DNA from: Candidatus Woesearchaeota archaeon
Lineage (GTDB): Archaea; Nanobdellota; Nanobdellia; Woesearchaeales; DSVV01
Reading direction: 5' to 3'
Length of the DNA: 64,000 bases
Assembly: GCA_016192995.1 (NCBI GenBank)
Contig: JACPTB010000005.1
Span: forward strand, 1 to 64,000
The position numbers and the translations under genes are program-made. The first letter of the stretch is position 1, and each line of letters begins with the position of its first letter. The notes beneath the pieces were generated by a model. That model ran no database searches. It was given only the letters and a program-made list of their open reading frames with translations, and was not told the DNA's origin. Below, piece by piece: positions 1 through 64,000 of this stretch.

Positions 1-49
1 ACCGCATCCACATTTTACCCGAGGAAGAAAAGAATCCAGCACCATTTTT

Positions 50-463
50 ATGGGACGGAGAATTTTCGAAGGTAATGCACACGAGATAGAAGAAGATGTT
101 ATTGCAACCGTATATCATGAATCAAGACATGCAGTACAATCTGGAGAAGGATTACCTTTAGATTATTTGTTAGGAGATGTCAAAGATGCACTCTATTCTG
201 GACAGATTAGATTAGATAGTTTTGAAAATGTTGGAGAGCTTGACAGCTACCATTTTATTTTTAGAAAATGGTTAGAAGGAAAACTTAAAGTAAGCGAAAC
301 ATATTTTGAATTTATTAAAAAAAATTATACACATTATTTTGAATTACTTCAACAAAGAAGAGGAGAAACAACCAGTGCATTGGAAATGAGATTCATTGAA
401 GCAGCATTAGATCAAGTTAAAGATTTACCAGTTTCATTATTAAATTATGATCAAGTAAAATAA
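50..463 (+). CDS. Zincin-like hypothetical protein, 5' end uncertain
   Basis: Encodes about 137 residues from the first in-frame ATG. The only recognisable signal is HESRH (residues 24-28, inside YHESRHAVQ), which fits the HExxH zinc-binding motif of metallopeptidase-like proteins; the rest matches no family I know. The frame is open to the window edge, but its upstream translation is basic and unconvincing. Frame 3 (bases 3-89) reads more naturally (HILPEEEKNPAPFLWDG) and stops just inside this ORF, so a frameshift near base 50-80 or two overlapping genes are possible. It faces the minus-strand spt5 gene tail to tail. Real coding sequence is likely; function is not established. Confidence 0.5.
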   Translation: MGRRIFEGNAHEIEEDVIATVYHESRHAVQSGEGLPLDYLLGDVKDALYSGQIRLDSFENVGELDSYHFIFRKWLEGKLKVSETYFEFIKKNYTHYFELLQQRRGETTSALEMRFIEAALDQVKDLPVSLLNYDQVK

Positions 464-479
464 ATAGAAAAAAAGATTA

Positions 480-959
480 TTACTCAAATTCTTCAGTAAG
501 ATCTTTCTCACTGCTTTCTTCATCATGCGTATCACGACGAATAACCTTGATTGCATCAATTTTAACCGTGATAGGAATTGGAACTGCTGCTTCCAACAAT
601 TCAACAACTACCTCATCTTTAGATGGCCCTGAAATAATTTCTGCAATATCATGCTTTTTGATATTAACTTCACGCTTAACTTGTTCAAGCATGTGCTCAA
701 TTTCTTTATACTCAATTTCCTTTGATAAAATTCCTCGAGCATAAGGTACATTAAAAGCAGCCTGCTCAGCATCGCCTTTTTTATCAGCTTCTATGAAAAT
801 ATACCCGCGCATACCATGAGGGCGTATTACTGAATACACATTTAGCTTTCGTTTATTGACATTGCTTGAAACAAAATCCATAACTTGGTCTTCCCGGTTA
901 GCAGTAGTTCGTAAAGCAAATAATTTTGCTGTAATTTCGATTGTTTTTTCTTCACTCAT
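480..959 (-). CDS. spt5: Transcription elongation factor Spt5 (NusG homologue)
   Basis: Archaeal Spt5 binds the RNA polymerase clamp with Spt4 to keep elongation processive. The N-terminal NGN domain (about residues 1-85) includes RPHGMRGYIFIEA and VPYARGIL; the C-terminal KOW segment contains EIISGP and VELLEAAVPIPITV. Between these two KOW strands the chain reads ISGPSKDEVVVELLEA, about a dozen residues shorter than the usual ISGPFKGE...VTVELLEA, so the KOW loop looks deleted. Start at 959 is chosen because AGGTG lies 6 nt upstream; a GTG three codons earlier is the alternative. It is the last gene of ftsZ-secE-spt5, an order common in archaea. Confidence 0.92.
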   Translation of the reverse strand: MSEEKTIEITAKLFALRTTANREDQVMDFVSSNVNKRKLNVYSVIRPHGMRGYIFIEADKKGDAEQAAFNVPYARGILSKEIEYKEIEHMLEQVKREVNIKKHDIAEIISGPSKDEVVVELLEAAVPIPITVKIDAIKVIRRDTHDEESSEKDLTEEFE

Positions 960-977
960 TGTTCGCACCTATATATA

Positions 978-1181
978 TTATAATAATTTCAAATATTGCT
1001 CGATAAGCTGTATTAAAAAGCCTATTAAGCCAATTAACGCAATTCCTAAACCTGATATTTTAACGATAACTTTGAATTCCTCAGCAGAGGGCTTTTTAGT
1101 TACCCGCAATACTCTTTGACATTCAACTACATAATTTTTAATTTTATTTTTTAAGGTTGGTTTTTGTTCAGTTTCATCCAT
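978..1181 (-). CDS. secE: Preprotein translocase subunit SecE (Sec61 gamma)
   Basis: A 67-residue single-span subunit of the SecYEG channel. A charged amphipathic N-terminal helix containing VVECQRVLRVTKKPS is followed by the conserved AEEFKVIVKISGLGIALIG and a C-terminal membrane helix (about 45-63). Length and layout match archaeal Sec61 gamma. A GGTGAG ribosome binding site lies just upstream of the ATG. It sits between ftsZ and spt5 with short gaps and is presumably cotranscribed with them. Confidence 0.92.
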   Translation of the reverse strand: MDETEQKPTLKNKIKNYVVECQRVLRVTKKPSAEEFKVIVKISGLGIALIGLIGFLIQLIEQYLKLL

Positions 1182-1230
1182 AAGCTCACCATTAGTTTAA
1201 TTAGATTATTTTAATTATTAATTTTAATTA

Positions 1231-2430
1231 TTAATCAACATATTCTATGCCTAATTCATCCTCGATTTCACGCTTTTCTTTAGGGTTAGCTGCTGTTTTC
1301 TTCGTTGTTCTTCCAAAGATCTGATTGCTTTTAACGCCAGTAACTATAAGCATAGCTTTGATAATGCCATTTAAATCATCTGATATTTGGGCGCCCCAAA
1401 TAATGCGGGCATCTTCATCTAATTTGTTTGAAATAGTTTCAACCACTTTTCGCGCTTCGTCAAGCGTCATATCCTGACCGCCTGCAACATTAATCAAAGC
1501 GCCATTTGCTCCGGTGATATCTGCATCCAACAACGGATTATGAATTGCTTTTTCAACTGCTTCAACTGCTCGATTTGGACCATCTGATTCACCTACACCA
1601 ATTAAAGCTACTCCGCCATTTCCCATAACAGCGCGGATATCTGCAAAGTCCAAATTAACTAAGCCAGCTTTAGTAACAAGCTCTGCAATTCCCTTAACAG
1701 CATTGGTTAAAATTTCATCTGCTACTTTGAACGCAGTATGCAATGGCAAATCTGGAGCTAATTCCAGCAGTTTATCATTAGGAATAACAATTAACGTATC
1801 AACACTTGCCTGTAATTTTTCTAAACCTAATAATGCATTTTCATATCTTCTGTTTCCTTCCATAGAAAACGGCAGCGTAACTATGCCCACGGTTAAAGCG
1901 CCTGACTTTTTAGCAACTTCTGCAATAACTGGAGCTGATCCTGTGCCAGTTCCCCCTCCTAAACCGCACGTGATAAACACCATGTCTGCGCCTTGAAGAG
2001 CATCACGAAGTTCATGTTCTGATTCACGAGCAGATTCTTCACCAATTTGTGGAACTGAACCTGCGCCTAGACCGCCAGTCAGCTCCCTTCCTAACAGAAT
2101 TTTTTTATCTGCAGTAGTGTATAATAAATCCTGAGCATCAGTGTTGCAAGCAATTGTTTCAGCGCCTGATATGCCTACTTCAGTAATACGATTAATAGTA
2201 TTATTGCCCCCACCACCAGTGCCAACTACTTTAATAGTTGCCCGTTGTTTAGCAAGAAGTTTTTCTAGTTCAGCATCTATGTCAGCAGTCTTTTTTTTAT
2301 ATCCAACATCATCAGACCTTTTTTCTTTCATATAAAAACCCTGCTTTTGCTGTTCTTGCGACTCAGCTTTCTCGATCTGCTGCGCTTTTTGTTCTGTTCG
2401 TTCTTGCACTGATTTTATTACTGAATCCAT
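1231..2430 (-). CDS. ftsZ: Cell division protein FtsZ
   Basis: Tubulin-like GTPase that forms the division ring. The 399-residue protein has a glycine-rich first motif (VGTGGGGNN, about 69-77), the tubulin signature [12 protein letters not shown] (156-167) and a T7-loop region with [13 protein letters not shown] charged, glutamine-rich N-terminal extension of about 60 residues precedes the GTPase core; the chain ends IEYVD without a long linker. The start is supported by GGTG a few bases upstream of the ATG. First gene of the ftsZ-secE-spt5 cluster on the minus strand. Confidence 0.96.
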
Positions 2431-2454
2431 ATCTACACCATTACACCATTTAAT

Positions 2455-2481
2455 GCATAATCTCTTGAAAAGAGATTATGC
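2455..2481. terminator. Hairpin spanning the FKBP stop codon
   Basis: GCATAATCTCTT and AGAGATTATGC form an 11-bp stem with a tiny loop. It overlaps the last codons and stop of the FKBP gene (ends 2476) and lies about 25 bp before the ftsZ start. It may act as a 3'-end or processing signal; function is inferred from position only. Confidence 0.4.
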
Positions 2482-3123
2482 TTTCTTAAATACAATCTCC
2501 TTTAATTCAGGAATGAGTTTCATTATTTGTTCTTTAATCATGTTCTGAAGTTCAACAGGAAAATCAACTTTTGAGGTTAAGGTAAGCATATTATCTGCAA
2601 ATTCTGAGGTTACATTGTGGCCGAGCTGCATATGAACTAAAGCTTTTGTTTTCTCAGCAACATCAGTGACTACTCTTAAGAGTTTATAGGTATAAGAAAG
2701 TTCCTTTCCAGCTAAAGGATGGTTAAAATCCACCAATGTTCTTCCACCAGTAACTGATTTGACCACAGCTACTTTTCCATCAACATTAATCTGCAATCCT
2801 GGCATTGGTTTAATGCCTTCTTTATGAAACTTATTGGTTGCAATAAGTTGAAACATTTTAGTGTCTTTTTTGCCAAAACCAAGTTCAGGCCCAAATTTCA
2901 CCGTATATTCCTTGCTTAAACTTTTTCCATTAATATCATTGTCTAATCCAGGCAGGACATGTTTTTCTCCAACACAGACAATAATTGTCCCATATTCCAT
3001 TTTTTGGGAGAAAATACCTGCTTTTTCTGCAACTGCTTTATCAGTAGTATCAAAAACCATGCCATTTTCCGTTACTTTGCCGGTATATTCAATTTCAACA
3101 AAATCATGATTTTTAACAACCAT
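2476..3123 (-). CDS. FKBP-type peptidyl-prolyl isomerase (SlyD-like, extended)
   Basis: Cis-trans prolyl isomerase and probable chaperone of the archaeal long FKBP class. The FKBP core holds the IF-insert typical of SlyD: VEIEYTGKVTENGMVFDTT at the N terminus, PELGFGKKD before the insert, and the closing VDFNHPLAGKELSYTYKL. About 70 extra C-terminal residues (from VVTDVAEKTKALV on) match the extension seen in archaeal homologues. The longer ATG frame (to 3198) adds 25 unconserved residues; start 3123 is preferred because AAGGAGAGGG stands 6-7 nt upstream of MVVKNHDF. It lies upstream of ftsZ on the same strand. A second, short FKBP is at 35796. Confidence 0.9.
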   Translation of the reverse strand: MVVKNHDFVEIEYTGKVTENGMVFDTTDKAVAEKAGIFSQKMEYGTIIVCVGEKHVLPGLDNDINGKSLSKEYTVKFGPELGFGKKDTKMFQLIATNKFHKEGIKPMPGLQINVDGKVAVVKSVTGGRTLVDFNHPLAGKELSYTYKLLRVVTDVAEKTKALVHMQLGHNVTSEFADNMLTLTSKVDFPVELQNMIKEQIMKLIPELKEIVFKKA

Positions 3124-3222
3124 ATTATTCCCTCTCCTTGTTACCACTAGCTCTTTTGATGCTACTTCAGAACCAGCTATAGGTTTGAATAGAGTCATTA
3201 TTTATAAATATTACGGTGTTCA

Positions 3223-3376
3223 GTACGTAATAAGTCTTCTATGGTTTTAGCGCCGGTTCAGCTTTGAATGTGATTAAACATTGGATTTTTCTCTCTGGCA
3301 CTCCGAAAAATCCTCAATGCGCTAAATCTTAGAGCTTCACAAAAGTAGGCGCTAAAACTACATTTTCACCAGAGCC
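3223..3376 (+). repeat. Structured element type 1, copy with mismatched outer arms
   Basis: Core is intact: P1 GTTTTAGCGCC (3244-3254) with GGCGCTAAAAC (3348-3358), GTTC internal loop, P2 AGCTT with GAGCT (one T-G pair), P3 GGATTTTTC with GAAAAATCC and apical loop TCTCTGGCACTCC. The left outer arm is the GTACGTAATAAGTCT kind, the right one is the ACATTTTCACCAGAGC kind, so the two do not pair: a recombinant between two copies. It lies between the divergent FKBP and 3421 genes. Confidence 0.75.
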
Positions 3377-3420
3377 GCATCTTACAACAATTTAAAAATA
3401 ATTATTCATTTCCTTTTTAA

Positions 3421-3918
3421 ATGTTAGACAATATAAGACGTAAAGATCTCAGCGATAAAATAGGCGAATTACTCTGTATTAAACCTGAAGAGTTTGATCC
3501 CGATAAACATGTGCCTTATGCACAAGAGATTGTCAATCAATTAGATGGTCTTCTTCAAAGAACGCCTAAAATAAGATTGTCCGTAGATATTCCTCGCTTA
3601 GGCAAGGTATATCTCTTGGGACCTATGGATGAAAATGAGACCTATGAAGAATCTGTTGGTGAATACAGAGTTCAAAAATATAGAGCTGGTTGGAATGAGA
3701 GGGTATTAGAATGTAGACATTATTGGAGAGATTCAGAACGTGAATTAATAGTTTATGAAGAAACTTATGAAACTTTAGGGATTTATTATCATAAAAAAAG
3801 TTTAGGAATTAATAAAGTTGTAAAAAATATTGAACGAATAAACCCAACAGCAACGCCAGTTGGTTATTTTAGCATTGATAACCCAACCAAGATAAATTTA
3901 TGGAAAAAGAAAAAATAA
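3421..3918 (+). CDS. Hypothetical protein, 165 aa
   Basis: Not recognised. A soluble, charged protein without signal peptide or membrane span. The first half is acidic and helical (LSDKIGELLCIKPEEFDPDKH), the middle has aromatic-rich strands (VYLLGPMDENETYEESVGEYR, ECRHYWRD) and the tail is strongly basic (KINLWKKKK). No cysteine pair or catalytic motif stands out. It stands alone on the + strand after a structured repeat, and its end is 15 bp from the end of the convergent exported-protein gene. Codon use resembles the neighbours. Confidence 0.65.
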   Translation: MLDNIRRKDLSDKIGELLCIKPEEFDPDKHVPYAQEIVNQLDGLLQRTPKIRLSVDIPRLGKVYLLGPMDENETYEESVGEYRVQKYRAGWNERVLECRHYWRDSERELIVYEETYETLGIYYHKKSLGINKVVKNIERINPTATPVGYFSIDNPTKINLWKKKK

Positions 3919-3933
3919 TAAACATAAAAAATA

Positions 3934-5043
3934 TTACCCCTCTTGTACATCGCTCGGATACATTTTAAGATATTGAGCAACTAATGCATCTGGTATTGGA
4001 TTGTAGTCTTTGCCGATAATTACAAGGTAAGGTCCTGAATGCCAAACTCTAAATTCACCGTTTTGTGTATTGTATACTAGGTAACTCCCATGCTTTTCTT
4101 TAGGGGCATTGCCATATGCTTCAGTTGTTTCTTCCCAAGCTTTTCCTTTGCTTGGATAAGAAGCAACAATCACCGTATTTTCAAAAGTGTCATGTTTATA
4201 GGTTGCTGCAACTCCTTTTTCAGCGCCTTTTAATTCATCATCAAGAAAGCTTTTTGGCAGAACTTCTTTTTTCATGAATTTAATATTGCCAATATTAGTT
4301 TCATATACTCTTGGTCCTTGAATAGAAGCGCCGCTATATGTTTTACTTTCCTCATCAGGCAGAGCAGGAGGCGCATTGCTCGCAGTATAGCTTCTTCTTA
4401 ATTGACAAGTATTTTTTACTTTGACAGCAACGCCATAACCCATATAATCATCATCATCCATAATCTCTTCGTCCCAATTAACGGTAGTCCATTGCTGAAA
4501 TTTAGGATTCCAAGCATAGGTTCTAATAATTTCACAATCTGCATCAGTTAATTCACCTTTATTAAACTGAGGCATTACGGTTAAAAAATTCCAGCCTTGA
4601 TGAAGTTTTAATTTAAATTCTTTAGGAAATTTATCAATTGATGCTGTATAATAAGGCAATGATAATACAGTATCTTTTTTATAATATGTCCATGAAGGAG
4701 TAAAATGCAAATATCCCTGGTCAACATAACCATATACTTTTCCCATGGCATTTTTGTCATCTTTTCCACCAAGAACAAGATATTGTTTCATAGGAGGAAC
4801 ATATAAGTATCTTCCTTCACCAAAATTTGCATTGGTGCTTAAGATGGTCATAACCTCTTTTGAGACTTGTTTTTCATCAAGTTTAGCATAATCCAAACTT
4901 CCTTCAGGCAACAAATTCCAACCCTTGTGCATAGTTACCGTAAAATAATAATCTGGCTGATAACCAGAAACAGAAATTATCATTAAACTCTGTATGGATA
5001 ATATTATTAATATTATCAATATTCTTTTTATAATTGATTTCAT
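3934..5043 (-). CDS. Exported GWN-repeat protein fused to a C-terminal domain
   Basis: Predicted secreted protein. An N-terminal hydrophobic signal (KRILIILIILSIQSLMIISV) is followed by two repeats marked KGWNLLP and QGWNFLTV, each leading into a paragraph rich in aromatics, the second with a YAWNPKFQQW strand and a cysteine-containing VKVKNTCQL. The last 120 residues form a separate domain ending GPYLVIIGKDYNP and YLKMYPSDV. The same two parts occur as separate adjacent genes at 6088 (GWN part) and 5552 (C-terminal part). Start 5043 has GAGGGAGAT upstream; the longer frame begins with TTG. Function unknown; surface or adhesion role is a guess. Confidence 0.8.
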   Translation of the reverse strand: MKSIIKRILIILIILSIQSLMIISVSGYQPDYYFTVTMHKGWNLLPEGSLDYAKLDEKQVSKEVMTILSTNANFGEGRYLYVPPMKQYLVLGGKDDKNAMGKVYGYVDQGYLHFTPSWTYYKKDTVLSLPYYTASIDKFPKEFKLKLHQGWNFLTVMPQFNKGELTDADCEIIRTYAWNPKFQQWTTVNWDEEIMDDDDYMGYGVAVKVKNTCQLRRSYTASNAPPALPDEESKTYSGASIQGPRVYETNIGNIKFMKKEVLPKSFLDDELKGAEKGVAATYKHDTFENTVIVASYPSKGKAWEETTEAYGNAPKEKHGSYLVYNTQNGEFRVWHSGPYLVIIGKDYNPIPDALVAQYLKMYPSDVQEG

Positions 5044-5077
5044 CGTAATCTCCCTCAAATTGATTTAATATTTGTAT

Positions 5078-5455
5078 TTAATCAAACGGTAATGCTGGCG
5101 GCATATCTGGTACCTGGGCATTGTTTTGATTAGTATTTTGAGCAGTAGTTTCAACATCTTCTTCATCTTCTGGCGGGAAAGGAGGCATTGTGGGATTATC
5201 ATAGGACGGTGATAATGGGGGTGAGGGTTTGGATGATGTTATGTCTGAAGAGTCTTCTGAAGGAATAGGAGGAACAGAATATATAGTTGAAACAACTGTT
5301 TGAACTGTTTGTTCTTCTTCACTTGTTTCTGGAATTAAAGGTGGTTGATCAATAGTTTGCACTTTTGGTTTTGTATTACAACTGCTTAAAAAAAGAAATA
5401 ACGATACGAATAAGGCGGCAAGAACAATAGTAAAAATACGGCGATAGTTAAACAT
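5078..5455 (-). CDS. Small proline-rich lipoprotein
   Basis: A 125-residue lipoprotein candidate: basic N terminus (FNYRR), hydrophobic stretch and lipobox LSSC with the cysteine near residue 26. The mature part is low-complexity and rich in proline, serine, glutamate and threonine (SSKPSPPLSPSY, MPPFPPEDEED), so probably an extended linker-like surface protein. No folded domain seen. Leaderless promoter at 5478-5486. Lies between two GWN-family genes on the same strand. Confidence 0.7.
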   Translation of the reverse strand: MFNYRRIFTIVLAALFVSLFLFLSSCNTKPKVQTIDQPPLIPETSEEEQTVQTVVSTIYSVPPIPSEDSSDITSSKPSPPLSPSYDNPTMPPFPPEDEEDVETTAQNTNQNNAQVPDMPPALPFD

Positions 5456-5477
5456 AACCGCCGAGACTGTTTAGAGG

Positions 5478-5486
5478 TATATAAAG
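5478..5486 (-). promoter_or_regulatory. TATA box for the 5078-5455 gene
   Basis: On the minus strand CTTTATATACC lies 23 bp before the ATG at 5455, the spacing expected of an archaeal TATA box driving a leaderless transcript. No ribosome binding site is present at this start, which agrees. Confidence 0.5.
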
Positions 5487-5551
5487 TTTGTGCTATTAAA
5501 ACTCTTAGGTGAGAAAATATCTAATTATTTTTGCAAGCACCTTAATTCACA

Positions 5552-6076
5552 TTATTGAACTTCGCTTGGATATAAGGTTAAATATTGTTTTGTTAATTGA
5601 TCAAACTCAGGTTTTTCATGGTTACCTTGTACAAAAATAACATAATTACCTGAATTCCATACATATCTGCCATAAAAAGGACGATACAGTTTTGTATTCT
5701 CATAATCTACTTTTCGATTTTCTCCTTTTAGTGATTGCACTAATGCCTGTTGTGCTGTTGTTTGATCCTCGAAGTTAGCAATTTGCACCATGTAAAATTT
5801 TTCATCCATCATATATTCAACATAATATTGAGTTATTAAGCCATTAGGACATTTTTCAGGAGGACAATCTTTAGGGAGTGAATCACGTGCTGTAAGATCT
5901 GCACGATTATATTTTAAATTTCCTATGTCTTGAAGATAAGCTTGTGGTGTTACTTCTTGAACTTGCTTCGAAATTGTTGATGAGGTTTTTGCAGAGTCAT
6001 CACTACAACTGATTATCAAAACAAAAATAAAAGATAGAAACAATAGAAAAAGAATATTGTGTTGGTTTAATTTCAT
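5552..6076 (-). CDS. Lipoprotein equivalent to the C-terminal domain of the 3934 gene
   Basis: Lipobox IISC after a hydrophobic leader (LFLLFLSFIFVLI) marks a membrane-anchored lipoprotein of about 174 residues. Its body resembles the last third of the protein at 3934: IGNLKYNRADL against IGNIKFMKKEV, and WNSGNYVIFVQG with YLTLYPSEVQ against WHSGPYLVIIGK with YLKMYPSDVQ. It carries DCPPEKC, a possible disulfide. Start 6076 is chosen for the GGGTGG box upstream; the longer frame overlaps the previous gene. It begins 11 bp after the 6088 gene ends, so both are probably one operon. Confidence 0.8.
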   Translation of the reverse strand: MKLNQHNILFLLFLSFIFVLIISCSDDSAKTSSTISKQVQEVTPQAYLQDIGNLKYNRADLTARDSLPKDCPPEKCPNGLITQYYVEYMMDEKFYMVQIANFEDQTTAQQALVQSLKGENRKVDYENTKLYRPFYGRYVWNSGNYVIFVQGNHEKPEFDQLTKQYLTLYPSEVQ

Positions 6077-6087
6077 TTTACCACCCT

Positions 6088-6789
6088 TTATTCTGGTATT
6101 CCAAGCGGAGTACCTATATTTGCATTGGTTGTTCCTAATTGACAAGTATCTTTTACTTTGATTACAATGCCTGCGCCAACTGCATCAGGATCAGATAATT
6201 CATCCAATGCATCATTAATAGATTGCCCACCAAGCTCTTTCCAGCTTTCCCATTTTTGAGCTTCTGGATTCCACAGATAAAATGAAATTACATTACAATC
6301 GCCAGATGGAAAATGATTGCTTGCTTTAACATCAGCATTTAATGTTGACATTGAAGGATTAACACTTAACATATTCCACCCTCGATATAATTGAGGCGTT
6401 CCTCCGCCGTTTTCAGAGATGTAACTTAAAATCATAGGCGCAGAAGCATAATACCATCCTGCAGAAGATTGTAAATATGGTTGATTCATTTGAACAAGCG
6501 GAGAATTTTGTTCACTGACTCCACCTAATGCAGAAACATATTTTTTTTGCAGAGGTAGATACAAATAATATGCTTTTATATTCTTAAGAAATGTTTCTTC
6601 AGGTACATCAGAAGATATATCCCACGATGTCCCATCAGCAGGCAATAAATTCCATCCTTTTTTGATTGTTTGCTTATACTCAACTTTATAATCTCCTGAT
6701 CCGCCTAAATAAGTTACTGTTGCAAATTCAGCATAAACCAGTGAAGAACTTAATAATAGTAACAAACTAAAAATGATTAATTTTTTCAT
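6088..6789 (-). CDS. Exported GWN-repeat protein
   Basis: Signal peptide (KKLIIFSLLLLLSSSLVYA) followed by two repeats marked KKGWNLLP and YRGWNMLSV, a WNPEAQKW strand and the cysteine element VIKVKDTCQLG. These line up with the first two thirds of the 3934 protein and with the 6880 protein, making a three-member tandem paralogue family. It lacks the C-terminal domain, which is the next gene (5552). Start 6789 has GAGGTG 6 nt upstream. Role unknown. Confidence 0.8.
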   Translation of the reverse strand: MKKLIIFSLLLLLSSSLVYAEFATVTYLGGSGDYKVEYKQTIKKGWNLLPADGTSWDISSDVPEETFLKNIKAYYLYLPLQKKYVSALGGVSEQNSPLVQMNQPYLQSSAGWYYASAPMILSYISENGGGTPQLYRGWNMLSVNPSMSTLNADVKASNHFPSGDCNVISFYLWNPEAQKWESWKELGGQSINDALDELSDPDAVGAGIVIKVKDTCQLGTTNANIGTPLGIPE

Positions 6790-6879
6790 GAAAACACCTC
6801 TTACTACAATCAATATACTTGTTTTTGAAATGAATATAGTTGTATATAAAACTTTTGTTGCCTAGAAAAAAATAATTGT

Positions 6880-7575
6880 TTATTGTATTCCAGGCATTAA
6901 TGGCATTGCTGGATAAGGCAATGCATAGTTTTCTTTGGATTGCACAAGATTACAATCACGTGCAACTTTGACTGCCATTCCTTTACCTGACAAGCTTGAA
7001 TAATTATTCTGTAAAGCATGCATATCTACCATGTTCCATCCTTGTTCATCAACATTCCATGCATATGCTCGCATAATTGCACAATTATTAAGATATACTT
7101 TACCATAAGCTAGATGCGGTGGAAAAGTTACAAGATTCCAACCTTTTCGCAATTGTCCTTGATCATATCTGCCTGCAACCAATGAATGATCATAATGAAA
7201 TGTTGCAAAAGTTGGTTGAGTGTAATAGCTCCAAGCTGCGTTATATGCTAAAGAATCTTCATTTTTTTGCGCTATTTGTTCCCGCAAAGGACAGGTTAAT
7301 TTGTTTCCAACACGCTCTTTGCATTGTTCAAATTGCAAGGTTAATGGAGACTGAAAGAATTTGTATTTAGCTAATGCATTGAATACTGTCATACTAGGAT
7401 TATAAATTGCATTTGAATACGCTGCTTCAGTTGGTAATAAATACCATCCAGGGTTATCAATAACATACGTTACATCATAACCATTGCTTGTTCTTGTTGT
7501 ACTAACAGAACTTGCAAATACCGATGCGATCATTAATATCAACATCATTACTATCATTATTATCTTCTTCATCAT
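6880..7575 (-). CDS. Exported GWN-repeat protein, third paralogue
   Basis: Signal peptide (MMKKIIMIVMMLILMIASVFAS) then two repeats marked NPGWYLLP and RKGWNLVTF, an AYAWNVDEQGW strand and AVKVARDCNLV near the C terminus, parallel to the 6088 and 3934 proteins. It has an extra cysteine pair (FEQCKERVGNKLTCPL). First gene of the cluster; AAGGTG lies 6 nt before the ATG at 7575, so this start is preferred over a GTG three codons upstream. Function unknown. Confidence 0.8.
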   Translation of the reverse strand: MMKKIIMIVMMLILMIASVFASSVSTTRTSNGYDVTYVIDNPGWYLLPTEAAYSNAIYNPSMTVFNALAKYKFFQSPLTLQFEQCKERVGNKLTCPLREQIAQKNEDSLAYNAAWSYYTQPTFATFHYDHSLVAGRYDQGQLRKGWNLVTFPPHLAYGKVYLNNCAIMRAYAWNVDEQGWNMVDMHALQNNYSSLSGKGMAVKVARDCNLVQSKENYALPYPAMPLMPGIQ

Positions 7576-7799
7576 AGTTTTCACCTTTATCTTAGTAGAT
7601 TAAATCAATGTAATTACAAATAATACTTTCAACAATTTTATAACGACTTGAGAATAGTCAAAGTTTTAAAAAACTTTCTAATAATTGGAAATAAAAAATG
7701 TAACTATGTTGTGACAATATAAATAATTATGAGCGATATTTTCCAAAAATCATATAGTTTAAACTTTAAATTTATAAATTGAAAGAATTAGGTTAAAGC

Positions 7800-8051
7800 A
7801 TGTATAAAATCACAACCAGAAGCAAAAAAGCAGAGAAACAATTTTATTATGTTTTGAATTTAAGAGAAGGAATAAAAGAAAAGATAAAGCTACTTCAAGA
7901 AGATCCAAGAAGAAATAGTGGCGCCCATAAACTGAAAGGTCATTTAGATGGAAAATGGAGCGCTATTTTAGGAGGTGATATTAGGCTTGAGATTGATGAT
8001 ATTTATCAAGAAATTATTATTTATGCTGCTGGTTCACATAAAATTTACTAA
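7800..8051 (+). CDS. RelE/ParE-family toxin
   Basis: An 83-residue protein with the RelE fold signature: YKITTRSKKAEKQF at the N terminus, LQEDPRRNSGAHKLKG in the middle and GGDIRLEIDD...IIIYAAGSHKIY at the end (the R-L-x-y-x-I strand and terminal G-S-H). Members are usually ribosome-dependent mRNA interferases or gyrase poisons. The gene has AGGTT upstream and a TATA-like AATTTATAAATT further up. Its antitoxin candidate is on the opposite strand and overlaps it by 4 bp tail to tail, which is an unusual arrangement. Confidence 0.8.
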   Translation: MYKITTRSKKAEKQFYYVLNLREGIKEKIKLLQEDPRRNSGAHKLKGHLDGKWSAILGGDIRLEIDDIYQEIIIYAAGSHKIY

Positions 8052-8203
8052 ATGTTTAATCCCCAAGATTTAACTCCTTTTTTCTTTGCTTCACTACTTT
8101 CTCTAATTGCTTCCATCATTTCTTTATTTCTGATTATTCCTACTTCTTCTAAAAGTTCCTCATATTCTTTTCTTGGAATTTGAATCAGTTCTTGTTTTAC
8201 CAT
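8048..8203 (-). CDS. Antitoxin-like protein, convergent with RelE-like toxin
   Basis: About 51 residues, MVKQELIQIPRKEYEELLEE..., with the short strand-then-helix start typical of archaeal antitoxins that pair with RelE proteins, and a basic tail with a tryptophan (KKKGVKSWGLNI). A longer ATG frame reaches 8248, but that ATG lies inside an A/T box, whereas a TATA-like sequence at 8229-8238 sits 26 bp before the ATG at 8203. Convergent with the toxin gene. Function inferred from similarity in pattern and position. Confidence 0.6.
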   Translation of the reverse strand: MVKQELIQIPRKEYEELLEEVGIIRNKEMMEAIRESSEAKKKGVKSWGLNI

Positions 8204-8276
8204 AACAAGTACTTGACTTTGCTCAGTTATATATTTTATTCTTTTCATTTATAAATAATCATTTTAAGATTAACCT

Positions 8277-8690
8277 TCAAACAGGAGGAGGCGGTTGAGC
8301 AGGTTGTGAATTACTTTGCTCATCGCTGAGAAACATATCAACTGAACCAGGTCTTGTGTCTGGTTTTTCTTCTTGTTTTTTCTTAAAAGGAAATGCAAAA
8401 AACTTCTTTTTAATCTGAGCATTTTGAGAAGACGAAGATATAGATTGTTTATTTAATTGATTGTTTGGTTGTGGCTGTTTTTGTTTTCTTGGTAACCATT
8501 CACCTTTACTATACGTGATCAGCGGTTTAATAGACAAAGCAATAACTATCAGTAAACTAAAAATCATTAACGGCTTTGCAATATAAAATATAATAGAACC
8601 AATAATCATTCCTACAAGAAACGCTGACAACCAGAACTGCATTAAATCAGTATCATCCCATGTTGTTGGTTTTTTAAGAATATTCATCAA
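8277..8690 (-). CDS. Two-span membrane protein with proline/glutamine-rich tail
   Basis: The N-terminal third has two adjacent hydrophobic segments (LSAFLVGMIIGSIIFYIA and IFSLLIVIALSIKPLI), then a basic region (PRKQKQPQ) and a disordered tail rich in Ser, Asn, Gln and Lys ending PAQPPPPV. Probably a small membrane protein with a cytoplasmic tail. No known family recognised. It lies between the antitoxin and VapC genes on the same strand. Confidence 0.6.
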   Translation of the reverse strand: MMNILKKPTTWDDTDLMQFWLSAFLVGMIIGSIIFYIAKPLMIFSLLIVIALSIKPLITYSKGEWLPRKQKQPQPNNQLNKQSISSSSQNAQIKKKFFAFPFKKKQEEKPDTRPGSVDMFLSDEQSNSQPAQPPPPV

Positions 8691-8750
8691 AGTAAATTCT
8701 GAATGTTGATGTTTATTAAGTTTTCTGATCTTTTTTGTATTTCAAAAAAA

Positions 8751-9134
8751 TTATTTCAAGAAAATAACATTTTTCATATTTTTGAAATGTGGATCGCCTG
8801 TTACAACACTTCCTTTACTTGTTATTGCAAGATAAAGAACATAAGCATCTGCTAAACCAAAATCTGAAATTTTCTTTCGTAGGTTAGCATGTAACAACCC
8901 TACCTCTTTAGAAAATAAGGGATCAGTACTCATAATTTTAGATAGTACCTTCATTGCTTCATAAGCTAATTCACCATTTAAACCCTTACGAGTAATTCTA
9001 CTGACAACCTCTGCTACGGTAACTTCATGGGTGATTATTTCATGAATTTTTATAAGTTCATGAACCTGTTTTCCTTGTGGAGAACCTTCAAGATATTCTA
9101 TCCAAGCATAGGCGTCCATGATCAACTTACTCAT
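8751..9134 (-). CDS. PIN-domain ribonuclease toxin (VapC)
   Basis: A 127-residue PIN domain. Acidic metal ligands are visible in order: D7 in IMDAYAWIEYLEG, E in TVAEVVSRI, D in GLADAYVLYLA, and D in VVTGDPHFKN near the end. VapC proteins cleave RNA, often tRNA or rRNA, with Mg2+ or Mn2+. It overlaps the upstream AbrB-type antitoxin gene by 8 bp, the classic VapBC organisation, implying translational coupling. Confidence 0.9.
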   Translation of the reverse strand: MSKLIMDAYAWIEYLEGSPQGKQVHELIKIHEIITHEVTVAEVVSRITRKGLNGELAYEAMKVLSKIMSTDPLFSKEVGLLHANLRKKISDFGLADAYVLYLAITSKGSVVTGDPHFKNMKNVIFLK

Positions 9135-9324
9135 GTGTATTCAGCTCGTCATGTTTGGTAAATTTACCCGCTCCTTTAAATACTCCAAACCAATCTTTTT
9201 TCGCTTTTTCAATGGTTAATTTTACTACTTCGTTATTTTGTATGTTTTCTTGTTCTAATATCTCAGGCGGTATTCTTACCATAATTGAACCACCTACTCT
9301 TCTTGCACGTGAAAAGACTTCCAT
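9127..9324 (-). CDS. AbrB-family antitoxin (VapB)
   Basis: Short swapped-hairpin DNA-binding protein: RRVGGSIMVRIPPEILEQENI is the SpoVT/AbrB strand pattern, followed by VVKLTIEKAKKDW and a toxin-binding tail (GVFKGAGKFTKHD). It should neutralise the overlapping VapC and repress its own promoter. Start 9324 is preferred: AGGTGAT lies just upstream, and the longer frame would begin with the GTG inside that box. Confidence 0.85.
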   Translation of the reverse strand: MEVFSRARRVGGSIMVRIPPEILEQENIQNNEVVKLTIEKAKKDWFGVFKGAGKFTKHDELNTHE

Positions 9325-9452
9325 TAGTATCACCTGTATAATATTTAATGCATGATATAATTTAGTTATATTTAAAGTTTTCTATTTTCTCGATTATTGC
9401 AGTAAGTTAAAGAATCCTAAAGAAATATAAACTATAACGACACCATTAGTTT

Positions 9453-9704
9453 ATGGAATTTGTTTACCTTGGTTTAATTGCTGGATTGCTTACAACCGCT
9501 GCTTTTATTCCCCAAGTATGGAAAAGCTGGAAAACTAAATCAACTAAAGATCTTTCACTTTCCATGACCATTATTTTCTTTGTGGGTGTTGTGTTATGGC
9601 TTATCTATGGTATTACAGTAAAAGACTTGCCGATGACCTTGTGGAATAGCATTACCTTATTATTAGTGGGAGTATTATTGATATTGAAATTGAAATATAA
9701 ATAA
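9453..9704 (+). CDS. SemiSWEET-type sugar transporter
   Basis: An 83-residue, three-helix membrane protein with the PQ-loop motif AAFIPQVWKSWKTKST in helix 1 and WLIYGI with WNSITLLLVG in helices 2 and 3. SemiSWEETs dimerise to make a facilitative sugar (or related metabolite) channel. Length and motif order match the family well. It stands alone on the + strand. Confidence 0.88.
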   Translation: MEFVYLGLIAGLLTTAAFIPQVWKSWKTKSTKDLSLSMTIIFFVGVVLWLIYGITVKDLPMTLWNSITLLLVGVLLILKLKYK

Positions 9705-9739
9705 TAAATTTTAAATACCATCGCATTAACTGTCAGTTA

Positions 9740-10759
9740 ATGGTTGAACAACAAACAAATCCTGCAGATTCTGAATTGAGATCAAGGGAATTAGTTGCTG
9801 AACATAGTTTTCTTGAACTAATTGTTGAAAAATCGAATACATGGTCAGAAATTGCAGCAACCTGTTCATTAACAAGTCCTGAATTAGAAGGAATTATGGA
9901 TTTAGCACGAGAAGAACTGGATAGTATAGCACCAGTACTTGCAGTTGATCATAGTAGTGGAGTACCTGTTTCACCAATAGTAAAATATCCTTTTATGCGA
10001 GGTTTGTTAGAGATAAATCAAGCTGTAGTTTATTCCATGCTGATTAATCTTCAAGGATTAGATGGATTATGCGAAGAACGAAATGAATTATTGCATCGTG
10101 CTGAAACACGCTTAGCAAACTTCAGGTCACCTTTCGCTTCGGTTATTTTAAATGTGTGTAAGGGTGTTATTGAATATCATAACGGTGTAGCAGGAGTTTT
10201 CAAAGGCAAAACCAGGAGAATTATCGAGTATCATTTAGACAAAGCAATAAAACATTTAGAAACTGCCCGAAAACAAGCACATAATTATATGCCCGTTTAT
10301 GAATTCCTTGCGGTGTTTAATTTAGGGAGAGCATATATGACACGTGGCATTCCTGTAGCAGCTGAATGGTACTTTAAAGCAAGTGAAAGATTTACTCTAC
10401 CTCAGATAGCGTTGAGTAGATATTACAGATCTAGATGTACTGTATCCCAAGGTGATTTTGGAATAGTTATTCCAGATCAGGAAACAACCACGTATCAATT
10501 AAGAGAAATTTTAACTCTTCAAGCTACTGATTACATCTTTCCGTTTGGTCATCTCATTGGTCTTTTTGGATCTGACGGTAGGAAAGCATTGACAGATATT
10601 ACGAAACATGCTTTAAGCTCTATTTTTGCAGGATATGATCGGAGAAGAAATCAAACACCTCCCTTAGATTGGCGGGAGAGTGGATGGACATATGATTTTG
10701 AAACAGCTAAACCTAATGCGATTGCACAAGGATTACGCTTGTTAACTCGGACAGAATAA
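9740..10759 (+). CDS. Hypothetical helical protein, 339 aa
   Basis: Not recognised. Largely alpha-helical; the region AIKHLETARKQAHNYMPVYEFLAVFNLGRAYMTRGIPVAAEWYFKA is written here only as helical pairs and resembles two TPR units (about residues 170-220). No signal peptide or membrane segment. A TATA-like AATTTTAAATACC about 21-32 bp upstream of the ATG suggests a leaderless transcript. Downstream is the convergent peroxiredoxin gene. A TPR-like scaffold is possible but not certain. Confidence 0.6.
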   Translation: MVEQQTNPADSELRSRELVAEHSFLELIVEKSNTWSEIAATCSLTSPELEGIMDLAREELDSIAPVLAVDHSSGVPVSPIVKYPFMRGLLEINQAVVYSMLINLQGLDGLCEERNELLHRAETRLANFRSPFASVILNVCKGVIEYHNGVAGVFKGKTRRIIEYHLDKAIKHLETARKQAHNYMPVYEFLAVFNLGRAYMTRGIPVAAEWYFKASERFTLPQIALSRYYRSRCTVSQGDFGIVIPDQETTTYQLREILTLQATDYIFPFGHLIGLFGSDGRKALTDITKHALSSIFAGYDRRRNQTPPLDWRESGWTYDFETAKPNAIAQGLRLLTRTE

Positions 10760-10798
10760 AAATAAAAAATCAATACATCAAAATACATTCAAAGTTCT

Positions 10799-11320
10799 TT
10801 AAACCTTCAAGGTATCTTGTCCTGGTTTCCAATCAATTGGACATAAACCGCCAGTTTGCAGTGCTTTTAAGACACGCAATGTTTCTTGGACACTTCTTCC
10901 TACATTAAGATCAGAAACAACCATGTACTTTAAAACACCTTCTGGGTCAATAATAAAAGTTCCACGTAATGCAATTCCTTTATCTTCAATCAACACTCCA
11001 AATGCCCGAGATAATGCATGATTAGTGTCTGCTAAAACAGGAAATTTCACTTGCACCATATCGCGCTGGAACCATGCTTTGTGAGAATGCGCTGAATCAG
11101 TGCTTGCAGCAAGAACTTCTGCATTTGCTGCTTTAAAATCACCAGAAGCTGCTGCAAAACCTTTAATCTCTGTTGGACAAACAAAGGTAAAATCCAGTGG
11201 ATAAAAGAATAATACTACCCATTTTCCTTGGTAATCATTTAAACTAATTTTTTTAATTTGACCATCAACATATGCTTCAACATCAAATGTCGGCACCATT
11301 TGCCCTACTTTAACAACCAT
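10799..11320 (-). CDS. 2-Cys peroxiredoxin (AhpC/Prx1 type)
   Basis: Reduces hydrogen peroxide and organic peroxides. The thioredoxin-fold core has the peroxidatic cysteine in FYPLDFTFVCPTEI and the resolving cysteine in GGLCPIDWKPG close to the C terminus, as in typical 2-Cys enzymes; RGTFIIDPEG is the conserved strand. About 173 residues. Start 11320 (MVVKVGQ) is well supported by AGGAGGT upstream; the longer ATG frame reads through non-conserved sequence from the adjacent structured element. The divergent neighbour is a thioredoxin-like lipoprotein, so both may serve thiol redox defence. Confidence 0.93.
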   Translation of the reverse strand: MVVKVGQMVPTFDVEAYVDGQIKKISLNDYQGKWVVLFFYPLDFTFVCPTEIKGFAAASGDFKAANAEVLAASTDSAHSHKAWFQRDMVQVKFPVLADTNHALSRAFGVLIEDKGIALRGTFIIDPEGVLKYMVVSDLNVGRSVQETLRVLKALQTGGLCPIDWKPGQDTLKV

Positions 11321-11393
11321 ATAAATTACCTCCTGTATGTATCTCATAGATGAGATGCAGAGGTAATTTATAAAGATTATTGAGATAAGAAAC

Positions 11394-11547
11394 GAGTTTG
11401 TCGCATAAATGCCTTCGGCAGCCACCATCGGCTCGGCTCAGCTTATTTCTATCATAGTACTATCCTCTCTGGAACCTCGGATAGTACTCGCTAATTAATT
11501 AATAAGAGCCTCGCAATATTGATGGTGGCAGATTATGCGACAAACTC
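11394..11547 (+). repeat. Structured element type 1, CACCATC variant
   Basis: Outer arms GAGTTTGTCGCATA (11394-11407) and TATGCGACAAACTC (11534-11547) are perfectly complementary. Inside are TGCCTTCGGCA hairpin, P1 CCACCATC with GATGGTGG, P2 GGCTC with GAGCC, TCGCAA loop, and P3 AGTACTATCC (11456-11465) with GGATAGTACT (11479-11488) closing the loop TCTCTGGAACCTC. It fills the divergent intergenic region between peroxiredoxin and the TlpA-like gene. Confidence 0.8.
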
Positions 11548-11617
11548 ATAAGAAACATAATATTTATAAAAAAATGAAGATATTGGTTAGTAAATATTTT
11601 TAAAAAAAGGTGATTAT

Positions 11618-12322
11618 ATGAACTATTCAAAAACATTGGTTTTAGGAATGTTATTAGTTTTAATTCTTGGTTTGGCTGCAAGCTGCTCAAAACCTCAACA
11701 AACGCAGCAAAAACCAGTTCCTCCGCCTGAAGCAGCTGGAACTCCAACTGAAGAACAACCTTCAGCAGCTGAAAATACTCAGCCTCAAGCTGCAGCTGGA
11801 GAAAATAAAGAAACAACTCAAACAACAAATCAAGAAGGGAAAACGTATATTGAAGGCGCTAAAGTTCCTGTATCAAACAAACCAGCAGCAACAAAAAATT
11901 GGTTAACTACAGAAATGACTGATACTGCAGGACAAACTTTTACCATTAACCAATATAAGGGAAAAACAGTCTTAATTCAGAGCTTCTCAACTACTTGTGA
12001 ACGATGTAAAGAACAAATGCAGTATTTGAAAGCATTTAAACAAATGTCAGGAGAGAATGTAATTCTAGTTAGTATTGACACTGATTTAAATGAAAATCCT
12101 GAAACAGTAAAAGAATTTGCAGCAACAAATGAATTCATCTGGCATGTAGTGCCTAGTTCTATTGATGCAACAACTGCAATGCTCAAGAAATTCGGGACAA
12201 AAATGTTGAAACAGGAAAATCTTCCTATGGCAATGTGGTGTGATAACTTGCGGACAAAAACATTCAATGGAATGAAAACTGCTGAGCAATTACAGCAAGA
12301 GCTTACTCAAGGATGCACCTAA
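11618..12322 (+). CDS. Thioredoxin-fold lipoprotein (TlpA/ResA-like)
   Basis: Exported thiol oxidoreductase candidate. Signal with lipobox LAASC (Cys about 23), then a Gln/Pro/Ala-rich linker of about 60 residues, then a thioredoxin domain (about 85-234) with QSFSTTCERCKEQM, the CxxC active site, and the following VSIDTD strand. The cis-Pro loop seems to be ENLPMAMWCD. GGTGAT lies upstream of the ATG. The divergent neighbour is peroxiredoxin. Substrate unknown; likely disulfide reduction outside the membrane. Confidence 0.85.
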   Translation: MNYSKTLVLGMLLVLILGLAASCSKPQQTQQKPVPPPEAAGTPTEEQPSAAENTQPQAAAGENKETTQTTNQEGKTYIEGAKVPVSNKPAATKNWLTTEMTDTAGQTFTINQYKGKTVLIQSFSTTCERCKEQMQYLKAFKQMSGENVILVSIDTDLNENPETVKEFAATNEFIWHVVPSSIDATTAMLKKFGTKMLKQENLPMAMWCDNLRTKTFNGMKTAEQLQQELTQGCT

Positions 12323-12346
12323 ACCAAATAAGCTTTATTTATTTTT

Positions 12347-13339
12347 TTATTTTTCGTTTATGCTTCCAGCTCCTAATAGACTAATCAGATTATTTTTAAC
12401 AACAAGAATAGGAATGCGTTTCAAGAATGTTTGATAGTGAGGATGAGCGTGTTTTTGAAATTCTTTTATGAAATCATACTTAGTAAATATTTCTGGATTA
12501 TGTGTTGCTATTCCTCCAGCCAAATATAATCCTCCGTTAGGAAGAACCTCTAAAGCAAAATTTCTAGAGCAACGCGCATAATAATGAACAAAAAGTTTCA
12601 TTGCTTTTTTACTGCAAGGATTTTTTCCTTGACTTTCTGCTATTTCAGCTGCTGATAATTTTTCCGGTAATGTTTTATATTGTTTAAATTCTGTTTCTTT
12701 CATAAATGCATATAATATTTCTAATCCTCTGCCAGAAAGTACGTCTTCATAACTTAAAGGATATTCTTGATAGTCTTGTTTTTTTGTATGAGTTTTGATA
12801 TAATCAGCAAGTTCATTATCAAACACATTTTCCAAAGGCAAATTTCCATGCCCTCCTTCACTTGGCAGTGAATTATAACTTTCTTTTGATTGATCATATA
12901 TTAATATTGCCTTGCCTAAACCAGTGCCTGCTCCTATGACTGCTTTGGTGCCATGTTCAACGTGATTTCCTTTGTGCACTACAAGAAAATCTTTTTTGTC
13001 GAGAAACTGAATACCTAAGGCTAAAGCTTGAAAATCATTGATAAGATTAATGGAAAGATTTGTTTTTTTGGATAAGAGTTTAGTGTCAAAAATGATATTG
13101 GCATTAACTAATGAAACTTTTGTGTCTTTGATTATTCCTGCTGCACCAATAACACAGCTCCTGAGATGATATTTTTGCTGCAGATATGAAACAAGAGGGG
13201 TAAAAAAAGAAGTAAAGCTTTTGATTGATGAAGTCAAATGATGGTTAGTGTACACCAGCACTGGTTTTTTTTGTTTAATCTCAATAACACCCACAAAAGT
13301 ATTAGTGCCGCCAACATCGAGAACAAGTTGGTAAGTCAT
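12347..13339 (-). CDS. glk: Glucokinase (bacterial Glk family)
   Basis: ATP-dependent phosphorylation of glucose to glucose 6-phosphate. Phosphate-1 motif LDVGGTNTFVGVIE at the N terminus, NDFQALALGIQ, adenosine-side AVIGAGTGLGKAIL, and the substrate region LPSEGGHGNLP are in family order; YLAGGIATHNP near the end is the conserved C-terminal glycine motif. At 330 residues it matches proteobacterial-type Glk rather than archaeal ADP-dependent kinases, suggesting acquisition by transfer. Its ATG overlaps the stop of the upstream membrane-protein gene (ATGA), so the two are translated together. Confidence 0.9.
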   Translation of the reverse strand: MTYQLVLDVGGTNTFVGVIEIKQKKPVLVYTNHHLTSSIKSFTSFFTPLVSYLQQKYHLRSCVIGAAGIIKDTKVSLVNANIIFDTKLLSKKTNLSINLINDFQALALGIQFLDKKDFLVVHKGNHVEHGTKAVIGAGTGLGKAILIYDQSKESYNSLPSEGGHGNLPLENVFDNELADYIKTHTKKQDYQEYPLSYEDVLSGRGLEILYAFMKETEFKQYKTLPEKLSAAEIAESQGKNPCSKKAMKLFVHYYARCSRNFALEVLPNGGLYLAGGIATHNPEIFTKYDFIKEFQKHAHPHYQTFLKRIPILVVKNNLISLLGAGSINEK

Positions 13340-13908
13340 CTTTTAACCTTCTTATTTTTATTCTTTGTTTTATGAGTTTGATTATAAACAATGATGCTAT
13401 TAATAACAGAGAACAAAATAAAACTAATAATGGTATAGGCAAAAGAAAGCATAAGGGTAATTACTCCAAGATCTGTTGTTAATCTTTCTTCCTCAAGATA
13501 AATCACTATTATTTGTAAAACAAAAGTAAGTACTACAAACGTCGAGGGAATTAACAAACTACGAAAAAAGTTTTTCCATGTAGGGCTTTGAAAGATAAAG
13601 ATAATACCTCCAGCTATGACGCTTAAGAACGGCACAATAAGGTAGCTTAAATAGATAACGCTTACAAATTTAGTGTAAGGTGTATCAAGATAGGTATAAT
13701 TTTTACCCCAACCATCAAAAGTATAATACGTTTCTATTACGGTTAATTCTGCTTCATGTTTTTGTCTATAGTTAGTGTCGAGCTTGTAGATAAGAACAAA
13801 TAAAGAAAAAAGGATAACGGTAATTACAATAATAATACGGATGTATTTTGATATACTCTGTTTTGATTCTATTGCTTTCATGGTTTGTCTGATAAATTCT
13901 TTAAGCAT
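13336..13908 (-). CDS. Four-span membrane protein of unknown function
   Basis: About 190 residues with four predicted hydrophobic helices (IIIVITVILFSLFVLIY; VIYLSYLIVPFLSVIAGG; FVVLTFVLQIIVIYL; LMLSFAYTIISFILFSV) and a very basic tail (KTKNKNKKVKR). A loop between helices 1 and 2 is aromatic (FDGWGKNYTYLDTPYTKF) and probably external. Overlaps glk by 4 bp. No family recognised; coupling to glk might suggest a role near sugar uptake, but that is a guess. Confidence 0.65.
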   Translation of the reverse strand: MLKEFIRQTMKAIESKQSISKYIRIIIVITVILFSLFVLIYKLDTNYRQKHEAELTVIETYYTFDGWGKNYTYLDTPYTKFVSVIYLSYLIVPFLSVIAGGIIFIFQSPTWKNFFRSLLIPSTFVVLTFVLQIIVIYLEEERLTTDLGVITLMLSFAYTIISFILFSVINSIIVYNQTHKTKNKNKKVKR

Positions 13909-13957
13909 GCTGTTTTAAATAATTAACCTTTTTCACCGTAGATTCGAAAGTAACATC

Positions 13958-14161
13958 GTACGTATTAAGTCTTTTTCAGGTTTAGCGCCAGTTCAGCTTC
14001 AAAAGTAATTTAACATTGGATTTTTCTCTCTATAAATATAATCTCGACTAAAGATCGGGATTATAAGACTTGCCTATCGGCAAGGAACTCCGAAAAATCC
14101 CCAATGTAAGCATGGAAGAGCTTCACAAAATAGGCGCTAAACCACCAGACTTAATACGTAC
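13958..14161 (+). repeat. Structured element type 1 with extra helices in the apical loop
   Basis: Outer arms GTACGTATTAAGTCT and AGACTTAATACGTAC are perfectly paired; P1 GGTTTAGCGCC with GGCGCTAAACC; P2 AGCTT with GAGCT; P3 CATTGGATTTTTC with GAAAAATCCCCAATG. The apical loop is split after CTCTCT by an insert (about 14031-14083) that itself forms two hairpins, ATAATCTCG/CGGGATTAT and CTTGCCTATCGGCAAG, before continuing GGAACTCC. Lies between two minus-strand genes. Confidence 0.8.
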
Positions 14162-14180
14162 CTTTTTCAAACTAAAAAAA

Positions 14181-14948
14181 TTACTTCAATTCAATCCCCA
14201 CAGGACAATGATCTGAACCATGAATTGTAGAGAGAATAAAAGCATCTTTTAATTTAGATTTTAGCCCTTTTGAGATAAGAAAATAATCTATTCTCCAACC
14301 AATATTCTTAGCGCGGGCATTAAACATATAACTCCACCAGGTATATTGTCCTGGGTTTTGGCTAAATTCTCTGAAAGTATCAATAAAACCCGCTTGTAAG
14401 AGATTGCTAAATCCATCAATTTCTACTTGCGTATAACCTGCTGTTTTATTATAATTAGATTTAGGATTGGCAAGATCAAGGGGTGCGTGAGCTACATTCA
14501 AATCTCCACAAACAATAACAGGCTTGTTTTTTTCCAATGATTTGAGAAATTTGAGAAACTCTTTATCCCATTGTTCGCGATATTTTAATCTCAACAAACC
14601 TCGCTGTGAATTGGGAGTATAAACCGTAACCAGATAATATTCTTTAAATTCTAAGGTTAGAACTCTGCCCTCTGTATCAGCTTCATCAGTTGATTTGTGA
14701 TCTAAGCCATAACTCACTGATAATGGTTTAATCTTGGAAAAGATTGCTGTACCTGCATAGCCTTTTTTTTCAGCAGAATTCCAATGATGATAAGGAAATT
14801 CAGTTAAAAGCTCATCTACTTGCTCCGGATGCGCTTTAGTCTCCTGAATGCAAAGAATATCGGGATTTATCTGCTTGATTGCATGAGAAAAACCATTTTT
14901 CATAGCAGCTCGAATGCCATTAACATTCCAAGAAATCAATTTAACCAT
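14181..14948 (-). CDS. xthA: Exodeoxyribonuclease III / AP endonuclease
   Basis: Cuts DNA 5' to abasic sites in base excision repair. The 255-residue EEP-fold protein shows LISWNVNGIRAA, CIQETKAHPEQ (metal-binding Glu), VCGDLNVAH (Asp-Asn pair) and the C-terminal IHGSDHCPVGIEL (catalytic Asp-His). TYTPNSQRG-like strand is seen as VTVYTPNSQRG. Typical full length. TATA-like sequence upstream and no ribosome binding site suggest leaderless expression. Confidence 0.95.
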   Translation of the reverse strand: MVKLISWNVNGIRAAMKNGFSHAIKQINPDILCIQETKAHPEQVDELLTEFPYHHWNSAEKKGYAGTAIFSKIKPLSVSYGLDHKSTDEADTEGRVLTLEFKEYYLVTVYTPNSQRGLLRLKYREQWDKEFLKFLKSLEKNKPVIVCGDLNVAHAPLDLANPKSNYNKTAGYTQVEIDGFSNLLQAGFIDTFREFSQNPGQYTWWSYMFNARAKNIGWRIDYFLISKGLKSKLKDAFILSTIHGSDHCPVGIELK

Positions 14949-14981
14949 AAAAAAGCTTAGATAAATTATGGTTTATATAAT

Positions 14982-15770
14982 TTATGGCTTGTTTGGACCA
15001 AATATTCCTGGGCTCCCGCTAGGGGAACCACCACTAAGAGGATGAAAACCTTGATAACCATAAGGTGGTTGAGGAGAGGAGGGAGATTGAGGTGAAGGTT
15101 GTGGTGAAGTTCTTGAACTAAGATTGCCAGAAAAATATCTACTAGAACCTGGAATTCTATGAGAAGGAATATGTTTATAACATGGTAACACTAATCTTGC
15201 ACCAATAGTGGCTTTTTCTTCTTCTCTTGTCAGAAGATCCCTTGAAACAGCACCTTCTAATACTTCCCCTCTTCCGTAGCGAGTTCGATATTCAGGCAAA
15301 ACGAAGACCATGCTTTGAGGAATATATCGAGCATCAGGTCTAACTATGGTTAGTTCAACTAAATCCCTTCTAACATAAAGAACACCAGACGGAGAAAGAT
15401 CATAAGCACCTTGATTTCTTGTTTGTTCATCATCACTATCATGATTTCCAAATGCTAATAACCATTCTTTTGTTGTTGGTAATCTAAAACCATCTTGAGC
15501 ATACGGTTCCAAGAAGCGCGTTAATTCGTCTTCACTTGGCTTCATCGCCATAGGTAAACCTTGATTTTCTCGCACAGAGCTCCTTAACTCATTATCATAG
15601 CGATAAGGAGGTGGCATAACACCACCTGCCATAATATGACCTGCAAGAAATTCATGAGTTATTGTATACTGCATTATCCAAAAACCAGCCTGGGGTGATC
15701 CTACATATACTAATGGTTCTGTTCTTCCTAAACGTAAATGCATTCTTTCTAAACGTTTCTGCAATGACAT
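14982..15770 (-). CDS. FGE/sulfatase-modifying-factor-like protein with disordered tail
   Basis: The segment QDGFRLPTTKEWLLAFG resembles the RLPTEAEWEYA signature of the formylglycine-generating enzyme fold, a fold also used by C-type-lectin-like proteins. Around it, WIMQYTITHEFLAGHIMAGG could be the domain start. The last 60 residues are Pro/Ser/Gly-rich (SPQPSPQSPSSPQPPYGYQ). No active cysteine pair is visible, so enzymatic activity is doubtful. No signal peptide. Lies just upstream of xthA on the same strand. Confidence 0.55.
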   Translation of the reverse strand: MSLQKRLERMHLRLGRTEPLVYVGSPQAGFWIMQYTITHEFLAGHIMAGGVMPPPYRYDNELRSSVRENQGLPMAMKPSEDELTRFLEPYAQDGFRLPTTKEWLLAFGNHDSDDEQTRNQGAYDLSPSGVLYVRRDLVELTIVRPDARYIPQSMVFVLPEYRTRYGRGEVLEGAVSRDLLTREEEKATIGARLVLPCYKHIPSHRIPGSSRYFSGNLSSRTSPQPSPQSPSSPQPPYGYQGFHPLSGGSPSGSPGIFGPNKP

Positions 15771-15860
15771 TATTCCTTCTACCTCAGTACTAAAAATATC
15801 CCTAAGAAAACACTATTATTATTTAAAACTTATCAAAAATATAAACTTTATATAAATCAA

Positions 15861-16026
15861 GGCTTCATCCAAAAAATGGCTGCCGCCAGGTTAGCACCTT
15901 CGAAACTTCAATTCTTATCTTCGCTTAAACGGTCGTGCTCCGAAGGAGCCAACCCTCCGACCTCTTTTGATGAGTATTTCAAAGAGTTTCGACCTGAGGG
16001 TGCTAACCTTATTTTTGGATGAAGCC
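15861..16026 (+). repeat. Structured element type C, complete copy
   Basis: Outer arms GGCTTCATCC and GGATGAAGCC pair perfectly. Inside, GGTTAGCACC pairs with GGTGCTAACC, CGAAACT with AGTTTCG, and a small CTCCGAAGGAG hairpin is followed by an AAGAG/CTCTT stem with variable apex. A second, truncated copy lies at 34992 with a shared sequence (GGCTGCCGCCAGGTTAGC). Located in the gap between the 14982 gene and the ZIP gene. Confidence 0.75.
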
Positions 16027-16050
16027 ATAAATCAAAAAACAATCATAAAT

Positions 16051-16062
16051 AATTTTATAAAT
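16051..16062 (+). promoter_or_regulatory. TATA box of the ZIP-like gene
   Basis: AATTTTATAAAT lies about 22-32 bp upstream of the ATG at 16083, fitting a leaderless archaeal promoter just outside the structured element's right arm. Confidence 0.5.
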
Positions 16063-16082
16063 ATCTTCATCTCAGGAATGAT

Positions 16083-16805
16083 ATGCCAACACAATTATTT
16101 GCTACTGTTTTATATTCAATCTTAGTAGCAGTTGTCAGTCTTTTGAGCAATATGTATTATTTCATGTATGAACATAAAGCAAAAGCATTTCTCCCTTATG
16201 TCGTGCCGTTTGCAAGCGGCATTTTATTAACAAGTGTTTACCTTTATCTATTGCCCATGGCTTTGATTCTCCATCTTGATGCGTTAGTCATAACATTGTT
16301 TGGTTTTTTAGGATATTATGTTCTTGAACTTTTTGTTCAGATGAACCCTTGCAGCATAGAGTTTCTTCAAACGAAAAAAGGAGAGAAACCAAGCACTATG
16401 ATCAAAAAGCCATCTTGTGCGGGATTATTTATACATATGTTCATACAAGGGATAATATTAGGAGTGGCATTTGATATTGGACTTAGATTTGGCATTGTAA
16501 TAACGTTTTTTCTTGGCATCCTTAAAATACCTGAATCATTGGCTACCATGCAGCACTATTTTCAAGGCAAAGTACTTATGAAAAACCTTTTGTTAGCCTT
16601 GTTAATTCCTCTCGTAAGCATAGGAACTTATTTTGGAGTTACCCATCTTAATGCAGGATACAATGGAATGGCATTAGCATTAACTGGAGGTATGTTTATG
16701 TACCTAGCAACGACAAATTTATTCAAAAGAGTGGCTTCAAAGAGCGCTGGATTGCTGTTTATTATAGGTATTATTGTAACAATGTTTATAGGTCAATTGC
16801 TTTAA
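16083..16805 (+). CDS. ZIP-family metal transporter-like protein with altered metal site
   Basis: About 240 residues with seven to eight hydrophobic helices in the ZIP arrangement, including a His-rich-free loop after helix 3 and FIHMFIQGIILGVAFDIG in the place of the helix-4 HNxxDG motif and LKIPESLATMQHYF in the place of the helix-5 HE/KIPEG motif. The usual acidic/His ligands are partly replaced (Q for D/N, K for H), so metal specificity or transport may be changed. The last codons are part of a 26-bp palindrome with the sequence beyond the stop. Confidence 0.75.
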   Translation: MPTQLFATVLYSILVAVVSLLSNMYYFMYEHKAKAFLPYVVPFASGILLTSVYLYLLPMALILHLDALVITLFGFLGYYVLELFVQMNPCSIEFLQTKKGEKPSTMIKKPSCAGLFIHMFIQGIILGVAFDIGLRFGIVITFFLGILKIPESLATMQHYFQGKVLMKNLLLALLIPLVSIGTYFGVTHLNAGYNGMALALTGGMFMYLATTNLFKRVASKSAGLLFIIGIIVTMFIGQLL

Positions 16806-16829
16806 AGCAATTGACCTATGAACATTGTT
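16778..16829. terminator. 26-bp palindrome centred on a stop codon
   Basis: Bases 16778-16803 and 16804-16829 are reverse complements except for one T-G pair (arms begin AACAATGTTTATAGG and end CCTATGAACATTGTT). The left half is coding sequence of the ZIP gene; the right half follows its TAA. It looks like an inverted duplication of the gene end and would fold into a very stable hairpin at the mRNA 3' end. Confidence 0.6.
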
Positions 16830-16864
16830 AAACTATTTAAAGGATAAAACTTAAGCTGCCAATT

Positions 16865-18343
16865 ATGGGATTGTTTAATAGATTTAAGGCATTTCTGGCG
16901 AGAAAAGAAGCTGTTTCTGAGATCATAATCTCCGGACAAGATCTTGAAAACTGGATTAATCAACAAAGTTCTGAGGCTGTTCTTGTATTAGATAAAAGAC
17001 TCGAAGAGATATATAACCAATTAGCCCAGGAGATAAGCTCTTTAAAACAAAATATAAGCAATTTGCAGAAAGCTCAATTAATGAATGAGAATATTGTTGT
17101 TAAAGCAAAACAGATTATGGAAGGTAATCGAGAAACCTATATTAAAAGGCTCCTCCAGTTTATTGATAAACTCGATGTAACCAATAAAGGCTATTTTTCT
17201 GCAAAGAATTTAATGAATTTGTTTGAAGCAGAACTTGCGTTATTTTTAGAAGCCACCCCTAAAAACTATTATGTTTTACAGGAATTTTTCGCTCATGAAG
17301 CAAAAGCAATTACCAACAACATTCAAAATATCGGCAAAGAAATTATTATGATGAAAGGATTAATACAGCAAAGTAATGTTGATGAATTATATGCTGCTAA
17401 AAATCTCTTAAAAGAGATCTCTGATAAAAAACGTTTGGTTAAGGAAAAAGAATCACTTATTGCCCAGAAAAAGAAGGAAATACATGAATTGCTTTTGTCG
17501 CGGGAAAAAGTTGAGCAGAAACTTGAATCCTTGAAGAGAAGCGACGTGTTTGCTGAGTTTAATTCCCTTACGCAGAAACGCGACCTGGTATTAAAAGCTA
17601 TTAATGATATTGACAAAAATCTCTATGAAAAATTTTCTGTTCTTGACAGGCCGCTGCGAAAATATGCTCACGAAGGTTCTTATGATGAACTGATTGCAAA
17701 ATATTTAGTGCATGCAACAACGGCATTAGTTGAAGATGAAAAATTTGAATTGCTGATAGTACTTGAACAAGTTAAAACTGCCGTTGAACAGGATGCAGTA
17801 GCTTTGAAAGATAAGCAAAAAGAAAAAGTAATTGAAATAATTAAAATGTTAAACAGAGATGAACTGCTTACTATTAAAAAACAGTATCTCACCTTGAGAG
17901 CAGAAAAACAGGATCTTGAAAAGCGGATTAAAGTAAGCTCTCTGCAGCAGGATTATAATGAGCTTAGATACAAAATAGAACATTACCATAATAAAAGCAA
18001 AAGGCTTATTGAAGAGATTAATGAGCTTGAACGCACCATGTACCAAACACATATTGATCAACTTCAGAAAAAAATTAATGAAACATTGCACAAATTTAAC
18101 TCTCAGATTAAGGTTGATTTTACTCCACAGCAGCAATCCCCAGAAAAGAAAAAAGGAGAAAATAAAGACAACAATGATAAGACCATCAACGACACTGAAA
18201 AATCTGATCAACTACAATCTTCTTCACCTCAAAATACTGAACGTCCTTTACAAGGAACCACCGTAGAAATTGTTCTTGATGAAACTGCATTAAAAGAATT
18301 AAATCTTGACACTCCGCCTGCGTCTTCTCAGAAGAATCAATAA
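16865..18343 (+). CDS. Large coiled-coil protein, 492 aa
   Basis: Not assigned to a family. Heptad-rich coiled coil over most of residues 30-410 (EEIYNQLAQEISSLKQ; KEKESLIAQKKKEIHELLLS; ELRYKIEHYHNKSKRLIEE), then a low-complexity tail with Gln, Asn, Lys and Pro and a short C-terminal LDETALKELNLDTPP. The start MGLFNRFKAFLARK is an amphipathic, positively charged helix that might touch the membrane. Structural or scaffold function is likely. Follows the ZIP gene on the same strand by 60 bp. Confidence 0.7.
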   Translation: MGLFNRFKAFLARKEAVSEIIISGQDLENWINQQSSEAVLVLDKRLEEIYNQLAQEISSLKQNISNLQKAQLMNENIVVKAKQIMEGNRETYIKRLLQFIDKLDVTNKGYFSAKNLMNLFEAELALFLEATPKNYYVLQEFFAHEAKAITNNIQNIGKEIIMMKGLIQQSNVDELYAAKNLLKEISDKKRLVKEKESLIAQKKKEIHELLLSREKVEQKLESLKRSDVFAEFNSLTQKRDLVLKAINDIDKNLYEKFSVLDRPLRKYAHEGSYDELIAKYLVHATTALVEDEKFELLIVLEQVKTAVEQDAVALKDKQKEKVIEIIKMLNRDELLTIKKQYLTLRAEKQDLEKRIKVSSLQQDYNELRYKIEHYHNKSKRLIEEINELERTMYQTHIDQLQKKINETLHKFNSQIKVDFTPQQQSPEKKKGENKDNNDKTINDTEKSDQLQSSSPQNTERPLQGTTVEIVLDETALKELNLDTPPASSQKNQ

Positions 18344-18353
18344 GGAACAAGAA

Positions 18354-18639
18354 GCTCTGGTGAAAATCTTTCAGGTTTTATTAAAAATCACTATTTTTAA
18401 TCCCTGAGATCCTTCGGATTCAGGTAGCGCCGGTTCAGCTTAAACGTATTATTTTGATTGGATTTTTCTCTCTATAAATATAATCCAGACTCCCTCAATA
18501 ATATAAGTCAAGGATTCATAAGTTGGCTTGCGTCTGGGATTATAAGACTTGCCTATCGGCAAGGAACCCCGAAAAATCCTCACTACGACATAAGAAGAGC
18601 TTCACGAAATAGGCGCTAAAACTACATTTTCACCAGAGC
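18354..18639 (+). repeat. Structured element type 1, longest copy
   Basis: Outer arms GCTCTGGTGAAAAT and ATTTTCACCAGAGC pair perfectly. The 5' side has hairpins ATTAAAAATcactATTTTTAAT and GATCCTTCGGATTC; the core (GCGCC/GGCGC, GTTC, AGCTT/GAGCT, GGATTTTTC/GAAAAATCC) is intact. The apical insert is longer than in the 13958 copy, with CCAGAC/GTCTGG replacing its helix and the same CTTGCCTATCGGCAAG hairpin. The right arm encodes the last residues and stop of the convergent 18622 gene. Confidence 0.8.
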
Positions 18640-19104
18640 AAGAACAAGAGCAAGAACTATAAATGGAAGATATTTAATTATGATTTTTAACAGTATATTT
18701 AGCATTGTTTGGTTTATTTTTTTGTTTTTCTCGTAGTTTGTTGTGCAAAGGATACCACTGCTCATTCCAAAAATAAAAATAATAACACTAGCACTTTTTA
18801 AAAACAATATATTTGACACTGCTGCAAAGAGGATAAAGCTTAACAAATAAAATGTAAGAGCCTGTTCATCCTTTTTTAATAAGGCTAAACCAAATAATAT
18901 AACACTTAAACTTATCGTGAAAAAATCGAATTTTAGGGTATAAAATAAAAGAATTATTGCAATAATCACTAGCATTTTTTGAAGCAAGTGAAGATATTTT
19001 TTAGATGAAGTTAATTCTTCAGGAGCAATAAAAGCAAGAAACATACCTATAACAGGTGTAAGATATAGTATAATCGTCAATAATAAATATTCTTTAAAGA
19101 GCAT
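18622..19104 (-). CDS. Multi-span membrane protein of unknown function
   Basis: About 160 residues, almost all hydrophobic, with five probable helices (LLTIILYLTPVIGMFLAFI; MLVIIAIILLFYTLKF; ISLSVILFGLALL; FYLLSFILFAAVSNILFL; LPFIVLALVLALV). No conserved polar motif is seen. The ATG at 19104 is preferred to a GTG four codons upstream. Its last five codons and stop lie inside the right arm of the neighbouring structured element, so the end may have been altered by it. Confidence 0.6.
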   Translation of the reverse strand: MLFKEYLLLTIILYLTPVIGMFLAFIAPEELTSSKKYLHLLQKMLVIIAIILLFYTLKFDFFTISLSVILFGLALLKKDEQALTFYLLSFILFAAVSNILFLKSASVIIFIFGMSSGILCTTNYEKNKKINQTMLNILLKIIIKYLPFIVLALVLALVKM

Positions 19105-19122
19105 GATAATAATCACATTTAT

Positions 19123-20292
19123 TTATTTATAAATGTGATTAGTTATTATCTTAGAAAATATCCTAAACGCTGCATCTTCTTTAGCTATACGTGGCATTTC
19201 TTCAATGTTATGTTTAGTGATAATCAACGCTTTAATCGTATCCGAGCATAATGTCGAAATATCATTTGCAACTATCATATCGCAGTTTTTTTCTTCGAGC
19301 TTTTGTCGGGCATTATCGATAAGGTTATTGCTTTCTAAAGCGAAACCAATAATTTTCTGATGAGGTAGTTTAAATGCAGATATCTCTTTTAAAATATCAA
19401 TATTTGGTTTTAATTCTAATACCACCGATTCCACTGTTTTTTTAAGTTTAAGAGGATTGTAGTTCGCAGGTATAAAATCACAAACTGCTGCGCAGCTGAT
19501 AAAAATATCAGCCTGCGGGAAATGACAGCTTACTTTATCAAACATCTCCTTTGTTTTCATTGGCCCTTCGATATGAATCACTTTTGCTCCAAGTTCAAGA
19601 CCAGCCTGACATAGTGCATTTCCCATTTTTCCCGATGATTTATTAGTAATAATTCGAACCGGATCAATTTCTTCATACGTTGGACCTGAAGTAATAAGCA
19701 CGGTTCTTCCCGCGAGTATTTTTTTAGGTTTTGCCGTAAATAGTTTATGTATCTCTTCAACTATTCTTTCTGGCTCCAGCAATCTTCCTAATCCTTCATA
19801 GCCACAAGCTAGGCCACCATATTCAGGACCAATAAATTTTATACCTCGTTGTTTGAGCTTTTCGATGTTTTCTTGCGTAATAGGATTCTCGTACATTTTA
19901 CAATTCATAGCAGGAGCTATAATTATTGGCGACGTAGTTGCAAGAACAGTGGTTGTTAAATAATCATCAGCAATGCCATGCGCTATTTTTGCAATGATAT
20001 TTGCGGTAGCTGGCGCAATAAGAAGAAGATCTGCTTTGTCGCTTAAGGAAATATGCTCAACATGATGCACGTAATCCTTCCATTTCATATCATGATCAAA
20101 CATTTGATCATGAATAGGACAAAGATCTCCAAGTTGCGAGATATCAAGCAATTGTTTTGCATGTTCTGTTATAATAATTTCAACATGATATATTTGTTTA
20201 AGGAGTTTAATAAGATCAATAACTTTGCCAACGGCAATTGAGCCTGTAATACCTAAGATAATAGTTTTCTTTTGATATAAAGTAGGTTGCAT
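19123..20292 (-). CDS. coaBC: Bifunctional CoaBC (phosphopantothenoylcysteine synthetase/decarboxylase)
   Basis: Two consecutive steps of coenzyme A synthesis. The N-terminal flavin-dependent decarboxylase domain (about 1-185) has LGITGSIAVGKVI, the catalytic-His region HHVEHISLSDKADLLLIAPATANI, IIAPAMNCKMYENP and GGLACG with the active cysteine. The C-terminal synthetase domain (about 190-390) has VLITSGPTYEEIDPVRIITNKSSGKMG and ADIFISCAAVCDFIP. Start 20292 (MQPTLYQKK) is chosen because the longer frame runs into a structured element and is not conserved. CoaB/C fusions occur in bacteria and archaea. Confidence 0.93.
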   Translation of the reverse strand: MQPTLYQKKTIILGITGSIAVGKVIDLIKLLKQIYHVEIIITEHAKQLLDISQLGDLCPIHDQMFDHDMKWKDYVHHVEHISLSDKADLLLIAPATANIIAKIAHGIADDYLTTTVLATTSPIIIAPAMNCKMYENPITQENIEKLKQRGIKFIGPEYGGLACGYEGLGRLLEPERIVEEIHKLFTAKPKKILAGRTVLITSGPTYEEIDPVRIITNKSSGKMGNALCQAGLELGAKVIHIEGPMKTKEMFDKVSCHFPQADIFISCAAVCDFIPANYNPLKLKKTVESVVLELKPNIDILKEISAFKLPHQKIIGFALESNNLIDNARQKLEEKNCDMIVANDISTLCSDTIKALIITKHNIEEMPRIAKEDAAFRIFSKIITNHIYK

Positions 20293-20337
20293 TATAGCTA
20301 GAAAGAAGAAACGTATTATATAATTTACTTTTAAAAC

Positions 20338-20504
20338 GGCACAATCCAAAAAATGAGTGATATTGCGAAAATGCCTTCGGCAGCCACGGAAAATCACTAT
20401 TTTCCTAGTTGCGTTCGTTTCACTCAGCAACCACCATCGGCTCGGCTGTAGATGTTTGTTATGGAAGATGCTATCCTAATATCACTTACAAATTGGATTG
20501 TGCC
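20338..20504 (+). repeat. Structured element type 1, CACCATC variant, decayed copy
   Basis: Outer arms GGCACAATCCAA and TTGGATTGTGCC and the second stem GTGATATTGCG are shared with the intact copy at 51326. Relative to that copy, about 45 bp with its own hairpin (GGAAAATCACTATTTTCC) is inserted after the CTTCGGCA hairpin, and everything from the apical loop to the 3' side of P1 is deleted, so P1-P3 can no longer form. Confidence 0.7.
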
Positions 20505-20561
20505 TTTAAAACAATAGATTTATAAACACATTAGCAGATAAATTAAATTTAGTGATACTTA

Positions 20562-21182
20562 ATGGATTTTTTTGAAAAAATTAAAAGTGTTTTATTTCAT
20601 CCTACTGATTTTTTTAATCAATTGCCTAAAGAGAAAGGTCTTGGGCAAGCATTTACGTTTCTTGCTTTATTTGGAGTAGTGTATGCATTGTTATCATCAC
20701 TTATTTCAATGTTTTCTGTGTCATTAGTATCCATATTATTGTCACAAACAATGAATTTGCCATTTCAAGAAAGTATGGGTACACCTTCTTTGATCTTTGG
20801 GATGACTGGAATATTAGGTTTTGTGGTGCAGTTTGTAGTTAGTTATATTGGCTTAATAGTGTTTAGTTTTGTACTGGTGGGAATTTTATATCTATGGCTT
20901 TTACTATGGGGAGGAAAAGCAGATTATACTGAAACGTATAAACTATGGGTTTATGCCAGCACACCACAATTATTACTTGGTTGGATTCCATTAGTTGGCT
21001 TCCTTGCTTGGATTTACAAAGTGGTTTTGTTAGTTATTGGAACAGAAATTGTCCATAAGTTATCACGAACAAGAGCAGTACTTGCTTATGTTGTACCAAT
21101 GGTGTTACTATTTATTTTAGGGATTATTTTGGTAATTGTGTTTATTGGATTATTTGGCGGAGCTTTAATGAGTGGATTGTAA
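20562..21182 (+). CDS. Yip1-family membrane protein
   Basis: The start MDFFEKIKSVLFHPTDFFNQLPKE is the typical opening of prokaryotic Yip1 proteins (F-x-P-x-x-F-F), followed by five hydrophobic helices. GWIPLVGFLAWIYKVVLLVIG corresponds to the conserved fourth helix region. Function in archaea unknown. Its 3' end overlaps the convergent dus gene by 18 bp. A TATA-like ATTTATAAAC is about 40 bp upstream. Confidence 0.8.
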   Translation: MDFFEKIKSVLFHPTDFFNQLPKEKGLGQAFTFLALFGVVYALLSSLISMFSVSLVSILLSQTMNLPFQESMGTPSLIFGMTGILGFVVQFVVSYIGLIVFSFVLVGILYLWLLLWGGKADYTETYKLWVYASTPQLLLGWIPLVGFLAWIYKVVLLVIGTEIVHKLSRTRAVLAYVVPMVLLFILGIILVIVFIGLFGGALMSGL

Positions 21183-22163
21183 AGCACGCAATAAATCTTC
21201 TTCATGCTTAATCTGAACAATTTTCTGGCGTAAACTTGCGCCGCCTTCGATACCCTTTGTGAAATTCATACCATGCTCTTTCAAAGAAGTAAATGGAAGA
21301 CCATATTTTTTCCATAGTTCATAATATTCTAAAAACATTTTAACCTTCAATTGTTTTTCTTCTTCCTTGGTCATTTTTTCTATTTTTTTAGTTGCAAGAT
21401 AATGATTTATCTTCGTAAAAATATAAGGATTGCCTAATGCTGCCCTTCCAATAAGAATTCCATCACAAGCTGTTTCTGAAAACATCTTCTCCGCAGAAAG
21501 CTCATCATCAACATCGCCATTCCCAATAACTGGAATAGAAACAGCTTCTTTTACTTTTTTAATGAGACTCCAATCTGCTTTGCCTGCGTAGCCTTGTTTT
21601 TGTGTTCTAGGATGAAGAAAAATTGCCTTTGCTCCAGCTTGTTCTGCAAGCTTTGCAACTTCAATGCAATTAATAGTTGCTTCATCTATACCTGAACGAA
21701 TTTTAATAGTTACTGGAATAGAAACATGCTCTGAAAGTTTTTTAACCAATGCTGCAACCTTCTCGGGAGTTTGCAGCATTGCTGATCCTGCACCTTGTCC
21801 AGTAATTTTATCTGCCGGGCAACCCATGTTAATGTTGATCATATCACATTTTTTCTCAACAATTTTCGATGCTTGAACAATATAATCAATGTCATGGCCA
21901 AATAATTGAATTGCTACAGGATGTTCATCATCTGCAATAGTTAAACGCTTCAGCTCAGCAATATTGCCTCGCAAAATTGACGTTGAAGAAACAAACTCAG
22001 TCATCACTAATCCAGCGCCATATCTCTTGCACAAAGATCTAAATGCTACATCAGTATAGCCTGCCATTGGTGAAAGAAAGATTTTGTTTTTGAATGAGAC
22101 CGCACCAATTTTCAGAGAACTTTGCAAAATACTCGCATAGCTCGGGTTACTGCCAGTTCGCAT
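21165..22163 (-). CDS. dus: tRNA-dihydrouridine synthase, start overlapped by a structured repeat
   Basis: FMN-dependent reduction of uridine in tRNA. The TIM-barrel starts at LKIGAVSFKNKIFLSPMAGYTD; ININMGCPADKITGQGAGSAML holds the catalytic cysteine, followed by IKIRSGID, HPRTQKQGYAGKADW, IPVIGNGDVDD and DGILIGRAALGNP. About 315 residues belong to the family. Everything upstream of LKIG is encoded by a type 1 repeat (22114-22276), whose arm ends exactly where the usual MKIG start would be; the codon there is now CTG. The first usable ATG is in the repeat (22163, giving 20 extra residues); TTG at 22127 or CTG at 22115 are other options. Confidence 0.9.
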   Translation of the reverse strand: MRTGSNPSYASILQSSLKIGAVSFKNKIFLSPMAGYTDVAFRSLCKRYGAGLVMTEFVSSTSILRGNIAELKRLTIADDEHPVAIQLFGHDIDYIVQASKIVEKKCDMININMGCPADKITGQGAGSAMLQTPEKVAALVKKLSEHVSIPVTIKIRSGIDEATINCIEVAKLAEQAGAKAIFLHPRTQKQGYAGKADWSLIKKVKEAVSIPVIGNGDVDDELSAEKMFSETACDGILIGRAALGNPYIFTKINHYLATKKIEKMTKEEEKQLKVKMFLEYYELWKKYGLPFTSLKEHGMNFTKGIEGGASLRQKIVQIKHEEDLLRALQSTH

Positions 22164-22276
22164 TGAGATATATTTTTGACAAAGCAATTTTCTCTCTGGA
22201 ACCTCGAAAATTGCTTGATATGCACTTCGAAAATGCTCACGAAATTGGCAGTAACCATAATTTTGCAAAGTTCTCT
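22114..22276 (+). repeat. Structured element type 1 (AGAGAACTTTGC arms) over the dus start
   Basis: Outer arms AGAGAACTTTGCAAAAT and ATTTTGCAAAGTTCTCT; P1 GGTTACTGCC with GGCAGTAACC; GTTC; P2 GCATT with AATGC; TCAC loop; P3 GCAATTTTC with GAAAATTGC; apical TCTCTGGAACCTC. The left arm abuts the conserved dus coding sequence and the right arm ends 24 bp before the end of nadM. The element is read on the strand opposite to dus. Confidence 0.85.
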
Positions 22277-22299
22277 TCATAATACACCCAACTACAAAA

Positions 22300-22821
22300 C
22301 TACAACTCCAAATGTTTTATCCGTTCTTCTCCATCAAATCTTTTTATTAATTCATAGACAATAGGATCAACAAATTGTTTCCAATCAGAATGTTCATGAA
22401 TTCTTTTCCTAATTTCTTCTGCAACAATACCAAAATAACGTTCATTAATCCATGCAATTCCATATTTTTCTTTTTCAAATAACTTTTTTACTAATTCATT
22501 ACCGGTTACTACAACATCTATCTTCCCGGTATATTTAAGCGTATGGGCAACCCATTTATTGTTATCATTAATATCTGGAACTTCATGTATTTGATAATTT
22601 GAAATGTTATGCTTTTCTAAAGTTAATTCAATCATTGCTCGTCTTTCTGCTGTTGAAAACGGATTCTTTTTTGTATGGCTTTCTTGAGATGAACCAATAA
22701 CTATTTTAATTAAAGAATACTGCCCAGAGATTCTTTTAATAACTTCTAAATGACCCTGATGGAACGGCTGGAACCTGCCTATGAATAAAGCAATCTTCAA
22801 TGCTTGCATATTTTTTGTCAT
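22300..22821 (-). CDS. nadM: Nicotinamide-nucleotide adenylyltransferase, archaeal type
   Basis: Joins ATP and NMN to make NAD+. The nucleotidyltransferase motif LFIGRFQPFHQGHLEVI is at the N terminus, and the second ATP motif NPFSTAERRAMIE and VVVTGNELV follow; length (about 170) fits archaeal NadM. The ATG at 22821 lies 25 bp from the shared TATA box at 22846; ATG at 22809 is an alternative. Divergent from the 22877 gene. With coaBC and ribL it makes a small regional concentration of cofactor genes, though not one operon. Confidence 0.93.
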   Translation of the reverse strand: MTKNMQALKIALFIGRFQPFHQGHLEVIKRISGQYSLIKIVIGSSQESHTKKNPFSTAERRAMIELTLEKHNISNYQIHEVPDINDNNKWVAHTLKYTGKIDVVVTGNELVKKLFEKEKYGIAWINERYFGIVAEEIRKRIHEHSDWKQFVDPIVYELIKRFDGEERIKHLEL

Positions 22822-22845
22822 TAGTTAGTAGAGTTCCAAAGCAAT

Positions 22846-22855
22846 GTTTATAAAT
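22846..22855. promoter_or_regulatory. Bidirectional TATA box
   Basis: The near-palindrome TTTATAAATG lies 25 bp before the nadM ATG (22821, minus) and 22-31 bp before an ATG at 22877 (plus). Both genes lack ribosome binding sites. One symmetric TATA element seems to serve two leaderless divergent promoters. It also shows that an in-frame ATG at 22844 is promoter, not coding. Confidence 0.5.
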
Positions 22856-22876
22856 GCTATGCTATTCCCCTCTTCC

Positions 22877-23623
22877 ATGGCAGAACCACCCGATGAAGAG
22901 ATACTAAAAGTAGTTTCCAACAAATGTTCTCTTGAAACTGTTATTGAAACATTAGAACCAGAATTTTATAAAGCACTATTGTCATTAGGAGTTCAATTTA
23001 ATGATGCTGAACATTCAATTGATATCACTAATATTGACTTAACCGGTAGTGCAACATATAATGTTATTACTGAGAAATACCAGCAGAACCCTGGCGAATG
23101 TATCGAACACTTGAGAGACACTGTTTTATATTGCTGGATTAAAAAAAATGTTCATGAAAACAGTGGTATTTTACATAAAGGACGTCTTCTGTCAATAGAT
23201 AGTCATCTTGGATTAATAGATCGATTGTTATGGCTTTCCTCAGAACTTACTTTTGAGGAAACATCTGTAATTGGATCACAAGATCAAAAAGTAGTTATCT
23301 ATGAACTAGTTACTCATGCTGGTCAAGTAATGGTTGAACACAATATTGTTGCACCTCCCAAATCTGCCTATGAAACACCTTTAAACCAATCTGATGCAGA
23401 AACATGGAACTTTGTGGTTGCCATGATCTACATTAATGATATTAACCGGCGAGCATTTGCATTAGGTTATGCAAAAGAGGATATCATTGCATTCGCTGGC
23501 CATGATCCCTTAGGATTTCCCAACAAAATCAAGTTCAAGCCTCAAAATATAGATAAGAATATTCAAGTTAGAGAACATCATGCTCATTTATTTGTTGAAC
23601 CACTGAATCCTTATATGCAATAA
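22877..23623 (+). CDS. Hypothetical protein, 248 aa
   Basis: Not recognised. Acidic soluble protein without signal or membrane span. Notable parts are DTVLYCWIKKNVHENSGILH, a helical middle (LGLIDRLLWLSSELTFEE) and a C-terminal region rich in His and Asp (AFAGHDPLGFPNK, REHHAHLFVEP), which might bind metal. Start 22877 is set by the TATA box at 22846; the longer frame (22844) would begin inside that box. Followed within 5 bp by a structured element. Confidence 0.6.
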   Translation: MAEPPDEEILKVVSNKCSLETVIETLEPEFYKALLSLGVQFNDAEHSIDITNIDLTGSATYNVITEKYQQNPGECIEHLRDTVLYCWIKKNVHENSGILHKGRLLSIDSHLGLIDRLLWLSSELTFEETSVIGSQDQKVVIYELVTHAGQVMVEHNIVAPPKSAYETPLNQSDAETWNFVVAMIYINDINRRAFALGYAKEDIIAFAGHDPLGFPNKIKFKPQNIDKNIQVREHHAHLFVEPLNPYMQ

Positions 23624-23627
23624 TATT

Positions 23628-23790
23628 AGAGAACTTTGCAAAATACTCGCAAAGCTCGGGTTACTGCCGGTTCGCATTGAAATATCCTTTTAACAAAGCA
23701 ATTTTCTCTCTGGAACTCCGAAAATTGCTCGATAAATATTTCGAAAATGCTCACCAAATAGGCAGTAACCATAATTTTGCAAAGTTCTCC
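23628..23790 (+). repeat. Structured element type 1 (AGAGAACTTTGC arms)
   Basis: Same architecture as the 22114 copy: arms AGAGAACTTTGCAAAAT/ATTTTGCAAAGTTCTC, P1 GGTTACTGCC/GGCAGTAACC, P2 GCATT/AATGC, P3 GCAATTTTC/GAAAATTGC, loop TCTCTGGAACTCC. It fills the whole space between the convergent 22877 and ribL genes. Confidence 0.85.
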
Positions 23791-23798
23791 TTAGATAT

Positions 23799-24206
23799 CT
23801 AAGGTGAGTTTGACTGCCTAAATTTAGAACTTTTATATTCGTCAGGTTTAAAAGATGGTATTCGCTTAATCAGAATAGGTAAATTATTTTGCATGATATA
23901 TTCTTCAACATTATTTGACTGTTGATCATAACCAAGACAAATAACATCTGGTTTGTATTCGCCAATAACGGTTAACAGGTCTTCTTTATTGCCGAGAACA
24001 ACTTTTGTTGGAATTTCAGAGGCTTCAACCGCTTTTTTACGTTCTTGTTCTGATTGTTTTGGGAGAAAACCCTTTATTTTTTTAACAGTATCATCTCGCG
24101 CAATAACTACCATCAATTCATCACCGTATGATTTTGCCTGCTGGAGATAATACCTATGACCTTGATGAAATAAATCAAAAGTCCCAAATGCCATAACACG
24201 TACCAT
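23799..24206 (-). CDS. ribL: FAD synthase (RibL, archaeal cytidylyltransferase type)
   Basis: Transfers AMP to FMN to form FAD. The 135-residue nucleotidyltransferase has MAFGTFDLFHQGHRYYLQQA (HxGH), VVIARDDTVKKIKG, and PDVICLGYDQ; these and the size match archaeal RibL rather than bacterial RibF. Glycerol-3-phosphate cytidylyltransferase is the nearest alternative, but archaeal context favours RibL. Leaderless-looking start. Confidence 0.88.
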   Translation of the reverse strand: MVRVMAFGTFDLFHQGHRYYLQQAKSYGDELMVVIARDDTVKKIKGFLPKQSEQERKKAVEASEIPTKVVLGNKEDLLTVIGEYKPDVICLGYDQQSNNVEEYIMQNNLPILIKRIPSFKPDEYKSSKFRQSNSP

Positions 24207-24386
24207 AGATCCTTAAATGAGATAATTATTTAAAAAAGTTGTTAATACCTGGAATTCCGTCACCATATAGTTACTAAATATCTCAATTTTCTCGTCTACA
24301 TAATAATCTTTAAATACGAGTAGGTATTTGCCCATAATAATCAGAGTAATATATCACAAGGGGAGATATTTTTGAGGTGTTGGTTA

Positions 24387-25691
24387 ATGAAAAAATCTGG
24401 TGTAGTCAAGTTATTTGCGGTAGCATTAGTGCTTATTTTTCTTATAGGATGCAATCAAACTAATAAAGAGATCGAAGATTTGAAAAAAGAGGGTGAAAAA
24501 TTATCTGATTCTATCAATCAAGCAACACAGGAAACTCAAAAAGAACAAGAGAACGATAATAAGAAAAGCGATGCTGCAGAAGCTCTTGATCAAGAAAAAG
24601 AAAAATTGAAAAAAGAATTTGAAACCGTTGATAAAAAAGAACAAGAAAAAACTAAACAACAACTCATTGAAGAATTAGGAGATCAAGCAGTTGATATGAA
24701 AGCCAGTGAAGTAATTTCTAAAACATACTATGCAGGTGATTTTATCAAACTCGTACCTGTTGCTACAGATTTAGACGGTGATCATGTGCTGTTTAGATTC
24801 AGCCATCCCCTCGATGCAAAAGGCGAATGGCAGACAACAAAACGCGATGTAGGCGAATATCTTGTCACCGTTGTTGCCTCAGACGGCAAAAGCAAAGTGC
24901 CAAAACAAGTAAGATTAATTATCAAAAATAGAAATGCTGCTCCAGAAATCCAGCTGAACGATATTACGGTAAAAGAAGGAGAAAAAGTTGTCTTAAAACC
25001 TAAAGTTACTGATCCTGAAGGAGATTCAGTAAAAATAAGTTATTCGGGCTGGATGAAAAGCGCTGAGTATCAAACAACATATACTGACGCAGGCAAATAC
25101 ACAGTCATTGCAGCCGCCCAAGATAGTCAGGGCAATAAAGGAACTAAAGCAATACAAGTTACTGTTCTTGATGTAAACAGAGTTCCACAATTAATCCGAG
25201 CAGTGCATGATGTTATTGTAGTGCGGGAAGGAGAGACTATTGATTTAAAACCAAAAGATTCTCTCAGTGATGATGGAATCAAATATACCTACTCGCCACC
25301 GTTCAATGATCAAGGAACATGGACACCAGGAGATGATGACGCTGGTGAATATACTACAACAATTACTATAACTGATGGCAACACGACAACGTCAAAAGCA
25401 ATTAAACTAAAAGTTGAAGCTAAAAATCATGCTCCTGTATTAAAACCAATGCAAGACTGGTTGATTCAAATGGGTGAAACATTCACTGCGCGGCCAGAAA
25501 TTTCAGATTCAGATGGAGATACAATTACTTTAACGTATTCAAAACCCTTGGATAATAATGGAGTTTGGAGAACAAAACCAGGAGATAATGGTGTGTATAA
25601 GATAACCGTAACAGCTTCAGACGGCAAAGAAGAAGCAACCCAGACCTTTAAATTAACCGTAAATGCGCCGCCTGAATTTATTATTAAGTAA
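24387..25691 (+). CDS. Lipoprotein with coiled coil and four Ig/cadherin-like repeats
   Basis: Surface lipoprotein of about 434 residues. Lipobox LIGC follows the hydrophobic leader (LFAVALVLIF). Residues about 25-105 are a charged coiled coil (EKEKLKKEFETVDKKEQEK). The remainder is four similar beta-sandwich repeats of about 80 residues marked by D-x-DGD, YS-x-P(L), G-x-W-x-T, GEY/GKY-x-V and ASDGK. Start 24387 has GAGGTG 9 nt upstream; the longer frame begins with TTG. Possibly a cell-surface spacer or adhesin. Confidence 0.8.
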   Translation: MKKSGVVKLFAVALVLIFLIGCNQTNKEIEDLKKEGEKLSDSINQATQETQKEQENDNKKSDAAEALDQEKEKLKKEFETVDKKEQEKTKQQLIEELGDQAVDMKASEVISKTYYAGDFIKLVPVATDLDGDHVLFRFSHPLDAKGEWQTTKRDVGEYLVTVVASDGKSKVPKQVRLIIKNRNAAPEIQLNDITVKEGEKVVLKPKVTDPEGDSVKISYSGWMKSAEYQTTYTDAGKYTVIAAAQDSQGNKGTKAIQVTVLDVNRVPQLIRAVHDVIVVREGETIDLKPKDSLSDDGIKYTYSPPFNDQGTWTPGDDDAGEYTTTITITDGNTTTSKAIKLKVEAKNHAPVLKPMQDWLIQMGETFTARPEISDSDGDTITLTYSKPLDNNGVWRTKPGDNGVYKITVTASDGKEEATQTFKLTVNAPPEFIIK

Positions 25692-25692
25692 T

Positions 25693-25917
25693 GTTAATTT
25701 TACTGAGTAAAATTAACGTTGAGGGAAAGAGTGTTAAGAGCTCTGTTCCTTTTTTTCTTTTTAGTTTATTACATGAATTATTTCTGGTATTGAAACCTTT
25801 GCAAAGTTCTCTATTGAAACAAATATAATACCAGACATAAATAACTCATAAAAATTGTTATGTCTGGTAAACATTAGTAAGCGATTTATTTTATGATTTA
25901 CTTTTGTCGCTTACTAA
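25693..25917. repeat. Three consecutive hairpins after a lipoprotein gene
   Basis: Perfect inverted repeats: GTTAATTTTAC/GTAAAATTAAC (25693-25717), TACCAGACATAA/TTATGTCTGGTA (25829-25840 and 25858-25869) and TTAGTAAGCGA/TCGCTTACTAA (25874-25884 and 25907-25917). Between the first and second is CTTTGCAAAGTTCTCT (25797-25812), an empty half of the AGAGAACTTTGC palindrome family. No gene is visible in 25692-26001. Confidence 0.55.
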
Positions 25918-26001
25918 TAAATCAAAAAATTTATATAATAGTATAACTTATCAAGTTATATAACACCATAAGTTATAATATAAGAAGGTATAAGAGATAT
26001 A

Positions 26002-26142
26002 ATGCAAAAAAATAAAGGCAAAAAGGGATTAACGCATATTCATAGAATTAATGAAAAGCAAGTAGAATACAGAGATGTAACGTTGAAAGAAGCACAAGAA
26101 ATGATCGAAAAGATTGGAAAGAATTTAACAGAATATGGGTGA
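26002..26142 (+). CDS. Small basic protein, 46 aa, upstream of an HTH gene
   Basis: MQKNKGKKGLTHIHRINEKQ..., a basic start followed by an amphipathic helix (LKEAQEMIEKIGKNLTEYG). Its TGA overlaps the GTG start of the HTH gene (GTGA), showing translational coupling. Too short to assign; the layout suggests one half of a toxin-antitoxin-like or autoregulated pair. Confidence 0.45.
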   Translation: MQKNKGKKGLTHIHRINEKQVEYRDVTLKEAQEMIEKIGKNLTEYG

Positions 26143-26483
26143 GCATTATGCAAATTAAAATTGTTGAAAATATCAAAAATGAAATGGAAAAAGATATTCA
26201 AAATATAGAACAAGGAACAGCTTATCCTAAAAAAAAGATAGTTATGACTCCAGAAACCTTTTCAAAAGTATTTACACCGCAAAGAATTAGGCTATTAATG
26301 GCAATAAGAAAAAACAACATTAAGAGCATATCTGAACTAGCTCGGAATCTTAAAAGAAAGTTTGAAGCTGTTCATAGAGATATATCTTATTTAAAAGGTG
26401 TTGGACTAATTGCATTAGTTAAACAAAATAACAAAGTAATTCCAAAAGTATATGAAACTATAAAAATCCCTGCAATTGCATAA
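26139..26483 (+). CDS. Winged-helix transcriptional regulator (HVO_A0114-like)
   Basis: About 111-114 residues. The second half is a winged helix: PQRIRLLMAIRKNNIKSISELARNLKRKFEAVHRDISYL is the helix-turn-helix, and GVGLIALVKQNNKVIPKVYETIKI is the wing. The N terminus (KNEMEKDIQNIEQG) is a coiled linker with MTPETFSKVFTPQR leading in. This resembles archaeal HVO_A0114-type antitoxin/regulators. GTG at 26139 overlaps the upstream stop; ATG at 26148 is the alternative. Confidence 0.75.
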   Translation: MSIMQIKIVENIKNEMEKDIQNIEQGTAYPKKKIVMTPETFSKVFTPQRIRLLMAIRKNNIKSISELARNLKRKFEAVHRDISYLKGVGLIALVKQNNKVIPKVYETIKIPAIA

Positions 26484-26484
26484 G

Positions 26485-26743
26485 GCTCTGGTGAAAATCT
26501 TTCAGGTTTTATTAAAAATTACTATTTTTAATCCCTGAGATCCTTCGGATTCAGGTAGCGCCAGTTCAGCTTCATATGTGACTAAACATTGGATTTTTCT
26601 CTCTGAAACCTCGAAAAATCCCCGATGTTGACTAAGAAGAGCTTCACAAAATAGGCGCTAAAACTATACGAATCAAAGAAAGATTGAATAATATTTGACT
26701 TTCTTTGATGGTATATTGCTACGCAATACATTTTCACCAGAGC
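26485..26743 (+). repeat. Structured element type 1 (GCTCTGGTG arms)
   Basis: Outer arms GCTCTGGTGAAAAT and ATTTTCACCAGAGC, same 5' hairpins as the 18354 copy, core P1 GCGCC/GGCGC, P2 AGCTT/GAGCT, P3 GGATTTTTC/GAAAAATCC, apical TCTCTGAAACCTC. On the 3' side, after TAGGCGCTAAAACTA, this copy alone carries two further hairpins (ATCAAAGAAAG/CTTTCTTTGAT and TATTGC/GCAATA). Confidence 0.8.
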
Positions 26744-26789
26744 ATTACATAGGTTAACTTTTTAAAACAAACCGCTTTTTATAAGTATT

Positions 26790-27797
26790 ATGAGCTTATT
26801 ACCGTTTGAAAAAGAAGAACGAACCATATTTGTAAGAAAAGAAGCAGAAACTTCACCTAAATATGGCTGCAAACCTGAACAAAGATCAACTGAAGAACTA
26901 ATTGATTATGGCGTTGTTAATATTGATAAATGCGCAGGTCCAACTTCTCATCAAGTTTCTGCTTATGTTCAAAAAATTCTTGGAATTACAAAATCAGGGC
27001 ATTCTGGAACTTTAGACCCTAATGTAACAGGAGTTTTACCGGTAGCGCTTGGCAGAGGTACTCGTGTGGTGCAAGCATTGCTGACTGCAGGAAAAGAATA
27101 TATCTGTTTAATGCATCTTCATAAAGAATTATCCGAAGATAAGATTAGAGAAGTGTGCAATTTATTTGTTGGCAAAATAAAACAAATGCCGCCTATTAAA
27201 TCTGCCGTTAAAAGGCAATGGCGATATAGAAAAGTATATTATATCAAGATTTTAGAAATTAAAGACAAAGATGTTCTCTTCTTAGTTGGCTGCCAGGCAG
27301 GAACCTATATTAGAAAATTATGCTCAGATATTGGCCAAGAAGTTGGTGGAGCGCACATGGCTGAATTACGCAGAACAAAAGCAGGACCTTTTAATGAGCA
27401 AACTGCATTCTGCACTTTGCAGGATTTAACTGATGCATTTCATTATTATAAAGAAGAAAAAAATGATACTTATTTGCGTACATTAATTCAACCTATTGAA
27501 AAAGCAGTCGAGCATTTGCCTAAAGTTTGGGTTTTTGACCAAACAGTGAATACCCTCTGCAATGGCGCAAGCTTAAAATGCCCTGGCATAAGCAAAGTAA
27601 CTTCAAATGTTCAACTTGATGATCCCCTTGCTGTAATGACGTTAAAAGATGAGTTGATTGGCTTAGGAAAAGCAGTAATGATCAGCAAAGATATGCTCAG
27701 TGACAAAGGCATTGCTGTTAAACTCGAGCAGGTATTTATGAAATCAGGAATCTATCCCAAATTTGAGAAGATTAAAGAAAATAAGGATGTTGAATAA
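26790..27797 (+). CDS. cbf5: tRNA/rRNA pseudouridine synthase Cbf5 (dyskerin homologue)
   Basis: Catalytic subunit of archaeal H/ACA ribonucleoproteins. The TruB-type core has NIDKCAGPTSHQVSAYV, SGHSGTLDPNVTGVLPVALG with the catalytic Asp, KEYICLMHLH and RELRRTKAGPF-like AELRRTKAGPFNE. The C-terminal PUA domain spans about 245-325 (VWVFDQTVNTLCNGASLKCPG to GIAVKLEQVFM). About 335 residues, the normal archaeal length. Implies H/ACA guide RNAs and Nop10/Gar1/L7Ae elsewhere in the genome. Confidence 0.95.
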   Translation: MSLLPFEKEERTIFVRKEAETSPKYGCKPEQRSTEELIDYGVVNIDKCAGPTSHQVSAYVQKILGITKSGHSGTLDPNVTGVLPVALGRGTRVVQALLTAGKEYICLMHLHKELSEDKIREVCNLFVGKIKQMPPIKSAVKRQWRYRKVYYIKILEIKDKDVLFLVGCQAGTYIRKLCSDIGQEVGGAHMAELRRTKAGPFNEQTAFCTLQDLTDAFHYYKEEKNDTYLRTLIQPIEKAVEHLPKVWVFDQTVNTLCNGASLKCPGISKVTSNVQLDDPLAVMTLKDELIGLGKAVMISKDMLSDKGIAVKLEQVFMKSGIYPKFEKIKENKDVE

Positions 27798-27834
27798 TAA
27801 CAAACTATATTAACACTAACATTCTCGATTACCT

Positions 27835-28350
27835 ATGCTAAGCTTTGAAGAACTTAACCAATTTAATTGGTTTATTTTTGAAGATGATATTCTCGGATCA
27901 GAACAATTGTATCCTGAATCAATTCGATCAACAGCAGAAGAATTTCTTGAACTTTTAAATACGCCTGCTGTAATTGCCTTAACACTTCAATTTAAAGACA
28001 AATATATTGGGAATATTATTGGCTGCCCGTTATCAGCTGATGAAATTAAAGAATTTGGATTGGAAACAACGATCACTAAACACCCTTCAAAAATAATGTA
28101 TTTATTCAATTATGTTATTGACAAGAATTTTCAAGGCAATGGTTATGGACAGGATTTGTTATTAGCATTCTGTAAAATTGCAAAACAGCGAGGCTATGAA
28201 ACAGTTATGGGGCATTTTCGAAAAAATGAATCTTTGCTAGTAGCTAAAAAGCTTTGCGCCGAAGAAAAGAAAGCTTTTCCTAATTGGGAGAATACAGGAG
28301 AAGAGTACATTTTATGTGAATTGGATTTGAATAAGATTGAAACAGTGTAG
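27835..28350 (+). CDS. GNAT-family N-acetyltransferase
   Basis: A 171-residue acetyl-CoA-dependent acyltransferase. The acetyl-CoA motif A is YVIDKNFQGNGYGQDLLLAFCKIAKQRGYETVMG (Q/N-G-x-G-x-G pattern), followed by HFRKNESLLVAKKL. Substrate cannot be told. Located 37 bp downstream of cbf5 and may be cotranscribed. Confidence 0.8.
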   Translation: MLSFEELNQFNWFIFEDDILGSEQLYPESIRSTAEEFLELLNTPAVIALTLQFKDKYIGNIIGCPLSADEIKEFGLETTITKHPSKIMYLFNYVIDKNFQGNGYGQDLLLAFCKIAKQRGYETVMGHFRKNESLLVAKKLCAEEKKAFPNWENTGEEYILCELDLNKIETV

Positions 28351-28370
28351 AAAATCCCCCCTATTCTTTT

Positions 28371-28458
28371 CGAAGATTTCGAAAGAGTTACATTTTATTT
28401 TTAAACTGTTCGGAAACTTTACAAAATTCTCGGAAACGTTTACGGATTTTTCGGAAAT
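28371..28458 (+). promoter_or_regulatory. CGGAAA iterons upstream of a TA pair
   Basis: CGAAG/CGAAAG/CGGAAAC/CGGAAAC/CGGAT/CGGAAAT start at 28371, 28380, 28411, 28431, 28443 and 28452, spacings close to one or two helical turns. They lie 40-125 bp before the 28497 toxin-antitoxin pair, where an autoregulatory operator is expected. A similar array occurs at 53794-53840. Confidence 0.35.
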
Positions 28459-28496
28459 ATTAATGATTTTTTCAACGTAGGTTTTTTAAGGAGTTC

Positions 28497-28868
28497 GTGA
28501 ACAAGAAGTCTATGGATTTTAATAATAATGACAAAATCGATGATAAAACACAAGATTTAAATACATATGTTGATGACATATGTTTAGACATACTTCCTTT
28601 AGCCACTTATAAGGGACTGAAAGTATCTTGTAGTAAAAGTGCTTTACGAGAGCTGACTAAACATGAGAAAAATATTGAGGATATATTAGAAATACTTCAT
28701 AAAGGGTATGAAGCACCAAGGAAAAGAAAGAGAAATACTATAGAAAAATGGTTGAATAAAGGGAATAAAACATACAATGTTGTTATTGTTCAAGATTATT
28801 TCCGCATACTTAATGAAAAAGTATGGTTAGTAACACACTTTGGAAAATTTACCAGGAAATTACTATGA
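28497..28868 (+). CDS. DUF4258-like toxin candidate
   Basis: The core VSCSKSALRELTKHEKNIEDILEILHKGYEAPRKRKR...TYNVVIVQDYFRI...WLVTHFGKFTRKLL (given here in pieces) follows the DUF4258 pattern: helix with alternating charged residues, then strands ending in H-F-G/K. Such proteins pair with YgiT/AbrB antitoxins, as here. About 40 extra N-terminal polar residues are unusual. GTG start has AAGGAG only 3 nt away; ATG at 28509 is possible. Stop overlaps the next gene (ATGA). Confidence 0.65.
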   Translation: MNKKSMDFNNNDKIDDKTQDLNTYVDDICLDILPLATYKGLKVSCSKSALRELTKHEKNIEDILEILHKGYEAPRKRKRNTIEKWLNKGNKTYNVVIVQDYFRILNEKVWLVTHFGKFTRKLL

Positions 28869-29167
28869 AATGCCAGACATGTAATAAACAAATGAAGTAT
28901 AAAACTAATCTACGATTTAATCAGTATACTTTGCGAGGATATAAATGTTCTTGCGGTGAAGAATATTATCATCCAGAAGATACTCAACGAGTCTTAATGA
29001 TGAATAAACTGCAGAAACAAGCAATAAAAGCAAAACTAGGCAGAATTAGAAGCAACCTTATTCTAAGATTGCCTAAAGATGTTGAAACAGCATTAAATTT
29101 CCATGAAGGTGAAAAAGTTATTCTTAAAATAGAAAAAGATTGTTTGAAAATTAAACCATGTGTTTAA
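28865..29167 (+). CDS. YgiT-type zinc finger plus AbrB antitoxin
   Basis: The N-terminal zinc ribbon is MKCQTCNKQM...YKCSCGEEYY (CxxC twice), followed after a linker by an AbrB/SpoVT strand pair (RSNLILRLPKDVETALNF, GEKVILKIEKDCLKI). This zinc-ribbon plus DNA-binding layout is that of MqsA-like antitoxins. Overlaps the upstream toxin candidate by 4 bp. Start 28865 is chosen because it begins at the zinc ribbon; the longer frame adds unrelated residues from within the toxin gene. Confidence 0.8.
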   Translation: MKCQTCNKQMKYKTNLRFNQYTLRGYKCSCGEEYYHPEDTQRVLMMNKLQKQAIKAKLGRIRSNLILRLPKDVETALNFHEGEKVILKIEKDCLKIKPCV

Positions 29168-29170
29168 GAC

Positions 29171-29331
29171 GGCTCCAGTGAAAATCTCGGCATAGCCTCG
29201 GTTTTGGTGCCGTGATTATCTCACCTATGTTAACAAGGAAAAAATTCCCATTGGAATTTCCTTTTTTCCCACATATCAATTAGAAAGATAATCACCAGCA
29301 TGGCACCAAAAACTACATTTTCACCGGAGCC
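29171..29331 (+). repeat. Structured element type B
   Basis: Outer arms GGCTCCAGTGAAAAT and ATTTTCACCGGAGCC (T-G and other wobble allowed); 5' hairpin CTCGGCATAGCCTCGG; P1 GGTGCC/GGCACC; GTGATTATC/GATAATCAC; then a conserved inner hairpin GGAAAAAATTCC/GGAATTTCCTTTTTTCC. Shares the outer module (AATCTCGGC...GCCTCGGTTTTGG and CCAAAAACT) with type 1 copies but has a different core. Other copies at 41936 and 51155. Confidence 0.8.
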
Positions 29332-29339
29332 GCTTAAGA

Positions 29340-29978
29340 CTATATCTTTATTTGATCATATTTATCAACAATAACATCTGCTCCTCGCAAATGTTCTTTA
29401 GTAAATGTTGTTGTCAACGCAACACATTTCATTCCGGCATTTTTTGCTGCTTTAATGCCATTAGGCGAATCTTCAATTACGATACAATGTTCAGGTTTAA
29501 CTCCTAACTGTTCTGCAGCGAATAGAAAAACTGCAGGATCTGGTTTAGGAACATGATTGACATCTGCAATTGAATAAATATTATTATTAAATAATGAATA
29601 TATCTTTAACTTTTTTTCAATGAGATCTATAAACATCTGGCCTGATGCAGTTGCAACGCAAGTTTTAAGCTGCTGTTGCTTTACTTTTTTAAAAAACACT
29701 AAAAAACCAGGAATAAAATCAATCTCTTTATTGTAATAATCCATAACTAATTTTCTTCGCTCATCAATAAAATCATCAATCTTAATATCAAGATCATAAT
29801 AATCAAGCAAAATACCGCAGCTTTCTCTAAAGCCTTTTCCAACACACATTACTTTCAGTATGTCTCGCTGGTAGTTTTTACCATACTTTTTAAGAGCTTC
29901 AGCAGTAGCTTTGTCCCAAATACCTTCTGAGTCAACAATCACTCCATCCATGTCAAATATAACTGCTGTTATAACCAT
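29340..29978 (-). CDS. HAD-superfamily hydrolase (beta-phosphoglucomutase-like)
   Basis: Motif I AVIFDMDGVIVDSEG with the nucleophile Asp, motif II VATASG, the motif III Lys around HVPKPDPAVF, and motif IV VIEDSPNGIKAAKNAGMK fit subfamily I phosphatases/phosphoglucomutases. About 212 residues. Substrate unclear. Start 29978 (MVITAVIF) is favoured: a TGTATAACA box lies about 22-30 bp upstream; the longer frame begins in a direct repeat flanking the neighbouring structured element. Confidence 0.85.
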   Translation of the reverse strand: MVITAVIFDMDGVIVDSEGIWDKATAEALKKYGKNYQRDILKVMCVGKGFRESCGILLDYYDLDIKIDDFIDERRKLVMDYYNKEIDFIPGFLVFFKKVKQQQLKTCVATASGQMFIDLIEKKLKIYSLFNNNIYSIADVNHVPKPDPAVFLFAAEQLGVKPEHCIVIEDSPNGIKAAKNAGMKCVALTTTFTKEHLRGADVIVDKYDQIKI

Positions 29979-30033
29979 AACAATCAACTTTTGCATCTTG
30001 TTATACATTTTCTACAGAGCCATTAATACCAAC

Positions 30034-30192
30034 TGTGTAGAAAATCTCGGCATAGCCTCGGTTTTGGCATCAGTTCGGCTTGTGATATACTTGCTTTATT
30101 GGATTTTTCTCTCTGGCACTCCGAAAAATCCCCACACATGACCTTGAAGAGCCTCACAAAAAGATGCCAAAAACTACATTTTCTACACAGCC
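30034..30192 (+). repeat. Structured element type 1, GGCATC variant, with flanking direct repeats
   Basis: Outer arms CTGTGTAGAAAAT and ATTTTCTACACAG; 5' hairpin CTCGGCATAGCCTCGG; P1 GTTTTGGCATC/GATGCCAAAAAC; GTTC; P2 GGCTT with GAGCC (T-G); P3 GGATTTTTC/GAAAAATCC; apical TCTCTGGCACTCC. Flanked by a diverged direct repeat (ATTTTCTACA-G/C-AGCCATTAA-T/C-ACCA) at about 30007-30030 and 30178-30202. Confidence 0.8.
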
Positions 30193-30209
30193 ATTAACAC
30201 CAGTATATT

Positions 30210-30218
30210 TATAAAACT
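30210..30218 (+). promoter_or_regulatory. TATA box of the deoxyhypusine synthase operon
   Basis: TTTATAAAA lies 20-28 bp before the ATG at 30238 and no ribosome binding site is present; a leaderless promoter placed directly after the right arm of the structured element. Confidence 0.5.
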
Positions 30219-30237
30219 AACCCTATTTTTCTCTCTT

Positions 30238-31317
30238 ATGCATAAAGAAATTGTTGATAGCAAAGAACCAAGCAAAGAAAAGTTTGAAAAAGCAAAAGAA
30301 AGAGTATTTTTAAAACCAACTGCTACCTTAGATGAATGGATTAAAGTAAAAGGGTATGACTTTGAAAAACCATTTGCCATTGATGCGTTTCTAGACAGTT
30401 ATTTTACTACTGGTTTTCAAGCAACTGATTTGCGATTAGCCATTGAAATTTGCAGAGAAATGCGTAAAGACAATGCTACCATCTTCTTTGGCTTTACTTC
30501 AAATATGGTAAGCTGTGGATTACGGGAAATAATTGCCTATCTTGTCAAACATAAACTAATTCATGTACTTGTGACAACTGCTGGAGGCATAGAAGAAGAT
30601 ATTATTAAAACAAAAAAGTCATTTGTTATTGGAAGCTACCATACACCAGGAAATGTCTTGCTTGATCAAGGAATCAATCGAACAGGAAATCTATTCATTC
30701 CCAATGACCGATACCTTGAACTGCACCGTTTACTTGAACCATTTTTTATGAGATTATATCACCAGCAAAAACAAACAGGCAAGATAATTAATACCAAAGA
30801 TTTTATTTTCGAGCTTGGCAAAGAAGTCAAAGATGAAAATTCTATTTATTATTGGACAACAAAACATAATATTCCTGTATTTTGTCCTGCATTGACTGAT
30901 GGAGCTATAGGAGATGCATTATATTTTTTTAAGAAAAAATATCCTGATTTTAAAATTGATATGGCAGATGATATTGTTGCAATAACTGATATTGCGCTCA
31001 ACGCTGAGAAAACAGGTATTATTGCGTTAGGCGGAAGCATGCCAAAGCATCATATTGCTAATGCAAACTTGTTTAGAGAAGGAGCTGATTACGCAGTCTA
31101 TATCACGACAGCAGCAGAATATGAGGGTTCAAATGCAGGAGCAAATATTGAGGAAGCCAAAAGCTGGGGCAAAGTCAAATCAAACGCGCCAAACGTTAAA
31201 GTAAACGGCGAAGCAAGTATTTTATTTCCCCTGCTTGTAGCAGGAGCATTTAGAAAAGAGCTTGATTTAGATCATACTAAAAGTATTTGGACGGAAATTA
31301 AGGATAAAGAATTATAA
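30238..31317 (+). CDS. dys: Deoxyhypusine synthase
   Basis: Transfers the aminobutyl group of spermidine to a lysine of aIF5A using NAD+. The 359-residue chain has FGFTSNMVSCGLREIIAYL, VTTAGGIEEDIIK, GSYHTPGNVLLDQGINRTGNL, FCPALTDGAIGDAL, TAAEYEGSNAGANIEEAKSWG and the lysine-containing VKVNGEASILFPLLV, all in family order. First gene of a probable operon with the lipid-kinase-like gene 1 bp downstream. Confidence 0.95.
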   Translation: MHKEIVDSKEPSKEKFEKAKERVFLKPTATLDEWIKVKGYDFEKPFAIDAFLDSYFTTGFQATDLRLAIEICREMRKDNATIFFGFTSNMVSCGLREIIAYLVKHKLIHVLVTTAGGIEEDIIKTKKSFVIGSYHTPGNVLLDQGINRTGNLFIPNDRYLELHRLLEPFFMRLYHQQKQTGKIINTKDFIFELGKEVKDENSIYYWTTKHNIPVFCPALTDGAIGDALYFFKKKYPDFKIDMADDIVAITDIALNAEKTGIIALGGSMPKHHIANANLFREGADYAVYITTAAEYEGSNAGANIEEAKSWGKVKSNAPNVKVNGEASILFPLLVAGAFRKELDLDHTKSIWTEIKDKEL

Positions 31318-31318
31318 T

Positions 31319-32494
31319 ATGAATAAGATGATACCTATGTTCTTACCTCACGAAATATCTGGAATAAGACAAGAGTTTGAAAGACGTGGAGTATATGGAA
31401 TAGTTAATGGTTATGCCGGCGGAGTTAAAGCAAATGGATTAACCAGTGAACTTCAAGGTATTGGGTTTGATGTTTCTTCACGTCAAGAACATACTTCTTT
31501 ATTTGCCACCCAAGTTGCTTGCAAAAACCCAAAGCTTGTCACTATTGTTGGCGGCGATGGAACATTGGAAGTTGTTGTTGGAGCATTAGTAAGAGAATTC
31601 CAAGATGCAGGAAAATCACTTGAATCAATTCCACCAATTTATCCCTGTCCATTAGGAACTGAAAATAAATTAGCTGCAGAATTAAAACTACCCGGGCATA
31701 GACTACATCCACAACGGCATAAACGTGCATTACTAGGTTTACTTGAATACGTAGCTTTGATGGAAGATGGTGATAAAAGAAGATTATCTTGGAGAACATT
31801 TAGAACAGTGCCTATCAATGTTATGAAAGTAACGTTAAATGAAGGTGCCTATATTAAACCAATGTATGTAACTGATTTTGGTTTTGGCATAAGCTCAAGA
31901 TTAGTGAGTTCAGGTTATGGTGTTGGAGAAGATGATTTTGATCAACATACAGGAAAACTTAAGCCAACTACTAACAGACAAAGTTCATTAAAAACTAACA
32001 TCAGAGCGTTTCTTCAAGGATGTCATGATGTTGTCAGAAGAGAAGGCATTGCTGCGCCAGTCAGTATTGATCATCTTACTTTTGAACAACATAGATTTGG
32101 CGACAAAAAACAAGATGACAACATAACAAGCTATGGCGGCTTTGTTTCAACAGTAAGAGAATTATTGTTTGGATTTTCTCCATTTTATGCAGTGCAGTAT
32201 GGCAGCGGCAGAGCACAAACAATTATTGTACAATCACATCCAGGATGGTTAATCCCCCAAATCCCTTCAATATATTTTGGATGGAAATTACGAGGAGATG
32301 TTACTAATGAACTCGCCACTTATTTGGAATTTACTTTTAGCCAGCCTGAGATGGTACAAGCAGCTGGTGAATTATATCGCGTTGAGAAAGTTTCTATCCA
32401 AGTTCTGCCAGAACCATTGATTTTTGTCACGCGACAAAGGAGAGGATATCTTGAAAGAAATGTTGTTGCCGGAAGAAAAGCACAGTATTTTTGA
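31319..32494 (+). CDS. Diacylglycerol/sphingosine-kinase-like protein
   Basis: The NAD-kinase-like catalytic fold shows LVTIVGGDGTLEVVVGAL (GGDGT) and YPCPLGTENKLAAEL (the G-T-x-N motif), as in DAGK/YegS proteins. A long middle region (170-330) with DFGFGISSRLV and a C-terminal region PEMVQAAGELYRVEKVSIQVLPEPLIFV complete the two-domain layout. Substrate probably a lipid alcohol; not certain. The start follows the dys stop at once, so translation is coupled. Its stop is 6 bp before tRNA-Ala. Confidence 0.8.
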   Translation: MNKMIPMFLPHEISGIRQEFERRGVYGIVNGYAGGVKANGLTSELQGIGFDVSSRQEHTSLFATQVACKNPKLVTIVGGDGTLEVVVGALVREFQDAGKSLESIPPIYPCPLGTENKLAAELKLPGHRLHPQRHKRALLGLLEYVALMEDGDKRRLSWRTFRTVPINVMKVTLNEGAYIKPMYVTDFGFGISSRLVSSGYGVGEDDFDQHTGKLKPTTNRQSSLKTNIRAFLQGCHDVVRREGIAAPVSIDHLTFEQHRFGDKKQDDNITSYGGFVSTVRELLFGFSPFYAVQYGSGRAQTIIVQSHPGWLIPQIPSIYFGWKLRGDVTNELATYLEFTFSQPEMVQAAGELYRVEKVSIQVLPEPLIFVTRQRRGYLERNVVAGRKAQYF

Positions 32495-32500
32495 ATATAA

Positions 32501-32575
32501 AGGCCAGTAGTTAAATCCGGTCATAACGCTTGGCTGGCAGCCGAGAGGCTTCGGGTTCAAATCCCGACTGGTCCA
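32501..32575 (+). tRNA. tRNA-Ala (GGC)
   Basis: All arms fold: acceptor AGGCCAG with CTGGTCC (G3-T70 pair, the alanine identity element), D-stem GTTA/TAAC with GG in the loop, anticodon stem CTTGG/CCGAG with loop CTGGCAG giving anticodon GGC, variable loop AGGCT, T-arm TCGGG-TTCAAAT-CCCGA, discriminator A; CCA is not encoded. A15-T48 fits the Levitt pair. Base 1 is A opposite C72, an unusual mismatch. It begins 7 bp after the preceding stop codon. Confidence 0.88.
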
Positions 32576-32597
32576 TTTCTTTGATTTGAAGCCGCAA

Positions 32598-32646
32598 TGT
32601 AGAAAATCTCGGCATAGCCTCGGTTTTGGCATCAGTTCGGCTTGTT
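32598..32646 (+). repeat. Structured element type 1, 5' fragment
   Basis: ATGTAGAAAATC, CTCGGCATAGCCTCGG, TTTTGGCATCAGTTCGGCTTGT match the 5' half of the 30034 copy; the apical hairpin and 3' half are missing. A truncated remnant 22 bp after tRNA-Ala. Confidence 0.7.
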
Positions 32647-32699
32647 AAGAGTGCCATTTGAAGCAAAAAATTTATAATATGCTTATACAAAGTATCATT

Positions 32700-32891
32700 A
32701 TGAGCCCAAAAGATAAAAAACAAGATACCTATAACTACAAAGGGTGGCTGCATTCAGATTCATTTCTAAAAAGAGCATTTGCTGTCTGGGGGCATTTTAT
32801 AACAGCGCATTTGATTATTATTTTTGGTGTTATGATATCTGTAGGTATAATTTTTCTCTTAATAGCACTTTTAGGATGGCTGGTTAAGTAA
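32700..32891 (+). CDS. Small single-span membrane protein, 63 aa
   Basis: Polar N terminus with YNYKGWLHSDSFLKRAFAVWGH followed by one long hydrophobic helix (LIIIFGVMISVGIIFLLIALLGWL). Resembles small archaeal membrane proteins of unknown role. Start at 32700 (MSPKDKK) preferred to 32658, which reads through AT-rich sequence beside the repeat fragment. Confidence 0.6.
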   Translation: MSPKDKKQDTYNYKGWLHSDSFLKRAFAVWGHFITAHLIIIFGVMISVGIIFLLIALLGWLVK

Positions 32892-32897
32892 TCTTAT

Positions 32898-32918
32898 GAG
32901 AACTTTGCAAAGTTTTCT
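32898..32918. repeat. Empty AGAACTTTGC palindrome
   Basis: GAGAACTTTGCAAAGTTTTCT is the outer-arm palindrome of the 22114/23628/52584/54993/59521 elements with no core between the arms. It lies between the 32700 gene and the DUF357 stop. It is either an unoccupied site or the scar of a lost element. Confidence 0.6.
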
Positions 32919-33253
32919 TATTTCACTTCGTTCTTCGCATCAACCGTAAATAACACATTATCTCCATCAACATCAAACAAGCCTAATCGTGCGCCTGCAT
33001 CAAGCCAGCCATGTGCATAATTTAATGCTGCGAATGCATTGACTATTTCACCTTTTTTCTTAAAATGCTCTGCATCATCATAATAACGTTGCGCCATATC
33101 CAAGAAATCTGCTGCAGCCGCTTTCCAATCTAATTTTTCCTTTGCATTTTCTTTGCCTATTTTAACTTTTTTCAAAGCTCTGCCTGTTATATCAAAGTAT
33201 TTTGTTAATTTCTCTTCCTTGATAAGATTTGTTTGATGATTTGTTTTATTCAT
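32918..33253 (-). CDS. DUF357-family protein
   Basis: About 111 residues, all helical: LTKYFDITGRALKKVKI, AADFLDMAQRYYDDAEHFKKKGEIVNAFAALNYAHGWLDAG is the signature of archaeal DUF357, ending LGLFDVDGDNVLFTV. Function unknown in the family. ATG at 33253 has AGGTTAAT and a TATA-like box upstream; the other ATG is at 33268. Confidence 0.85.
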   Translation of the reverse strand: MNKTNHQTNLIKEEKLTKYFDITGRALKKVKIGKENAKEKLDWKAAAADFLDMAQRYYDDAEHFKKKGEIVNAFAALNYAHGWLDAGARLGLFDVDGDNVLFTVDAKNEVK

Positions 33254-33295
33254 AATTAACCTACTCATAATTGTGTATTTATATTTTTTAACAAA

Positions 33296-33979
33296 TTACA
33301 AACTATGATATAATGCTTGATAATCAAAGGTTCGCTCATGCTCTTTTAATATCGTTGCATTGCCGGTGATCACTGCAATCCTTGATCTAAGGTTTACACT
33401 CCCTGGGTGAATGCTTCTTGCTTGATATACATTAGGTACATAAACAACAACTTTTCCGTAGTTATTACCCCTTATTAAACCTCTCATTGGTGCAGCAGTT
33501 ATGACCATAGCATCAAAAGGTCTTTGAAGATCAAAATGTTGACCAAGTACCTCTTCTAAACCATTTTTAGGAACAGCAACATCAAGCTTTTTTGCTCCAA
33601 TTGGAGGAGAATTTCGAGTTCTCACCCTAAAAGCATATTCATCAGATTTTCCACCTTCGATAGTAATGGGAAATGAATATGGTCCAGGTATTCTTATTCC
33701 TTGGATACTGTTGATATCACTTAGTTGCTCTTCGTGGAGATGAGGGAAAAACAACAAGTATATAGGATTAACTAACCTAATTCCAAGAGTACTTAATGGA
33801 AAGCATCTCATCGCTGCTTCGTCTGCTGCATTTTGAGCATAAGCTTCCTGAACTAACTCAGGAATCTGTGATGGATTAAATAGAGACGACGAAGCTCCTG
33901 ATAATTCTTGTCTTGTTGAACCAGCACCAAAATCAACTTCAATAACTTTTCCATCTCTACCAGTAATTCCTCTCGCCAT
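33296..33979 (-). CDS. Hypothetical protein, 227 aa
   Basis: Not recognised. Soluble; the N terminus is Gly/Ser-rich (GAGSTRQELSGASSS), followed by a mixed alpha/beta body (IRLVNPIYLLFFPHLHEEQL; KLDVAVPKNGLEEVLGQ; PFDAMVITAAPMRGLIRG; YGKVVVYVPNVYQARSI). No catalytic motif is evident. Same strand as DUF357 and 34038, spacing 27-58 bp, so possibly one transcription unit. Confidence 0.6.
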   Translation of the reverse strand: MARGITGRDGKVIEVDFGAGSTRQELSGASSSLFNPSQIPELVQEAYAQNAADEAAMRCFPLSTLGIRLVNPIYLLFFPHLHEEQLSDINSIQGIRIPGPYSFPITIEGGKSDEYAFRVRTRNSPPIGAKKLDVAVPKNGLEEVLGQHFDLQRPFDAMVITAAPMRGLIRGNNYGKVVVYVPNVYQARSIHPGSVNLRSRIAVITGNATILKEHERTFDYQALYHSL

Positions 33980-34037
33980 ACAGGTAAGAATAATTATCCA
34001 ATTTAAAAATATTAAGTTAATTATATATTATTATTAA

Positions 34038-34946
34038 TCATTTATTATCAGTTAACATTAATGGTGGATTTATATGAAGCACGTAACAATCATTATGTTG
34101 TGTTGGCTGTCTTTCACCAGAAACTAATTTTCTATAACTATCACCTTTCATCACCCATGTTTGTACTAAAACAGGTTGTTGATCAATCGGCAGCACTGCT
34201 AATTGTGGCAAAACTTGTAATAATGTTGAATCAGCTGGTGTTCCTTCGCTTGCATAAACTCTTATTTCATTTTTACCTGGTTGAGGCAAAGTTCCATAAT
34301 AAACTAGTTTATGCGGTTTGCCTTTAGGAAGCGTATTTGCATCAGCTAAAAAATGATTAGGAATAGTAAAATATTCCGATAAAACCTTTTGATCTAATGC
34401 TTGTTCTAAAAGATAGATTGCTAACATTACTTCTCCAAATGGAGTATATGTTCGTCCTGGCATTAGATTATCAGCAACTGTTTTGAGAATTCCTGCTTTA
34501 TTCTCACCTAAATGACCATTAATAACTACGCGAGCTGTATCAACAAATAAATCTTCAGTCATTTCGCCCCTTGTTTGAGGAGTATGTTGTAGATAATCAA
34601 ATATTTTATCAACTAATGTAGGTGCTTCACGCTGAAGTTCTTGTTTAACTTCATCAGGAATAACTCTTAGAACATCAGCAGAACCTGCCATCATTTTATG
34701 AAGCGCTGATTCTCGTATTATGCGATAAAAACTTAGAGGATAGATAATATGTTCCAATGATTGCCTTGCCAAGGCGCATGTTGGATAAATTGCAGTAGGA
34801 TCATCATTATTTGCAGATGTTGGCTGATAAGAACCATTAAGAGAAGCCTCACATAATCTCCTTCTTAATACATCTGGATCACTTTTTCTTCTATTAACTT
34901 CATCAATGATTTGTTTTACACGAGGACTTATCAATGCATCAATCAT
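34038..34946 (-). CDS. Hypothetical protein, 302 aa
   Basis: Not recognised. Begins with a helical segment (SPRVKQIIDEVNRRKSDPDVLRRRL), a middle helical part with DEVKQELQREAPTLVDKIFDYL, and a C-terminal beta-rich part (HKLVYYGTLPQPGKNEIRVYA; PVLVQTWVMKGDSYRKLVSG). No signal peptide. Possibly an N-terminal helical and C-terminal strand domain. TATA-like TTTTTAAAC before the ATG suggests a leaderless message. Confidence 0.6.
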   Translation of the reverse strand: MIDALISPRVKQIIDEVNRRKSDPDVLRRRLCEASLNGSYQPTSANNDDPTAIYPTCALARQSLEHIIYPLSFYRIIRESALHKMMAGSADVLRVIPDEVKQELQREAPTLVDKIFDYLQHTPQTRGEMTEDLFVDTARVVINGHLGENKAGILKTVADNLMPGRTYTPFGEVMLAIYLLEQALDQKVLSEYFTIPNHFLADANTLPKGKPHKLVYYGTLPQPGKNEIRVYASEGTPADSTLLQVLPQLAVLPIDQQPVLVQTWVMKGDSYRKLVSGERQPTQHNDCYVLHINPPLMLTDNK

Positions 34947-34991
34947 ACACTCAAGAAATAAACAACTGTTTAAAAAGTTTTTTCAGAAGTT

Positions 34992-35137
34992 GGCTTCATC
35001 CAAAAAATGGCTGCCGCCAGGTTAGCGCCTTCGAAACTTTGCATATTTCAATCGCATAAACGGTCACGCTCCGAAGGAGCCGTCCCTCTGACCTCTTTAA
35101 ACCGGTACTGTAAAGAGTTTCGACCTGAGGGCAAAAA
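34992..35137 (+). repeat. Structured element type C, truncated at its 3' end
   Basis: GGCTTCATCCAAAAAATGGC..., GGTTAGCGCCTTCGAAACT, CTCCGAAGGAG and AGAGTTTCGACCTGAGGG match the 15861 copy with many substitutions, but after GACCTGAGGG the closing arms are lost and the sequence runs into the METTL5-like gene's leader. An in-frame ATG inside it (35007) is not the real start of that gene. Confidence 0.7.
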
Positions 35138-35159
35138 ACATATATATCATCCATTTCAA

Positions 35160-35789
35160 ATGAAACCCATGATCACAAAATCAAGATTAGCAATAGAATT
35201 AAGCAAGTTAAATGTATTTCGAAAAGCTAATATTACCTTGGAACAATATCCAACAGACTCTGAAATTGCTGCATCTGTATTATGGCAGAGTTATATGCAA
35301 GGAGAACTTCAGAATAAAATTGTTGCTGATTTAGGTTGCGGCACAGGAATATTAGGCATTGGAGCATTGTTGTTAGGCGCAAAATATGTTTATTTTGTTG
35401 ATGTTGATAAAGAAGCATTGCTTGTTTTGAGGGAAAATCTTAAACGCCTGTGTATTGAGAAAAATCAGTATAGTATCCAACACAAAGATATTCTTCAGTT
35501 TAAATCAACAAAGAACATAGATTTAATTATTCAAAATCCTCCTTTTGGCACGAGAAATAAGCATATTGACAAAGTCTTTTTGGAAAAAGCAATGAGTTTA
35601 ACAAAGATTATTTATTCATTTCACAAATTAACAAGCAAGCAGTTTATTGCAGCGTTATGCAAGGACCATAATTTCTCAATTAAAGATATTATTGAGTTTG
35701 ATTTTCCCTTAAAATACAGCCAGAAATTTCATAATAAAAGGATACAATATATTGCAGTGGGATGCTGGAAATTAGTTAAGGATAGTTAA
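35160..35789 (+). CDS. METTL5-like RNA (adenine-N6) methyltransferase
   Basis: Rossmann-fold methyltransferase of about 209 residues. Motif I is VADLGCGTGILGIGALLLGA, motif IV is IIQNPPFGTRNKHIDKVFLEKAM, with the N-terminal LEQYPTDSEIAASVLW segment conserved in the archaeal/eukaryotic METTL5 group, which methylates small-subunit rRNA adenosine. The ATG at 35160 (or 35169) begins the conserved part (KSRLAIELSKL); the longer frame enters a truncated repeat that has replaced the natural upstream region. Confidence 0.85.
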   Translation: MKPMITKSRLAIELSKLNVFRKANITLEQYPTDSEIAASVLWQSYMQGELQNKIVADLGCGTGILGIGALLLGAKYVYFVDVDKEALLVLRENLKRLCIEKNQYSIQHKDILQFKSTKNIDLIIQNPPFGTRNKHIDKVFLEKAMSLTKIIYSFHKLTSKQFIAALCKDHNFSIKDIIEFDFPLKYSQKFHNKRIQYIAVGCWKLVKDS

Positions 35790-35795
35790 AATACC

Positions 35796-36236
35796 TTATT
35801 GTATCCCCACTAATTTAATATCAAAACTTAAACGTTTTCCTGCTAGTGGATGATTAAAATCTAAGGTAACTGTTTCCTGATTAAAATCCTTGACAACTGC
35901 CTGAAAAGCAATGCCATTCTCACGCTGCATAGCAATAACTTTGCCTTTTTCTAAGACAAATTCTTTTGGAATAGATGTTCGAGGAATCACTTGCACATAT
36001 TCTTCTTTTCTTATACCAAACCCTGATTCTGGTGTCAAAAGAACTTGTTTAGCTTCACCAAGCCTCATTCCTTCAACTGCAACTTCCAAACCTTGTATTA
36101 CTTCTTTTTTTCCAAGAGTAAATTCTAACGGTTGATTATTAGGGGTGTTTTCAAAGACTTGACCATCGTCTAATCTTCCTGTTACAAGAATCTGTACCTT
36201 ATTGCCATAGCGCGCAACTGGCTGAGGTCTTCGCAT
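35796..36236 (-). CDS. FKBP-type peptidyl-prolyl isomerase (SlyD-like, short)
   Basis: About 146 residues: GNKVQILVTGRLDDGQVFENT, LEFTLGKKEVIQGLEVAVEGM, the insert PESGFGIRKEEYVQVIPR and the family-closing LDFNHPLAGKRLSFDIKLVGI. It is the bacterial-like SlyD type, without the C-terminal extension of the protein at 2476. Convergent with the methyltransferase gene, 6 bp between stops. Confidence 0.92.
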   Translation of the reverse strand: MRRPQPVARYGNKVQILVTGRLDDGQVFENTPNNQPLEFTLGKKEVIQGLEVAVEGMRLGEAKQVLLTPESGFGIRKEEYVQVIPRTSIPKEFVLEKGKVIAMQRENGIAFQAVVKDFNQETVTLDFNHPLAGKRLSFDIKLVGIQ

Positions 36237-36390
36237 TTTAGAGATAAGAGTTTGTTTATTTATAAGTTTTTTTCCAAATGATAACTACACAGCAAAAAAA
36301 ACAAAACTTTTATAAAGACTAACTCTTCTCAATAAGTAAACATGTTATTTCTTATGAAATCTCATATTCACTTAAAAGGGTGATAGTATT

Positions 36391-37032
36391 ATGGAAGAGA
36401 GCAATATAATGAATTTAGGAACTACTACTTTAGGTATTGTTTGCAAAGACGGCATTGTTATGGCTGCAGATATGCGGGCAACTGCCGGCAATTTAATTGT
36501 TAACAAAAGAACTGAAAAAGTGTTTCCTGTTGCGAAGAATATGATTGTAACTATGTCTGGAACAGTTTCTGATGCGCAATTATTAACGAGACTGTTAAAA
36601 GCTGAAATCTCTTTAAAAGAAATCAGGAATGGCAGAGAAGTAAATGTCAAAGAAGGCGCTAATTTATTAGCGGGAATGGTCTATGGCAATATACGAAAAA
36701 TGTCCATGATCCCTGGAATTTCACATTTTCTCTTAGGAGGAAAAGATAGTGATGGGTTTCATCTTTATGATGTTTTTGCTGATGGATCATTGACTTTAGA
36801 AGAAAGTTATGTCTCAAGCGGCAGTGGAAGTGTATTCGCCTATGGAGTATTAGAAGCAATGTATGATAAAAATATCAGTTTAAGCGAAGGTGTTGATCTT
36901 GCAATTAAAGCTGTTAATGCTGCATTGCAGCGAGATACTTACAGCGGTAATGGTATTATGGTGTACACCATTACACGAAAAGGAATAGAAAAAGTGCATA
37001 CTGAAGAATTAGTTATGGAGTTGAAAGGATAA
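36391..37032 (+). CDS. psmB: Proteasome beta subunit
   Basis: N-terminal-nucleophile peptidase of the 20S proteasome. A 10-residue propeptide (MEESNIMNLG) precedes the catalytic Thr of TTTLGIV; counting from it, Asp17 (AADMRA) and Lys33 (RTEKV) are in place. GSGSVFAYGVLE and the C-terminal VYTITRKGIE complete the family pattern. GGGTGAT lies upstream of the ATG. About 100 bp upstream of aCPSF1 on the same strand. Confidence 0.95.
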   Translation: MEESNIMNLGTTTLGIVCKDGIVMAADMRATAGNLIVNKRTEKVFPVAKNMIVTMSGTVSDAQLLTRLLKAEISLKEIRNGREVNVKEGANLLAGMVYGNIRKMSMIPGISHFLLGGKDSDGFHLYDVFADGSLTLEESYVSSGSGSVFAYGVLEAMYDKNISLSEGVDLAIKAVNAALQRDTYSGNGIMVYTITRKGIEKVHTEELVMELKG

Positions 37033-37130
37033 TTCTTACTCCACTTGTTTTTTAATCCTGCTTAATGCTTAATTGAATTATATCTACCAAATATAGATTG
37101 TATAGATTATATAGATGAGGTCTGAATTAT

Positions 37131-39068
37131 ATGGGCACCAATGGAAATGGAATTTCTCCATCAAAAACCAATAAAATAATTAAAGAGATTTTAAAAAATC
37201 TCCCTGAAAATAAAATTTCTGATGTCGCATTTGAAGGAGCAAATATAGTTGTGTATACTAAAGACAAAGAGTATCTTGCTAATAATGAAGGCACTATTAA
37301 ACAAGTTGTTGATTTAATTAAAAAACGGGTTGAACTGCGGCCAGATCCTGATATTTCTCTTGATGCAGAAAAAGCAGAAAAAATCATTAGAAAATTAATC
37401 CCTGAGGAATCTGAAATTGCGCAGATTATTTTTGATAAACCGCGAGCTAGAGTTATTATTGAAGTAGATAAACCAGGATTAGCTATTGGAAAACAAGGAT
37501 CAATCTTGAAAGAAATTAAAGAAACTACTTTCTGGATTCCATTAATTAGAAGAACACCTCCGATTAAATCAAAAATCATTGAGAATATTCGAGCTGTTAT
37601 GTATGAAAATGCTGAATACAGAAGAAAATTCTTGGATAAAGTAGGGCATAGAATTTATGACGGATGGATTAGAGAAAAAAAGCATGAATGGGTAAGAGTT
37701 ACGTACTTAGGCAGTGGAAGGCATGTAGGAAGATCATGTATTTTTTTACAAACGCCAGAATCAAGAATCTTATTAGACTGCGGGATTGATGTTTCACAAA
37801 GCGATTCTGAAGCATACCCTTATTTAGATGCGCCTGAGTTTAATATCCAGGATTTAGATGCAGTAATTGTCAGCCATTCACATCTTGATCATTGCGGATT
37901 TGTGCCTTATTTATACAAATATGGCTACCGCGGACCTATGTATTGCACTCCTCCAACAAGAGATGTTTCTGCACTGCTTGCCCTTGATTTTGTAAAAGTA
38001 CAGCGCAATGATACTGAAAAAGATCCTTTGTTTAGCACAGATGATATCAAACAAATGGTGTTGCACACTATTACGATAAATTATGAAGAGGTTACTGATA
38101 TCACTCCTGATATTAGAATCACTTTTTACAATGCAGGGCATATTTTAGGCAGCGCTATGACGCACATTCATGTTGGCAATGGGTTGCATAATTTAGTCTA
38201 TTCAGGAGATATGAAATTTGCTAAAACACATCTTCTTGATCCTGCAGTAACTGACTTTCCTCGTCTTGAAACATTGATGATTGAAAGCACTTATGGCGGA
38301 AAAGACAATGTTTTGATGAGCAGAAAAGAATGTGAAGATATCTTTATCCAGAAAGTAAATGAAACCTTTGCCCGTGGAGGCAGGGTGTTAGTTCCTGTAT
38401 TAGGAGTTGGAAGAGCGCAAGAAGTTATGCTTATATTAGAATATTATATGCGAACCGGCGCTTTAGAAAAAGTGCCGATATTTGTTGATGGGATGGTATG
38501 GGATGTTACTGCCATTCATTCTGCGTATCCTGAGTATTTGAATAGCAATGTCAGATCCCTTATTTTCCAACAAAATGAAAATCCATTCTTGTCTGAAATT
38601 TTTAAGCGAGTTGGATCAGGCAAGGAAAGAAAAGAAGTTATTGAAAATGAAGGAAAATGCGTTGTCTTAGCAACATCCGGCATGCTGCAAGGCGGACCAT
38701 CTGTTGAATATTTACGGGAATTTGCAAGCTTCAGCAAGAACACACTCTTTTTTATGTGTTATCAAGCTGCCGGAACTCTCGGAAGAAGATTGCAGCAAGG
38801 CGAGAAAGACATTACCTTTGTCGTAGGCAGCAATAAAACTGAAACCATGAATGTAAAGATGGAAATAGTAACCCTTGAAGGATTTACCGGCCATTCAGAC
38901 CGGAAGCAATTAATGAGCTATGTCCACAAATGCAATCCACGGCCAAAAAAGATTTTGATTAATCACGGCGAAGTTTCAAGATCATTAGATTTAGCTTCTT
39001 CAATCTATCGCGTTAACAGAATAGAAACAGCTGTTCCAAAGAATTTAGAGACGGTAAGGTTGAAATAG
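37131..39068 (+). CDS. aCPSF1, KH-domain beta-CASP ribonuclease (FttA)
   Basis: Archaeal homologue of CPSF73 that ends transcription by cutting nascent RNA. Two N-terminal KH domains (about 1-140; GLAIGKQGSILKEI in the second) precede the metallo-beta-lactamase core with VSHSHLDHCGFVPYL, NAGHILGSAMTHIHVG and ESTYGGKDN; the beta-CASP part contains PVLGVGRAQEVML and EGFTGHSDRKQLMSYV, ending with INHGEVSRSLDLA. At 645 residues it is full length. No ribosome binding site is clear; TATAGAT boxes lie upstream. Confidence 0.95.
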   Translation: MGTNGNGISPSKTNKIIKEILKNLPENKISDVAFEGANIVVYTKDKEYLANNEGTIKQVVDLIKKRVELRPDPDISLDAEKAEKIIRKLIPEESEIAQIIFDKPRARVIIEVDKPGLAIGKQGSILKEIKETTFWIPLIRRTPPIKSKIIENIRAVMYENAEYRRKFLDKVGHRIYDGWIREKKHEWVRVTYLGSGRHVGRSCIFLQTPESRILLDCGIDVSQSDSEAYPYLDAPEFNIQDLDAVIVSHSHLDHCGFVPYLYKYGYRGPMYCTPPTRDVSALLALDFVKVQRNDTEKDPLFSTDDIKQMVLHTITINYEEVTDITPDIRITFYNAGHILGSAMTHIHVGNGLHNLVYSGDMKFAKTHLLDPAVTDFPRLETLMIESTYGGKDNVLMSRKECEDIFIQKVNETFARGGRVLVPVLGVGRAQEVMLILEYYMRTGALEKVPIFVDGMVWDVTAIHSAYPEYLNSNVRSLIFQQNENPFLSEIFKRVGSGKERKEVIENEGKCVVLATSGMLQGGPSVEYLREFASFSKNTLFFMCYQAAGTLGRRLQQGEKDITFVVGSNKTETMNVKMEIVTLEGFTGHSDRKQLMSYVHKCNPRPKKILINHGEVSRSLDLASSIYRVNRIETAVPKNLETVRLK

Positions 39069-39080
39069 ATATTAAATGTG

Positions 39081-39323
39081 ATGAACAAAGATGAAATTAT
39101 GAATAAATGTCAGAAAGATATATTAAAAACAACGGTAGTTTGGTACGGGATTAAAGGGATTATATTATTGCTTGTATACGTTTTGTTAATTAAACAAATA
39201 CTACCTTATGTAAATCCAGGAGTTTCATATTTGATTAATATAGCTTATGCATTTGTATGTCTTTTTGTTCTTTTTTCTATGAAAGGATTGGAGATAAATG
39301 GACTTGTTTCATATAAAAAATAA
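39081..39323 (+). CDS. Small two-span membrane protein
   Basis: About 80 residues with two hydrophobic helices (GIILLLVYVLLIKQILPYV and YLINIAYAFVCLFVLFSM) and charged ends. No family recognised. Starts 13 bp after the aCPSF1 stop and might be cotranscribed. ATG at 39081 or the GTG just before it. Confidence 0.55.
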   Translation: MNKDEIMNKCQKDILKTTVVWYGIKGIILLLVYVLLIKQILPYVNPGVSYLINIAYAFVCLFVLFSMKGLEINGLVSYKK

Positions 39324-39338
39324 TTTTAAGTATCATAT

Positions 39339-39875
39339 TTATTTCAAACTTCCATTAAACAAATCATATCGCATACTTACATGATTATCTTTTCGCGTAT
39401 ACTTATCATCAAGATTACGTACAAAACCAAACTGTTCATACCACTTTACTTTGTTTGGATAAGCATCAACAGTAATAAATCGTACTGCTATCATTTCTGA
39501 ACAACCCAAGACATACCCTATTGACCACTTCAATATATTTGTACCAATGCCTTGTCTGTTATAGTTGAAATCTCTTCCAATTCGAGCAATTTTAATAGCT
39601 GGAAACTCCTGTATTGGTTTCTCTTGAAAATGATGATCCTGTTTTTCTTTAAATTTTAATTTGATGGAATCAGCTGCAGCAGAGAAGAAACCGATTACTT
39701 GTTCATTATAAACAAAGATTGTAGTTGTCGCTAATTTATTATCTTGATAAGTTATTGCATCGTTCTTCAAAAAATCATTTATATCTTGATCACCACAATC
39801 AAATTTTGATAGATCAAACAAACGAGATAATCTAACTGCTTTAACTTGAGAAAAATCTATATCCAAGAATATCAC
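39339..39875 (-). CDS. GNAT-family toxin (TacT/AtaT-like)
   Basis: A 178-residue acetyltransferase with the pattern of toxin GNATs: FDCGDQDINDFLKNDAITYQ near the N terminus, TTTIFVYNEQVIGFFSAAADSI, the acetyl-CoA region PAIKIARIGRD...NRQGIGTNILKW and FITVDAYPNKVKWYEQFGF. TacT proteins acetylate aminoacyl-tRNA. Its GTG start overlaps the stop of a small upstream gene (39872-40015) by 4 bp, which supports a toxin-antitoxin operon. Confidence 0.8.
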   Translation of the reverse strand: MIFLDIDFSQVKAVRLSRLFDLSKFDCGDQDINDFLKNDAITYQDNKLATTTIFVYNEQVIGFFSAAADSIKLKFKEKQDHHFQEKPIQEFPAIKIARIGRDFNYNRQGIGTNILKWSIGYVLGCSEMIAVRFITVDAYPNKVKWYEQFGFVRNLDDKYTRKDNHVSMRYDLFNGSLK

Positions 39876-40015
39876 TTTGTTTTTGAATAGATCATTTTAC
39901 ATTCTTCTAAAAATTTTTGCTTGTGATGATTATACTTAACACTACTGATATCTTTTAATAGTTTTTCAGCATCATTACCTTCTAATATAGGCGTAGGTTC
40001 TATTGGTTTTGACAT
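39872..40015 (-). CDS. Antitoxin candidate for the GNAT toxin, 47 aa
   Basis: MSKPIEPTPILEGNDAEKLL..., then a helix KYNHHKQKFLEECKMIYS ending KTK. GAGGTGAT stands 6 nt before the ATG, a clear ribosome binding site, and its TGA overlaps the GTG of the toxin. The P-x-P-x-L-x-G-x-DA start is reminiscent of antitoxin leaders, but no DNA-binding motif is obvious; the usual partner of TacT is a ribbon-helix-helix protein, which this is not. Confidence 0.65.
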   Translation of the reverse strand: MSKPIEPTPILEGNDAEKLLKDISSVKYNHHKQKFLEECKMIYSKTK

Positions 40016-40123
40016 ATAATCACCTCATTGGGTATTTAACTTACCAATTATATAAACTTTTTTGTTTTAAAACACCAAAATATTAACAAAATATTATAAA
40101 TAATACTCTATTACTACTATATT

Positions 40124-41887
40124 ATGACATTTTTACCAACTACAATCCAAGAAGCAAAAAGATATTACCAACAGTTCACTAGTTTTGATGTTATTTTTAT
40201 CACTGGAGATCCTTATTATGATCATCCCTTAAATGGCACTGCATTATTAGCAAGACTCCTTGATAAAAAAGATTACAAAGTAGGCATTATTCCACAACCG
40301 CAAACTGATGCTGATTTTTCAAAGCTTGGAAAACCAAAATATTTTTTTTGCATTAGTTCTGGATTGCTTGATTCAATGCTTGCAAATTATACACCTATGC
40401 TCAAAAAAAGAGAACACATCCATGTTCCAGAACATGCAGTTATTACCTACACCCACACCATAAAACGCTTGTTTAAAGAAAGCACTACCGTGATTGGAGG
40501 CGTAGAAGCAACGATTAGAAGATTTGCTCATTTTGACTATGTTGAAAACAAGCTTCGAAGAGGAATCTTGAATGATAGTAAAGCTGATTTTCTTATATTC
40601 GGCAATGCTGAGCGATCATTGCTTAATCTGTTGGAAGCATTAAAAAATAATAATAATAATAATAATAATAACATGAAGCGTATTGACGGTATTGCTTTAA
40701 GAGTTAAAAAAGAAGACTTGCCTCATAACGTAAGATTTTTGCCAAGCTTTGAAGAACAAACAGCTGATAAAACAAAGTTTAACCTCGCTGCAAGAATACA
40801 ATTTCTCTTACCTGACGATCCATTTATTGAACAAACAGGACAAGGTTATATTCTTCATAATAGACCAGGTCATCCTTTAAATGAAGAGGAAATGGATTAT
40901 GTCTATGAGTTACCATTTACTAGAAAATTACACCCAGCTACTATTGAGTTTAATGCTATTCGAGAAATCGTTGAGTTTTTAGATTATTCTGTGGTGCTTG
41001 GCAGAGGGTGCTGGGGCGGATGTTATTTCTGCGTTATTCCTTTAGTCCAAGGAAAGAATATTGCAAGGAGAAGTAAAGAAGGCATTATTAAAGAAATAAA
41101 ACAATTACAGCAAAAAAAAGTCAGCAAAATAAATGATTTAACCATGCCAACATTAAACATGTATGGAAGTTATTGCGCAGTTTATAATGTTCCTGAACAA
41201 ATCTATTCACCAATTCTCAACCAGCAGATTACCGTGTACAACAAAACACAATATTGCAATCAACAATGTGTTGGCTGCAAATATAGAAAACTCCGCGACG
41301 ATTTAATCCCTCTTCTTGAAGATGTTGAAAAACTAAACATCAATTTAGAGTTACGAAGCGCTATTCGTCATGATATAATTCTTGATCAGAAAAAATTATT
41401 TAGAAAGATTATGCAATTTGTCACCAGGTTAAAAATAGCGCCTGAGCATATTCGAGATACTGTATTAAAAAATATGAATAAATCAAATAAAAAAGCATTT
41501 GATGAATTTTTAAAAGAATATGAGCTCATTAATCGCGAACAGCATACTCATAAGAAATTAGTGCCTTATTTTGTCGCAGCCCATCCTGGCTGCACTGAAG
41601 AAGATATGAAAGCATTGAAGGAATATTGCAAAAAGAACAATATCTTTATCGAATTAACGCAAGTATTTACTCCAACACCAGGGACAGTCTCAACTGCAAT
41701 GTATTATAGCGGCGAAAATCCCATTTCACGAGAAAAGGTGCATGTGCCAAGAACATTTCGAGAGAAAAAAGATCAGAAGAATATATTGTTAACTATCAGC
41801 AATAATACTATTCAAAGATTTCAAAGACCTCATAAACCTCACGAAGATGATGAAGATAGTTTACCACAAAATGATGAGAATGGATAA
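40124..41887 (+). CDS. YgiQ-family radical SAM protein
   Basis: About 587 residues. An N-terminal B12-binding-like domain (FITGDPYYDHPLNGTALLARLL; VIGGVEATIRRFAHFDY) precedes the radical SAM core whose iron-sulfur motif is GRGCWGGCYFCVIPLVQG (CxxxCxxC). A second cysteine set (QYCNQQCVGCKYRK) and LKIAPEHIRDTVLKNM follow, as in YgiQ. The reaction is unknown. Bases 40647-40671 are an AAT microsatellite coding for eight asparagines in the N-terminal domain, absent from the general family. Confidence 0.9.
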   Translation: MTFLPTTIQEAKRYYQQFTSFDVIFITGDPYYDHPLNGTALLARLLDKKDYKVGIIPQPQTDADFSKLGKPKYFFCISSGLLDSMLANYTPMLKKREHIHVPEHAVITYTHTIKRLFKESTTVIGGVEATIRRFAHFDYVENKLRRGILNDSKADFLIFGNAERSLLNLLEALKNNNNNNNNNMKRIDGIALRVKKEDLPHNVRFLPSFEEQTADKTKFNLAARIQFLLPDDPFIEQTGQGYILHNRPGHPLNEEEMDYVYELPFTRKLHPATIEFNAIREIVEFLDYSVVLGRGCWGGCYFCVIPLVQGKNIARRSKEGIIKEIKQLQQKKVSKINDLTMPTLNMYGSYCAVYNVPEQIYSPILNQQITVYNKTQYCNQQCVGCKYRKLRDDLIPLLEDVEKLNINLELRSAIRHDIILDQKKLFRKIMQFVTRLKIAPEHIRDTVLKNMNKSNKKAFDEFLKEYELINREQHTHKKLVPYFVAAHPGCTEEDMKALKEYCKKNNIFIELTQVFTPTPGTVSTAMYYSGENPISREKVHVPRTFREKKDQKNILLTISNNTIQRFQRPHKPHEDDEDSLPQNDENG

Positions 41888-41935
41888 GATAAGAGGTAAT
41901 TAATAGAAGAGATAAATAAAATAATTTCACGAAAT

Positions 41936-42102
41936 TTGGTTTTGTCCCGAATCTCGGCTAACGCCTCGGTTTTGGTGCCGTGATTATCCCACGGGTTTAT
42001 AAGAAGGAAAAAATTCCCATTGAAATTTCCTTTTTTCTCGATTATTTATTCTTAAGATAATCACCAGTATGGCACCAAAAACTTCATTCGGGGCAAAACC
42101 AA
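41936..42102 (+). repeat. Structured element type B
   Basis: Outer arms TTGGTTTTGTCCCGAA (41936-41951) and TTCGGGGCAAAACCAA (42087-42102) pair with one T-G. 5' hairpin CTCGGCTAACGCCTCGG, P1 GGTGCC/GGCACC, GTGATTATC/GATAATCAC and the GGAAAAAATTCC hairpin as in the 29171 copy. Confidence 0.8.
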
Positions 42103-42107
42103 GAATA

Positions 42108-42138
42108 TAGGTGCTAAAACCTCAGACTTATTACGTAC
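42108..42138 (+). repeat. Relic right arm of a type 1 element
   Basis: TAGGTGCTAAAACCTC followed by AGACTTATTACGTAC is the 3' end of a GTACGT-armed type 1 element; the 5' half is missing and a type B element stands in its place. The TTA at 42131-42133 is the stop codon of the Rieske gene, so the relic supplies that stop. Confidence 0.65.
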
Positions 42139-42439
42139 ATTCGACAAACACTTTATCTCCCCTGATTTCTACTTTGTAACAGGCAACTTGCTGCCCAGGA
42201 GGAAATACACTTTTTCCAGAAATAACATCGAATTGCCAACGATGTAATGGGCAAGTCACTACATTTCCTTTCACTTCGCCTTCACCTAACGGCCCTTGAC
42301 GATGAGGACAAGCATTATTAATAGCATATATTTCTCCCTCTATCTTAAATAATGCTATTTCTTTATCACCAATATCAACAACTTTCGAACCACCTTCAGG
42401 AATTTCATCAACTGAACATACTTCTTCAATATCAGACAT
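42131..42439 (-). CDS. Rieske-type [2Fe-2S] ferredoxin
   Basis: About 102 residues with both cluster motifs: CPHRQGPLGEG (C-x-H) and CPLHRWQFDV (C-x-x-H). Similar to NirD-like or dioxygenase ferredoxin components that act as soluble electron carriers. The stop codon lies in a repeat relic, so the last residues (FVECT) may differ from the original. Follows mutS by 4 bp on the same strand and is probably cotranscribed. Confidence 0.9.
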   Translation of the reverse strand: MSDIEEVCSVDEIPEGGSKVVDIGDKEIALFKIEGEIYAINNACPHRQGPLGEGEVKGNVVTCPLHRWQFDVISGKSVFPPGQQVACYKVEIRGDKVFVECT

Positions 42440-42443
42440 ATAA

Positions 42444-44972
42444 TCACCTCACTGCTTCTGACAATGTCATCTGCTTATTTTTATCATCTGATTTTGTAAG
42501 ATGAGTCAAATCATCAAGCATAGTATCTTCTTCTTCAAGAGTTTCCTGTATCTCCCTTGCCCGCACAAGAACAGCTTCTGGCAATCCTGCAAGTTTAGCT
42601 ACATGAATACCATAACTTTTATCAGTACCGCCAGAAATTAATTTTCTTAGAAAAATAATAGAATCCTCGCATTCTTTGACGGCAATATTATAGTTTTTAA
42701 CTCCAGGATAATCACCTAATTTTGTTAATACGTGATAATGGGTGGCAAACATTGTTTTTGCTTTTATGTTTTTACTAATATATTCTGCCACACTCCATGC
42801 AAGGGCAACACCATCAAACGTGCTTGTCCCGCGACCAATTTCATCCATAATAATTAATGATTTTTCAGTTGCATTGTTCAAGATGGCAGCTGTTTCATTC
42901 ATCTCTACCATAAAGGTTGATTGACCATGAGTTAAATCATCATGCGCCCCTACGCGCGTAAAAATTCTGTCAACAACACTTATCTCTGCTTTTGCTGCAG
43001 GAACAAAACTCCCTATTTGAGCCATTAAAACAATTAAAGCAACTTGTCTCATCACGGTTGACTTTCCAGCCATATTTGGTCCAGTAATAACCATCAGCTT
43101 TGTTTGATCATTAAGAGTAATGTCATTAGGAATAAATGTTTCTTCTAATTCTTCTATAACAGGATGGCGTGATTGTTCTAAATACAGATCAAAACAGGCA
43201 TGATCGAGCATATTTGGCTGCACATAGTTATTATGAACTGCAACAGTGGCAAAACTCTGAAGGACATCAAGTTCACCTATTGCTTGTGAAGTTTCCTGAA
43301 TTTGCTGAGTAAACTCCATTATTTTATTCACTATTTTTTGAAATAGCTCGTATTCAATAATTTTAATCTTCTCTTCTGCGCCAAGAATTTTTTCTTCATA
43401 TGCTTTTAGTTCATGAGTAATAAAGCGTTCGCCATTTGCAATAGTTTGTTTCCTGATATAATGATTTGGAACCATGGTTAGATTTGTTTTGGTAACTTCA
43501 ATATAATACCCAAAAATATTATTAAAACCAATTTTTAATGATTTTATACCTGTTGTTAAACGCTCTTTTTCTTCAAGATTTTTTATAAATTCTTTTCCAT
43601 GACTGCAAATATCATGCAATTCGTCAACTTCTTTATTATAACTTTGTTTAATAATTCCCCCATCACGTATGCTGATCGGAGGGTCATCATTAATTCCTGC
43701 AGCAATGAGATCGGTAACTTCTTTGAAATCATCCAAGGAGATTATTTTTTTAAACAATGTTCCAGCAATTGCCTGCAGCAATTGCTTTATTTCAGGAAGT
43801 GCAGAAAGAGAGTTTTTTAAAGACAATAAATCTCTTGGATTTGCATTGCCATAATTAATACGTGAAATAAGCCGTTCAATGTCGTTTATTTTTTCAAGCT
43901 GGTTGATAATATCTTTTCTTAATAGTATATTCATATATAATGAATATACTCCATGGTGGCGTTGACGTATTTCTTCAAGATCTAACAGAGGATGCAACAT
44001 CCATTTTTTTAATAATCTTCCACCCATCGGTGTCTTTGTTTTATCCAAAACACCTAATAATGTAGCATGTGTTGTTTTGTCACGAATATTTTCTAACAAT
44101 TCTAAATTAAAGATTGTTGCCTTATCACAGATCATAAATTGATCTGTGGTATAATAACTTATTTTTTTAAAATGAAGAAGGCTTGCTTTTTGTGTTTGTT
44201 TAAGATAATATAACAATGCTCCTCCTGCGCTTATAGCAAGAGACTTATCTTCGAGAGCAAAGCAATCTAAAGATAATACCTTGAAATGCTCAACAATAGT
44301 TTTATAACCAAACTCTCTTAAAAAATAACGGTCATGATAGGGATTTATAAAAAAAGTTCTTTTTAAAAGTAAAGGAAATTTCTCATGATATTGTTGAGAC
44401 TGCAAAGTTTCAGGAAACAAGATTTCTGCGGGATTTATTCGGGTAAATTCATGCTCTAATTGCTCGGATAGTATTTCAGTGACGATAAACTCACCTGTTG
44501 AAAGATCTGCAACAGCTAAACCTACTAGTTTGAATGTTGCATCCGGACAAAATGCTACAAGGTAATTATTTTGTTTTTCAGTCAGCATCGTTGATTCAAT
44601 AATAGTTCCAGGGGTTACTATTCTTACTAAACCTCTTTTAACAACGCCTTTTGCTTGTTTCGGATCTTCTAACTGTTCAACAATGCCAACTTTAAGCCCT
44701 GCTTTAATCAGTTTAGGGAGATAATTTTCCAATGCATGATAAGGAATGCCTGCTAAAGGCACTGGATTTTTAGTGCCGCGCTTTGTTAAGGTGATATCAA
44801 GAACTTTTGCAACCATCACTGCATCATCGTAGAACGTTTCATAAAAATCACCCATTCTAAAAAGAAGAATACAATCAGGGTTTTCGTCCTTTACCTGCAA
44901 AAATTGACGCATTGCTGGTGTTATTTCTGCCCTATCAACAAAACTCTCAACAAACCCCTTTATGGCACCCAT
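42444..44972 (-). CDS. mutS: DNA mismatch repair protein MutS
   Basis: 842-residue MutS1. The mismatch-binding domain has the Phe-x-Glu motif in LLFRMGDFYETFYDDA; the ATPase has Walker A VITGPNMAGKSTVMRQVALI, Walker B LIIMDEIGRGTSTFDGVALAW and the His of ATHYHVLTKLG; the C-terminal helix-turn-helix is GIHVAKLAGLPEAVLVRA. MutS1 is sporadic in archaea, so bacterial transfer is likely. No mutL is in the window. TATA box at 44992-45008 suggests its own promoter. Confidence 0.96.
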   Translation of the reverse strand: MGAIKGFVESFVDRAEITPAMRQFLQVKDENPDCILLFRMGDFYETFYDDAVMVAKVLDITLTKRGTKNPVPLAGIPYHALENYLPKLIKAGLKVGIVEQLEDPKQAKGVVKRGLVRIVTPGTIIESTMLTEKQNNYLVAFCPDATFKLVGLAVADLSTGEFIVTEILSEQLEHEFTRINPAEILFPETLQSQQYHEKFPLLLKRTFFINPYHDRYFLREFGYKTIVEHFKVLSLDCFALEDKSLAISAGGALLYYLKQTQKASLLHFKKISYYTTDQFMICDKATIFNLELLENIRDKTTHATLLGVLDKTKTPMGGRLLKKWMLHPLLDLEEIRQRHHGVYSLYMNILLRKDIINQLEKINDIERLISRINYGNANPRDLLSLKNSLSALPEIKQLLQAIAGTLFKKIISLDDFKEVTDLIAAGINDDPPISIRDGGIIKQSYNKEVDELHDICSHGKEFIKNLEEKERLTTGIKSLKIGFNNIFGYYIEVTKTNLTMVPNHYIRKQTIANGERFITHELKAYEEKILGAEEKIKIIEYELFQKIVNKIMEFTQQIQETSQAIGELDVLQSFATVAVHNNYVQPNMLDHACFDLYLEQSRHPVIEELEETFIPNDITLNDQTKLMVITGPNMAGKSTVMRQVALIVLMAQIGSFVPAAKAEISVVDRIFTRVGAHDDLTHGQSTFMVEMNETAAILNNATEKSLIIMDEIGRGTSTFDGVALAWSVAEYISKNIKAKTMFATHYHVLTKLGDYPGVKNYNIAVKECEDSIIFLRKLISGGTDKSYGIHVAKLAGLPEAVLVRAREIQETLEEEDTMLDDLTHLTKSDDKNKQMTLSEAVR

Positions 44973-44991
44973 ACTAACATGAAAAAGAGCA

Positions 44992-45008
44992 TAATTTATA
45001 TATATTTT
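44992..45008 (-). promoter_or_regulatory. TATA box of mutS
   Basis: On the minus strand AAATATATATAAATTAT lies 20-36 bp before the mutS ATG, and no ribosome binding site precedes the ATG. Fits a leaderless promoter. Confidence 0.5.
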
Positions 45009-45023
45009 TATTTGTGTTTAACC

Positions 45024-45794
45024 TTATTTAACACTACCTTGTGTTTCCAATGCATGCGCTTCTTTCTTTCTATTCTCAATATCAATGATAAAATCTTGAA
45101 CCGGCCGTGTCATTTTAGTAATGATATCTATCGGAGCTTCACGATAAGGTAAAACTCGTATTCTTCCAAATATTGACGTAAAAAATCCATAACCATTGCT
45201 GATGGTTAAAATAATGAGAACAAAGAAAATAATAACACCAACAATGTTCATGCTCATGAATAAATCTTTACCGAGTAACGGTTTTAAAAAAGGCAATGTT
45301 TGCAATATTTTAGTGAAGACCAAATCCTCAAGCATGAAAAAGAAAAAACTAACAACACTTAATGAAATAAACCATACCAGCTTACCCCATTTAATGTTGG
45401 TATAATATTCAATAAGCTCAATATCTTTATAATGATATTTAATAAGGGTTTTAGGAAATGTTCTTAAAAGAATTAGGCCTTCATTAGTCAACAAAAAATG
45501 ATAAAACCCAATTTTATAAGCTGCAGAAACTGTTTCGTTTTCTGCCATATAAGGACTATATTTTGCGAATTTTTCAACAGAAGATGATTTTTCAATAAAG
45601 GTTTCTGTGGAAGGAGCTTTTCCTTTTGTTTGTTTTTGCGCTAAATCCTGAAGAATAGCTTCAATTTTAGCTTTGTCCCACCCAGCTGCAAGTAATTTCT
45701 CTTTAACTTCTGCATCGCTAAAGCCTTTATCTCTTTCAGAAGCGACATAATTGGTTAATGCCAGGTCTTCTTCAAGTTCAGTAATAGTATCCAC
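45024..45794 (-). CDS. Membrane protein with N-terminal UBA-like helix bundle
   Basis: Residues about 10-50 (YVASERDKGFSDAEVKEKLLAAGWDKAKIEAIL, shown here as two helices) look like the short UBA/CUE-like domain common in DPANN membrane proteins. A PH-like beta region (YKIGFYHFLLTNEGLILLR...YHYKDIELIEYY) is followed by two hydrophobic helices (LVWFISLSVVSFFFFML; IVGVIIFFVLIILTISNG). The tail is charged. Starts with GTG. Role unknown. Confidence 0.65.
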   Translation of the reverse strand: MDTITELEEDLALTNYVASERDKGFSDAEVKEKLLAAGWDKAKIEAILQDLAQKQTKGKAPSTETFIEKSSSVEKFAKYSPYMAENETVSAAYKIGFYHFLLTNEGLILLRTFPKTLIKYHYKDIELIEYYTNIKWGKLVWFISLSVVSFFFFMLEDLVFTKILQTLPFLKPLLGKDLFMSMNIVGVIIFFVLIILTISNGYGFFTSIFGRIRVLPYREAPIDIITKMTRPVQDFIIDIENRKKEAHALETQGSVK

Positions 45795-45861
45795 CTATTT
45801 TTATGAATTATTATGAATTAACATGATACTGGAAAAAGATTCTTTTTAAACATTTCGAATT

Positions 45862-45894
45862 TACGTATATAATAAGTCTGGAGACTTATTATAT
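45862..45894. terminator. Empty GTACGT-type palindrome at the MetAP gene end
   Basis: TACGTATATAATAAGTCT-GG-AGACTTATTATATA forms a 14-bp hairpin ending directly before the MetAP stop at 45896. Its arms resemble the outer arms of the type 1 elements at 13958 and 54841, but no core is present. Confidence 0.55.
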
Positions 45895-45895
45895 A

Positions 45896-46789
45896 CTACT
45901 TAGTTAAAATCACTACATCATCATCTATTAGGAATGTCCATTCTGCCTGGCTAACTAAACCATCACTTACTTCAACTAACGGTGGATGAGCCATAATATT
46001 GTTATTTGCCAATAATTGTTTTAATCCATAGTTTACTTTTGCTTCTGAGAATTTTTTGCAAAGCCAGCGTTTACCATAAGGCAAACCGCCGTGTGATTGC
46101 AATTCTTTAAATACATCCCTTGCAATCGCATCCCTTATTGGCTTTGTACTGATTACTTCAAAAATTTGAGGATCTTGACTATCTTTAATTCTCCCTATGC
46201 CTGTTGTTGCAAACGGCTCAATAGCAATAATCTGGGCTTTTTGTAGTTTTGTCGAGCTGTTATTAGCAAAATTAGGAACTGAAGGCGGCGTATGAACTTT
46301 AAATCTATCCAAGCCATGTCCTGAAAGGTTTCGTACTGGTTGAAAACCTGCGTTGGTTATTATTTCTTCAATAACCTTACCAATTTCTCCTAATGAAATT
46401 CCAATTTTAAGAAAATCTGCTGCATTGGTTAATGCATCTAAGGATGCGTTGACTAATGCAGCAGATTTTCCCGTTAAATCAACAGTAATTGCATTATCGC
46501 CAATTGCGCCATTCACCGCAACACCAACATCGCATTTCACTATATCTTGTTTAGTAAAGGTTAATTTGTCTTCATAATGAGGTGTATAATGAGCAGCACA
46601 GGTATTTACCGATAAATTTACTGGCCATGCTGGAATTGCTCCTTCATCAAGGATTTTTTCTTCAATATGCTCTGCAACATCTAATACTTGTTTTCCTTCT
46701 TTAATCAAAGAAGAAGCATATTTAACATATTTTTGAGCTAATTTCCCTGCAGTAAACCAATCCTCAGTGTTATCTTGATATGTTACCAT
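45896..46789 (-). CDS. map: Methionine aminopeptidase, type II
   Basis: Removes initiator methionine. The pita-bread fold shows IVKCDVGVAVNGAIGDNAITVDL (two Asp ligands), SGHGLDRFKVHTPP (His ligand), IAIEPFATTGIGRI (Glu) and the final Glu in SQAEWTFLIDDDVV; the insert between DRFK and the Glu ligand is the type II feature. The usual His after the last Glu is Trp here. About 297 residues, normal for archaea. TATA box about 23 bp upstream. Confidence 0.95.
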   Translation of the reverse strand: MVTYQDNTEDWFTAGKLAQKYVKYASSLIKEGKQVLDVAEHIEEKILDEGAIPAWPVNLSVNTCAAHYTPHYEDKLTFTKQDIVKCDVGVAVNGAIGDNAITVDLTGKSAALVNASLDALTNAADFLKIGISLGEIGKVIEEIITNAGFQPVRNLSGHGLDRFKVHTPPSVPNFANNSSTKLQKAQIIAIEPFATTGIGRIKDSQDPQIFEVISTKPIRDAIARDVFKELQSHGGLPYGKRWLCKKFSEAKVNYGLKQLLANNNIMAHPPLVEVSDGLVSQAEWTFLIDDDVVILTK

Positions 46790-46811
46790 TTTTATTAACT
46801 AAAAATGAAAC

Positions 46812-46825
46812 ATATTTATAAAAAT
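46812..46825 (-). promoter_or_regulatory. TATA box of map
   Basis: On the minus strand TATTTTTATAAATA lies about 23-36 bp before the ATG at 46789. Leaderless start inferred. Confidence 0.45.
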
Positions 46826-46913
46826 ATTGATTATTTAGTTGAAGTAGTGCATAATTGATTCAATATAAGATATTCTCTTCATACTCACCTGTTGTATCAT
46901 TATCCAAATAAGG

Positions 46914-47041
46914 TGGACAGTATTTACTTTATATTGTCTTTATATTGTCGAAAAAAATAATATTATTGGCAGGCAAACCGCTTTTACTGCGGTAAAAGCT
47001 CGAAATGAAGCATTTCGTTTGCGCCAATATTATTTTTTTCT
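46914..47041 (-). repeat. Structured element type D, incomplete copy
   Basis: GTGGACAGTATTTACTTTATATTGTC followed by a hairpin with arms AAAAAAATAATATTATTGGC and GCCAATATTATTTTTTT. Inside are GCTTTTACTGCGGTAAAAGC and CGAAATGAAGCATTTCG hairpins. It is the reverse complement of the 50455 copy and lacks one outer arm. The gap 46790-47168 holds no other feature. Confidence 0.75.
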
Positions 47042-47168
47042 CTCCTTCAAATGTTTATGTTTATTATTTTAAGAATTTTACTCAGATATACAAGAAGATT
47101 AACCAAAATTATCTCTTTTAATAATAAGAATTGAGAAAAATAAAATAAGAAAAAAAGAAAAAACTAAA

Positions 47169-49235
47169 TTAGTTTTTCTTGCTCTTTGCGTACCAAACTA
47201 CTCCTACGACAACAACTAAAGCAAGCAATACCCACCACCAGACATTTGAACCACTTGGCTCTTGAACTGGTTGTTCTTCTGCTTCTGCCCCAGGAGCTTC
47301 ACTTGGCACTTCTGAAGGAGCTTCAGTTTCAGGCTCACTTGGTGTTTCTGAAGGAGTTGTTGCTGGACCTGCTACCGGCATAGTATCTGAAAGTTTCCAG
47401 ATTTTAATGTATGCTTTTGCTGAGATGATTTTCTCAACAGTTACTGCGACATCATCTACACCATTGCTGTCAAGGTCAACTTGTTTAGTTTCGCCTTTAT
47501 TAACCTCTAAAGTTTGTGGTTCTGAACTTACGGTTACTGTCACTAGACCGCCACTTATGCTATCAACTTTCAATGCATGCGCTTCACCATTAACATTAAA
47601 GTTAACAGTTCCACCTGCACCAACACGATAGAGTGCTGCAGAATCTGCACTTGTTGTTACTTCACCAGCATCTGCTGATTGACCTGCAGTTACAAGGTTA
47701 GTTCCAGCTGAACTACTTGGAGTATCACCACCTTTACTTCCTGCTGCAACGGTTGTTGTTTCTGCTGCTGCTGCATCTACATCCATATCAACAGTGAATG
47801 ATAGATCACGAGTAACTATGTTGCCTGCACTATCAGTTGCTACTGCAGTCATGTTCCATACACCATCAGCCCATGCTGAAGAGTTGATTGGATACGTTGC
47901 TGACCAGAACTGACGACATGAACCAGTACCTGTATTTCCTCCAGCTGTACCTCCACAAGGAGATTCGTTTGCTGCTGTTACTGCAGCATGATGCACAGCT
48001 GTAAGAGTTGTTAGTACTGCGTTATTTCTTGTAATATTAAATGTTACACTTACAACAGATCCATTTAATCCATTTCCATTTGCATTAGTACCTTGGGTAT
48101 CGTTTGCTGTTACGTTGAATGCTAAAGTAAATGAACCGTTTTTAATCATTGCACCTGATAAGCTACCAGTTCCACCCAACCAGTTAGTATTATTCATAGT
48201 TGTCTGATTATCACTTCGCGTTACATTATATCCCATTACTGGTGCAACATTGTCATACATAAAGTGCACTTCAGTACGGTTAATCATACTGTTATTAGCA
48301 GTATCGTTTGCTTGCAAGCTAACAACTATCATGGTTGGAACTGCTGCAGCTGCTGATAAAGTAGCAGACACATTAACAGTCTGATTCCATGTTGTACCAC
48401 CAGAATTTGAACCTGATATCTGAGGCCACCTTGTACTGTCACTTGCATTTGTAGTTAAACTTCTGTTACTTAAATTAAAATTTACTGAGTTTACCCCAGA
48501 ACCTACAAAACTTACATTAGCCACAGTAAATATATCAGTAACAGCTGCAACCAATGATACCAGTGAACTAGTATTAGTTAAGTTGGTCATGCTCATTGAT
48601 CCATTAGGAGGCATAGTATCTACGACAAGTGTTACATTGCCAATGCCACTACATGAACCATTGATAGTAACACAATTAACACCGGTTGCATCACTAATAT
48701 TAAACGATAATGTATAATTGCCATCCAAGAATCTTCTGCCTGAACTGTTAAAACCTGTGATAGAGGTTCCATTTCTTACAGATCCGTTCAAGTTTGCAAG
48801 ATCATAAGAACCATTCCATCTTCCTGTTGCACTTATGAATTTACCAACGAGAGTATTGTTAGAGTTATTTGAACTAAAAGTGCTGTTTCCAATTAAAACA
48901 CCCTGACTAGTGTTAATAGCAATAAGAGTATCAGTTTGATTGTAAATACTATAATTTACTGCATCAAAAGATGTAGATATACCTTCTGAATCAGTAACAG
49001 AGACATTGATAAGGAATACACCAGAAATGTTTCCTGAACCTGCATGACATCCAAAAATTGTTGCACCGCCTGCTGTGGCATTAGATAAAAATGCACAACC
49101 ATAACTTGCATTGAAATATGCTACAGTACCAGGTGAAGCTACAGTTACCGAAGGATTCCCCGCATAAACAATTGCTAGAATTGCAACCAATAATAAAGAT
49201 AGAATACTATAAATTATTGTTTTTTTATTGTCCAC
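47169..49235 (-). CDS. Large exported surface protein (S-layer-like)
   Basis: 688 residues. Signal peptide (TIIYSILSLLLVAILAIVYA), then about 500 residues of Thr/Ser/Asn-rich beta-sandwich repeats with many N-x-S/T sequons (NVSVTDSEG, NFNLSNRSL), a Glu/Pro-rich stalk (TPSEPETEAPSEVPSEAP) and a C-terminal membrane anchor (WWWVLLALVVVVGVVWYAKSKKN in pieces). Such layout is that of archaeal S-layer or cell-surface glycoproteins. GTG start with GAGGTGAT upstream. Confidence 0.8.
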   Translation of the reverse strand: MDNKKTIIYSILSLLLVAILAIVYAGNPSVTVASPGTVAYFNASYGCAFLSNATAGGATIFGCHAGSGNISGVFLINVSVTDSEGISTSFDAVNYSIYNQTDTLIAINTSQGVLIGNSTFSSNNSNNTLVGKFISATGRWNGSYDLANLNGSVRNGTSITGFNSSGRRFLDGNYTLSFNISDATGVNCVTINGSCSGIGNVTLVVDTMPPNGSMSMTNLTNTSSLVSLVAAVTDIFTVANVSFVGSGVNSVNFNLSNRSLTTNASDSTRWPQISGSNSGGTTWNQTVNVSATLSAAAAVPTMIVVSLQANDTANNSMINRTEVHFMYDNVAPVMGYNVTRSDNQTTMNNTNWLGGTGSLSGAMIKNGSFTLAFNVTANDTQGTNANGNGLNGSVVSVTFNITRNNAVLTTLTAVHHAAVTAANESPCGGTAGGNTGTGSCRQFWSATYPINSSAWADGVWNMTAVATDSAGNIVTRDLSFTVDMDVDAAAAETTTVAAGSKGGDTPSSSAGTNLVTAGQSADAGEVTTSADSAALYRVGAGGTVNFNVNGEAHALKVDSISGGLVTVTVSSEPQTLEVNKGETKQVDLDSNGVDDVAVTVEKIISAKAYIKIWKLSDTMPVAGPATTPSETPSEPETEAPSEVPSEAPGAEAEEQPVQEPSGSNVWWWVLLALVVVVGVVWYAKSKKN

Positions 49236-49305
49236 AGCTAATCACCTCATTAGCAACATAAAAAGAGTTTTGAGAAGTAATGTCATTATATTTACTAGTT
49301 ACCAT
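49225..49305 (-). CDS. Possible 26-aa leader peptide before the surface protein gene
   Basis: ATG at 49305 follows an AATGAGGTGA ribosome-binding-like box and encodes MVTSKYNDITSQNSF... ending over the start of the surface-protein gene in another frame. The box plus ATGGTAAC is duplicated in tandem just upstream. Weak: no conservation can be tested. The rest of 49306-49561 is AT-rich with nothing recognisable. Confidence 0.2.
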   Translation of the reverse strand: MVTSKYNDITSQNSFYVANEVISCGQ

Positions 49306-49561
49306 ATACTCACCTCATTTGTTACCATACTCATTATTTACTTCTTTATAAATTTTATTATAATTATTTTATTATTTATGATTCCCAAACCAATCATAAC
49401 AATTAACCATTTTTAGAACCACTACTATTTAAACTTTCGTTCTCACTTATGAGTGAATTTCTATATTATGTAGAAAATTCATTATTTTTTCCTCTTAATG
49501 TTAAAAAATATCTCGATAACATGCCATAAAACATTAAAAGCACCATTAATGTATACTAAGA

Positions 49562-50446
49562 ATGTTATCAGGAATTATGTTTGCAATAGCAGGTATGTTT
49601 TTTTATGGAATAAGCACGTTATTTGCTAAGTACTTATTAGAAAAAGAAAAAATGCCACCAGAAATATTTGCAGTGCTGAGGTTAGGAATTAGCGCATTGT
49701 TTCTTCTTCCATTATTAGTTATGGGCGATATTAATTCGTTACTATCACTCACCTTTAAACAATGGCTGATGATAATAAGCATAGGCATTATTGGTGCAAT
49801 ACCTTATTTCTTTTTTATTAAAGGATTAGAAAAAGGAGAGGTCTCTTTGACAACTGCACTTGCCAAAACTTCAGTCATTATTACGCTTCTGCTTTCATTT
49901 GTTTTTTTGGATGAAGTTCTTTCTCCAGTAAAATATAGTATAATTAGTATGATTATTTTAGCAACGCTGTTGATTTCATTTAAAATTGATCACAAGCTTA
50001 CTATTAAACGATCATTTGTTAGTCTAGAATATGCATTACTTGCTGCTGTTGGCTGGGGAGTAGTTTATTTTCTTATGAAATTTATGGTTACAAGCATAGG
50101 CGCTCTTGCAAGCGCCTTCTTCCTCGAATTTTTTGTCTTTGTATTCACGTATATATATGTTAAAGTAACCTCCAAGCAAAATATGATCGCAGAGTTTACT
50201 ATGTTGCAACGCTCAACCAAACTCTTTCTGCTTTTTGCAGGACTAACTGTTTCATTAGGAACATTATTTTATGCATTTGCTATACATAGCGAGAAAGTAT
50301 CATTAGTTATTCCTATAACTGAATCATCTCCATTCATAGCATTACTCGGCGGATATCTATTTTTTAAAGAACAGTTGTCATTGCAACAAAAAATAGGCGC
50401 GATTGTTATTGTAATATGCATTGTTTTATTAAGCATAGAAGTATAA
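49562..50446 (+). CDS. EamA-family (DMT) transporter
   Basis: 294 residues with ten hydrophobic helices in two EamA repeats: the first from GIMFAIAGMFFYGISTLFAKYLL to ILATLLISF, the second from LEYALLAAVGWGVVYFLMKF to VIVICIVLLSIEV, with the end-of-repeat signature P-x-(I)-TE/AKTS (VSLTTALAKTSVIITLLLSFVFLDE; VSLVIPITESSPFIALLGGYLFFKE, both shown in part). Exporter of a small metabolite; substrate unknown. Confidence 0.88.
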   Translation: MLSGIMFAIAGMFFYGISTLFAKYLLEKEKMPPEIFAVLRLGISALFLLPLLVMGDINSLLSLTFKQWLMIISIGIIGAIPYFFFIKGLEKGEVSLTTALAKTSVIITLLLSFVFLDEVLSPVKYSIISMIILATLLISFKIDHKLTIKRSFVSLEYALLAAVGWGVVYFLMKFMVTSIGALASAFFLEFFVFVFTYIYVKVTSKQNMIAEFTMLQRSTKLFLLFAGLTVSLGTLFYAFAIHSEKVSLVIPITESSPFIALLGGYLFFKEQLSLQQKIGAIVIVICIVLLSIEV

Positions 50447-50454
50447 AAACAGAA

Positions 50455-50615
50455 GTGGGTAGTATTGCTCGCAGTTTATACATAATTTGAAGGAGAGAAA
50501 AAAATAATATTGGCGCAAACGGCATGTATCATGCCGAGCTTTTACCGCAGTAAAAGCGGTTTGCCTGCCAATAATATTATTTTTTTCGACAATATAAAGT
50601 AAATACTGCCCACCC
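50455..50615 (+). repeat. Structured element type D, complete copy
   Basis: Outer arms GGGTAGTATT and AATACTGCCC (one T-G pair); middle stem AAAAAAATAATATTGGC/GCCAATAATATTATTTTTTT; inner GCTTTTACCGCAGTAAAAGC and CGGCATGTATCATGCCG hairpins. The last differs entirely from its counterpart in the 46914 copy (CGAAATGAAGCATTTCG) but both are perfectly paired. Confidence 0.8.
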
Positions 50616-50661
50616 TAGTTTTTATTAGTTGAATAATATACTTCATCAAAGATTAAGTACT

Positions 50662-51138
50662 ATGAGGTCTCCAATGGCACATATCCATCAACATACTATA
50701 GTTTCCTTAATAATTGCTAGTTTTATCTCTTGGCACTACGATTATTGGTTAGGAATTTTGTTTTTTGCAGGCGGAGTTTTAATTGATAGCGATCATGTTC
50801 TGTGGTATATGATTAAGTTTAAGGTGTTTACGATCAATGTGTTTAAAATAATTAGAGATGCGTATACTTATCATATAAAAACAGATTTCCGAAACTTCAA
50901 TGTCATTAACCTATTTCATACGGCAGAAATGTGGTTATTATTACTTATTGCAAGTATATATAATAGATGGATTTTGTTTTTTTCATTAGGATTATTACTC
51001 CATATGGTTATGGATTTTGGTTATGCTTATCATCATAATGCCCATCATGAAGCTTCTCGATGCCATTCGTTGATTAGAAAATACTTTTTGTTGAAAAAGA
51101 GTGGTAAGAAGGTTATTTTATACAATATGTTGACTTGA
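50662..51138 (+). CDS. Membrane protein with DxDH motif
   Basis: About 158 residues, four hydrophobic helices, with conserved His and Asp at helix ends: HIHQHTIVS, FAGGVLIDSDHVLWY and LLLHMVMDFGYAYHHNAHHEA. The pattern resembles the YdjM/DUF457-like membrane-bound hydrolase group and the protein at 52825. ATG at 50662 is 20-31 bp after a TATA-like box; the longer frame starts with TTG. The stop is inside a small hairpin. Confidence 0.65.
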   Translation: MRSPMAHIHQHTIVSLIIASFISWHYDYWLGILFFAGGVLIDSDHVLWYMIKFKVFTINVFKIIRDAYTYHIKTDFRNFNVINLFHTAEMWLLLLIASIYNRWILFFSLGLLLHMVMDFGYAYHHNAHHEASRCHSLIRKYFLLKKSGKKVILYNMLT

Positions 51139-51150
51139 AATGTCAACATA
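51126..51150. terminator. Hairpin over a stop codon
   Basis: TATGTTGAC and GTCAACATA form a 9-bp stem; the loop starts with the TGA of the preceding gene. Same arrangement (gene end mirrored after its stop) as at 2455, 16778 and 61164. Confidence 0.4.
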
Positions 51151-51154
51151 AATT

Positions 51155-51317
51155 GGCTCTGCCCCGAATCTCGGCTCACGCCTCGGTTTTGGTGCCGTGA
51201 TTATCCCACTGGGTTATAAGAAGGAAAAAATTCCCATTGGAATTTCCTTTTTTCTCACATATTAATTTGAAGGATAATCACCAGCATGGCACCAAAAACT
51301 TCATTCGGGACAGAGCC
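51155..51317 (+). repeat. Structured element type B
   Basis: Outer arms GGCTCTGCCCCGAAT and ATTCGGGACAGAGCC; 5' hairpin CTCGGCTCACGCCTCGG; P1 GGTGCC/GGCACC; GTGATTATC/GATAATCAC; inner GGAAAAAATTCCCATTGGAA hairpin. Very close to the 29171 and 41936 copies except for the outer arms. Confidence 0.8.
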
Positions 51318-51325
51318 CATAAATA

Positions 51326-51516
51326 GGCACAATCCAAAAAACGCGTGATATTGCGAAAATGCCTTCGGCATCCACCATCGGCTCGGCTTAAGATACAGTT
51401 ATCGATTGTACTATCCTCTCTGGAACCTCGGATAGCACTCAATAAGAATATAAGAAAAGCCTCGCAAAAAAGATGGTGGCACTTTTCGCAATATCACTTA
51501 CAAATTGGATTGTGCC
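51326..51516 (+). repeat. Structured element type 1, CACCATC variant, intact
   Basis: Outer arms GGCACAATCCAA/TTGGATTGTGCC, second stem GTGATATTGCGAAAA/TTTTCGCAATATCAC, TGCCTTCGGCA hairpin, P1 CCACCATC/GATGGTGG, P2 GGCTT/AAGCC, TCGCAAAA, P3 ACTATCC/GGATAG with loop TCTCTGGAACCTC. Only 8 bp separate it from the type B element at 51155. Confidence 0.85.
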
Positions 51517-51561
51517 CATAAATAACAAGATTTAAAAACTTGTTTTCTAAGGAAAACATCC

Positions 51562-52569
51562 ATGGCAAAACTTGCATTCTTTGAACTAGAGCCATGGGAA
51601 AAGAACTATATCTCTGGAAAATTAAAAAAACATACGCTTATTTTTGTTGATAAAGAACTCCATGCTCGAAATCTGGAGAATATTAAAGATATTGATGGTT
51701 TAATTGTGTTTGTGCATTCTCAAATAACAGCTGATATGATTAATAAATTAAAAAAATTAAAACTGGTTGCAACGATGTCAACAGGCTATGATCATATCGC
51801 GCTTGACGCATGCAAACAGCGTCGAATTATTGTCTGCAATGTACCTTTTTATGGTGAAAATACTGTTGCAGAATATGCATTTGCGCTGCTGTTGAGCTTA
51901 TCGCGAAAGATTCATAAAACATATATGCGTACCATTCAAGGAAATTTTTCTCTTAAAGAGTTGCGTGGTTTTGACTTAAAAGGAAAAACCCTTGGTGTTA
52001 TTGGCACGGGACATATAGGACAGCATGTTATTGCCATGGCAAAAGGTTTTGAAATGAATGTTTTGGGTTATGCAAGAACTTCTGACAAAAAGCTTGCAAA
52101 AAAGCTGGGATTTACCTATACAAGTTTGCCAACGCTGTTAAAAAAATCTGATATTATCACTATCCATGTCCCTTATACTAAAGAAACACATCATTTAATT
52201 GATAAGAATGCAGTTAAACATATGAAAAAAGGCGTCATTTTGATTAATACTTCTCGCGGCAGTGTTATTGAAACTGAAGCATTATTATATGGTTTGAAAA
52301 AAAAGATTATTGCTGGAGCTGGATTAGATGTACTAGAAGCAGAATCATTTATTCAAGACGAAAAAAGATTATTAAAAACAAGGCATATTGAAAGCAGCCA
52401 ATTGAAATTAATGCTTGAAGACCATGCGCTTCTTGAGGACGATCATGTTTTAATCACTCCCCATAACGCATTTAATACTACTGAAGCCATACAAAGGATT
52501 ATGGATACAACTATTGACAATATTAATCAATTTTTTAGCAAGAAGAAAGTAAAGAATAAAGTAGTTTAG
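51562..52569 (+). CDS. D-2-hydroxyacid dehydrogenase family protein
   Basis: NAD-dependent dehydrogenase, 335 residues. Nucleotide-binding GKTLGVIGTGHIGQHVIAMA, the substrate Arg in VILINTSRGSVIETEAL, the Glu in GAGLDVLEAE and the catalytic His in ITPHNAFNT are in order. VATMSTGYDHIALDACK and NTVAEYAFALLLSL precede the Rossmann domain. Lactate- or phosphoglycerate-type specificity cannot be told. TATA-like TTTAAAAAC about 30 bp upstream. Confidence 0.9.
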   Translation: MAKLAFFELEPWEKNYISGKLKKHTLIFVDKELHARNLENIKDIDGLIVFVHSQITADMINKLKKLKLVATMSTGYDHIALDACKQRRIIVCNVPFYGENTVAEYAFALLLSLSRKIHKTYMRTIQGNFSLKELRGFDLKGKTLGVIGTGHIGQHVIAMAKGFEMNVLGYARTSDKKLAKKLGFTYTSLPTLLKKSDIITIHVPYTKETHHLIDKNAVKHMKKGVILINTSRGSVIETEALLYGLKKKIIAGAGLDVLEAESFIQDEKRLLKTRHIESSQLKLMLEDHALLEDDHVLITPHNAFNTTEAIQRIMDTTIDNINQFFSKKKVKNKVV

Positions 52570-52583
52570 TTAAATAATTATAA

Positions 52584-52798
52584 AGAGAACTTTGCAAAAT
52601 ACTCGCAAAGCTCGGGTTACTGCCAGTTCGCATGGAGATATATCTTTAACAAAGCAATTTTCTCTCTATAAATATAATCTCGACTAAAGATCGGGATTAT
52701 AAGACTTGCCTATCGGCAAGGAACCTCGAAAATTGCCCGATAAGTATTTCGAAAATGCTCACAAAATCGGCAGTAACCATAATTTTGCAAAGTTCTCT
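52584..52798 (+). repeat. Structured element type 1 (AGAGAACTTTGC arms) with apical insert
   Basis: Outer arms AGAGAACTTTGCAAAAT/ATTTTGCAAAGTTCTCT, P1 GGTTACTGCC/GGCAGTAACC, P2 GCAT/ATGC, P3 GCAATTTTC/GAAAATTGC. The apical loop carries the same two-hairpin insert as the 13958 copy although the surrounding helices are of a different kind. Confidence 0.85.
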
Positions 52799-52824
52799 AA
52801 CGTAAAGAACTACAAAGGTGTAAC

Positions 52825-53436
52825 ATGTACCCGCAATCTCATTTTCTATTTCCCTTTGTTCTCGGATTAGTATTCAACCATTATAATATACTCAGTATCG
52901 AACAAGCATTTGCTGCAGGAATTATTGGCGTGCTTATTGATCTTGACCATTATCTTGGATTTCTTTATCATTATAAAGATTTCAAAAGAAAACCGACCAC
53001 CCCCAGTCACAGACTGGTGGATTGCTCGCTTCGCTCGAGTCGGTTTTCTAAGAATGCGAATATTCTCAAAGTGATTGGTCATTCTCAAACCACTCGTCAA
53101 AGACGAGATGGAATATTCGCATTTAACATCAAGCACGTCTGGAATGCTGCTGTTGTCAAGCATGATCCTATTGAAAGAACATTTATCCACCATAAAATTG
53201 GTTTTGCTTTTATTACCTCAAAATTATTATTAATCATGTTGTTTCAACCATTACTATCATTGACTATTGCACTTGGGTATTATTCACATTTATTTTTGGA
53301 TTATATCAATCTCAATATATTTGGGTGGAAAAAAGTATTTTATATTATAGAAAAAGGTTTTGTGATTAAATTGCCGTTGCATGAAGCAGTGTTTGATATT
53401 TTGTTGGTGATGGTTATTGGAATGTATTTTTTATGA
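52825..53436 (+). CDS. Membrane protein with DLDH motif, carrying an in-frame palindromic insertion
   Basis: N-terminal SHFLFPFVLGLVFNHYNILS and GVLIDLDHYLGFLYHYKDF, C-terminal HDPIERTFIHHKIGFAFIT, ALGYYSHLFLDYINLN and four hydrophobic helices fit a DUF457-like membrane-bound hydrolase group, also seen at 50662. Codons for about 45 residues (from RKPTTPSHRL to GIFAFN) are supplied by two hairpins (52988-53123). This hydrophilic block stands between KDF and KHVWNAAVVKHD and breaks an otherwise continuous domain, yet the frame stays open. Possibly still functional. Confidence 0.7.
   Translation: MYPQSHFLFPFVLGLVFNHYNILSIEQAFAAGIIGVLIDLDHYLGFLYHYKDFKRKPTTPSHRLVDCSLRSSRFSKNANILKVIGHSQTTRQRRDGIFAFNIKHVWNAAVVKHDPIERTFIHHKIGFAFITSKLLLIMLFQPLLSLTIALGYYSHLFLDYINLNIFGWKKVFYIIEKGFVIKLPLHEAVFDILLVMVIGMYFL
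52988..53123 (+). repeat. Palindromic element inside a coding region
   Basis: Hairpin 1: GAAAACCGAC (52988-52997) with GTCGGTTTTC (53039-53048), enclosing CACC...GGTGG and CTCGCTTCGCTCGAG. Hairpin 2: AATGCGAATATTC (53053-53065) with GAATATTCGCATT (53111-53123), enclosing CTCGTCAAAGACGAG. The insert keeps the reading frame of the host gene, like the Rickettsia palindromic elements. Confidence 0.75.
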
Positions 53437-53539
53437 GTAATACAGAAATAGTTGTAATAACAAGAATATTAACATAGTTGAGAATGTGTTGTCCATCTAG
53501 TTCTAATACTGTCTTTTCTTTTTCAAATATTGAACTCAT
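53414..53539 (-). CDS. Possible small membrane peptide, 41 aa
   Basis: MSSIFEKEKTVLELDGQHIL... then one hydrophobic stretch (NILVITTISVLLI). Its ATG overlaps the TGA of the 53536 gene (ATGA), which favours a real coupled gene, but its 3' end overlaps the convergent 52825 gene by 23 bp. Confidence 0.35.
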   Translation of the reverse strand: MSSIFEKEKTVLELDGQHILNYVNILVITTISVLLIKNTFQ

Positions 53540-53754
53540 GCAACAGCCTCAAACATATACATTAAACCAAAGCAACTTAAAAGCACACCAAGTATGTAGA
53601 ATAAAGATTCATAGTAAAAAAATGATTTTAATAAAAGTAATATAATTCCGAAAAATACCATAATAATTGCATATTGTTTTTGTTCTCTTTTTTCCTTAAA
53701 CGGCCATAACATATTATTTCGTGATAGCATTGGTGAATTTATATTTGTTTCCAT
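53536..53754 (-). CDS. Small two-span membrane protein, 72 aa
   Basis: Polar N terminus (METNINSPMLSRNNMLWPFKEKREQ) followed by two hydrophobic helices (IIMVFFGIILLLLKSFF; FYILGVLLSCFGLMYMF). No family recognised. Followed by an overlapping small ORF. A CGGAAA-type array lies upstream (53794-53840). Confidence 0.5.
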   Translation of the reverse strand: METNINSPMLSRNNMLWPFKEKREQKQYAIIMVFFGIILLLLKSFFYYESLFYILGVLLSCFGLMYMFEAVA

Positions 53755-53793
53755 GTTGTATACTATGCAAGAACTTCTTAATAAAACCTTCGA

Positions 53794-53840
53794 CGAAAAA
53801 ACCGGAAATTTTATTGTAGCTTTCGGAAGGTTTTCGGATT
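53794..53840. promoter_or_regulatory. Second CGGAAA array
   Basis: CGAAAA, CGGAAA, CGGAAG and CGGATT begin at 53794, 53803, 53824 and 53835 (spacings 9, 21, 11), close to the 20/12/9 pattern at 28411-28452. Lies 40-85 bp upstream of the 53536 gene. The remaining gap to 53961 shows only AACTTATTACGTAC (53946-53959), a relic arm of the GTACGT palindrome family. Confidence 0.3.
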
Positions 53841-53961
53841 AATTGAAAATATTTTATTAGGACCAATGATACTCGAAAACTATTCAGAAAACTTGAAAGT
53901 TTATCGGCATGTAATTGGTAAATCTATTAAATTGAATAAACCACAAACTTATTACGTACAA

Positions 53962-54354
53962 CTATTGCAACCTCTGATCAATTCTATCTGCAATTTCCTT
54001 AATATCTTCTAAAGTTCGTTCCATGTCATGTTCAAGTTCATCAACCAAACGCTTGAGATTATTAACACGCAAGATATACCCTTTATGTTCAATAACAACA
54101 ATCCCTGCCTCTTGAAGTTTATGGAGATGATGAACAACAGTGCCGCGGGAAAGTGATAATTTAGTAGAGATACTATCTGAAGATAGAGGTTTTTGCTGTT
54201 TTGTTGTTTTTAATAGTTCAATAAATATGCGAAAACAACTTTTATCTCTATCACGAGTATTGAACAACCCTAAAGAAGACCCTAACCATTGGAGTTCTTC
54301 ATTTAAACTCTGGCTTGGCAATCTTCGCCTAATAATAGTAATACGCTGAACCAT
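53962..54354 (-). CDS. Winged-helix transcriptional regulator
   Basis: About 130 residues. The winged helix spans roughly 45-105: KPLSSDSISTKLSLSRGTVVHHLHKLQEAGIVVIEHKGYILRVN given in outline as two helices and a wing, similar to ArsR/TrmB-type archaeal regulators. The C-terminal helix (LVDELEHDMERTLEDIKEIADRI) is a probable dimer coiled coil. ATG at 54354 follows a TATA-like ATTTAAAAACAC; target unknown. Confidence 0.8.
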   Translation of the reverse strand: MVQRITIIRRRLPSQSLNEELQWLGSSLGLFNTRDRDKSCFRIFIELLKTTKQQKPLSSDSISTKLSLSRGTVVHHLHKLQEAGIVVIEHKGYILRVNNLKRLVDELEHDMERTLEDIKEIADRIDQRLQ

Positions 54355-54486
54355 GGACAATATAGAGAGTAATGTGTTTTTAAATGTTATTGGAAAACTA
54401 TATATAATTGAAAAATCTTGAGAAATACGGAAGATATTCGTCAGAAATAATAAATGATGCTAAGAAAATAATCCAAGGTGATAACT

Positions 54487-54774
54487 ATGGCTAAATTAGT
54501 AAGTTTTCGATTTAATCCACATGAATTAGAGCATATTGGTAATATATCCACTATTAAAAGAATAGACAGAACAAGAGCTACGAGAGAATTAATAGAATAT
54601 GGATGGAAATACTATGTTCTTAAACAATATAAAGAAGGGAAATGGTCGTTACAGAAAACTGCAAAAGAACTCCATATTTCACTATCAGAATTACTTGATT
54701 TATTAGCGGAGATAGGAGTAAAATCACCCATACTGTATGAAGATTATTTAGAAGGATTAAAGAATATTGAGTAA
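54487..54774 (+). CDS. UPF0175-family small HTH protein
   Basis: About 95 residues. KRIDRTRATRELIEYGWKYYVLKQYKEGKWSLQKTAKELHISLSELLDLLAEIG (in outline) is the UPF0175 pattern with a helix-turn-helix, common as antitoxin-like partners of PIN proteins in archaea; no PIN gene is adjacent. AAGGTGAT lies 5 nt upstream of the ATG at 54487, so this start is preferred. Confidence 0.8.
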   Translation: MAKLVSFRFNPHELEHIGNISTIKRIDRTRATRELIEYGWKYYVLKQYKEGKWSLQKTAKELHISLSELLDLLAEIGVKSPILYEDYLEGLKNIE

Positions 54775-54814
54775 CTTACCTGTTACAAAATAAACTATCC
54801 TATGAGAGGTCACC

Positions 54815-54992
54815 GTACGTAATAAGTCTTCTTTGTTTTTGTACGTATTAAGTCTTCTTTGGGTTTAGCGCCAGTTCAGCTTCAAAAGTAATTTAACATT
54901 GGATTTTTCTCTTTGGCACTCCGAAAAATCCCAACAGTTATCTAAGAAGAGCTTCACGAAATAGGCGCTAAAAACCCAGACTTATTACGTAC
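54815..54992 (+). repeat. Structured element type 1 (GTACGT arms) with duplicated left arm
   Basis: GTACGTAATAAGTCTTCTTT (54815) and GTACGTATTAAGTCTTCTTT (54841) are a tandem copy of the left arm; the right arm AGACTTATTACGTAC ends at 54992. P1 GTTTAGCGCC/GGCGCTAAAAAC, P2 AGCTT/GAGCT, P3 GGATTTTTC/GAAAAATCC, loop TCTTTGGCACTCC. Confidence 0.8.
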
Positions 54993-55155
54993 AGAGAACT
55001 TTGCAAAATACTCGCAAAGCTCGGGTTACTGCCAGTTCGCATTGAGATCTCTGTTTAACAAAGCAATTTTCTCTCTGGAACCTCGAAAATTGCTGGATAT
55101 GTACTTCGAAAATGCTCACAAAATTGGCAGTAACCATAATTTTGCAAAGTTCTCT
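54993..55155 (+). repeat. Structured element type 1 (AGAGAACTTTGC arms)
   Basis: Joined without spacer to the preceding element. Arms AGAGAACTTTGCAAAAT/ATTTTGCAAAGTTCTCT, P1 GGTTACTGCC/GGCAGTAACC, P2 GCATT/AATGC, P3 GCAATTTTC/GAAAATTGC, loop TCTCTGGAACCTC. Confidence 0.85.
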
Positions 55156-55218
55156 ACAGATCACAGAAAACTATATAAATACCTATGAGCGATATAGTCT
55201 ATTAAAATTGGTGATGAA

Positions 55219-55536
55219 ATGAACCATCGTTTTAAGCTGCTATTCTTGCTTCTTGTACTTAGTCTTTTGATCATACTTGCAGGTTGTGGATCGAGTAAAA
55301 GCAGTTCAAGCAAAGTTAATCTGCAACAAGGTGCAAGAGAATTAGAAAAACAAGTAGAACCAATTTTTAAGTTAGTTTTTACAGACTATCCTAAATTAGG
55401 TATTTGGCTGATCTTTATTTTATTCTGGGAATTAGCAATTGATCCAGCAGTTGGTGCATTATCAAGGGCTCGTGGAGGAACTGGTGCAACACCTCCAGCA
55501 CAGCCACCCGCAGCAGGCGGAGGCGCACACCCATGA
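55219..55536 (+). CDS. Small lipoprotein with a membrane span
   Basis: 105 residues. Lipobox LAGC after a hydrophobic leader (LLFLLLVLSLLIILAG), a Ser-rich spacer, an amphipathic helix, a second hydrophobic stretch (LGIWLIFILFWELAI) and a Gly/Pro/Ala tail (TGATPPAQPPAAGGGAHP). GGTGAT upstream of the ATG. First of a three-gene operon: its TGA overlaps the next ATG (ATGA). Confidence 0.7.
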   Translation: MNHRFKLLFLLLVLSLLIILAGCGSSKSSSSKVNLQQGARELEKQVEPIFKLVFTDYPKLGIWLIFILFWELAIDPAVGALSRARGGTGATPPAQPPAAGGGAHP

Positions 55537-55793
55537 GCGAAGAAGGTTATAGAAAACGTTTGAAATGGATTATGTATATTATAGTAACTGGCGGCGTTTA
55601 TCTTATGCCTCAAAGTTACGTAGAGGTATTTCATGGGATTTTTACAAATTTCGGATATGCAATGATGCCATTATTAAAGTATGGAATACCTTTTTTGATT
55701 TTCAAAAGCATTTGGTGGACACGTCGTGGATTTGTAGCATTTTTTATATCATTGATATTATCATTATTATTCATTGGATATTTTTTCCCATAG
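55533..55793 (+). CDS. Small membrane protein, 86 aa
   Basis: Two or three hydrophobic segments (LKWIMYIIVTGGVYLM; FGYAMMPLLKYGIPFLIF; FVAFFISLILSLLFIGYFF) with basic residues between. No family recognised. Overlaps the preceding lipoprotein gene by 4 bp and ends 13 bp before the next gene; middle gene of the operon. Confidence 0.65.
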   Translation: MSEEGYRKRLKWIMYIIVTGGVYLMPQSYVEVFHGIFTNFGYAMMPLLKYGIPFLIFKSIWWTRRGFVAFFISLILSLLFIGYFFP

Positions 55794-55806
55794 AGGTGAG
55801 AATTAG

Positions 55807-56520
55807 GTGGATGTATTTGCCATGAGTTTAGTAGCGCTTATTGCTACGGTTGTAGCTTTATTTAGTCATGACCCTCATTCAAATGCGCCTCAACCTGCAA
55901 GACATTATTTAGGCGGACTTGTTCATGGAAGCAGCTGGGTGGGAGAAAAAATAGCTGCAGCGCGTGCACAACAAGAAGGAGGAAAGTCGCTTGCTCATCA
56001 AGAACAGTACATTGCGCAGGAAAGTGCAAGAATTGCAAATAATAGTTTACAATTATTAGAACAATTTATTGGTAAACTTGAAAGTTCTAAATCCAACATA
56101 GAAAGTTCTAACTATCAATTCTCATCAGCAATCTTGCAAGAAGCGCGAAGAATTGCAGGTTTAATAGAACGAGAGATTGATACTTATGGAAAGTTGATTA
56201 GTGTTGCGGAACAAAGAACTGGTTCGTTTACGCATAATGCTTTCTTAGCAACAAGCATTAACAGAAATCATCGTCAGCTTATCCAACAGTTTAAAGAGAT
56301 TGATGGAGTTTCAATGCCTCTGTTTATATTGCATAAAATAATCCCAGAACTAGTGCGAGTGGAACAGGGGCATAAAAATGCACAAGGATTATTAACCTAT
56401 ATTGATACTGCTATAAATAATGCACATAATACCATGGAAACATTTAGAGCAATCCAAGCAAATATTGCTGGCGCTGAACAACGAACTGCAACAGTAGAAA
56501 CACATCAAAAAACCAGCTAA
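55807..56520 (+). CDS. Hypothetical exported or membrane-tethered helical protein
   Basis: 237 residues. A short hydrophobic N terminus (MSLVALIATVVALF) is followed by a helical body with coiled-coil character (ESARIANNSLQLLEQFIGKLESS; RRIAGLIEREIDTYGKLISVAEQR; NAHNTMETFRAIQANIAGAEQR). GTG start with GAGGTGAG upstream. Last gene of the operon; the three products may form one membrane complex, which is inference from coupling only. Confidence 0.65.
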   Translation: MDVFAMSLVALIATVVALFSHDPHSNAPQPARHYLGGLVHGSSWVGEKIAAARAQQEGGKSLAHQEQYIAQESARIANNSLQLLEQFIGKLESSKSNIESSNYQFSSAILQEARRIAGLIEREIDTYGKLISVAEQRTGSFTHNAFLATSINRNHRQLIQQFKEIDGVSMPLFILHKIIPELVRVEQGHKNAQGLLTYIDTAINNAHNTMETFRAIQANIAGAEQRTATVETHQKTS

Positions 56521-56539
56521 ATTTTACGAAATTATCTCC

Positions 56540-57706
56540 TCAGAATACTTCTCTATATAATTTCCTTTCAGCACTGCCTAATAATGATGTAGTTAAAGGT
56601 GCTATTAAAAAGGGTGCTTTTACTTTTGGATAAACATGAGCAACATAATCACTAAGGGTATAGAGATGAGTTCTCTGACCAGCAAGTGCATCATATACGT
56701 CTTTTATTTGTGGATTTTTTCGTACGTTGTCGTCAGGCACTAGTACTTGATCAGGTCGCAGGTAACGTGCATCAATATACACCATGCACGTCAAGGTTGG
56801 TTTTGGACGACTAAAAGAGAAAGCAATACGTCGATGATATAACTGAGCATTATTAAAATATCCTGCTTTTCCGTGACGTACTATCCTGCGAAGAGAGAAA
56901 TGTTCTGGCAGACAATATGCTGATAAAATCACACTTCCTGGTTTAGGAAAAAAAGGGTGTCGTTGAGCTTGTTCTCGATAGAAAGCTTTGGCTAATGCGA
57001 CATATTCGTCAGAGGTTCTGGCTAAGCCGCGAGGTGCATGTGCAACACGAATGCTATCTTCACCAGGAGCTAAGCTAAACTTTAATTGACACCCTCCTTT
57101 TAAATCATCACGCTGTCCATCATAAACCACCATAACTGGAAATAAATATCCTCGACAAGGAATAACTATAGTGAATGAAGTATCACCAATACGTTGATTT
57201 TGCGCTATATCATTCCAGATCCTGTCAAAAGTATCCTGTAATGTTTTGATAACTCGTTCTGTCCGCGGTGTTTTCAAAACAGCCGGATCGGTAAGTGCCT
57301 GCACAAGACCATCAACATATTTTTGTGGATCATCAAAACTTCGACGAGCTAAAAGACGCTTTACGAGAAGAGCAGGCACTGTTTCTGTATCGGTATCAGA
57401 TAAATGTTCACGAAGAACTATTAACCCAAGGTCAGGATGCAGAGGCAATTCATCCAACTCAAACATACCATATAGTTGATCTGCATACAAAACTTGACCT
57501 CTCGTAAAGGTTCTATACTGGTTTTGATCAGGGTCAATAGGGTACTCTACCTTTAAAAGATTAGTAGTAATATTTGTTTTAGATACAACACCTAACTCCA
57601 ATGCTTTATCAAGGAGTTCGCGAAGTACGCTGCCTTCTCTTTCATGTTCACTGGGGAAATTATATCCTAACACCTCATCAATAGTGGCAAACTTCTTCGT
57701 ATCCAT
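56540..57706 (-). CDS. Hypothetical protein, 388 aa
   Basis: Not recognised. Soluble, mixed alpha/beta. Clear stretches are GSVLRELLDKALELGVVSKTN (helical), FTIVIPCRGYLFPVMVVYDGQ and KPGSVILSAYCLPEHFSLRRIVRHGKAG-type strands, and PTLTCMVYIDARYLRPDQVLVPDD. Arg-rich, no signal peptide. TATA box at 57729-57738 on the minus strand, 23 bp before the ATG. Convergent with the 55807 gene. Confidence 0.6.
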   Translation of the reverse strand: MDTKKFATIDEVLGYNFPSEHEREGSVLRELLDKALELGVVSKTNITTNLLKVEYPIDPDQNQYRTFTRGQVLYADQLYGMFELDELPLHPDLGLIVLREHLSDTDTETVPALLVKRLLARRSFDDPQKYVDGLVQALTDPAVLKTPRTERVIKTLQDTFDRIWNDIAQNQRIGDTSFTIVIPCRGYLFPVMVVYDGQRDDLKGGCQLKFSLAPGEDSIRVAHAPRGLARTSDEYVALAKAFYREQAQRHPFFPKPGSVILSAYCLPEHFSLRRIVRHGKAGYFNNAQLYHRRIAFSFSRPKPTLTCMVYIDARYLRPDQVLVPDDNVRKNPQIKDVYDALAGQRTHLYTLSDYVAHVYPKVKAPFLIAPLTTSLLGSAERKLYREVF

Positions 57707-57835
57707 TATCAGTGGAAACCTTAACTACTTTATAAATATCTATAATAAAGCATATTTACCACTTCATAGTTGTCAATTATAGAAATGTTTAAATATAAGT
57801 TATTACCTTGAAAAGGAACGTGGGGTGTATTTACT

Positions 57836-58753
57836 ATGGATATGACTAGAAGGAATGTTTTAAAAGGACTTGGTTTATTAGGAATTACCCTAGGTTGCAG
57901 TTCTGAACCTGAAAAACTCCCATATATCCCCTATAATGGAGTTTCTGATGCTTCAGAAGCACCTCGAAGACCTGCTCATGATGCAAGTGCAGGAGAAACT
58001 GGAGAAGCACCTCAAAGACCTGTTTCTGATGAAAGTGCAGGAGAAACTAGTTCAGAAGGACCATTTGCACCTACTAAAACAAGATATGGCAGCTTAGATG
58101 AAGTACGCAAAGCATGGAATGGTGAAACTACTCAACCAAAACCAATATCAGTTTATGGAAAAATTTCTAGAGCCAAGAAATACGGTGAAACAAGAGTTGT
58201 GTTTGAAGTAGAAGATATAGTAAAAGGTAAAAAGGTAATAGTTGATACTACAAATACTAAAGGCAAAATAATTGGTTTAGATCAAATGCTTACTTCAACA
58301 AAGAGTACTTGTACAACTGATACCACCGATAAGATAGGTAAAGATAAACTTTGTATTTCTGAATACACTCTCGATGCACAAGTTGATACTGAAGGTAATG
58401 CAATATATGTTAGTGTTGCACCTACATTCAAACTTAATGATCAAGTATATACTTCACGAGATGCACTTGTTCGAGATCGTGATGCAGCGAAAGATAGAAA
58501 AGAGAGAAATATATATAACGATGCAATAAAAGAATATGATCGAATAACAGGAACTGTTGAATTACCAAGCACTGATTTAACACCAAAATATGCATCAAGC
58601 GAAGGAACATATGGCTCAAGAAAAGGATCTCCTCTTGCTCGGAAATCAGCTGCTCGAGCTATTGTCGACGGAGCAAAATCTGTTACAGGAGATGCTACTC
58701 ATTACTTAGGACGTGGATTAAGAAGTGTAACACGGGATTTATTTGGTAATTAA
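57836..58753 (+). CDS. Probable Tat-exported lipoprotein with OB-like domain
   Basis: The N terminus MTRRNVLKGLGLLGITLGC combines a twin-arginine signal with a lipobox cysteine, pointing to export in folded form and lipid anchoring. A Glu/Pro/Ser-rich linker with an imperfect tandem repeat (GETGEAPQRPVSDESAGETS) follows. The middle (about 100-200) is a beta-rich OB-like domain (ISVYGKISRAKKYGETRVVFEVEDIV) with two cysteines about 18 residues apart. The tail is basic. GGGGTG upstream. The next gene starts 15 bp later. Confidence 0.7.
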   Translation: MDMTRRNVLKGLGLLGITLGCSSEPEKLPYIPYNGVSDASEAPRRPAHDASAGETGEAPQRPVSDESAGETSSEGPFAPTKTRYGSLDEVRKAWNGETTQPKPISVYGKISRAKKYGETRVVFEVEDIVKGKKVIVDTTNTKGKIIGLDQMLTSTKSTCTTDTTDKIGKDKLCISEYTLDAQVDTEGNAIYVSVAPTFKLNDQVYTSRDALVRDRDAAKDRKERNIYNDAIKEYDRITGTVELPSTDLTPKYASSEGTYGSRKGSPLARKSAARAIVDGAKSVTGDATHYLGRGLRSVTRDLFGN

Positions 58754-58768
58754 ATGAGGGTGATACAA

Positions 58769-59512
58769 ATGCCAATAAGTAGACGAGAACTTTTTGGAGG
58801 GCTTGCTGCTCTAGTCGCAGGAGCAATTGGCTGTAAAAAAGAGCCAGAACAAGTAGAATATAATCCTCCAACTCAACCTAACTCTCAAACTAATGTTTCT
58901 TCAGCAGGAACAGAGCCAGATCCAGAACCTGTTAAGGAACCACGTCAGACTGCTTCTCAACCAAAAGGAGAAATATATTCACTTACAGGCATAGTTGCCG
59001 GCGCATTTCAACTCGGAGATTATGTAGAAATCACTGTTGCAAGAGTTAACCGAGATCCACAATCAGGCGAATTTACTATTGATCATAACAGCCTACCAGA
59101 AGTATTGATTGTTAAAAATGAAACATATCAGAATTCAAAAGGTAACAAATCTAATCCTTATGTAGAGATTCAAGCTTCACTTGAAGAATATCAAAAGGAT
59201 AAACATGGATCAAATGGATGTAGACGATCATTACTTATGTGTGATGAGTATGGAATTCGAGCTACAGTTACACCAATAGAATACCATGGAGTACTTGCAT
59301 ATCTGGTACTTGACGCTGCGATGCATCCGACAGGAAGAAAAGAAGATAGTAAAGTTACAAAATTATTAAGAAGTAGTTATAGTGCAGCAAGAAAAGCAGC
59401 AAAAGATTTAGGTTTAGACAAAAAATTTGATCAAGCTGTGAGAAAAGGAAAAGATCTTTACAAAGAATATGCTCCTCAAGTTGAAGAACAAGTTAGAGAA
59501 TTGTTTAAATAA
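58769..59512 (+). CDS. Probable Tat-exported lipoprotein, second paralogue
   Basis: MPISRRELFGGLAALVAGAIGC is again a twin-arginine signal plus lipobox. After a Pro/Thr-rich linker, a beta-rich domain (about 65-175) starts IYSLTGIVAGAFQLGDYVEI and contains a cysteine pair (GCRRSLLMCDEYG) like that of the 59854 protein (GCRKNPCGEYG). The C terminus is helical and lysine-rich. ATG at 58769 has GGGTGAT 6 nt upstream; ATG at 58754 is less likely. Confidence 0.7.
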   Translation: MPISRRELFGGLAALVAGAIGCKKEPEQVEYNPPTQPNSQTNVSSAGTEPDPEPVKEPRQTASQPKGEIYSLTGIVAGAFQLGDYVEITVARVNRDPQSGEFTIDHNSLPEVLIVKNETYQNSKGNKSNPYVEIQASLEEYQKDKHGSNGCRRSLLMCDEYGIRATVTPIEYHGVLAYLVLDAAMHPTGRKEDSKVTKLLRSSYSAARKAAKDLGLDKKFDQAVRKGKDLYKEYAPQVEEQVRELFK

Positions 59513-59520
59513 TATCTAAT

Positions 59521-59682
59521 GAGAACTTTGCAAAATACTCGCAAAGCTCGGGTTACTGCCAGTTCGCATTGAGATATCTGTTTAACAAAGCAATTTTCTC
59601 TCTGGAACCTCGAAAATTGCCCGATAAGTCTTTCGAAAATGCTCACAAAATTGGCAGTAACCATAATTTTGCAAAGTTCTCT
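59521..59682 (+). repeat. Structured element type 1 (AGAGAACTTTGC arms)
   Basis: GAGAACTTTGCAAAAT/ATTTTGCAAAGTTCTC, P1 GGTTACTGCC/GGCAGTAACC, P2 GCATT/AATGC, P3 GCAATTTTC/GAAAATTGC, loop TCTCTGGAACCTC. The rest of the gap (59683-59835) is AT-rich with small inverted repeats (CCTATTAGG; CCTAT...ATAGG around 59757-59788) and no gene. Confidence 0.85.
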
Positions 59683-59853
59683 AATATCCTATTAGGTATA
59701 AGCTTCTATAAGGTACCTTAAGATTCTCAAGAATTAAGAAGATATAGTATCAGAGACCTATACGTTCTATGAACATGGATAGGGCAGCAACAAGGATGAA
59801 CACTGAGTGTAATAACTAATTTATCTATAACGAATAAGAGGAGAGGTGTTAAG

Positions 59854-61167
59854 ATGGTAGATAATAGAATAGTCAGAGCACTTGCTGCAGGAGCCGCAGC
59901 GTGTGTATTATATGCTAGTGGAAGTAAATTAGTTGAGTATGTACAAGGATTTTTTTCTTCAAGAGATGATCATACGGAAAGCACCAAGGCTGATCAAAAT
60001 CCATTTGAACTTCCTCATTACACAGCTCTAGGAAAAGTTCTTGATATTAGTGAAGTAGGTGGCGTGTATCATTTAGAAGTTGAAATTCAAGCTGAGGGAT
60101 CTGATCAAGATGCTTTGAGTACTTTAGATTGTGCCAGCAGTTGTAAACGTACGTTAGTTGTTAATAGTAACGGCATCAATGCACCCTATCGCGGAGATCT
60201 TGAAAGATTAGTGCATGGTGAACTGCCAAAAGGAGAAGGTGTTGTAAGTACGTACGGTACTTTTTATGTTACTACGGTTAAACAAGGAGAAACCTATATG
60301 GCAGGTGTGCAAGCACTGAGCGTGGTGACCTCTGAAAAAAGATTACTGTTCAATGGAAGTATCTATGTAAAGAACGAAGCACCAACAACCCAAGCTCCGG
60401 TAACATCAGAAGAAACTATTATCGATAAAATTAAACCCTATTTTCCGATTATTATGAAATATGTAGATGTTGATGATGTAGTTAAAGTACATGAAATTAT
60501 AGAAAATTTCAAAGACGGAGCACTTGATGGTGTGCTTGAGCTTTCGCGCTATGTTAATTGGAAAAAATATCGTCAGGAAAAACAGCCTGCTGAACTTGAA
60601 AGACTGCTTCAAGAGATTAAAAATATTGTCGATGCCCACACACCAAAAGAAACTGATTACCAAGGAGAAAAAACACTGAAAACTGAAGAAGTAATGGGTA
60701 CACTTATTGGTGGAAAAAGATTTGGTCGAAGAGTAAAACTACGCGTAAACCTGGAAGATAATCTTGATGTGCCAGTTGACGCACAAGGATATGCTGTATT
60801 GGAAGTTAATGAGATAACAACCATGACCCCTGGAAATCGATATTTACTGGAAGGATTTTTAGGAAAGCATAATTGGTCTGGATGCAGAAAAAATCCCTGT
60901 GGAGAATATGGATTTAGCGGAGAAATTTTACCTGCTAAAGTTGCTGCAACCAATGGAACAAAATACACCGTTTACACACTTGATCTTAACAACGGTCATG
61001 TAAAGGGAGATGATGATATGCAACCCAAGCAAGCACCACAACAAAAACATTCAGAAGAAGAACCAGTTGCAAGCAAAACAAATGATCAACGTAAAGAAGA
61101 GCACGAACCGCCGATGCCTGGTTTGTTAACAGTATTAGGGAGAGGTATTAACTCGGTGCTACGTTGA
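59854..61167 (+). CDS. Membrane-anchored exported protein with two OB-like domains
   Basis: 437 residues. N-terminal hydrophobic segment (ALAAGAAACVLYASGSKLVEYV) serves as anchor. Two beta-rich domains follow: about 50-165 (HYTALGKVLDISEVGGVYHLEV; CASSCKRTLVV) and about 275-385 (MGTLIGGKRFGRRVKLRV; GCRKNPCGEYGFSGEI), separated by a helical segment (YVDVDDVVKVHEIIENF). Each has a close cysteine pair and resembles the domain of the two preceding genes. GGAGAGGTG upstream. Function unknown. Confidence 0.7.
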   Translation: MVDNRIVRALAAGAAACVLYASGSKLVEYVQGFFSSRDDHTESTKADQNPFELPHYTALGKVLDISEVGGVYHLEVEIQAEGSDQDALSTLDCASSCKRTLVVNSNGINAPYRGDLERLVHGELPKGEGVVSTYGTFYVTTVKQGETYMAGVQALSVVTSEKRLLFNGSIYVKNEAPTTQAPVTSEETIIDKIKPYFPIIMKYVDVDDVVKVHEIIENFKDGALDGVLELSRYVNWKKYRQEKQPAELERLLQEIKNIVDAHTPKETDYQGEKTLKTEEVMGTLIGGKRFGRRVKLRVNLEDNLDVPVDAQGYAVLEVNEITTMTPGNRYLLEGFLGKHNWSGCRKNPCGEYGFSGEILPAKVAATNGTKYTVYTLDLNNGHVKGDDDMQPKQAPQQKHSEEEPVASKTNDQRKEEHEPPMPGLLTVLGRGINSVLR

Positions 61168-61187
61168 GAATGAAATAACTTTCTCAA
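61164..61187. terminator. Hairpin over the stop of the 59854 gene
   Basis: TTGAGAA and TTCTCAA form a 7-bp stem; the left arm contains the TGA. It separates two convergent genes. Confidence 0.35.
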
Positions 61188-61194
61188 TATGCCA

Positions 61195-62934
61195 TTATTT
61201 TTTTCTATTTCTATTAAACCGTATAAAATATCCAATTAGTCCACCAACAATAAGACCGATAATCAACGCAATAATTGGTTTTTTATCTTTTGCTGGTGAT
61301 TCTTCAGGAAGGATGAGCTTTTGTTTTTCATTGACTTCAAGATACGAACTAATATCGCTTAATTCTAGAGCGTATTCCATATATAATAAAGAAGCTCCTG
61401 GATCTGAATCAAACAGTGATTTAGCATATTCATAATAACTATAGCCAAGAATAGGAAAGATCTCCTTTTCTCGTTGTTTGTTAATAATAATTGTAAACAA
61501 ATCCATTTTTACTTGAACAAGCGGCTGTAACTGTTCGGCGGTAATACCTAAACTGCTTAACAAGGCATTCATTTCTGCTTTTGCTTTGCTTGCTTTAAAG
61601 AAACATCGTTTGGAATTGCCTTTTTGCATTTCTTCAGTCGCTTGGGTTATATCTTTGATAATTCCGCCAATATCAAAAGGATACAATAATTGAACATATT
61701 GCTGTTGCACTTGTACTTCTGCTAATTTATTCGAACAGGAAGCTTGTGTAACGTCATTATTCAGTTTGAATTCTTTTCCTTTTTTTCCAAAAAATGTTGA
61801 CCAAGCGTAGGCACTGTACAATCGTTCTGTTGCATAAGCTAACTGCTGATTAACATCAATTGTTTTATTTTCGATAAAGGATGCATTAGTGAAATGCAAT
61901 ACTTCTTCAGCTTCATCAAGGCGTTCAGTTACCACTATGTATGTCTGCAGATCTTGAATAGTTTTAAGATCAATTTTTTCAGTTAACTCATGAGATTTAT
62001 TGATAGAACTGAGCAGCATTGAGATTTTTTCTTCTTGTTCTTTGCGGGAGATATTTGCTTGATCCAATATGAGTTTGTCAAAAATAATATTTACACCAAA
62101 ACAGAAACTGGCAGCTGAATAATAATTTTGTTTTGCAAATGCATCTGAACTTTTATCAGATAAATTTAAAGCATCATTGTTGTTGGAAAGATTGGTATGT
62201 TCCTCTAATTTGCTTCTTAATTCATTTGTTCGTCTGCATAAATCTTCTGCCAAGCTACGCATGGTTGCTGCATAATTTTCTTCGACGGTAATATTTTGAA
62301 GAGGTTTGCTGTATTTCTTGCCGCTAAACTGATACATGGCTTCTTCCAACGTTAATACTTCAGCGACTTCAATACCATGCTCTTTTCCAAATTCAAGAAG
62401 GTCAACCGTGATGTTATCTTCGGTGATATTTCTTTTTCCTTTAGGAATCAACACTTTAGATATGCCATACTGGCTAGCAGCTTGAATTTTCTCTTTCAAG
62501 CCACCAACTGAGCCAATGACACCGCCAGAATTAATAGTTCCGGTCATTGCTATGTTTTCATTTAACGGTACATTATCCAATAGCGAGATAGTCAAAACAG
62601 TCAATGAAGCTCCTGCGCTTGGCCCGCCAATAATTAAGCTATTGGCGTTTATTTGGTAAAAGAAATCTTTATCTGAGCAATCTATTTCAAGGAAATCACA
62701 GGCAACATCTTTAGCAAAACGTGTTGAAAGCTGGGCATCAATTTTAGTTAAAGGATACGTATCAATGTAGGTTCTTCCACTTCCCTCTTTTATTTCAAGA
62801 TAAAGGTCAGCAATACTTCCCGTCATATTGCCTCCTTCAGAAACAGCCAATAATTTCATATGCCCTTTCTGGGCAATAACAAAAGGGGTACCTAAGAGTA
62901 TTATGATTAAGAATAGGAAGATTTTTTTTAACAT
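61195..62934 (-). CDS. Secreted/membrane-anchored Lon-type (S16) serine protease
   Basis: About 579 residues without an AAA+ ATPase. Signal segment (LKKIFLFLIIILLGTPFVIAQ), then an S16 protease domain near the N terminus: Ser in IIGGPSAGASLTVLTISLL and Lys in GGVIGSVGGLKEKIQAASQYG form the Ser-Lys dyad. About 330 residues of helical sequence follow (TMRSLAEDLCRRTNELRSKL; SNKLAEVQVQQQYVQLL), then a C-terminal membrane helix (PIIALIIGLIVGGLIGYFI) and a basic end. It should therefore act outside or at the membrane. Start 62934 matches the signal. Confidence 0.85.
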   Translation of the reverse strand: MLKKIFLFLIIILLGTPFVIAQKGHMKLLAVSEGGNMTGSIADLYLEIKEGSGRTYIDTYPLTKIDAQLSTRFAKDVACDFLEIDCSDKDFFYQINANSLIIGGPSAGASLTVLTISLLDNVPLNENIAMTGTINSGGVIGSVGGLKEKIQAASQYGISKVLIPKGKRNITEDNITVDLLEFGKEHGIEVAEVLTLEEAMYQFSGKKYSKPLQNITVEENYAATMRSLAEDLCRRTNELRSKLEEHTNLSNNNDALNLSDKSSDAFAKQNYYSAASFCFGVNIIFDKLILDQANISRKEQEEKISMLLSSINKSHELTEKIDLKTIQDLQTYIVVTERLDEAEEVLHFTNASFIENKTIDVNQQLAYATERLYSAYAWSTFFGKKGKEFKLNNDVTQASCSNKLAEVQVQQQYVQLLYPFDIGGIIKDITQATEEMQKGNSKRCFFKASKAKAEMNALLSSLGITAEQLQPLVQVKMDLFTIIINKQREKEIFPILGYSYYEYAKSLFDSDPGASLLYMEYALELSDISSYLEVNEKQKLILPEESPAKDKKPIIALIIGLIVGGLIGYFIRFNRNRKK

Positions 62935-63054
62935 ATAATGCAAGACAATCAAGTATTTTATAAGTTTTATTGTAAAATATAAAAAATCCCAAAGCAAAGC
63001 AATTGCTTGCCTTGCTAAGGGAAAGAGGTGTTAAGAGCAGGAATATAAAACCCT

Positions 63055-63160
63055 CGCAAGTGCATCTTTCGAGGCACTTGCGCGGGAAAAAGAGGTGATT
63101 ATAAGTGTGAGTAAGTATCCATAAAAAAGAGTCTCAACCGCCCCCAACTCTTTTCACACT
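63055..63160. other. Structured intergenic region, no gene recognised
   Basis: In the 434-bp gap 62998-63431: CGCAAGTGC (63055-63063) pairs with GCACTTGCG (63074-63082) with outer CCC/GGG; AGTGTGA (63104-63110) pairs with TCACACT (63154-63160) and encloses AAAAGAGT (63125-63132) with ACTCTTTT (63147-63154). A small RNA or a leader of the minus-strand protease gene is possible. 63161-63431 also holds CTGGTG...CACCA around 63310-63335; nothing else is recognised. Confidence 0.35.
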
Positions 63161-63431
63161 AGGCTAGTAGATATAACTGATATATAAATGTTTCGGTCTA
63201 TTACTACTCACGTGTAGTTAATGATAAGTTTATTTATAATCTGCGAATAATTGAGCTATAAGCCGTAATGGGTGTGTTTTTGGCACTTTGGGGAACCTGT
63301 CAAGAACCACTGGTGATCGCTTCGCTAAACACCATTTAGTTTCAATAAAATTTCCATTTCTATAATAAGAACGAGTCGGGGGCTAAAAATAGATAGGGCT
63401 TTGGCTTAGAATTAAACAAAAAAAGAAATCA

Positions 63432-63746
63432 TTATAATTGGTATTCTAATTTACGGGCAGCATCTTCAAAATCTCTTTCCGTTGCAGGAATTCCCATGCC
63501 TTCAATAATAGTTACAAGATTTGATTTTGGTATCCAATACAGTACATTATTATCTCTTGTGGATCTAATTCCTTGTGCTTCCATATCAACAAACAAGCCA
63601 TGTTTTTTTGCATAAGCTTTTATTTTACTTCCGTTATGTCCCGCGTACCAATCTAGATTCATTGCTCGTAACATTTCTGCAACTTGGTTTGATGTATATG
63701 CTACTTGTCCAATCTTAAGCATAAATTGATCTTGCATACTTGCCAT
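63432..63746 (-). CDS. Hypothetical protein, 104 aa
   Basis: Not recognised. The sequence VAYTSNQVAEMLRAMNLDWYAGHNGSKIKAYAKKHG (in outline) looks like a small helix-turn-helix with a basic helix, followed by strands (VLYWIPKSNLVTIIEG) and a helical tail. A DNA- or RNA-binding role is possible. AAGGTGAAT lies 8 nt upstream of the ATG. Confidence 0.6.
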   Translation of the reverse strand: MASMQDQFMLKIGQVAYTSNQVAEMLRAMNLDWYAGHNGSKIKAYAKKHGLFVDMEAQGIRSTRDNNVLYWIPKSNLVTIIEGMGIPATERDFEDAARKLEYQL

Positions 63747-63842
63747 TTTTGATTCACCTTACATATAGTTATAACAACAAGTATTTAAATACTTCGGTTA
63801 TTTACTACTTCAAAGATACGATTAAAACCTCTAAACTTACCA

Positions 63843-64000
63843 TTAACTCTTTTTAACTATTTTTACAAAACCTTCATCAGCATTGACTTTAACCTTAAAA
63901 CCATCTTTAAGAAAATGTGTTGCAACATTTGTTCCAACCAAACAAGGAACTTGGAACTCCCGAGCAAGCACTAATGCATGACATAACAAACCACCTTCGT
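63843..64000 (-). CDS. PEP-utilising enzyme, C-terminal swivelling domain (partial)
   Basis: The last 52 codons of a gene that continues beyond the window. EGGLLCHALVLAREFQVPCLVG is the phosphohistidine motif of the PEP-utilising mobile domain (PEP synthase, pyruvate phosphate dikinase or similar), with the His in place; it ends VKVNADEGFVKIVKKS. In archaea a stand-alone or C-terminal swivelling domain of this kind is common in PEP synthase-like proteins. The exact enzyme cannot be told from this fragment. Confidence 0.8.
   Translation of the reverse strand, partial: EGGLLCHALVLAREFQVPCLVGTNVATHFLKDGFKVKVNADEGFVKIVKKS

Follow-up and report, generated by a model that had tools for sequence, protein, structure and literature searches.

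An in-frame, two-palindrome mobile element in a woesearchaeal membrane-protein gene and its relatives across the Woesearchaeales

A gene in the window (the whole 64,000-nt stretch of woesearchaeal DNA analyzed here) is open through a segment folded into two hairpins, which raises the question of whether this segment is an ordinary part of the encoded protein or mobile DNA that entered the gene and is now translated with it. We consider it very probable that it is a short nonautonomous mobile element of two palindromes that inserted 3′ of TTCAA and is now translated in its host gene, belonging to a dispersed family repeatedly fixed in frame and acting as the archaeal functional counterpart of the Rickettsia palindromic elements (RPEs).

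An In-Frame Insertion in a Membrane-Protein Gene

The features of the locus are as follows, a slash marking the junction in split sequences.

52825..53436, + strand: host gene for a probable YdjM-like (PF04307-related) integral membrane protein, 203 amino acids (aa) including 47 inserted residues (open reading frame, weak YdjM match, orthologs)
52981..52985, + strand: TTCAA, presumed target or left cleavage site, belonging to the gene itself (GAT TTC AA/C ATC; TTCAA start in 34/34 subfamily members, upstream sequence unrelated)
52986..53126, + strand: net insertion, a two-hairpin mobile element of 141 nt = 47 codons, encoding KRKPTT...GIFAF (covariance model match 52981-53126, E=1e-30; excision restores DFNIKHVWN)
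52987..53049, + strand: left hairpin, outer stem AGAAAACCGAC / GTCGGTTTTCT around an inner hairpin and CTCGCTTCGCTCGAG (folding, covariation)
53052..53124, + strand: right hairpin, outer stem GAATGCGAATATT / AATATTCGCATTT around CCACTCGTC-AAA-GACGAGATGG at 53090-53111 (folding, covariation; half-copies elsewhere in the genome)
53122..53126, + strand: TTTAA right end (end survey of 34 copies)

The host protein is weakly assigned to the YdjM-like family by a match (E=2e-4) that falls under the curated cut-off. Its reading frame, 52825-53436, has no break across the hairpin segment, which lies between residues 53 and 101. Orthologs are ∼160 aa long and occur in 24 genomes of the order by our own count of the match table. 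Their matches break off at approximately residues 45-56 and resume at approximately 99-111, the pattern of an insert-free gene, and nine orthologs among the first 60 relatives align from end to end without the segment. A weak match in G106 (7-65) runs some residues past the break; its frame of 169 aa is the size of an insert-free gene. Excising 52986-53126 according to the end rule rebuilds KDF/NIKHVWN, the orthologous sequence being KDF/KIKDAWN. The nearest ortholog (L013) reads KFKDFKIKDAWN where the window gene has HYKDF[...]NIKHVWN, and the predicted protein across the insert and its right junction reads KRKPTTPSHRLVDCSLR...GIFAFNIK. It is thus confirmed that 52986-53126 is an insertion in a membrane-protein gene that leaves the reading frame unbroken. 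A reading of the same DNA from sequence only had already described an in-frame palindromic insertion, which it placed at 52988-53123 with ∼45 residues; the location stands, and the true insertion is slightly wider, with 47 codons. The inserted peptide is hydrophilic, as that reading held (mean hydropathy −0.8 vs. +0.8 elsewhere in the protein), and strongly basic (net +9).

Both hairpins have the perfect stems ascribed to them. The outer stem of the left hairpin comprises 11 bp (52987-52997 / 53039-53049), and the hairpin encloses AGTCACAGACT and CTCGCTTCGCTCGAG, the two sequences previously reported inside it, with CCCCCAGTC-ACA-GACTGGTGG at 53000-53020 and CTCGCTTCGCTCGAG at 53025-53039; the outer stem of the right hairpin comprises 13 bp (53052-53064 / 53112-53124). 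The fold is far beyond chance, because the region's folding energy of −51.7 kcal/mol compares with −30.4 ± 3.6 in 200 dinucleotide shuffles (z = −5.9), none of which was as stable. One correction applies to the suggestion that the insert differs from the intergenic families here: its left half is present as a single copy, but two decayed copies of its right half were found in the genome (C1:247646-247715 and C8:8694-8760).

The window also contains copies of another, separate repeat family, with units of ∼162 or 215 nt bounded by perfect 17-nt terminal inverted repeats (AGAGAACTTTGCAAAAT) and 44 matches dispersed in the genome. Its copies in the window lie at 52584-52798, 22114-22276, 23628-23789, 54993-55155, and 59521-59682; the first of these ends 26 nt before the start codon of the host gene, and several copies have an additional stretch of ∼53 nt.

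A Dispersed Family in the Woesearchaeales

The left half of the element was found again in 28 of the 194 relatives searched, and in several families the right half follows it directly, at unrelated intergenic sites and in other genera and families. Because the same composite recurs at such sites, the two halves constitute one element. When seven copies were aligned, the consensus structure had four helices, with compensatory changes at 12 pairs, and the covariance model built on this alignment matches 88 of 353 genomes from the order, on contigs whose record titles name Woesearchaeota; a sample of 371 genomes of the phylum contained just three carriers outside the order. Both sides change in 30 of the 42 stem pairs among 34 copies (12.5 in shuffles, 7-12 when the structure is slid along the alignment), and compensatory cells number 138, compared with 33.5 in shuffles and 10-25 for slid structures; fitting the alignment to the model raises the paired percentage, but the distance from the controls is large. 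The majority of the ∼140 copies inspected are intergenic and ∼6 lie in genes. The element matched no Rfam family at E<=0.1, and an exact-pattern search of viral contigs gave no match.

Copies of similar score lie exactly at contig ends in G306 (C6, C34, C73, C74, and C105), as would be expected if the repeat had multiplied recently and interrupted assembly. A small hairpin, ACCACCAGTCANAGACTGGTGG, recurs throughout the order in several palindromic sequences that otherwise differ (many loci, e.g., L053, L055, and L056), which suggests a shared recognition motif.

Insertion into Unrelated Genes

Besides the window gene, at least five genes carry open, in-frame copies with both flanks belonging to one recognizable protein:

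G134 (L191): TrpE (Pfam Anth_synt_I_N + Chorismate_bind)
G007 (L194): DAGK-family lipid kinase
G055 (L199): Nudix hydrolase
G265 (L167): glycosyltransferase-like membrane protein (no significant Pfam match; one gene according to its orthologs)
G315 (L277; C57:18400-21500): MsrB

By the end rule, the net inserts in the window gene and the four genes other than MsrB measure 141, 126, 126, 135, and 120 nt, each divisible by three. In MsrB, the element's right end and a few codons of the host gene have been lost without a shift of frame, and the RYCIN motif follows. Three of the six gene insertions are in forward and three in reverse orientation. The three plus-orientation copies use the same element frame. 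The peptide inserted in the window protein is 63% identical to the MsrB insert over 30 residues, both being read in one element frame. Insert sites lie between segments that align to solved structures: with the element excised, TrpE reads LLLL/DTQ (LLPLLDTA in PDB 1i1q) and the Nudix gene VK/RRDND (LLRRSEN in the MutT-related 3grn), and excision by the end rule likewise gives TL/YKPMN, where a congener has TLKKPNN. Empty sites in close relatives were examined for two genes. The kinase gene is uninterrupted in G003, a genome of the same genus (protein 85-87% identical, upstream DNA ∼90% identical), and six relatives of the glycosyltransferase-like protein at 52-79% identity are without the insert.

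In what is by eye an arginyl-tRNA synthetase gene (L140, G186:C24), a copy replaces the final residues and encodes a new tail of ∼48 residues.

These in-frame insertions may be set against the expectation from chance. Across 100 copies, frames are open in ∼17% on average and length is divisible by three in 40%, so that ∼7% of random insertions in genes would be open by chance (0.40 × 0.17). Junction cases comprised five open copies against one to three that are not, giving a binomial p of 8e-6 to 7e-5 against the 7% chance, a value that is not a precise probability given ascertainment that was not blind, a small sample, and related copies. The count supports purifying selection having removed insertions that broke genes. 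The plus frame is open in 17 of 34 TTCAA copies compared with ∼6% of mononucleotide shuffles, a figure that is suggestive only, the copies being related.

The element could instead have broken the gene and persist as a neutral relic in an incipient pseudogene, its frame open by chance, and such openness is indeed expected of ∼7% of random insertions. Some in-gene copies are disruptive, such as that in an HTH-type regulator gene (L133, G315:C1:3500-6600), which appears broken by a copy whose length is a multiple of three and whose orientation brings in stops. However, the window gene has no stops in its other 156 codons, which retain the family's conserved motifs, the element is carried by biosynthetic enzymes (e.g., TrpE), and the junction cases, small in number and not blindly counted, lean toward open copies. 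We therefore regard a decaying host gene as improbable.

We favor a translated mobile element, in which an element of two tandem palindromes, ∼120-150 nt long, would have inserted directly 3′ of TTCAA in the YdjM-like gene. The gene would have stayed readable because the net length is divisible by three and one element frame is open, and the element would be translated as a 47-residue basic, hydrophilic stretch in a loop where orthologs have nothing. From the intact frames we infer that the inserts are translated and that the fusion proteins are produced and functional. More tentatively, and with more doubt than conviction, the Woesearchaeales may harbor a large superfamily of hairpin elements in which the frame that is most open lies in phase with the TTCAA target, such that insertion tends to add a peptide rather than break the gene and new protein segments keep arising in a lineage of small genomes.

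Ends of the Element and Its Mobilization

The left end in the window's subfamily is TTCAA in all 34 assigned copies, preceded by unrelated sequence, and the right ends of the same copies are TTTAA (20), TTCAA (8), TTAAA (4), TTGAA (1), and irregular (1). In a sister subfamily, left GTCAA is most often paired with right TTTTA (16/41). As left and right differ within most copies, the end pentamers are not target duplications. This bears on whether the element is a classical miniature inverted-repeat transposable element (MITE) mobilized by a DDE transposase, carrying terminal inverted repeats and duplicating a 5-bp target (TTYAA), an explanation to which TTNAA at both ends lends some appeal. A target duplication would give like ends within a copy, whereas TTCAA stands at the left of 34/34 copies and TTTAA at the right of 20/34, and GTCAA mostly faces TTTTA in the sister subfamily; moreover, the ends are not mutual inverted repeats, each half being its own palindrome. 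A DDE-type MITE accordingly has a low probability.

Elements of the IS200/IS605 type have two hairpin ends, insert next to a fixed 5′ sequence, and do not duplicate their target. The woesearchaeal element shares this organization, with a hairpin near each end, a constant sequence on the 5′ side of the insertion, and no target duplication. A Y1/HUH-type transposase acting in trans might thus recognize the hairpins as single-stranded DNA, a route that we consider plausible at somewhat less than even chances. Y1 transposases are present in 45 of 88 carriers and 80 of 265 noncarriers (odds ratio 2.4, p = 5e-4), a weak correlation that may simply mirror the overall mobile-element load, and several strong carriers have no detected Y1 transposase. 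No full-length relative with TnpA and the same ends was found around 23 Y1 loci scanned, nor was a Y1 transposase gene flanked by these hairpins found among those examined.

Two apparent Y1 neighbors were rejected, one in G306 being an IS200-like unit with its own hairpins and the other, in G157, lying in a separate gene region. Copies consisting of the left hairpin only were also considered as ends of a larger element and discarded, the adjoining open reading frames, judged by eye, not being transposase-like.

The strong folding at the RNA level would also fit an element removed from the mRNA in the manner of an archaeal bulge-helix-bulge intron and never translated. Its hairpins, however, are adjacent, with no pairing between the two boundaries of the insertion, and splicing would make the frame irrelevant, yet in-gene copies keep it in either orientation, making an intron very improbable. 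Least credible is an ordinary loop or domain of the protein, peculiar to the lineage and rich in inverted repeats by coincidence, as the intact frame and the few-residue length variation of this loop among orthologs might suggest, a view refuted by the intergenic copies in many genomes, which have the same ends and covarying stems, and opposed by the same DNA inside unrelated proteins and by orthologs across the order that have no such segment.

Relation to Known Palindromic Elements

Palindromic elements carried in frame have been portrayed as typical of Rickettsia and Wolbachia, which are obligate intracellular bacteria. With an unrelated set behaving alike in archaea of small genome size, whether such elements create protein segments can be tested in another domain of life with independent elements, and close-relative pairs such as G007 and G003 offer clean before-and-after genes for biochemical comparison. 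For annotators, it is a caution that mobile DNA accounts for some unusual insertions in DPANN proteins.

Short elements derived from IS200/IS605 resemble the woesearchaeal element in having hairpins near asymmetric conserved ends and inserting 3′ of a fixed pentanucleotide with no target duplication, and differ in that no tnpA with the woesearchaeal ends was found. Repetitive extragenic palindromes (REPs) mobilized by RAYT transposases occur also within genes and are likewise palindromic, nonautonomous, and dispersed; they are thought to be recognized as single-stranded hairpins by HUH tyrosine transposases (PMC3733652). The woesearchaeal composites, in contrast, measure 120-150 nt rather than the 20-40 bp of REPs, have TTCAA or GTCAA ends in place of a GTAG or CGTC tag, and had no repeat-flanked Y1/HUH transposase at the loci examined. 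Prokaryotic MITEs, including archaeal ones, are short and nonautonomous, and several bacterial MITEs are known in translational fusions (PMC10969869), but the woesearchaeal element has neither shared terminal inverted repeats nor a target duplication.

The parallel with RPEs is behavioral. These are reported in frame in Rickettsia and Wolbachia (PMC3767692, PMC10969869) and described, in the accounts those articles give of Ogata et al. (2000, 2002), as dispersed palindromes of 100-150 nt located between genes and in frame in unrelated genes, encoding a peptide segment missing from orthologs. The literature searched, largely open-access, yielded no archaeal or woesearchaeal in-frame palindromic elements. 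The woesearchaeal element differs in its two tandem hairpins with internal hairpins, its constant TTCAA/TTYAA ends, its archaeal host, and its low in-gene fraction (∼6 of ∼140 copies), compared with nearly half in R. conorii according to the review. The inserted peptide matched no NCBIfam model at E<=1, a comparison at the peptide level, and we claim kinship in behavior, not sequence membership in the Rickettsia families. With this scope, the interpretation of the sequence-only reading, which drew the parallel with RPEs, is supported: the element is a dispersed palindromic repeat of ∼100-150 nt, its family is dispersed, mainly between genes, through 88 of 353 genomes in the order, and it stands in frame in six unrelated genes, at least five of them besides the window gene, whose orthologs are without the peptide segment.
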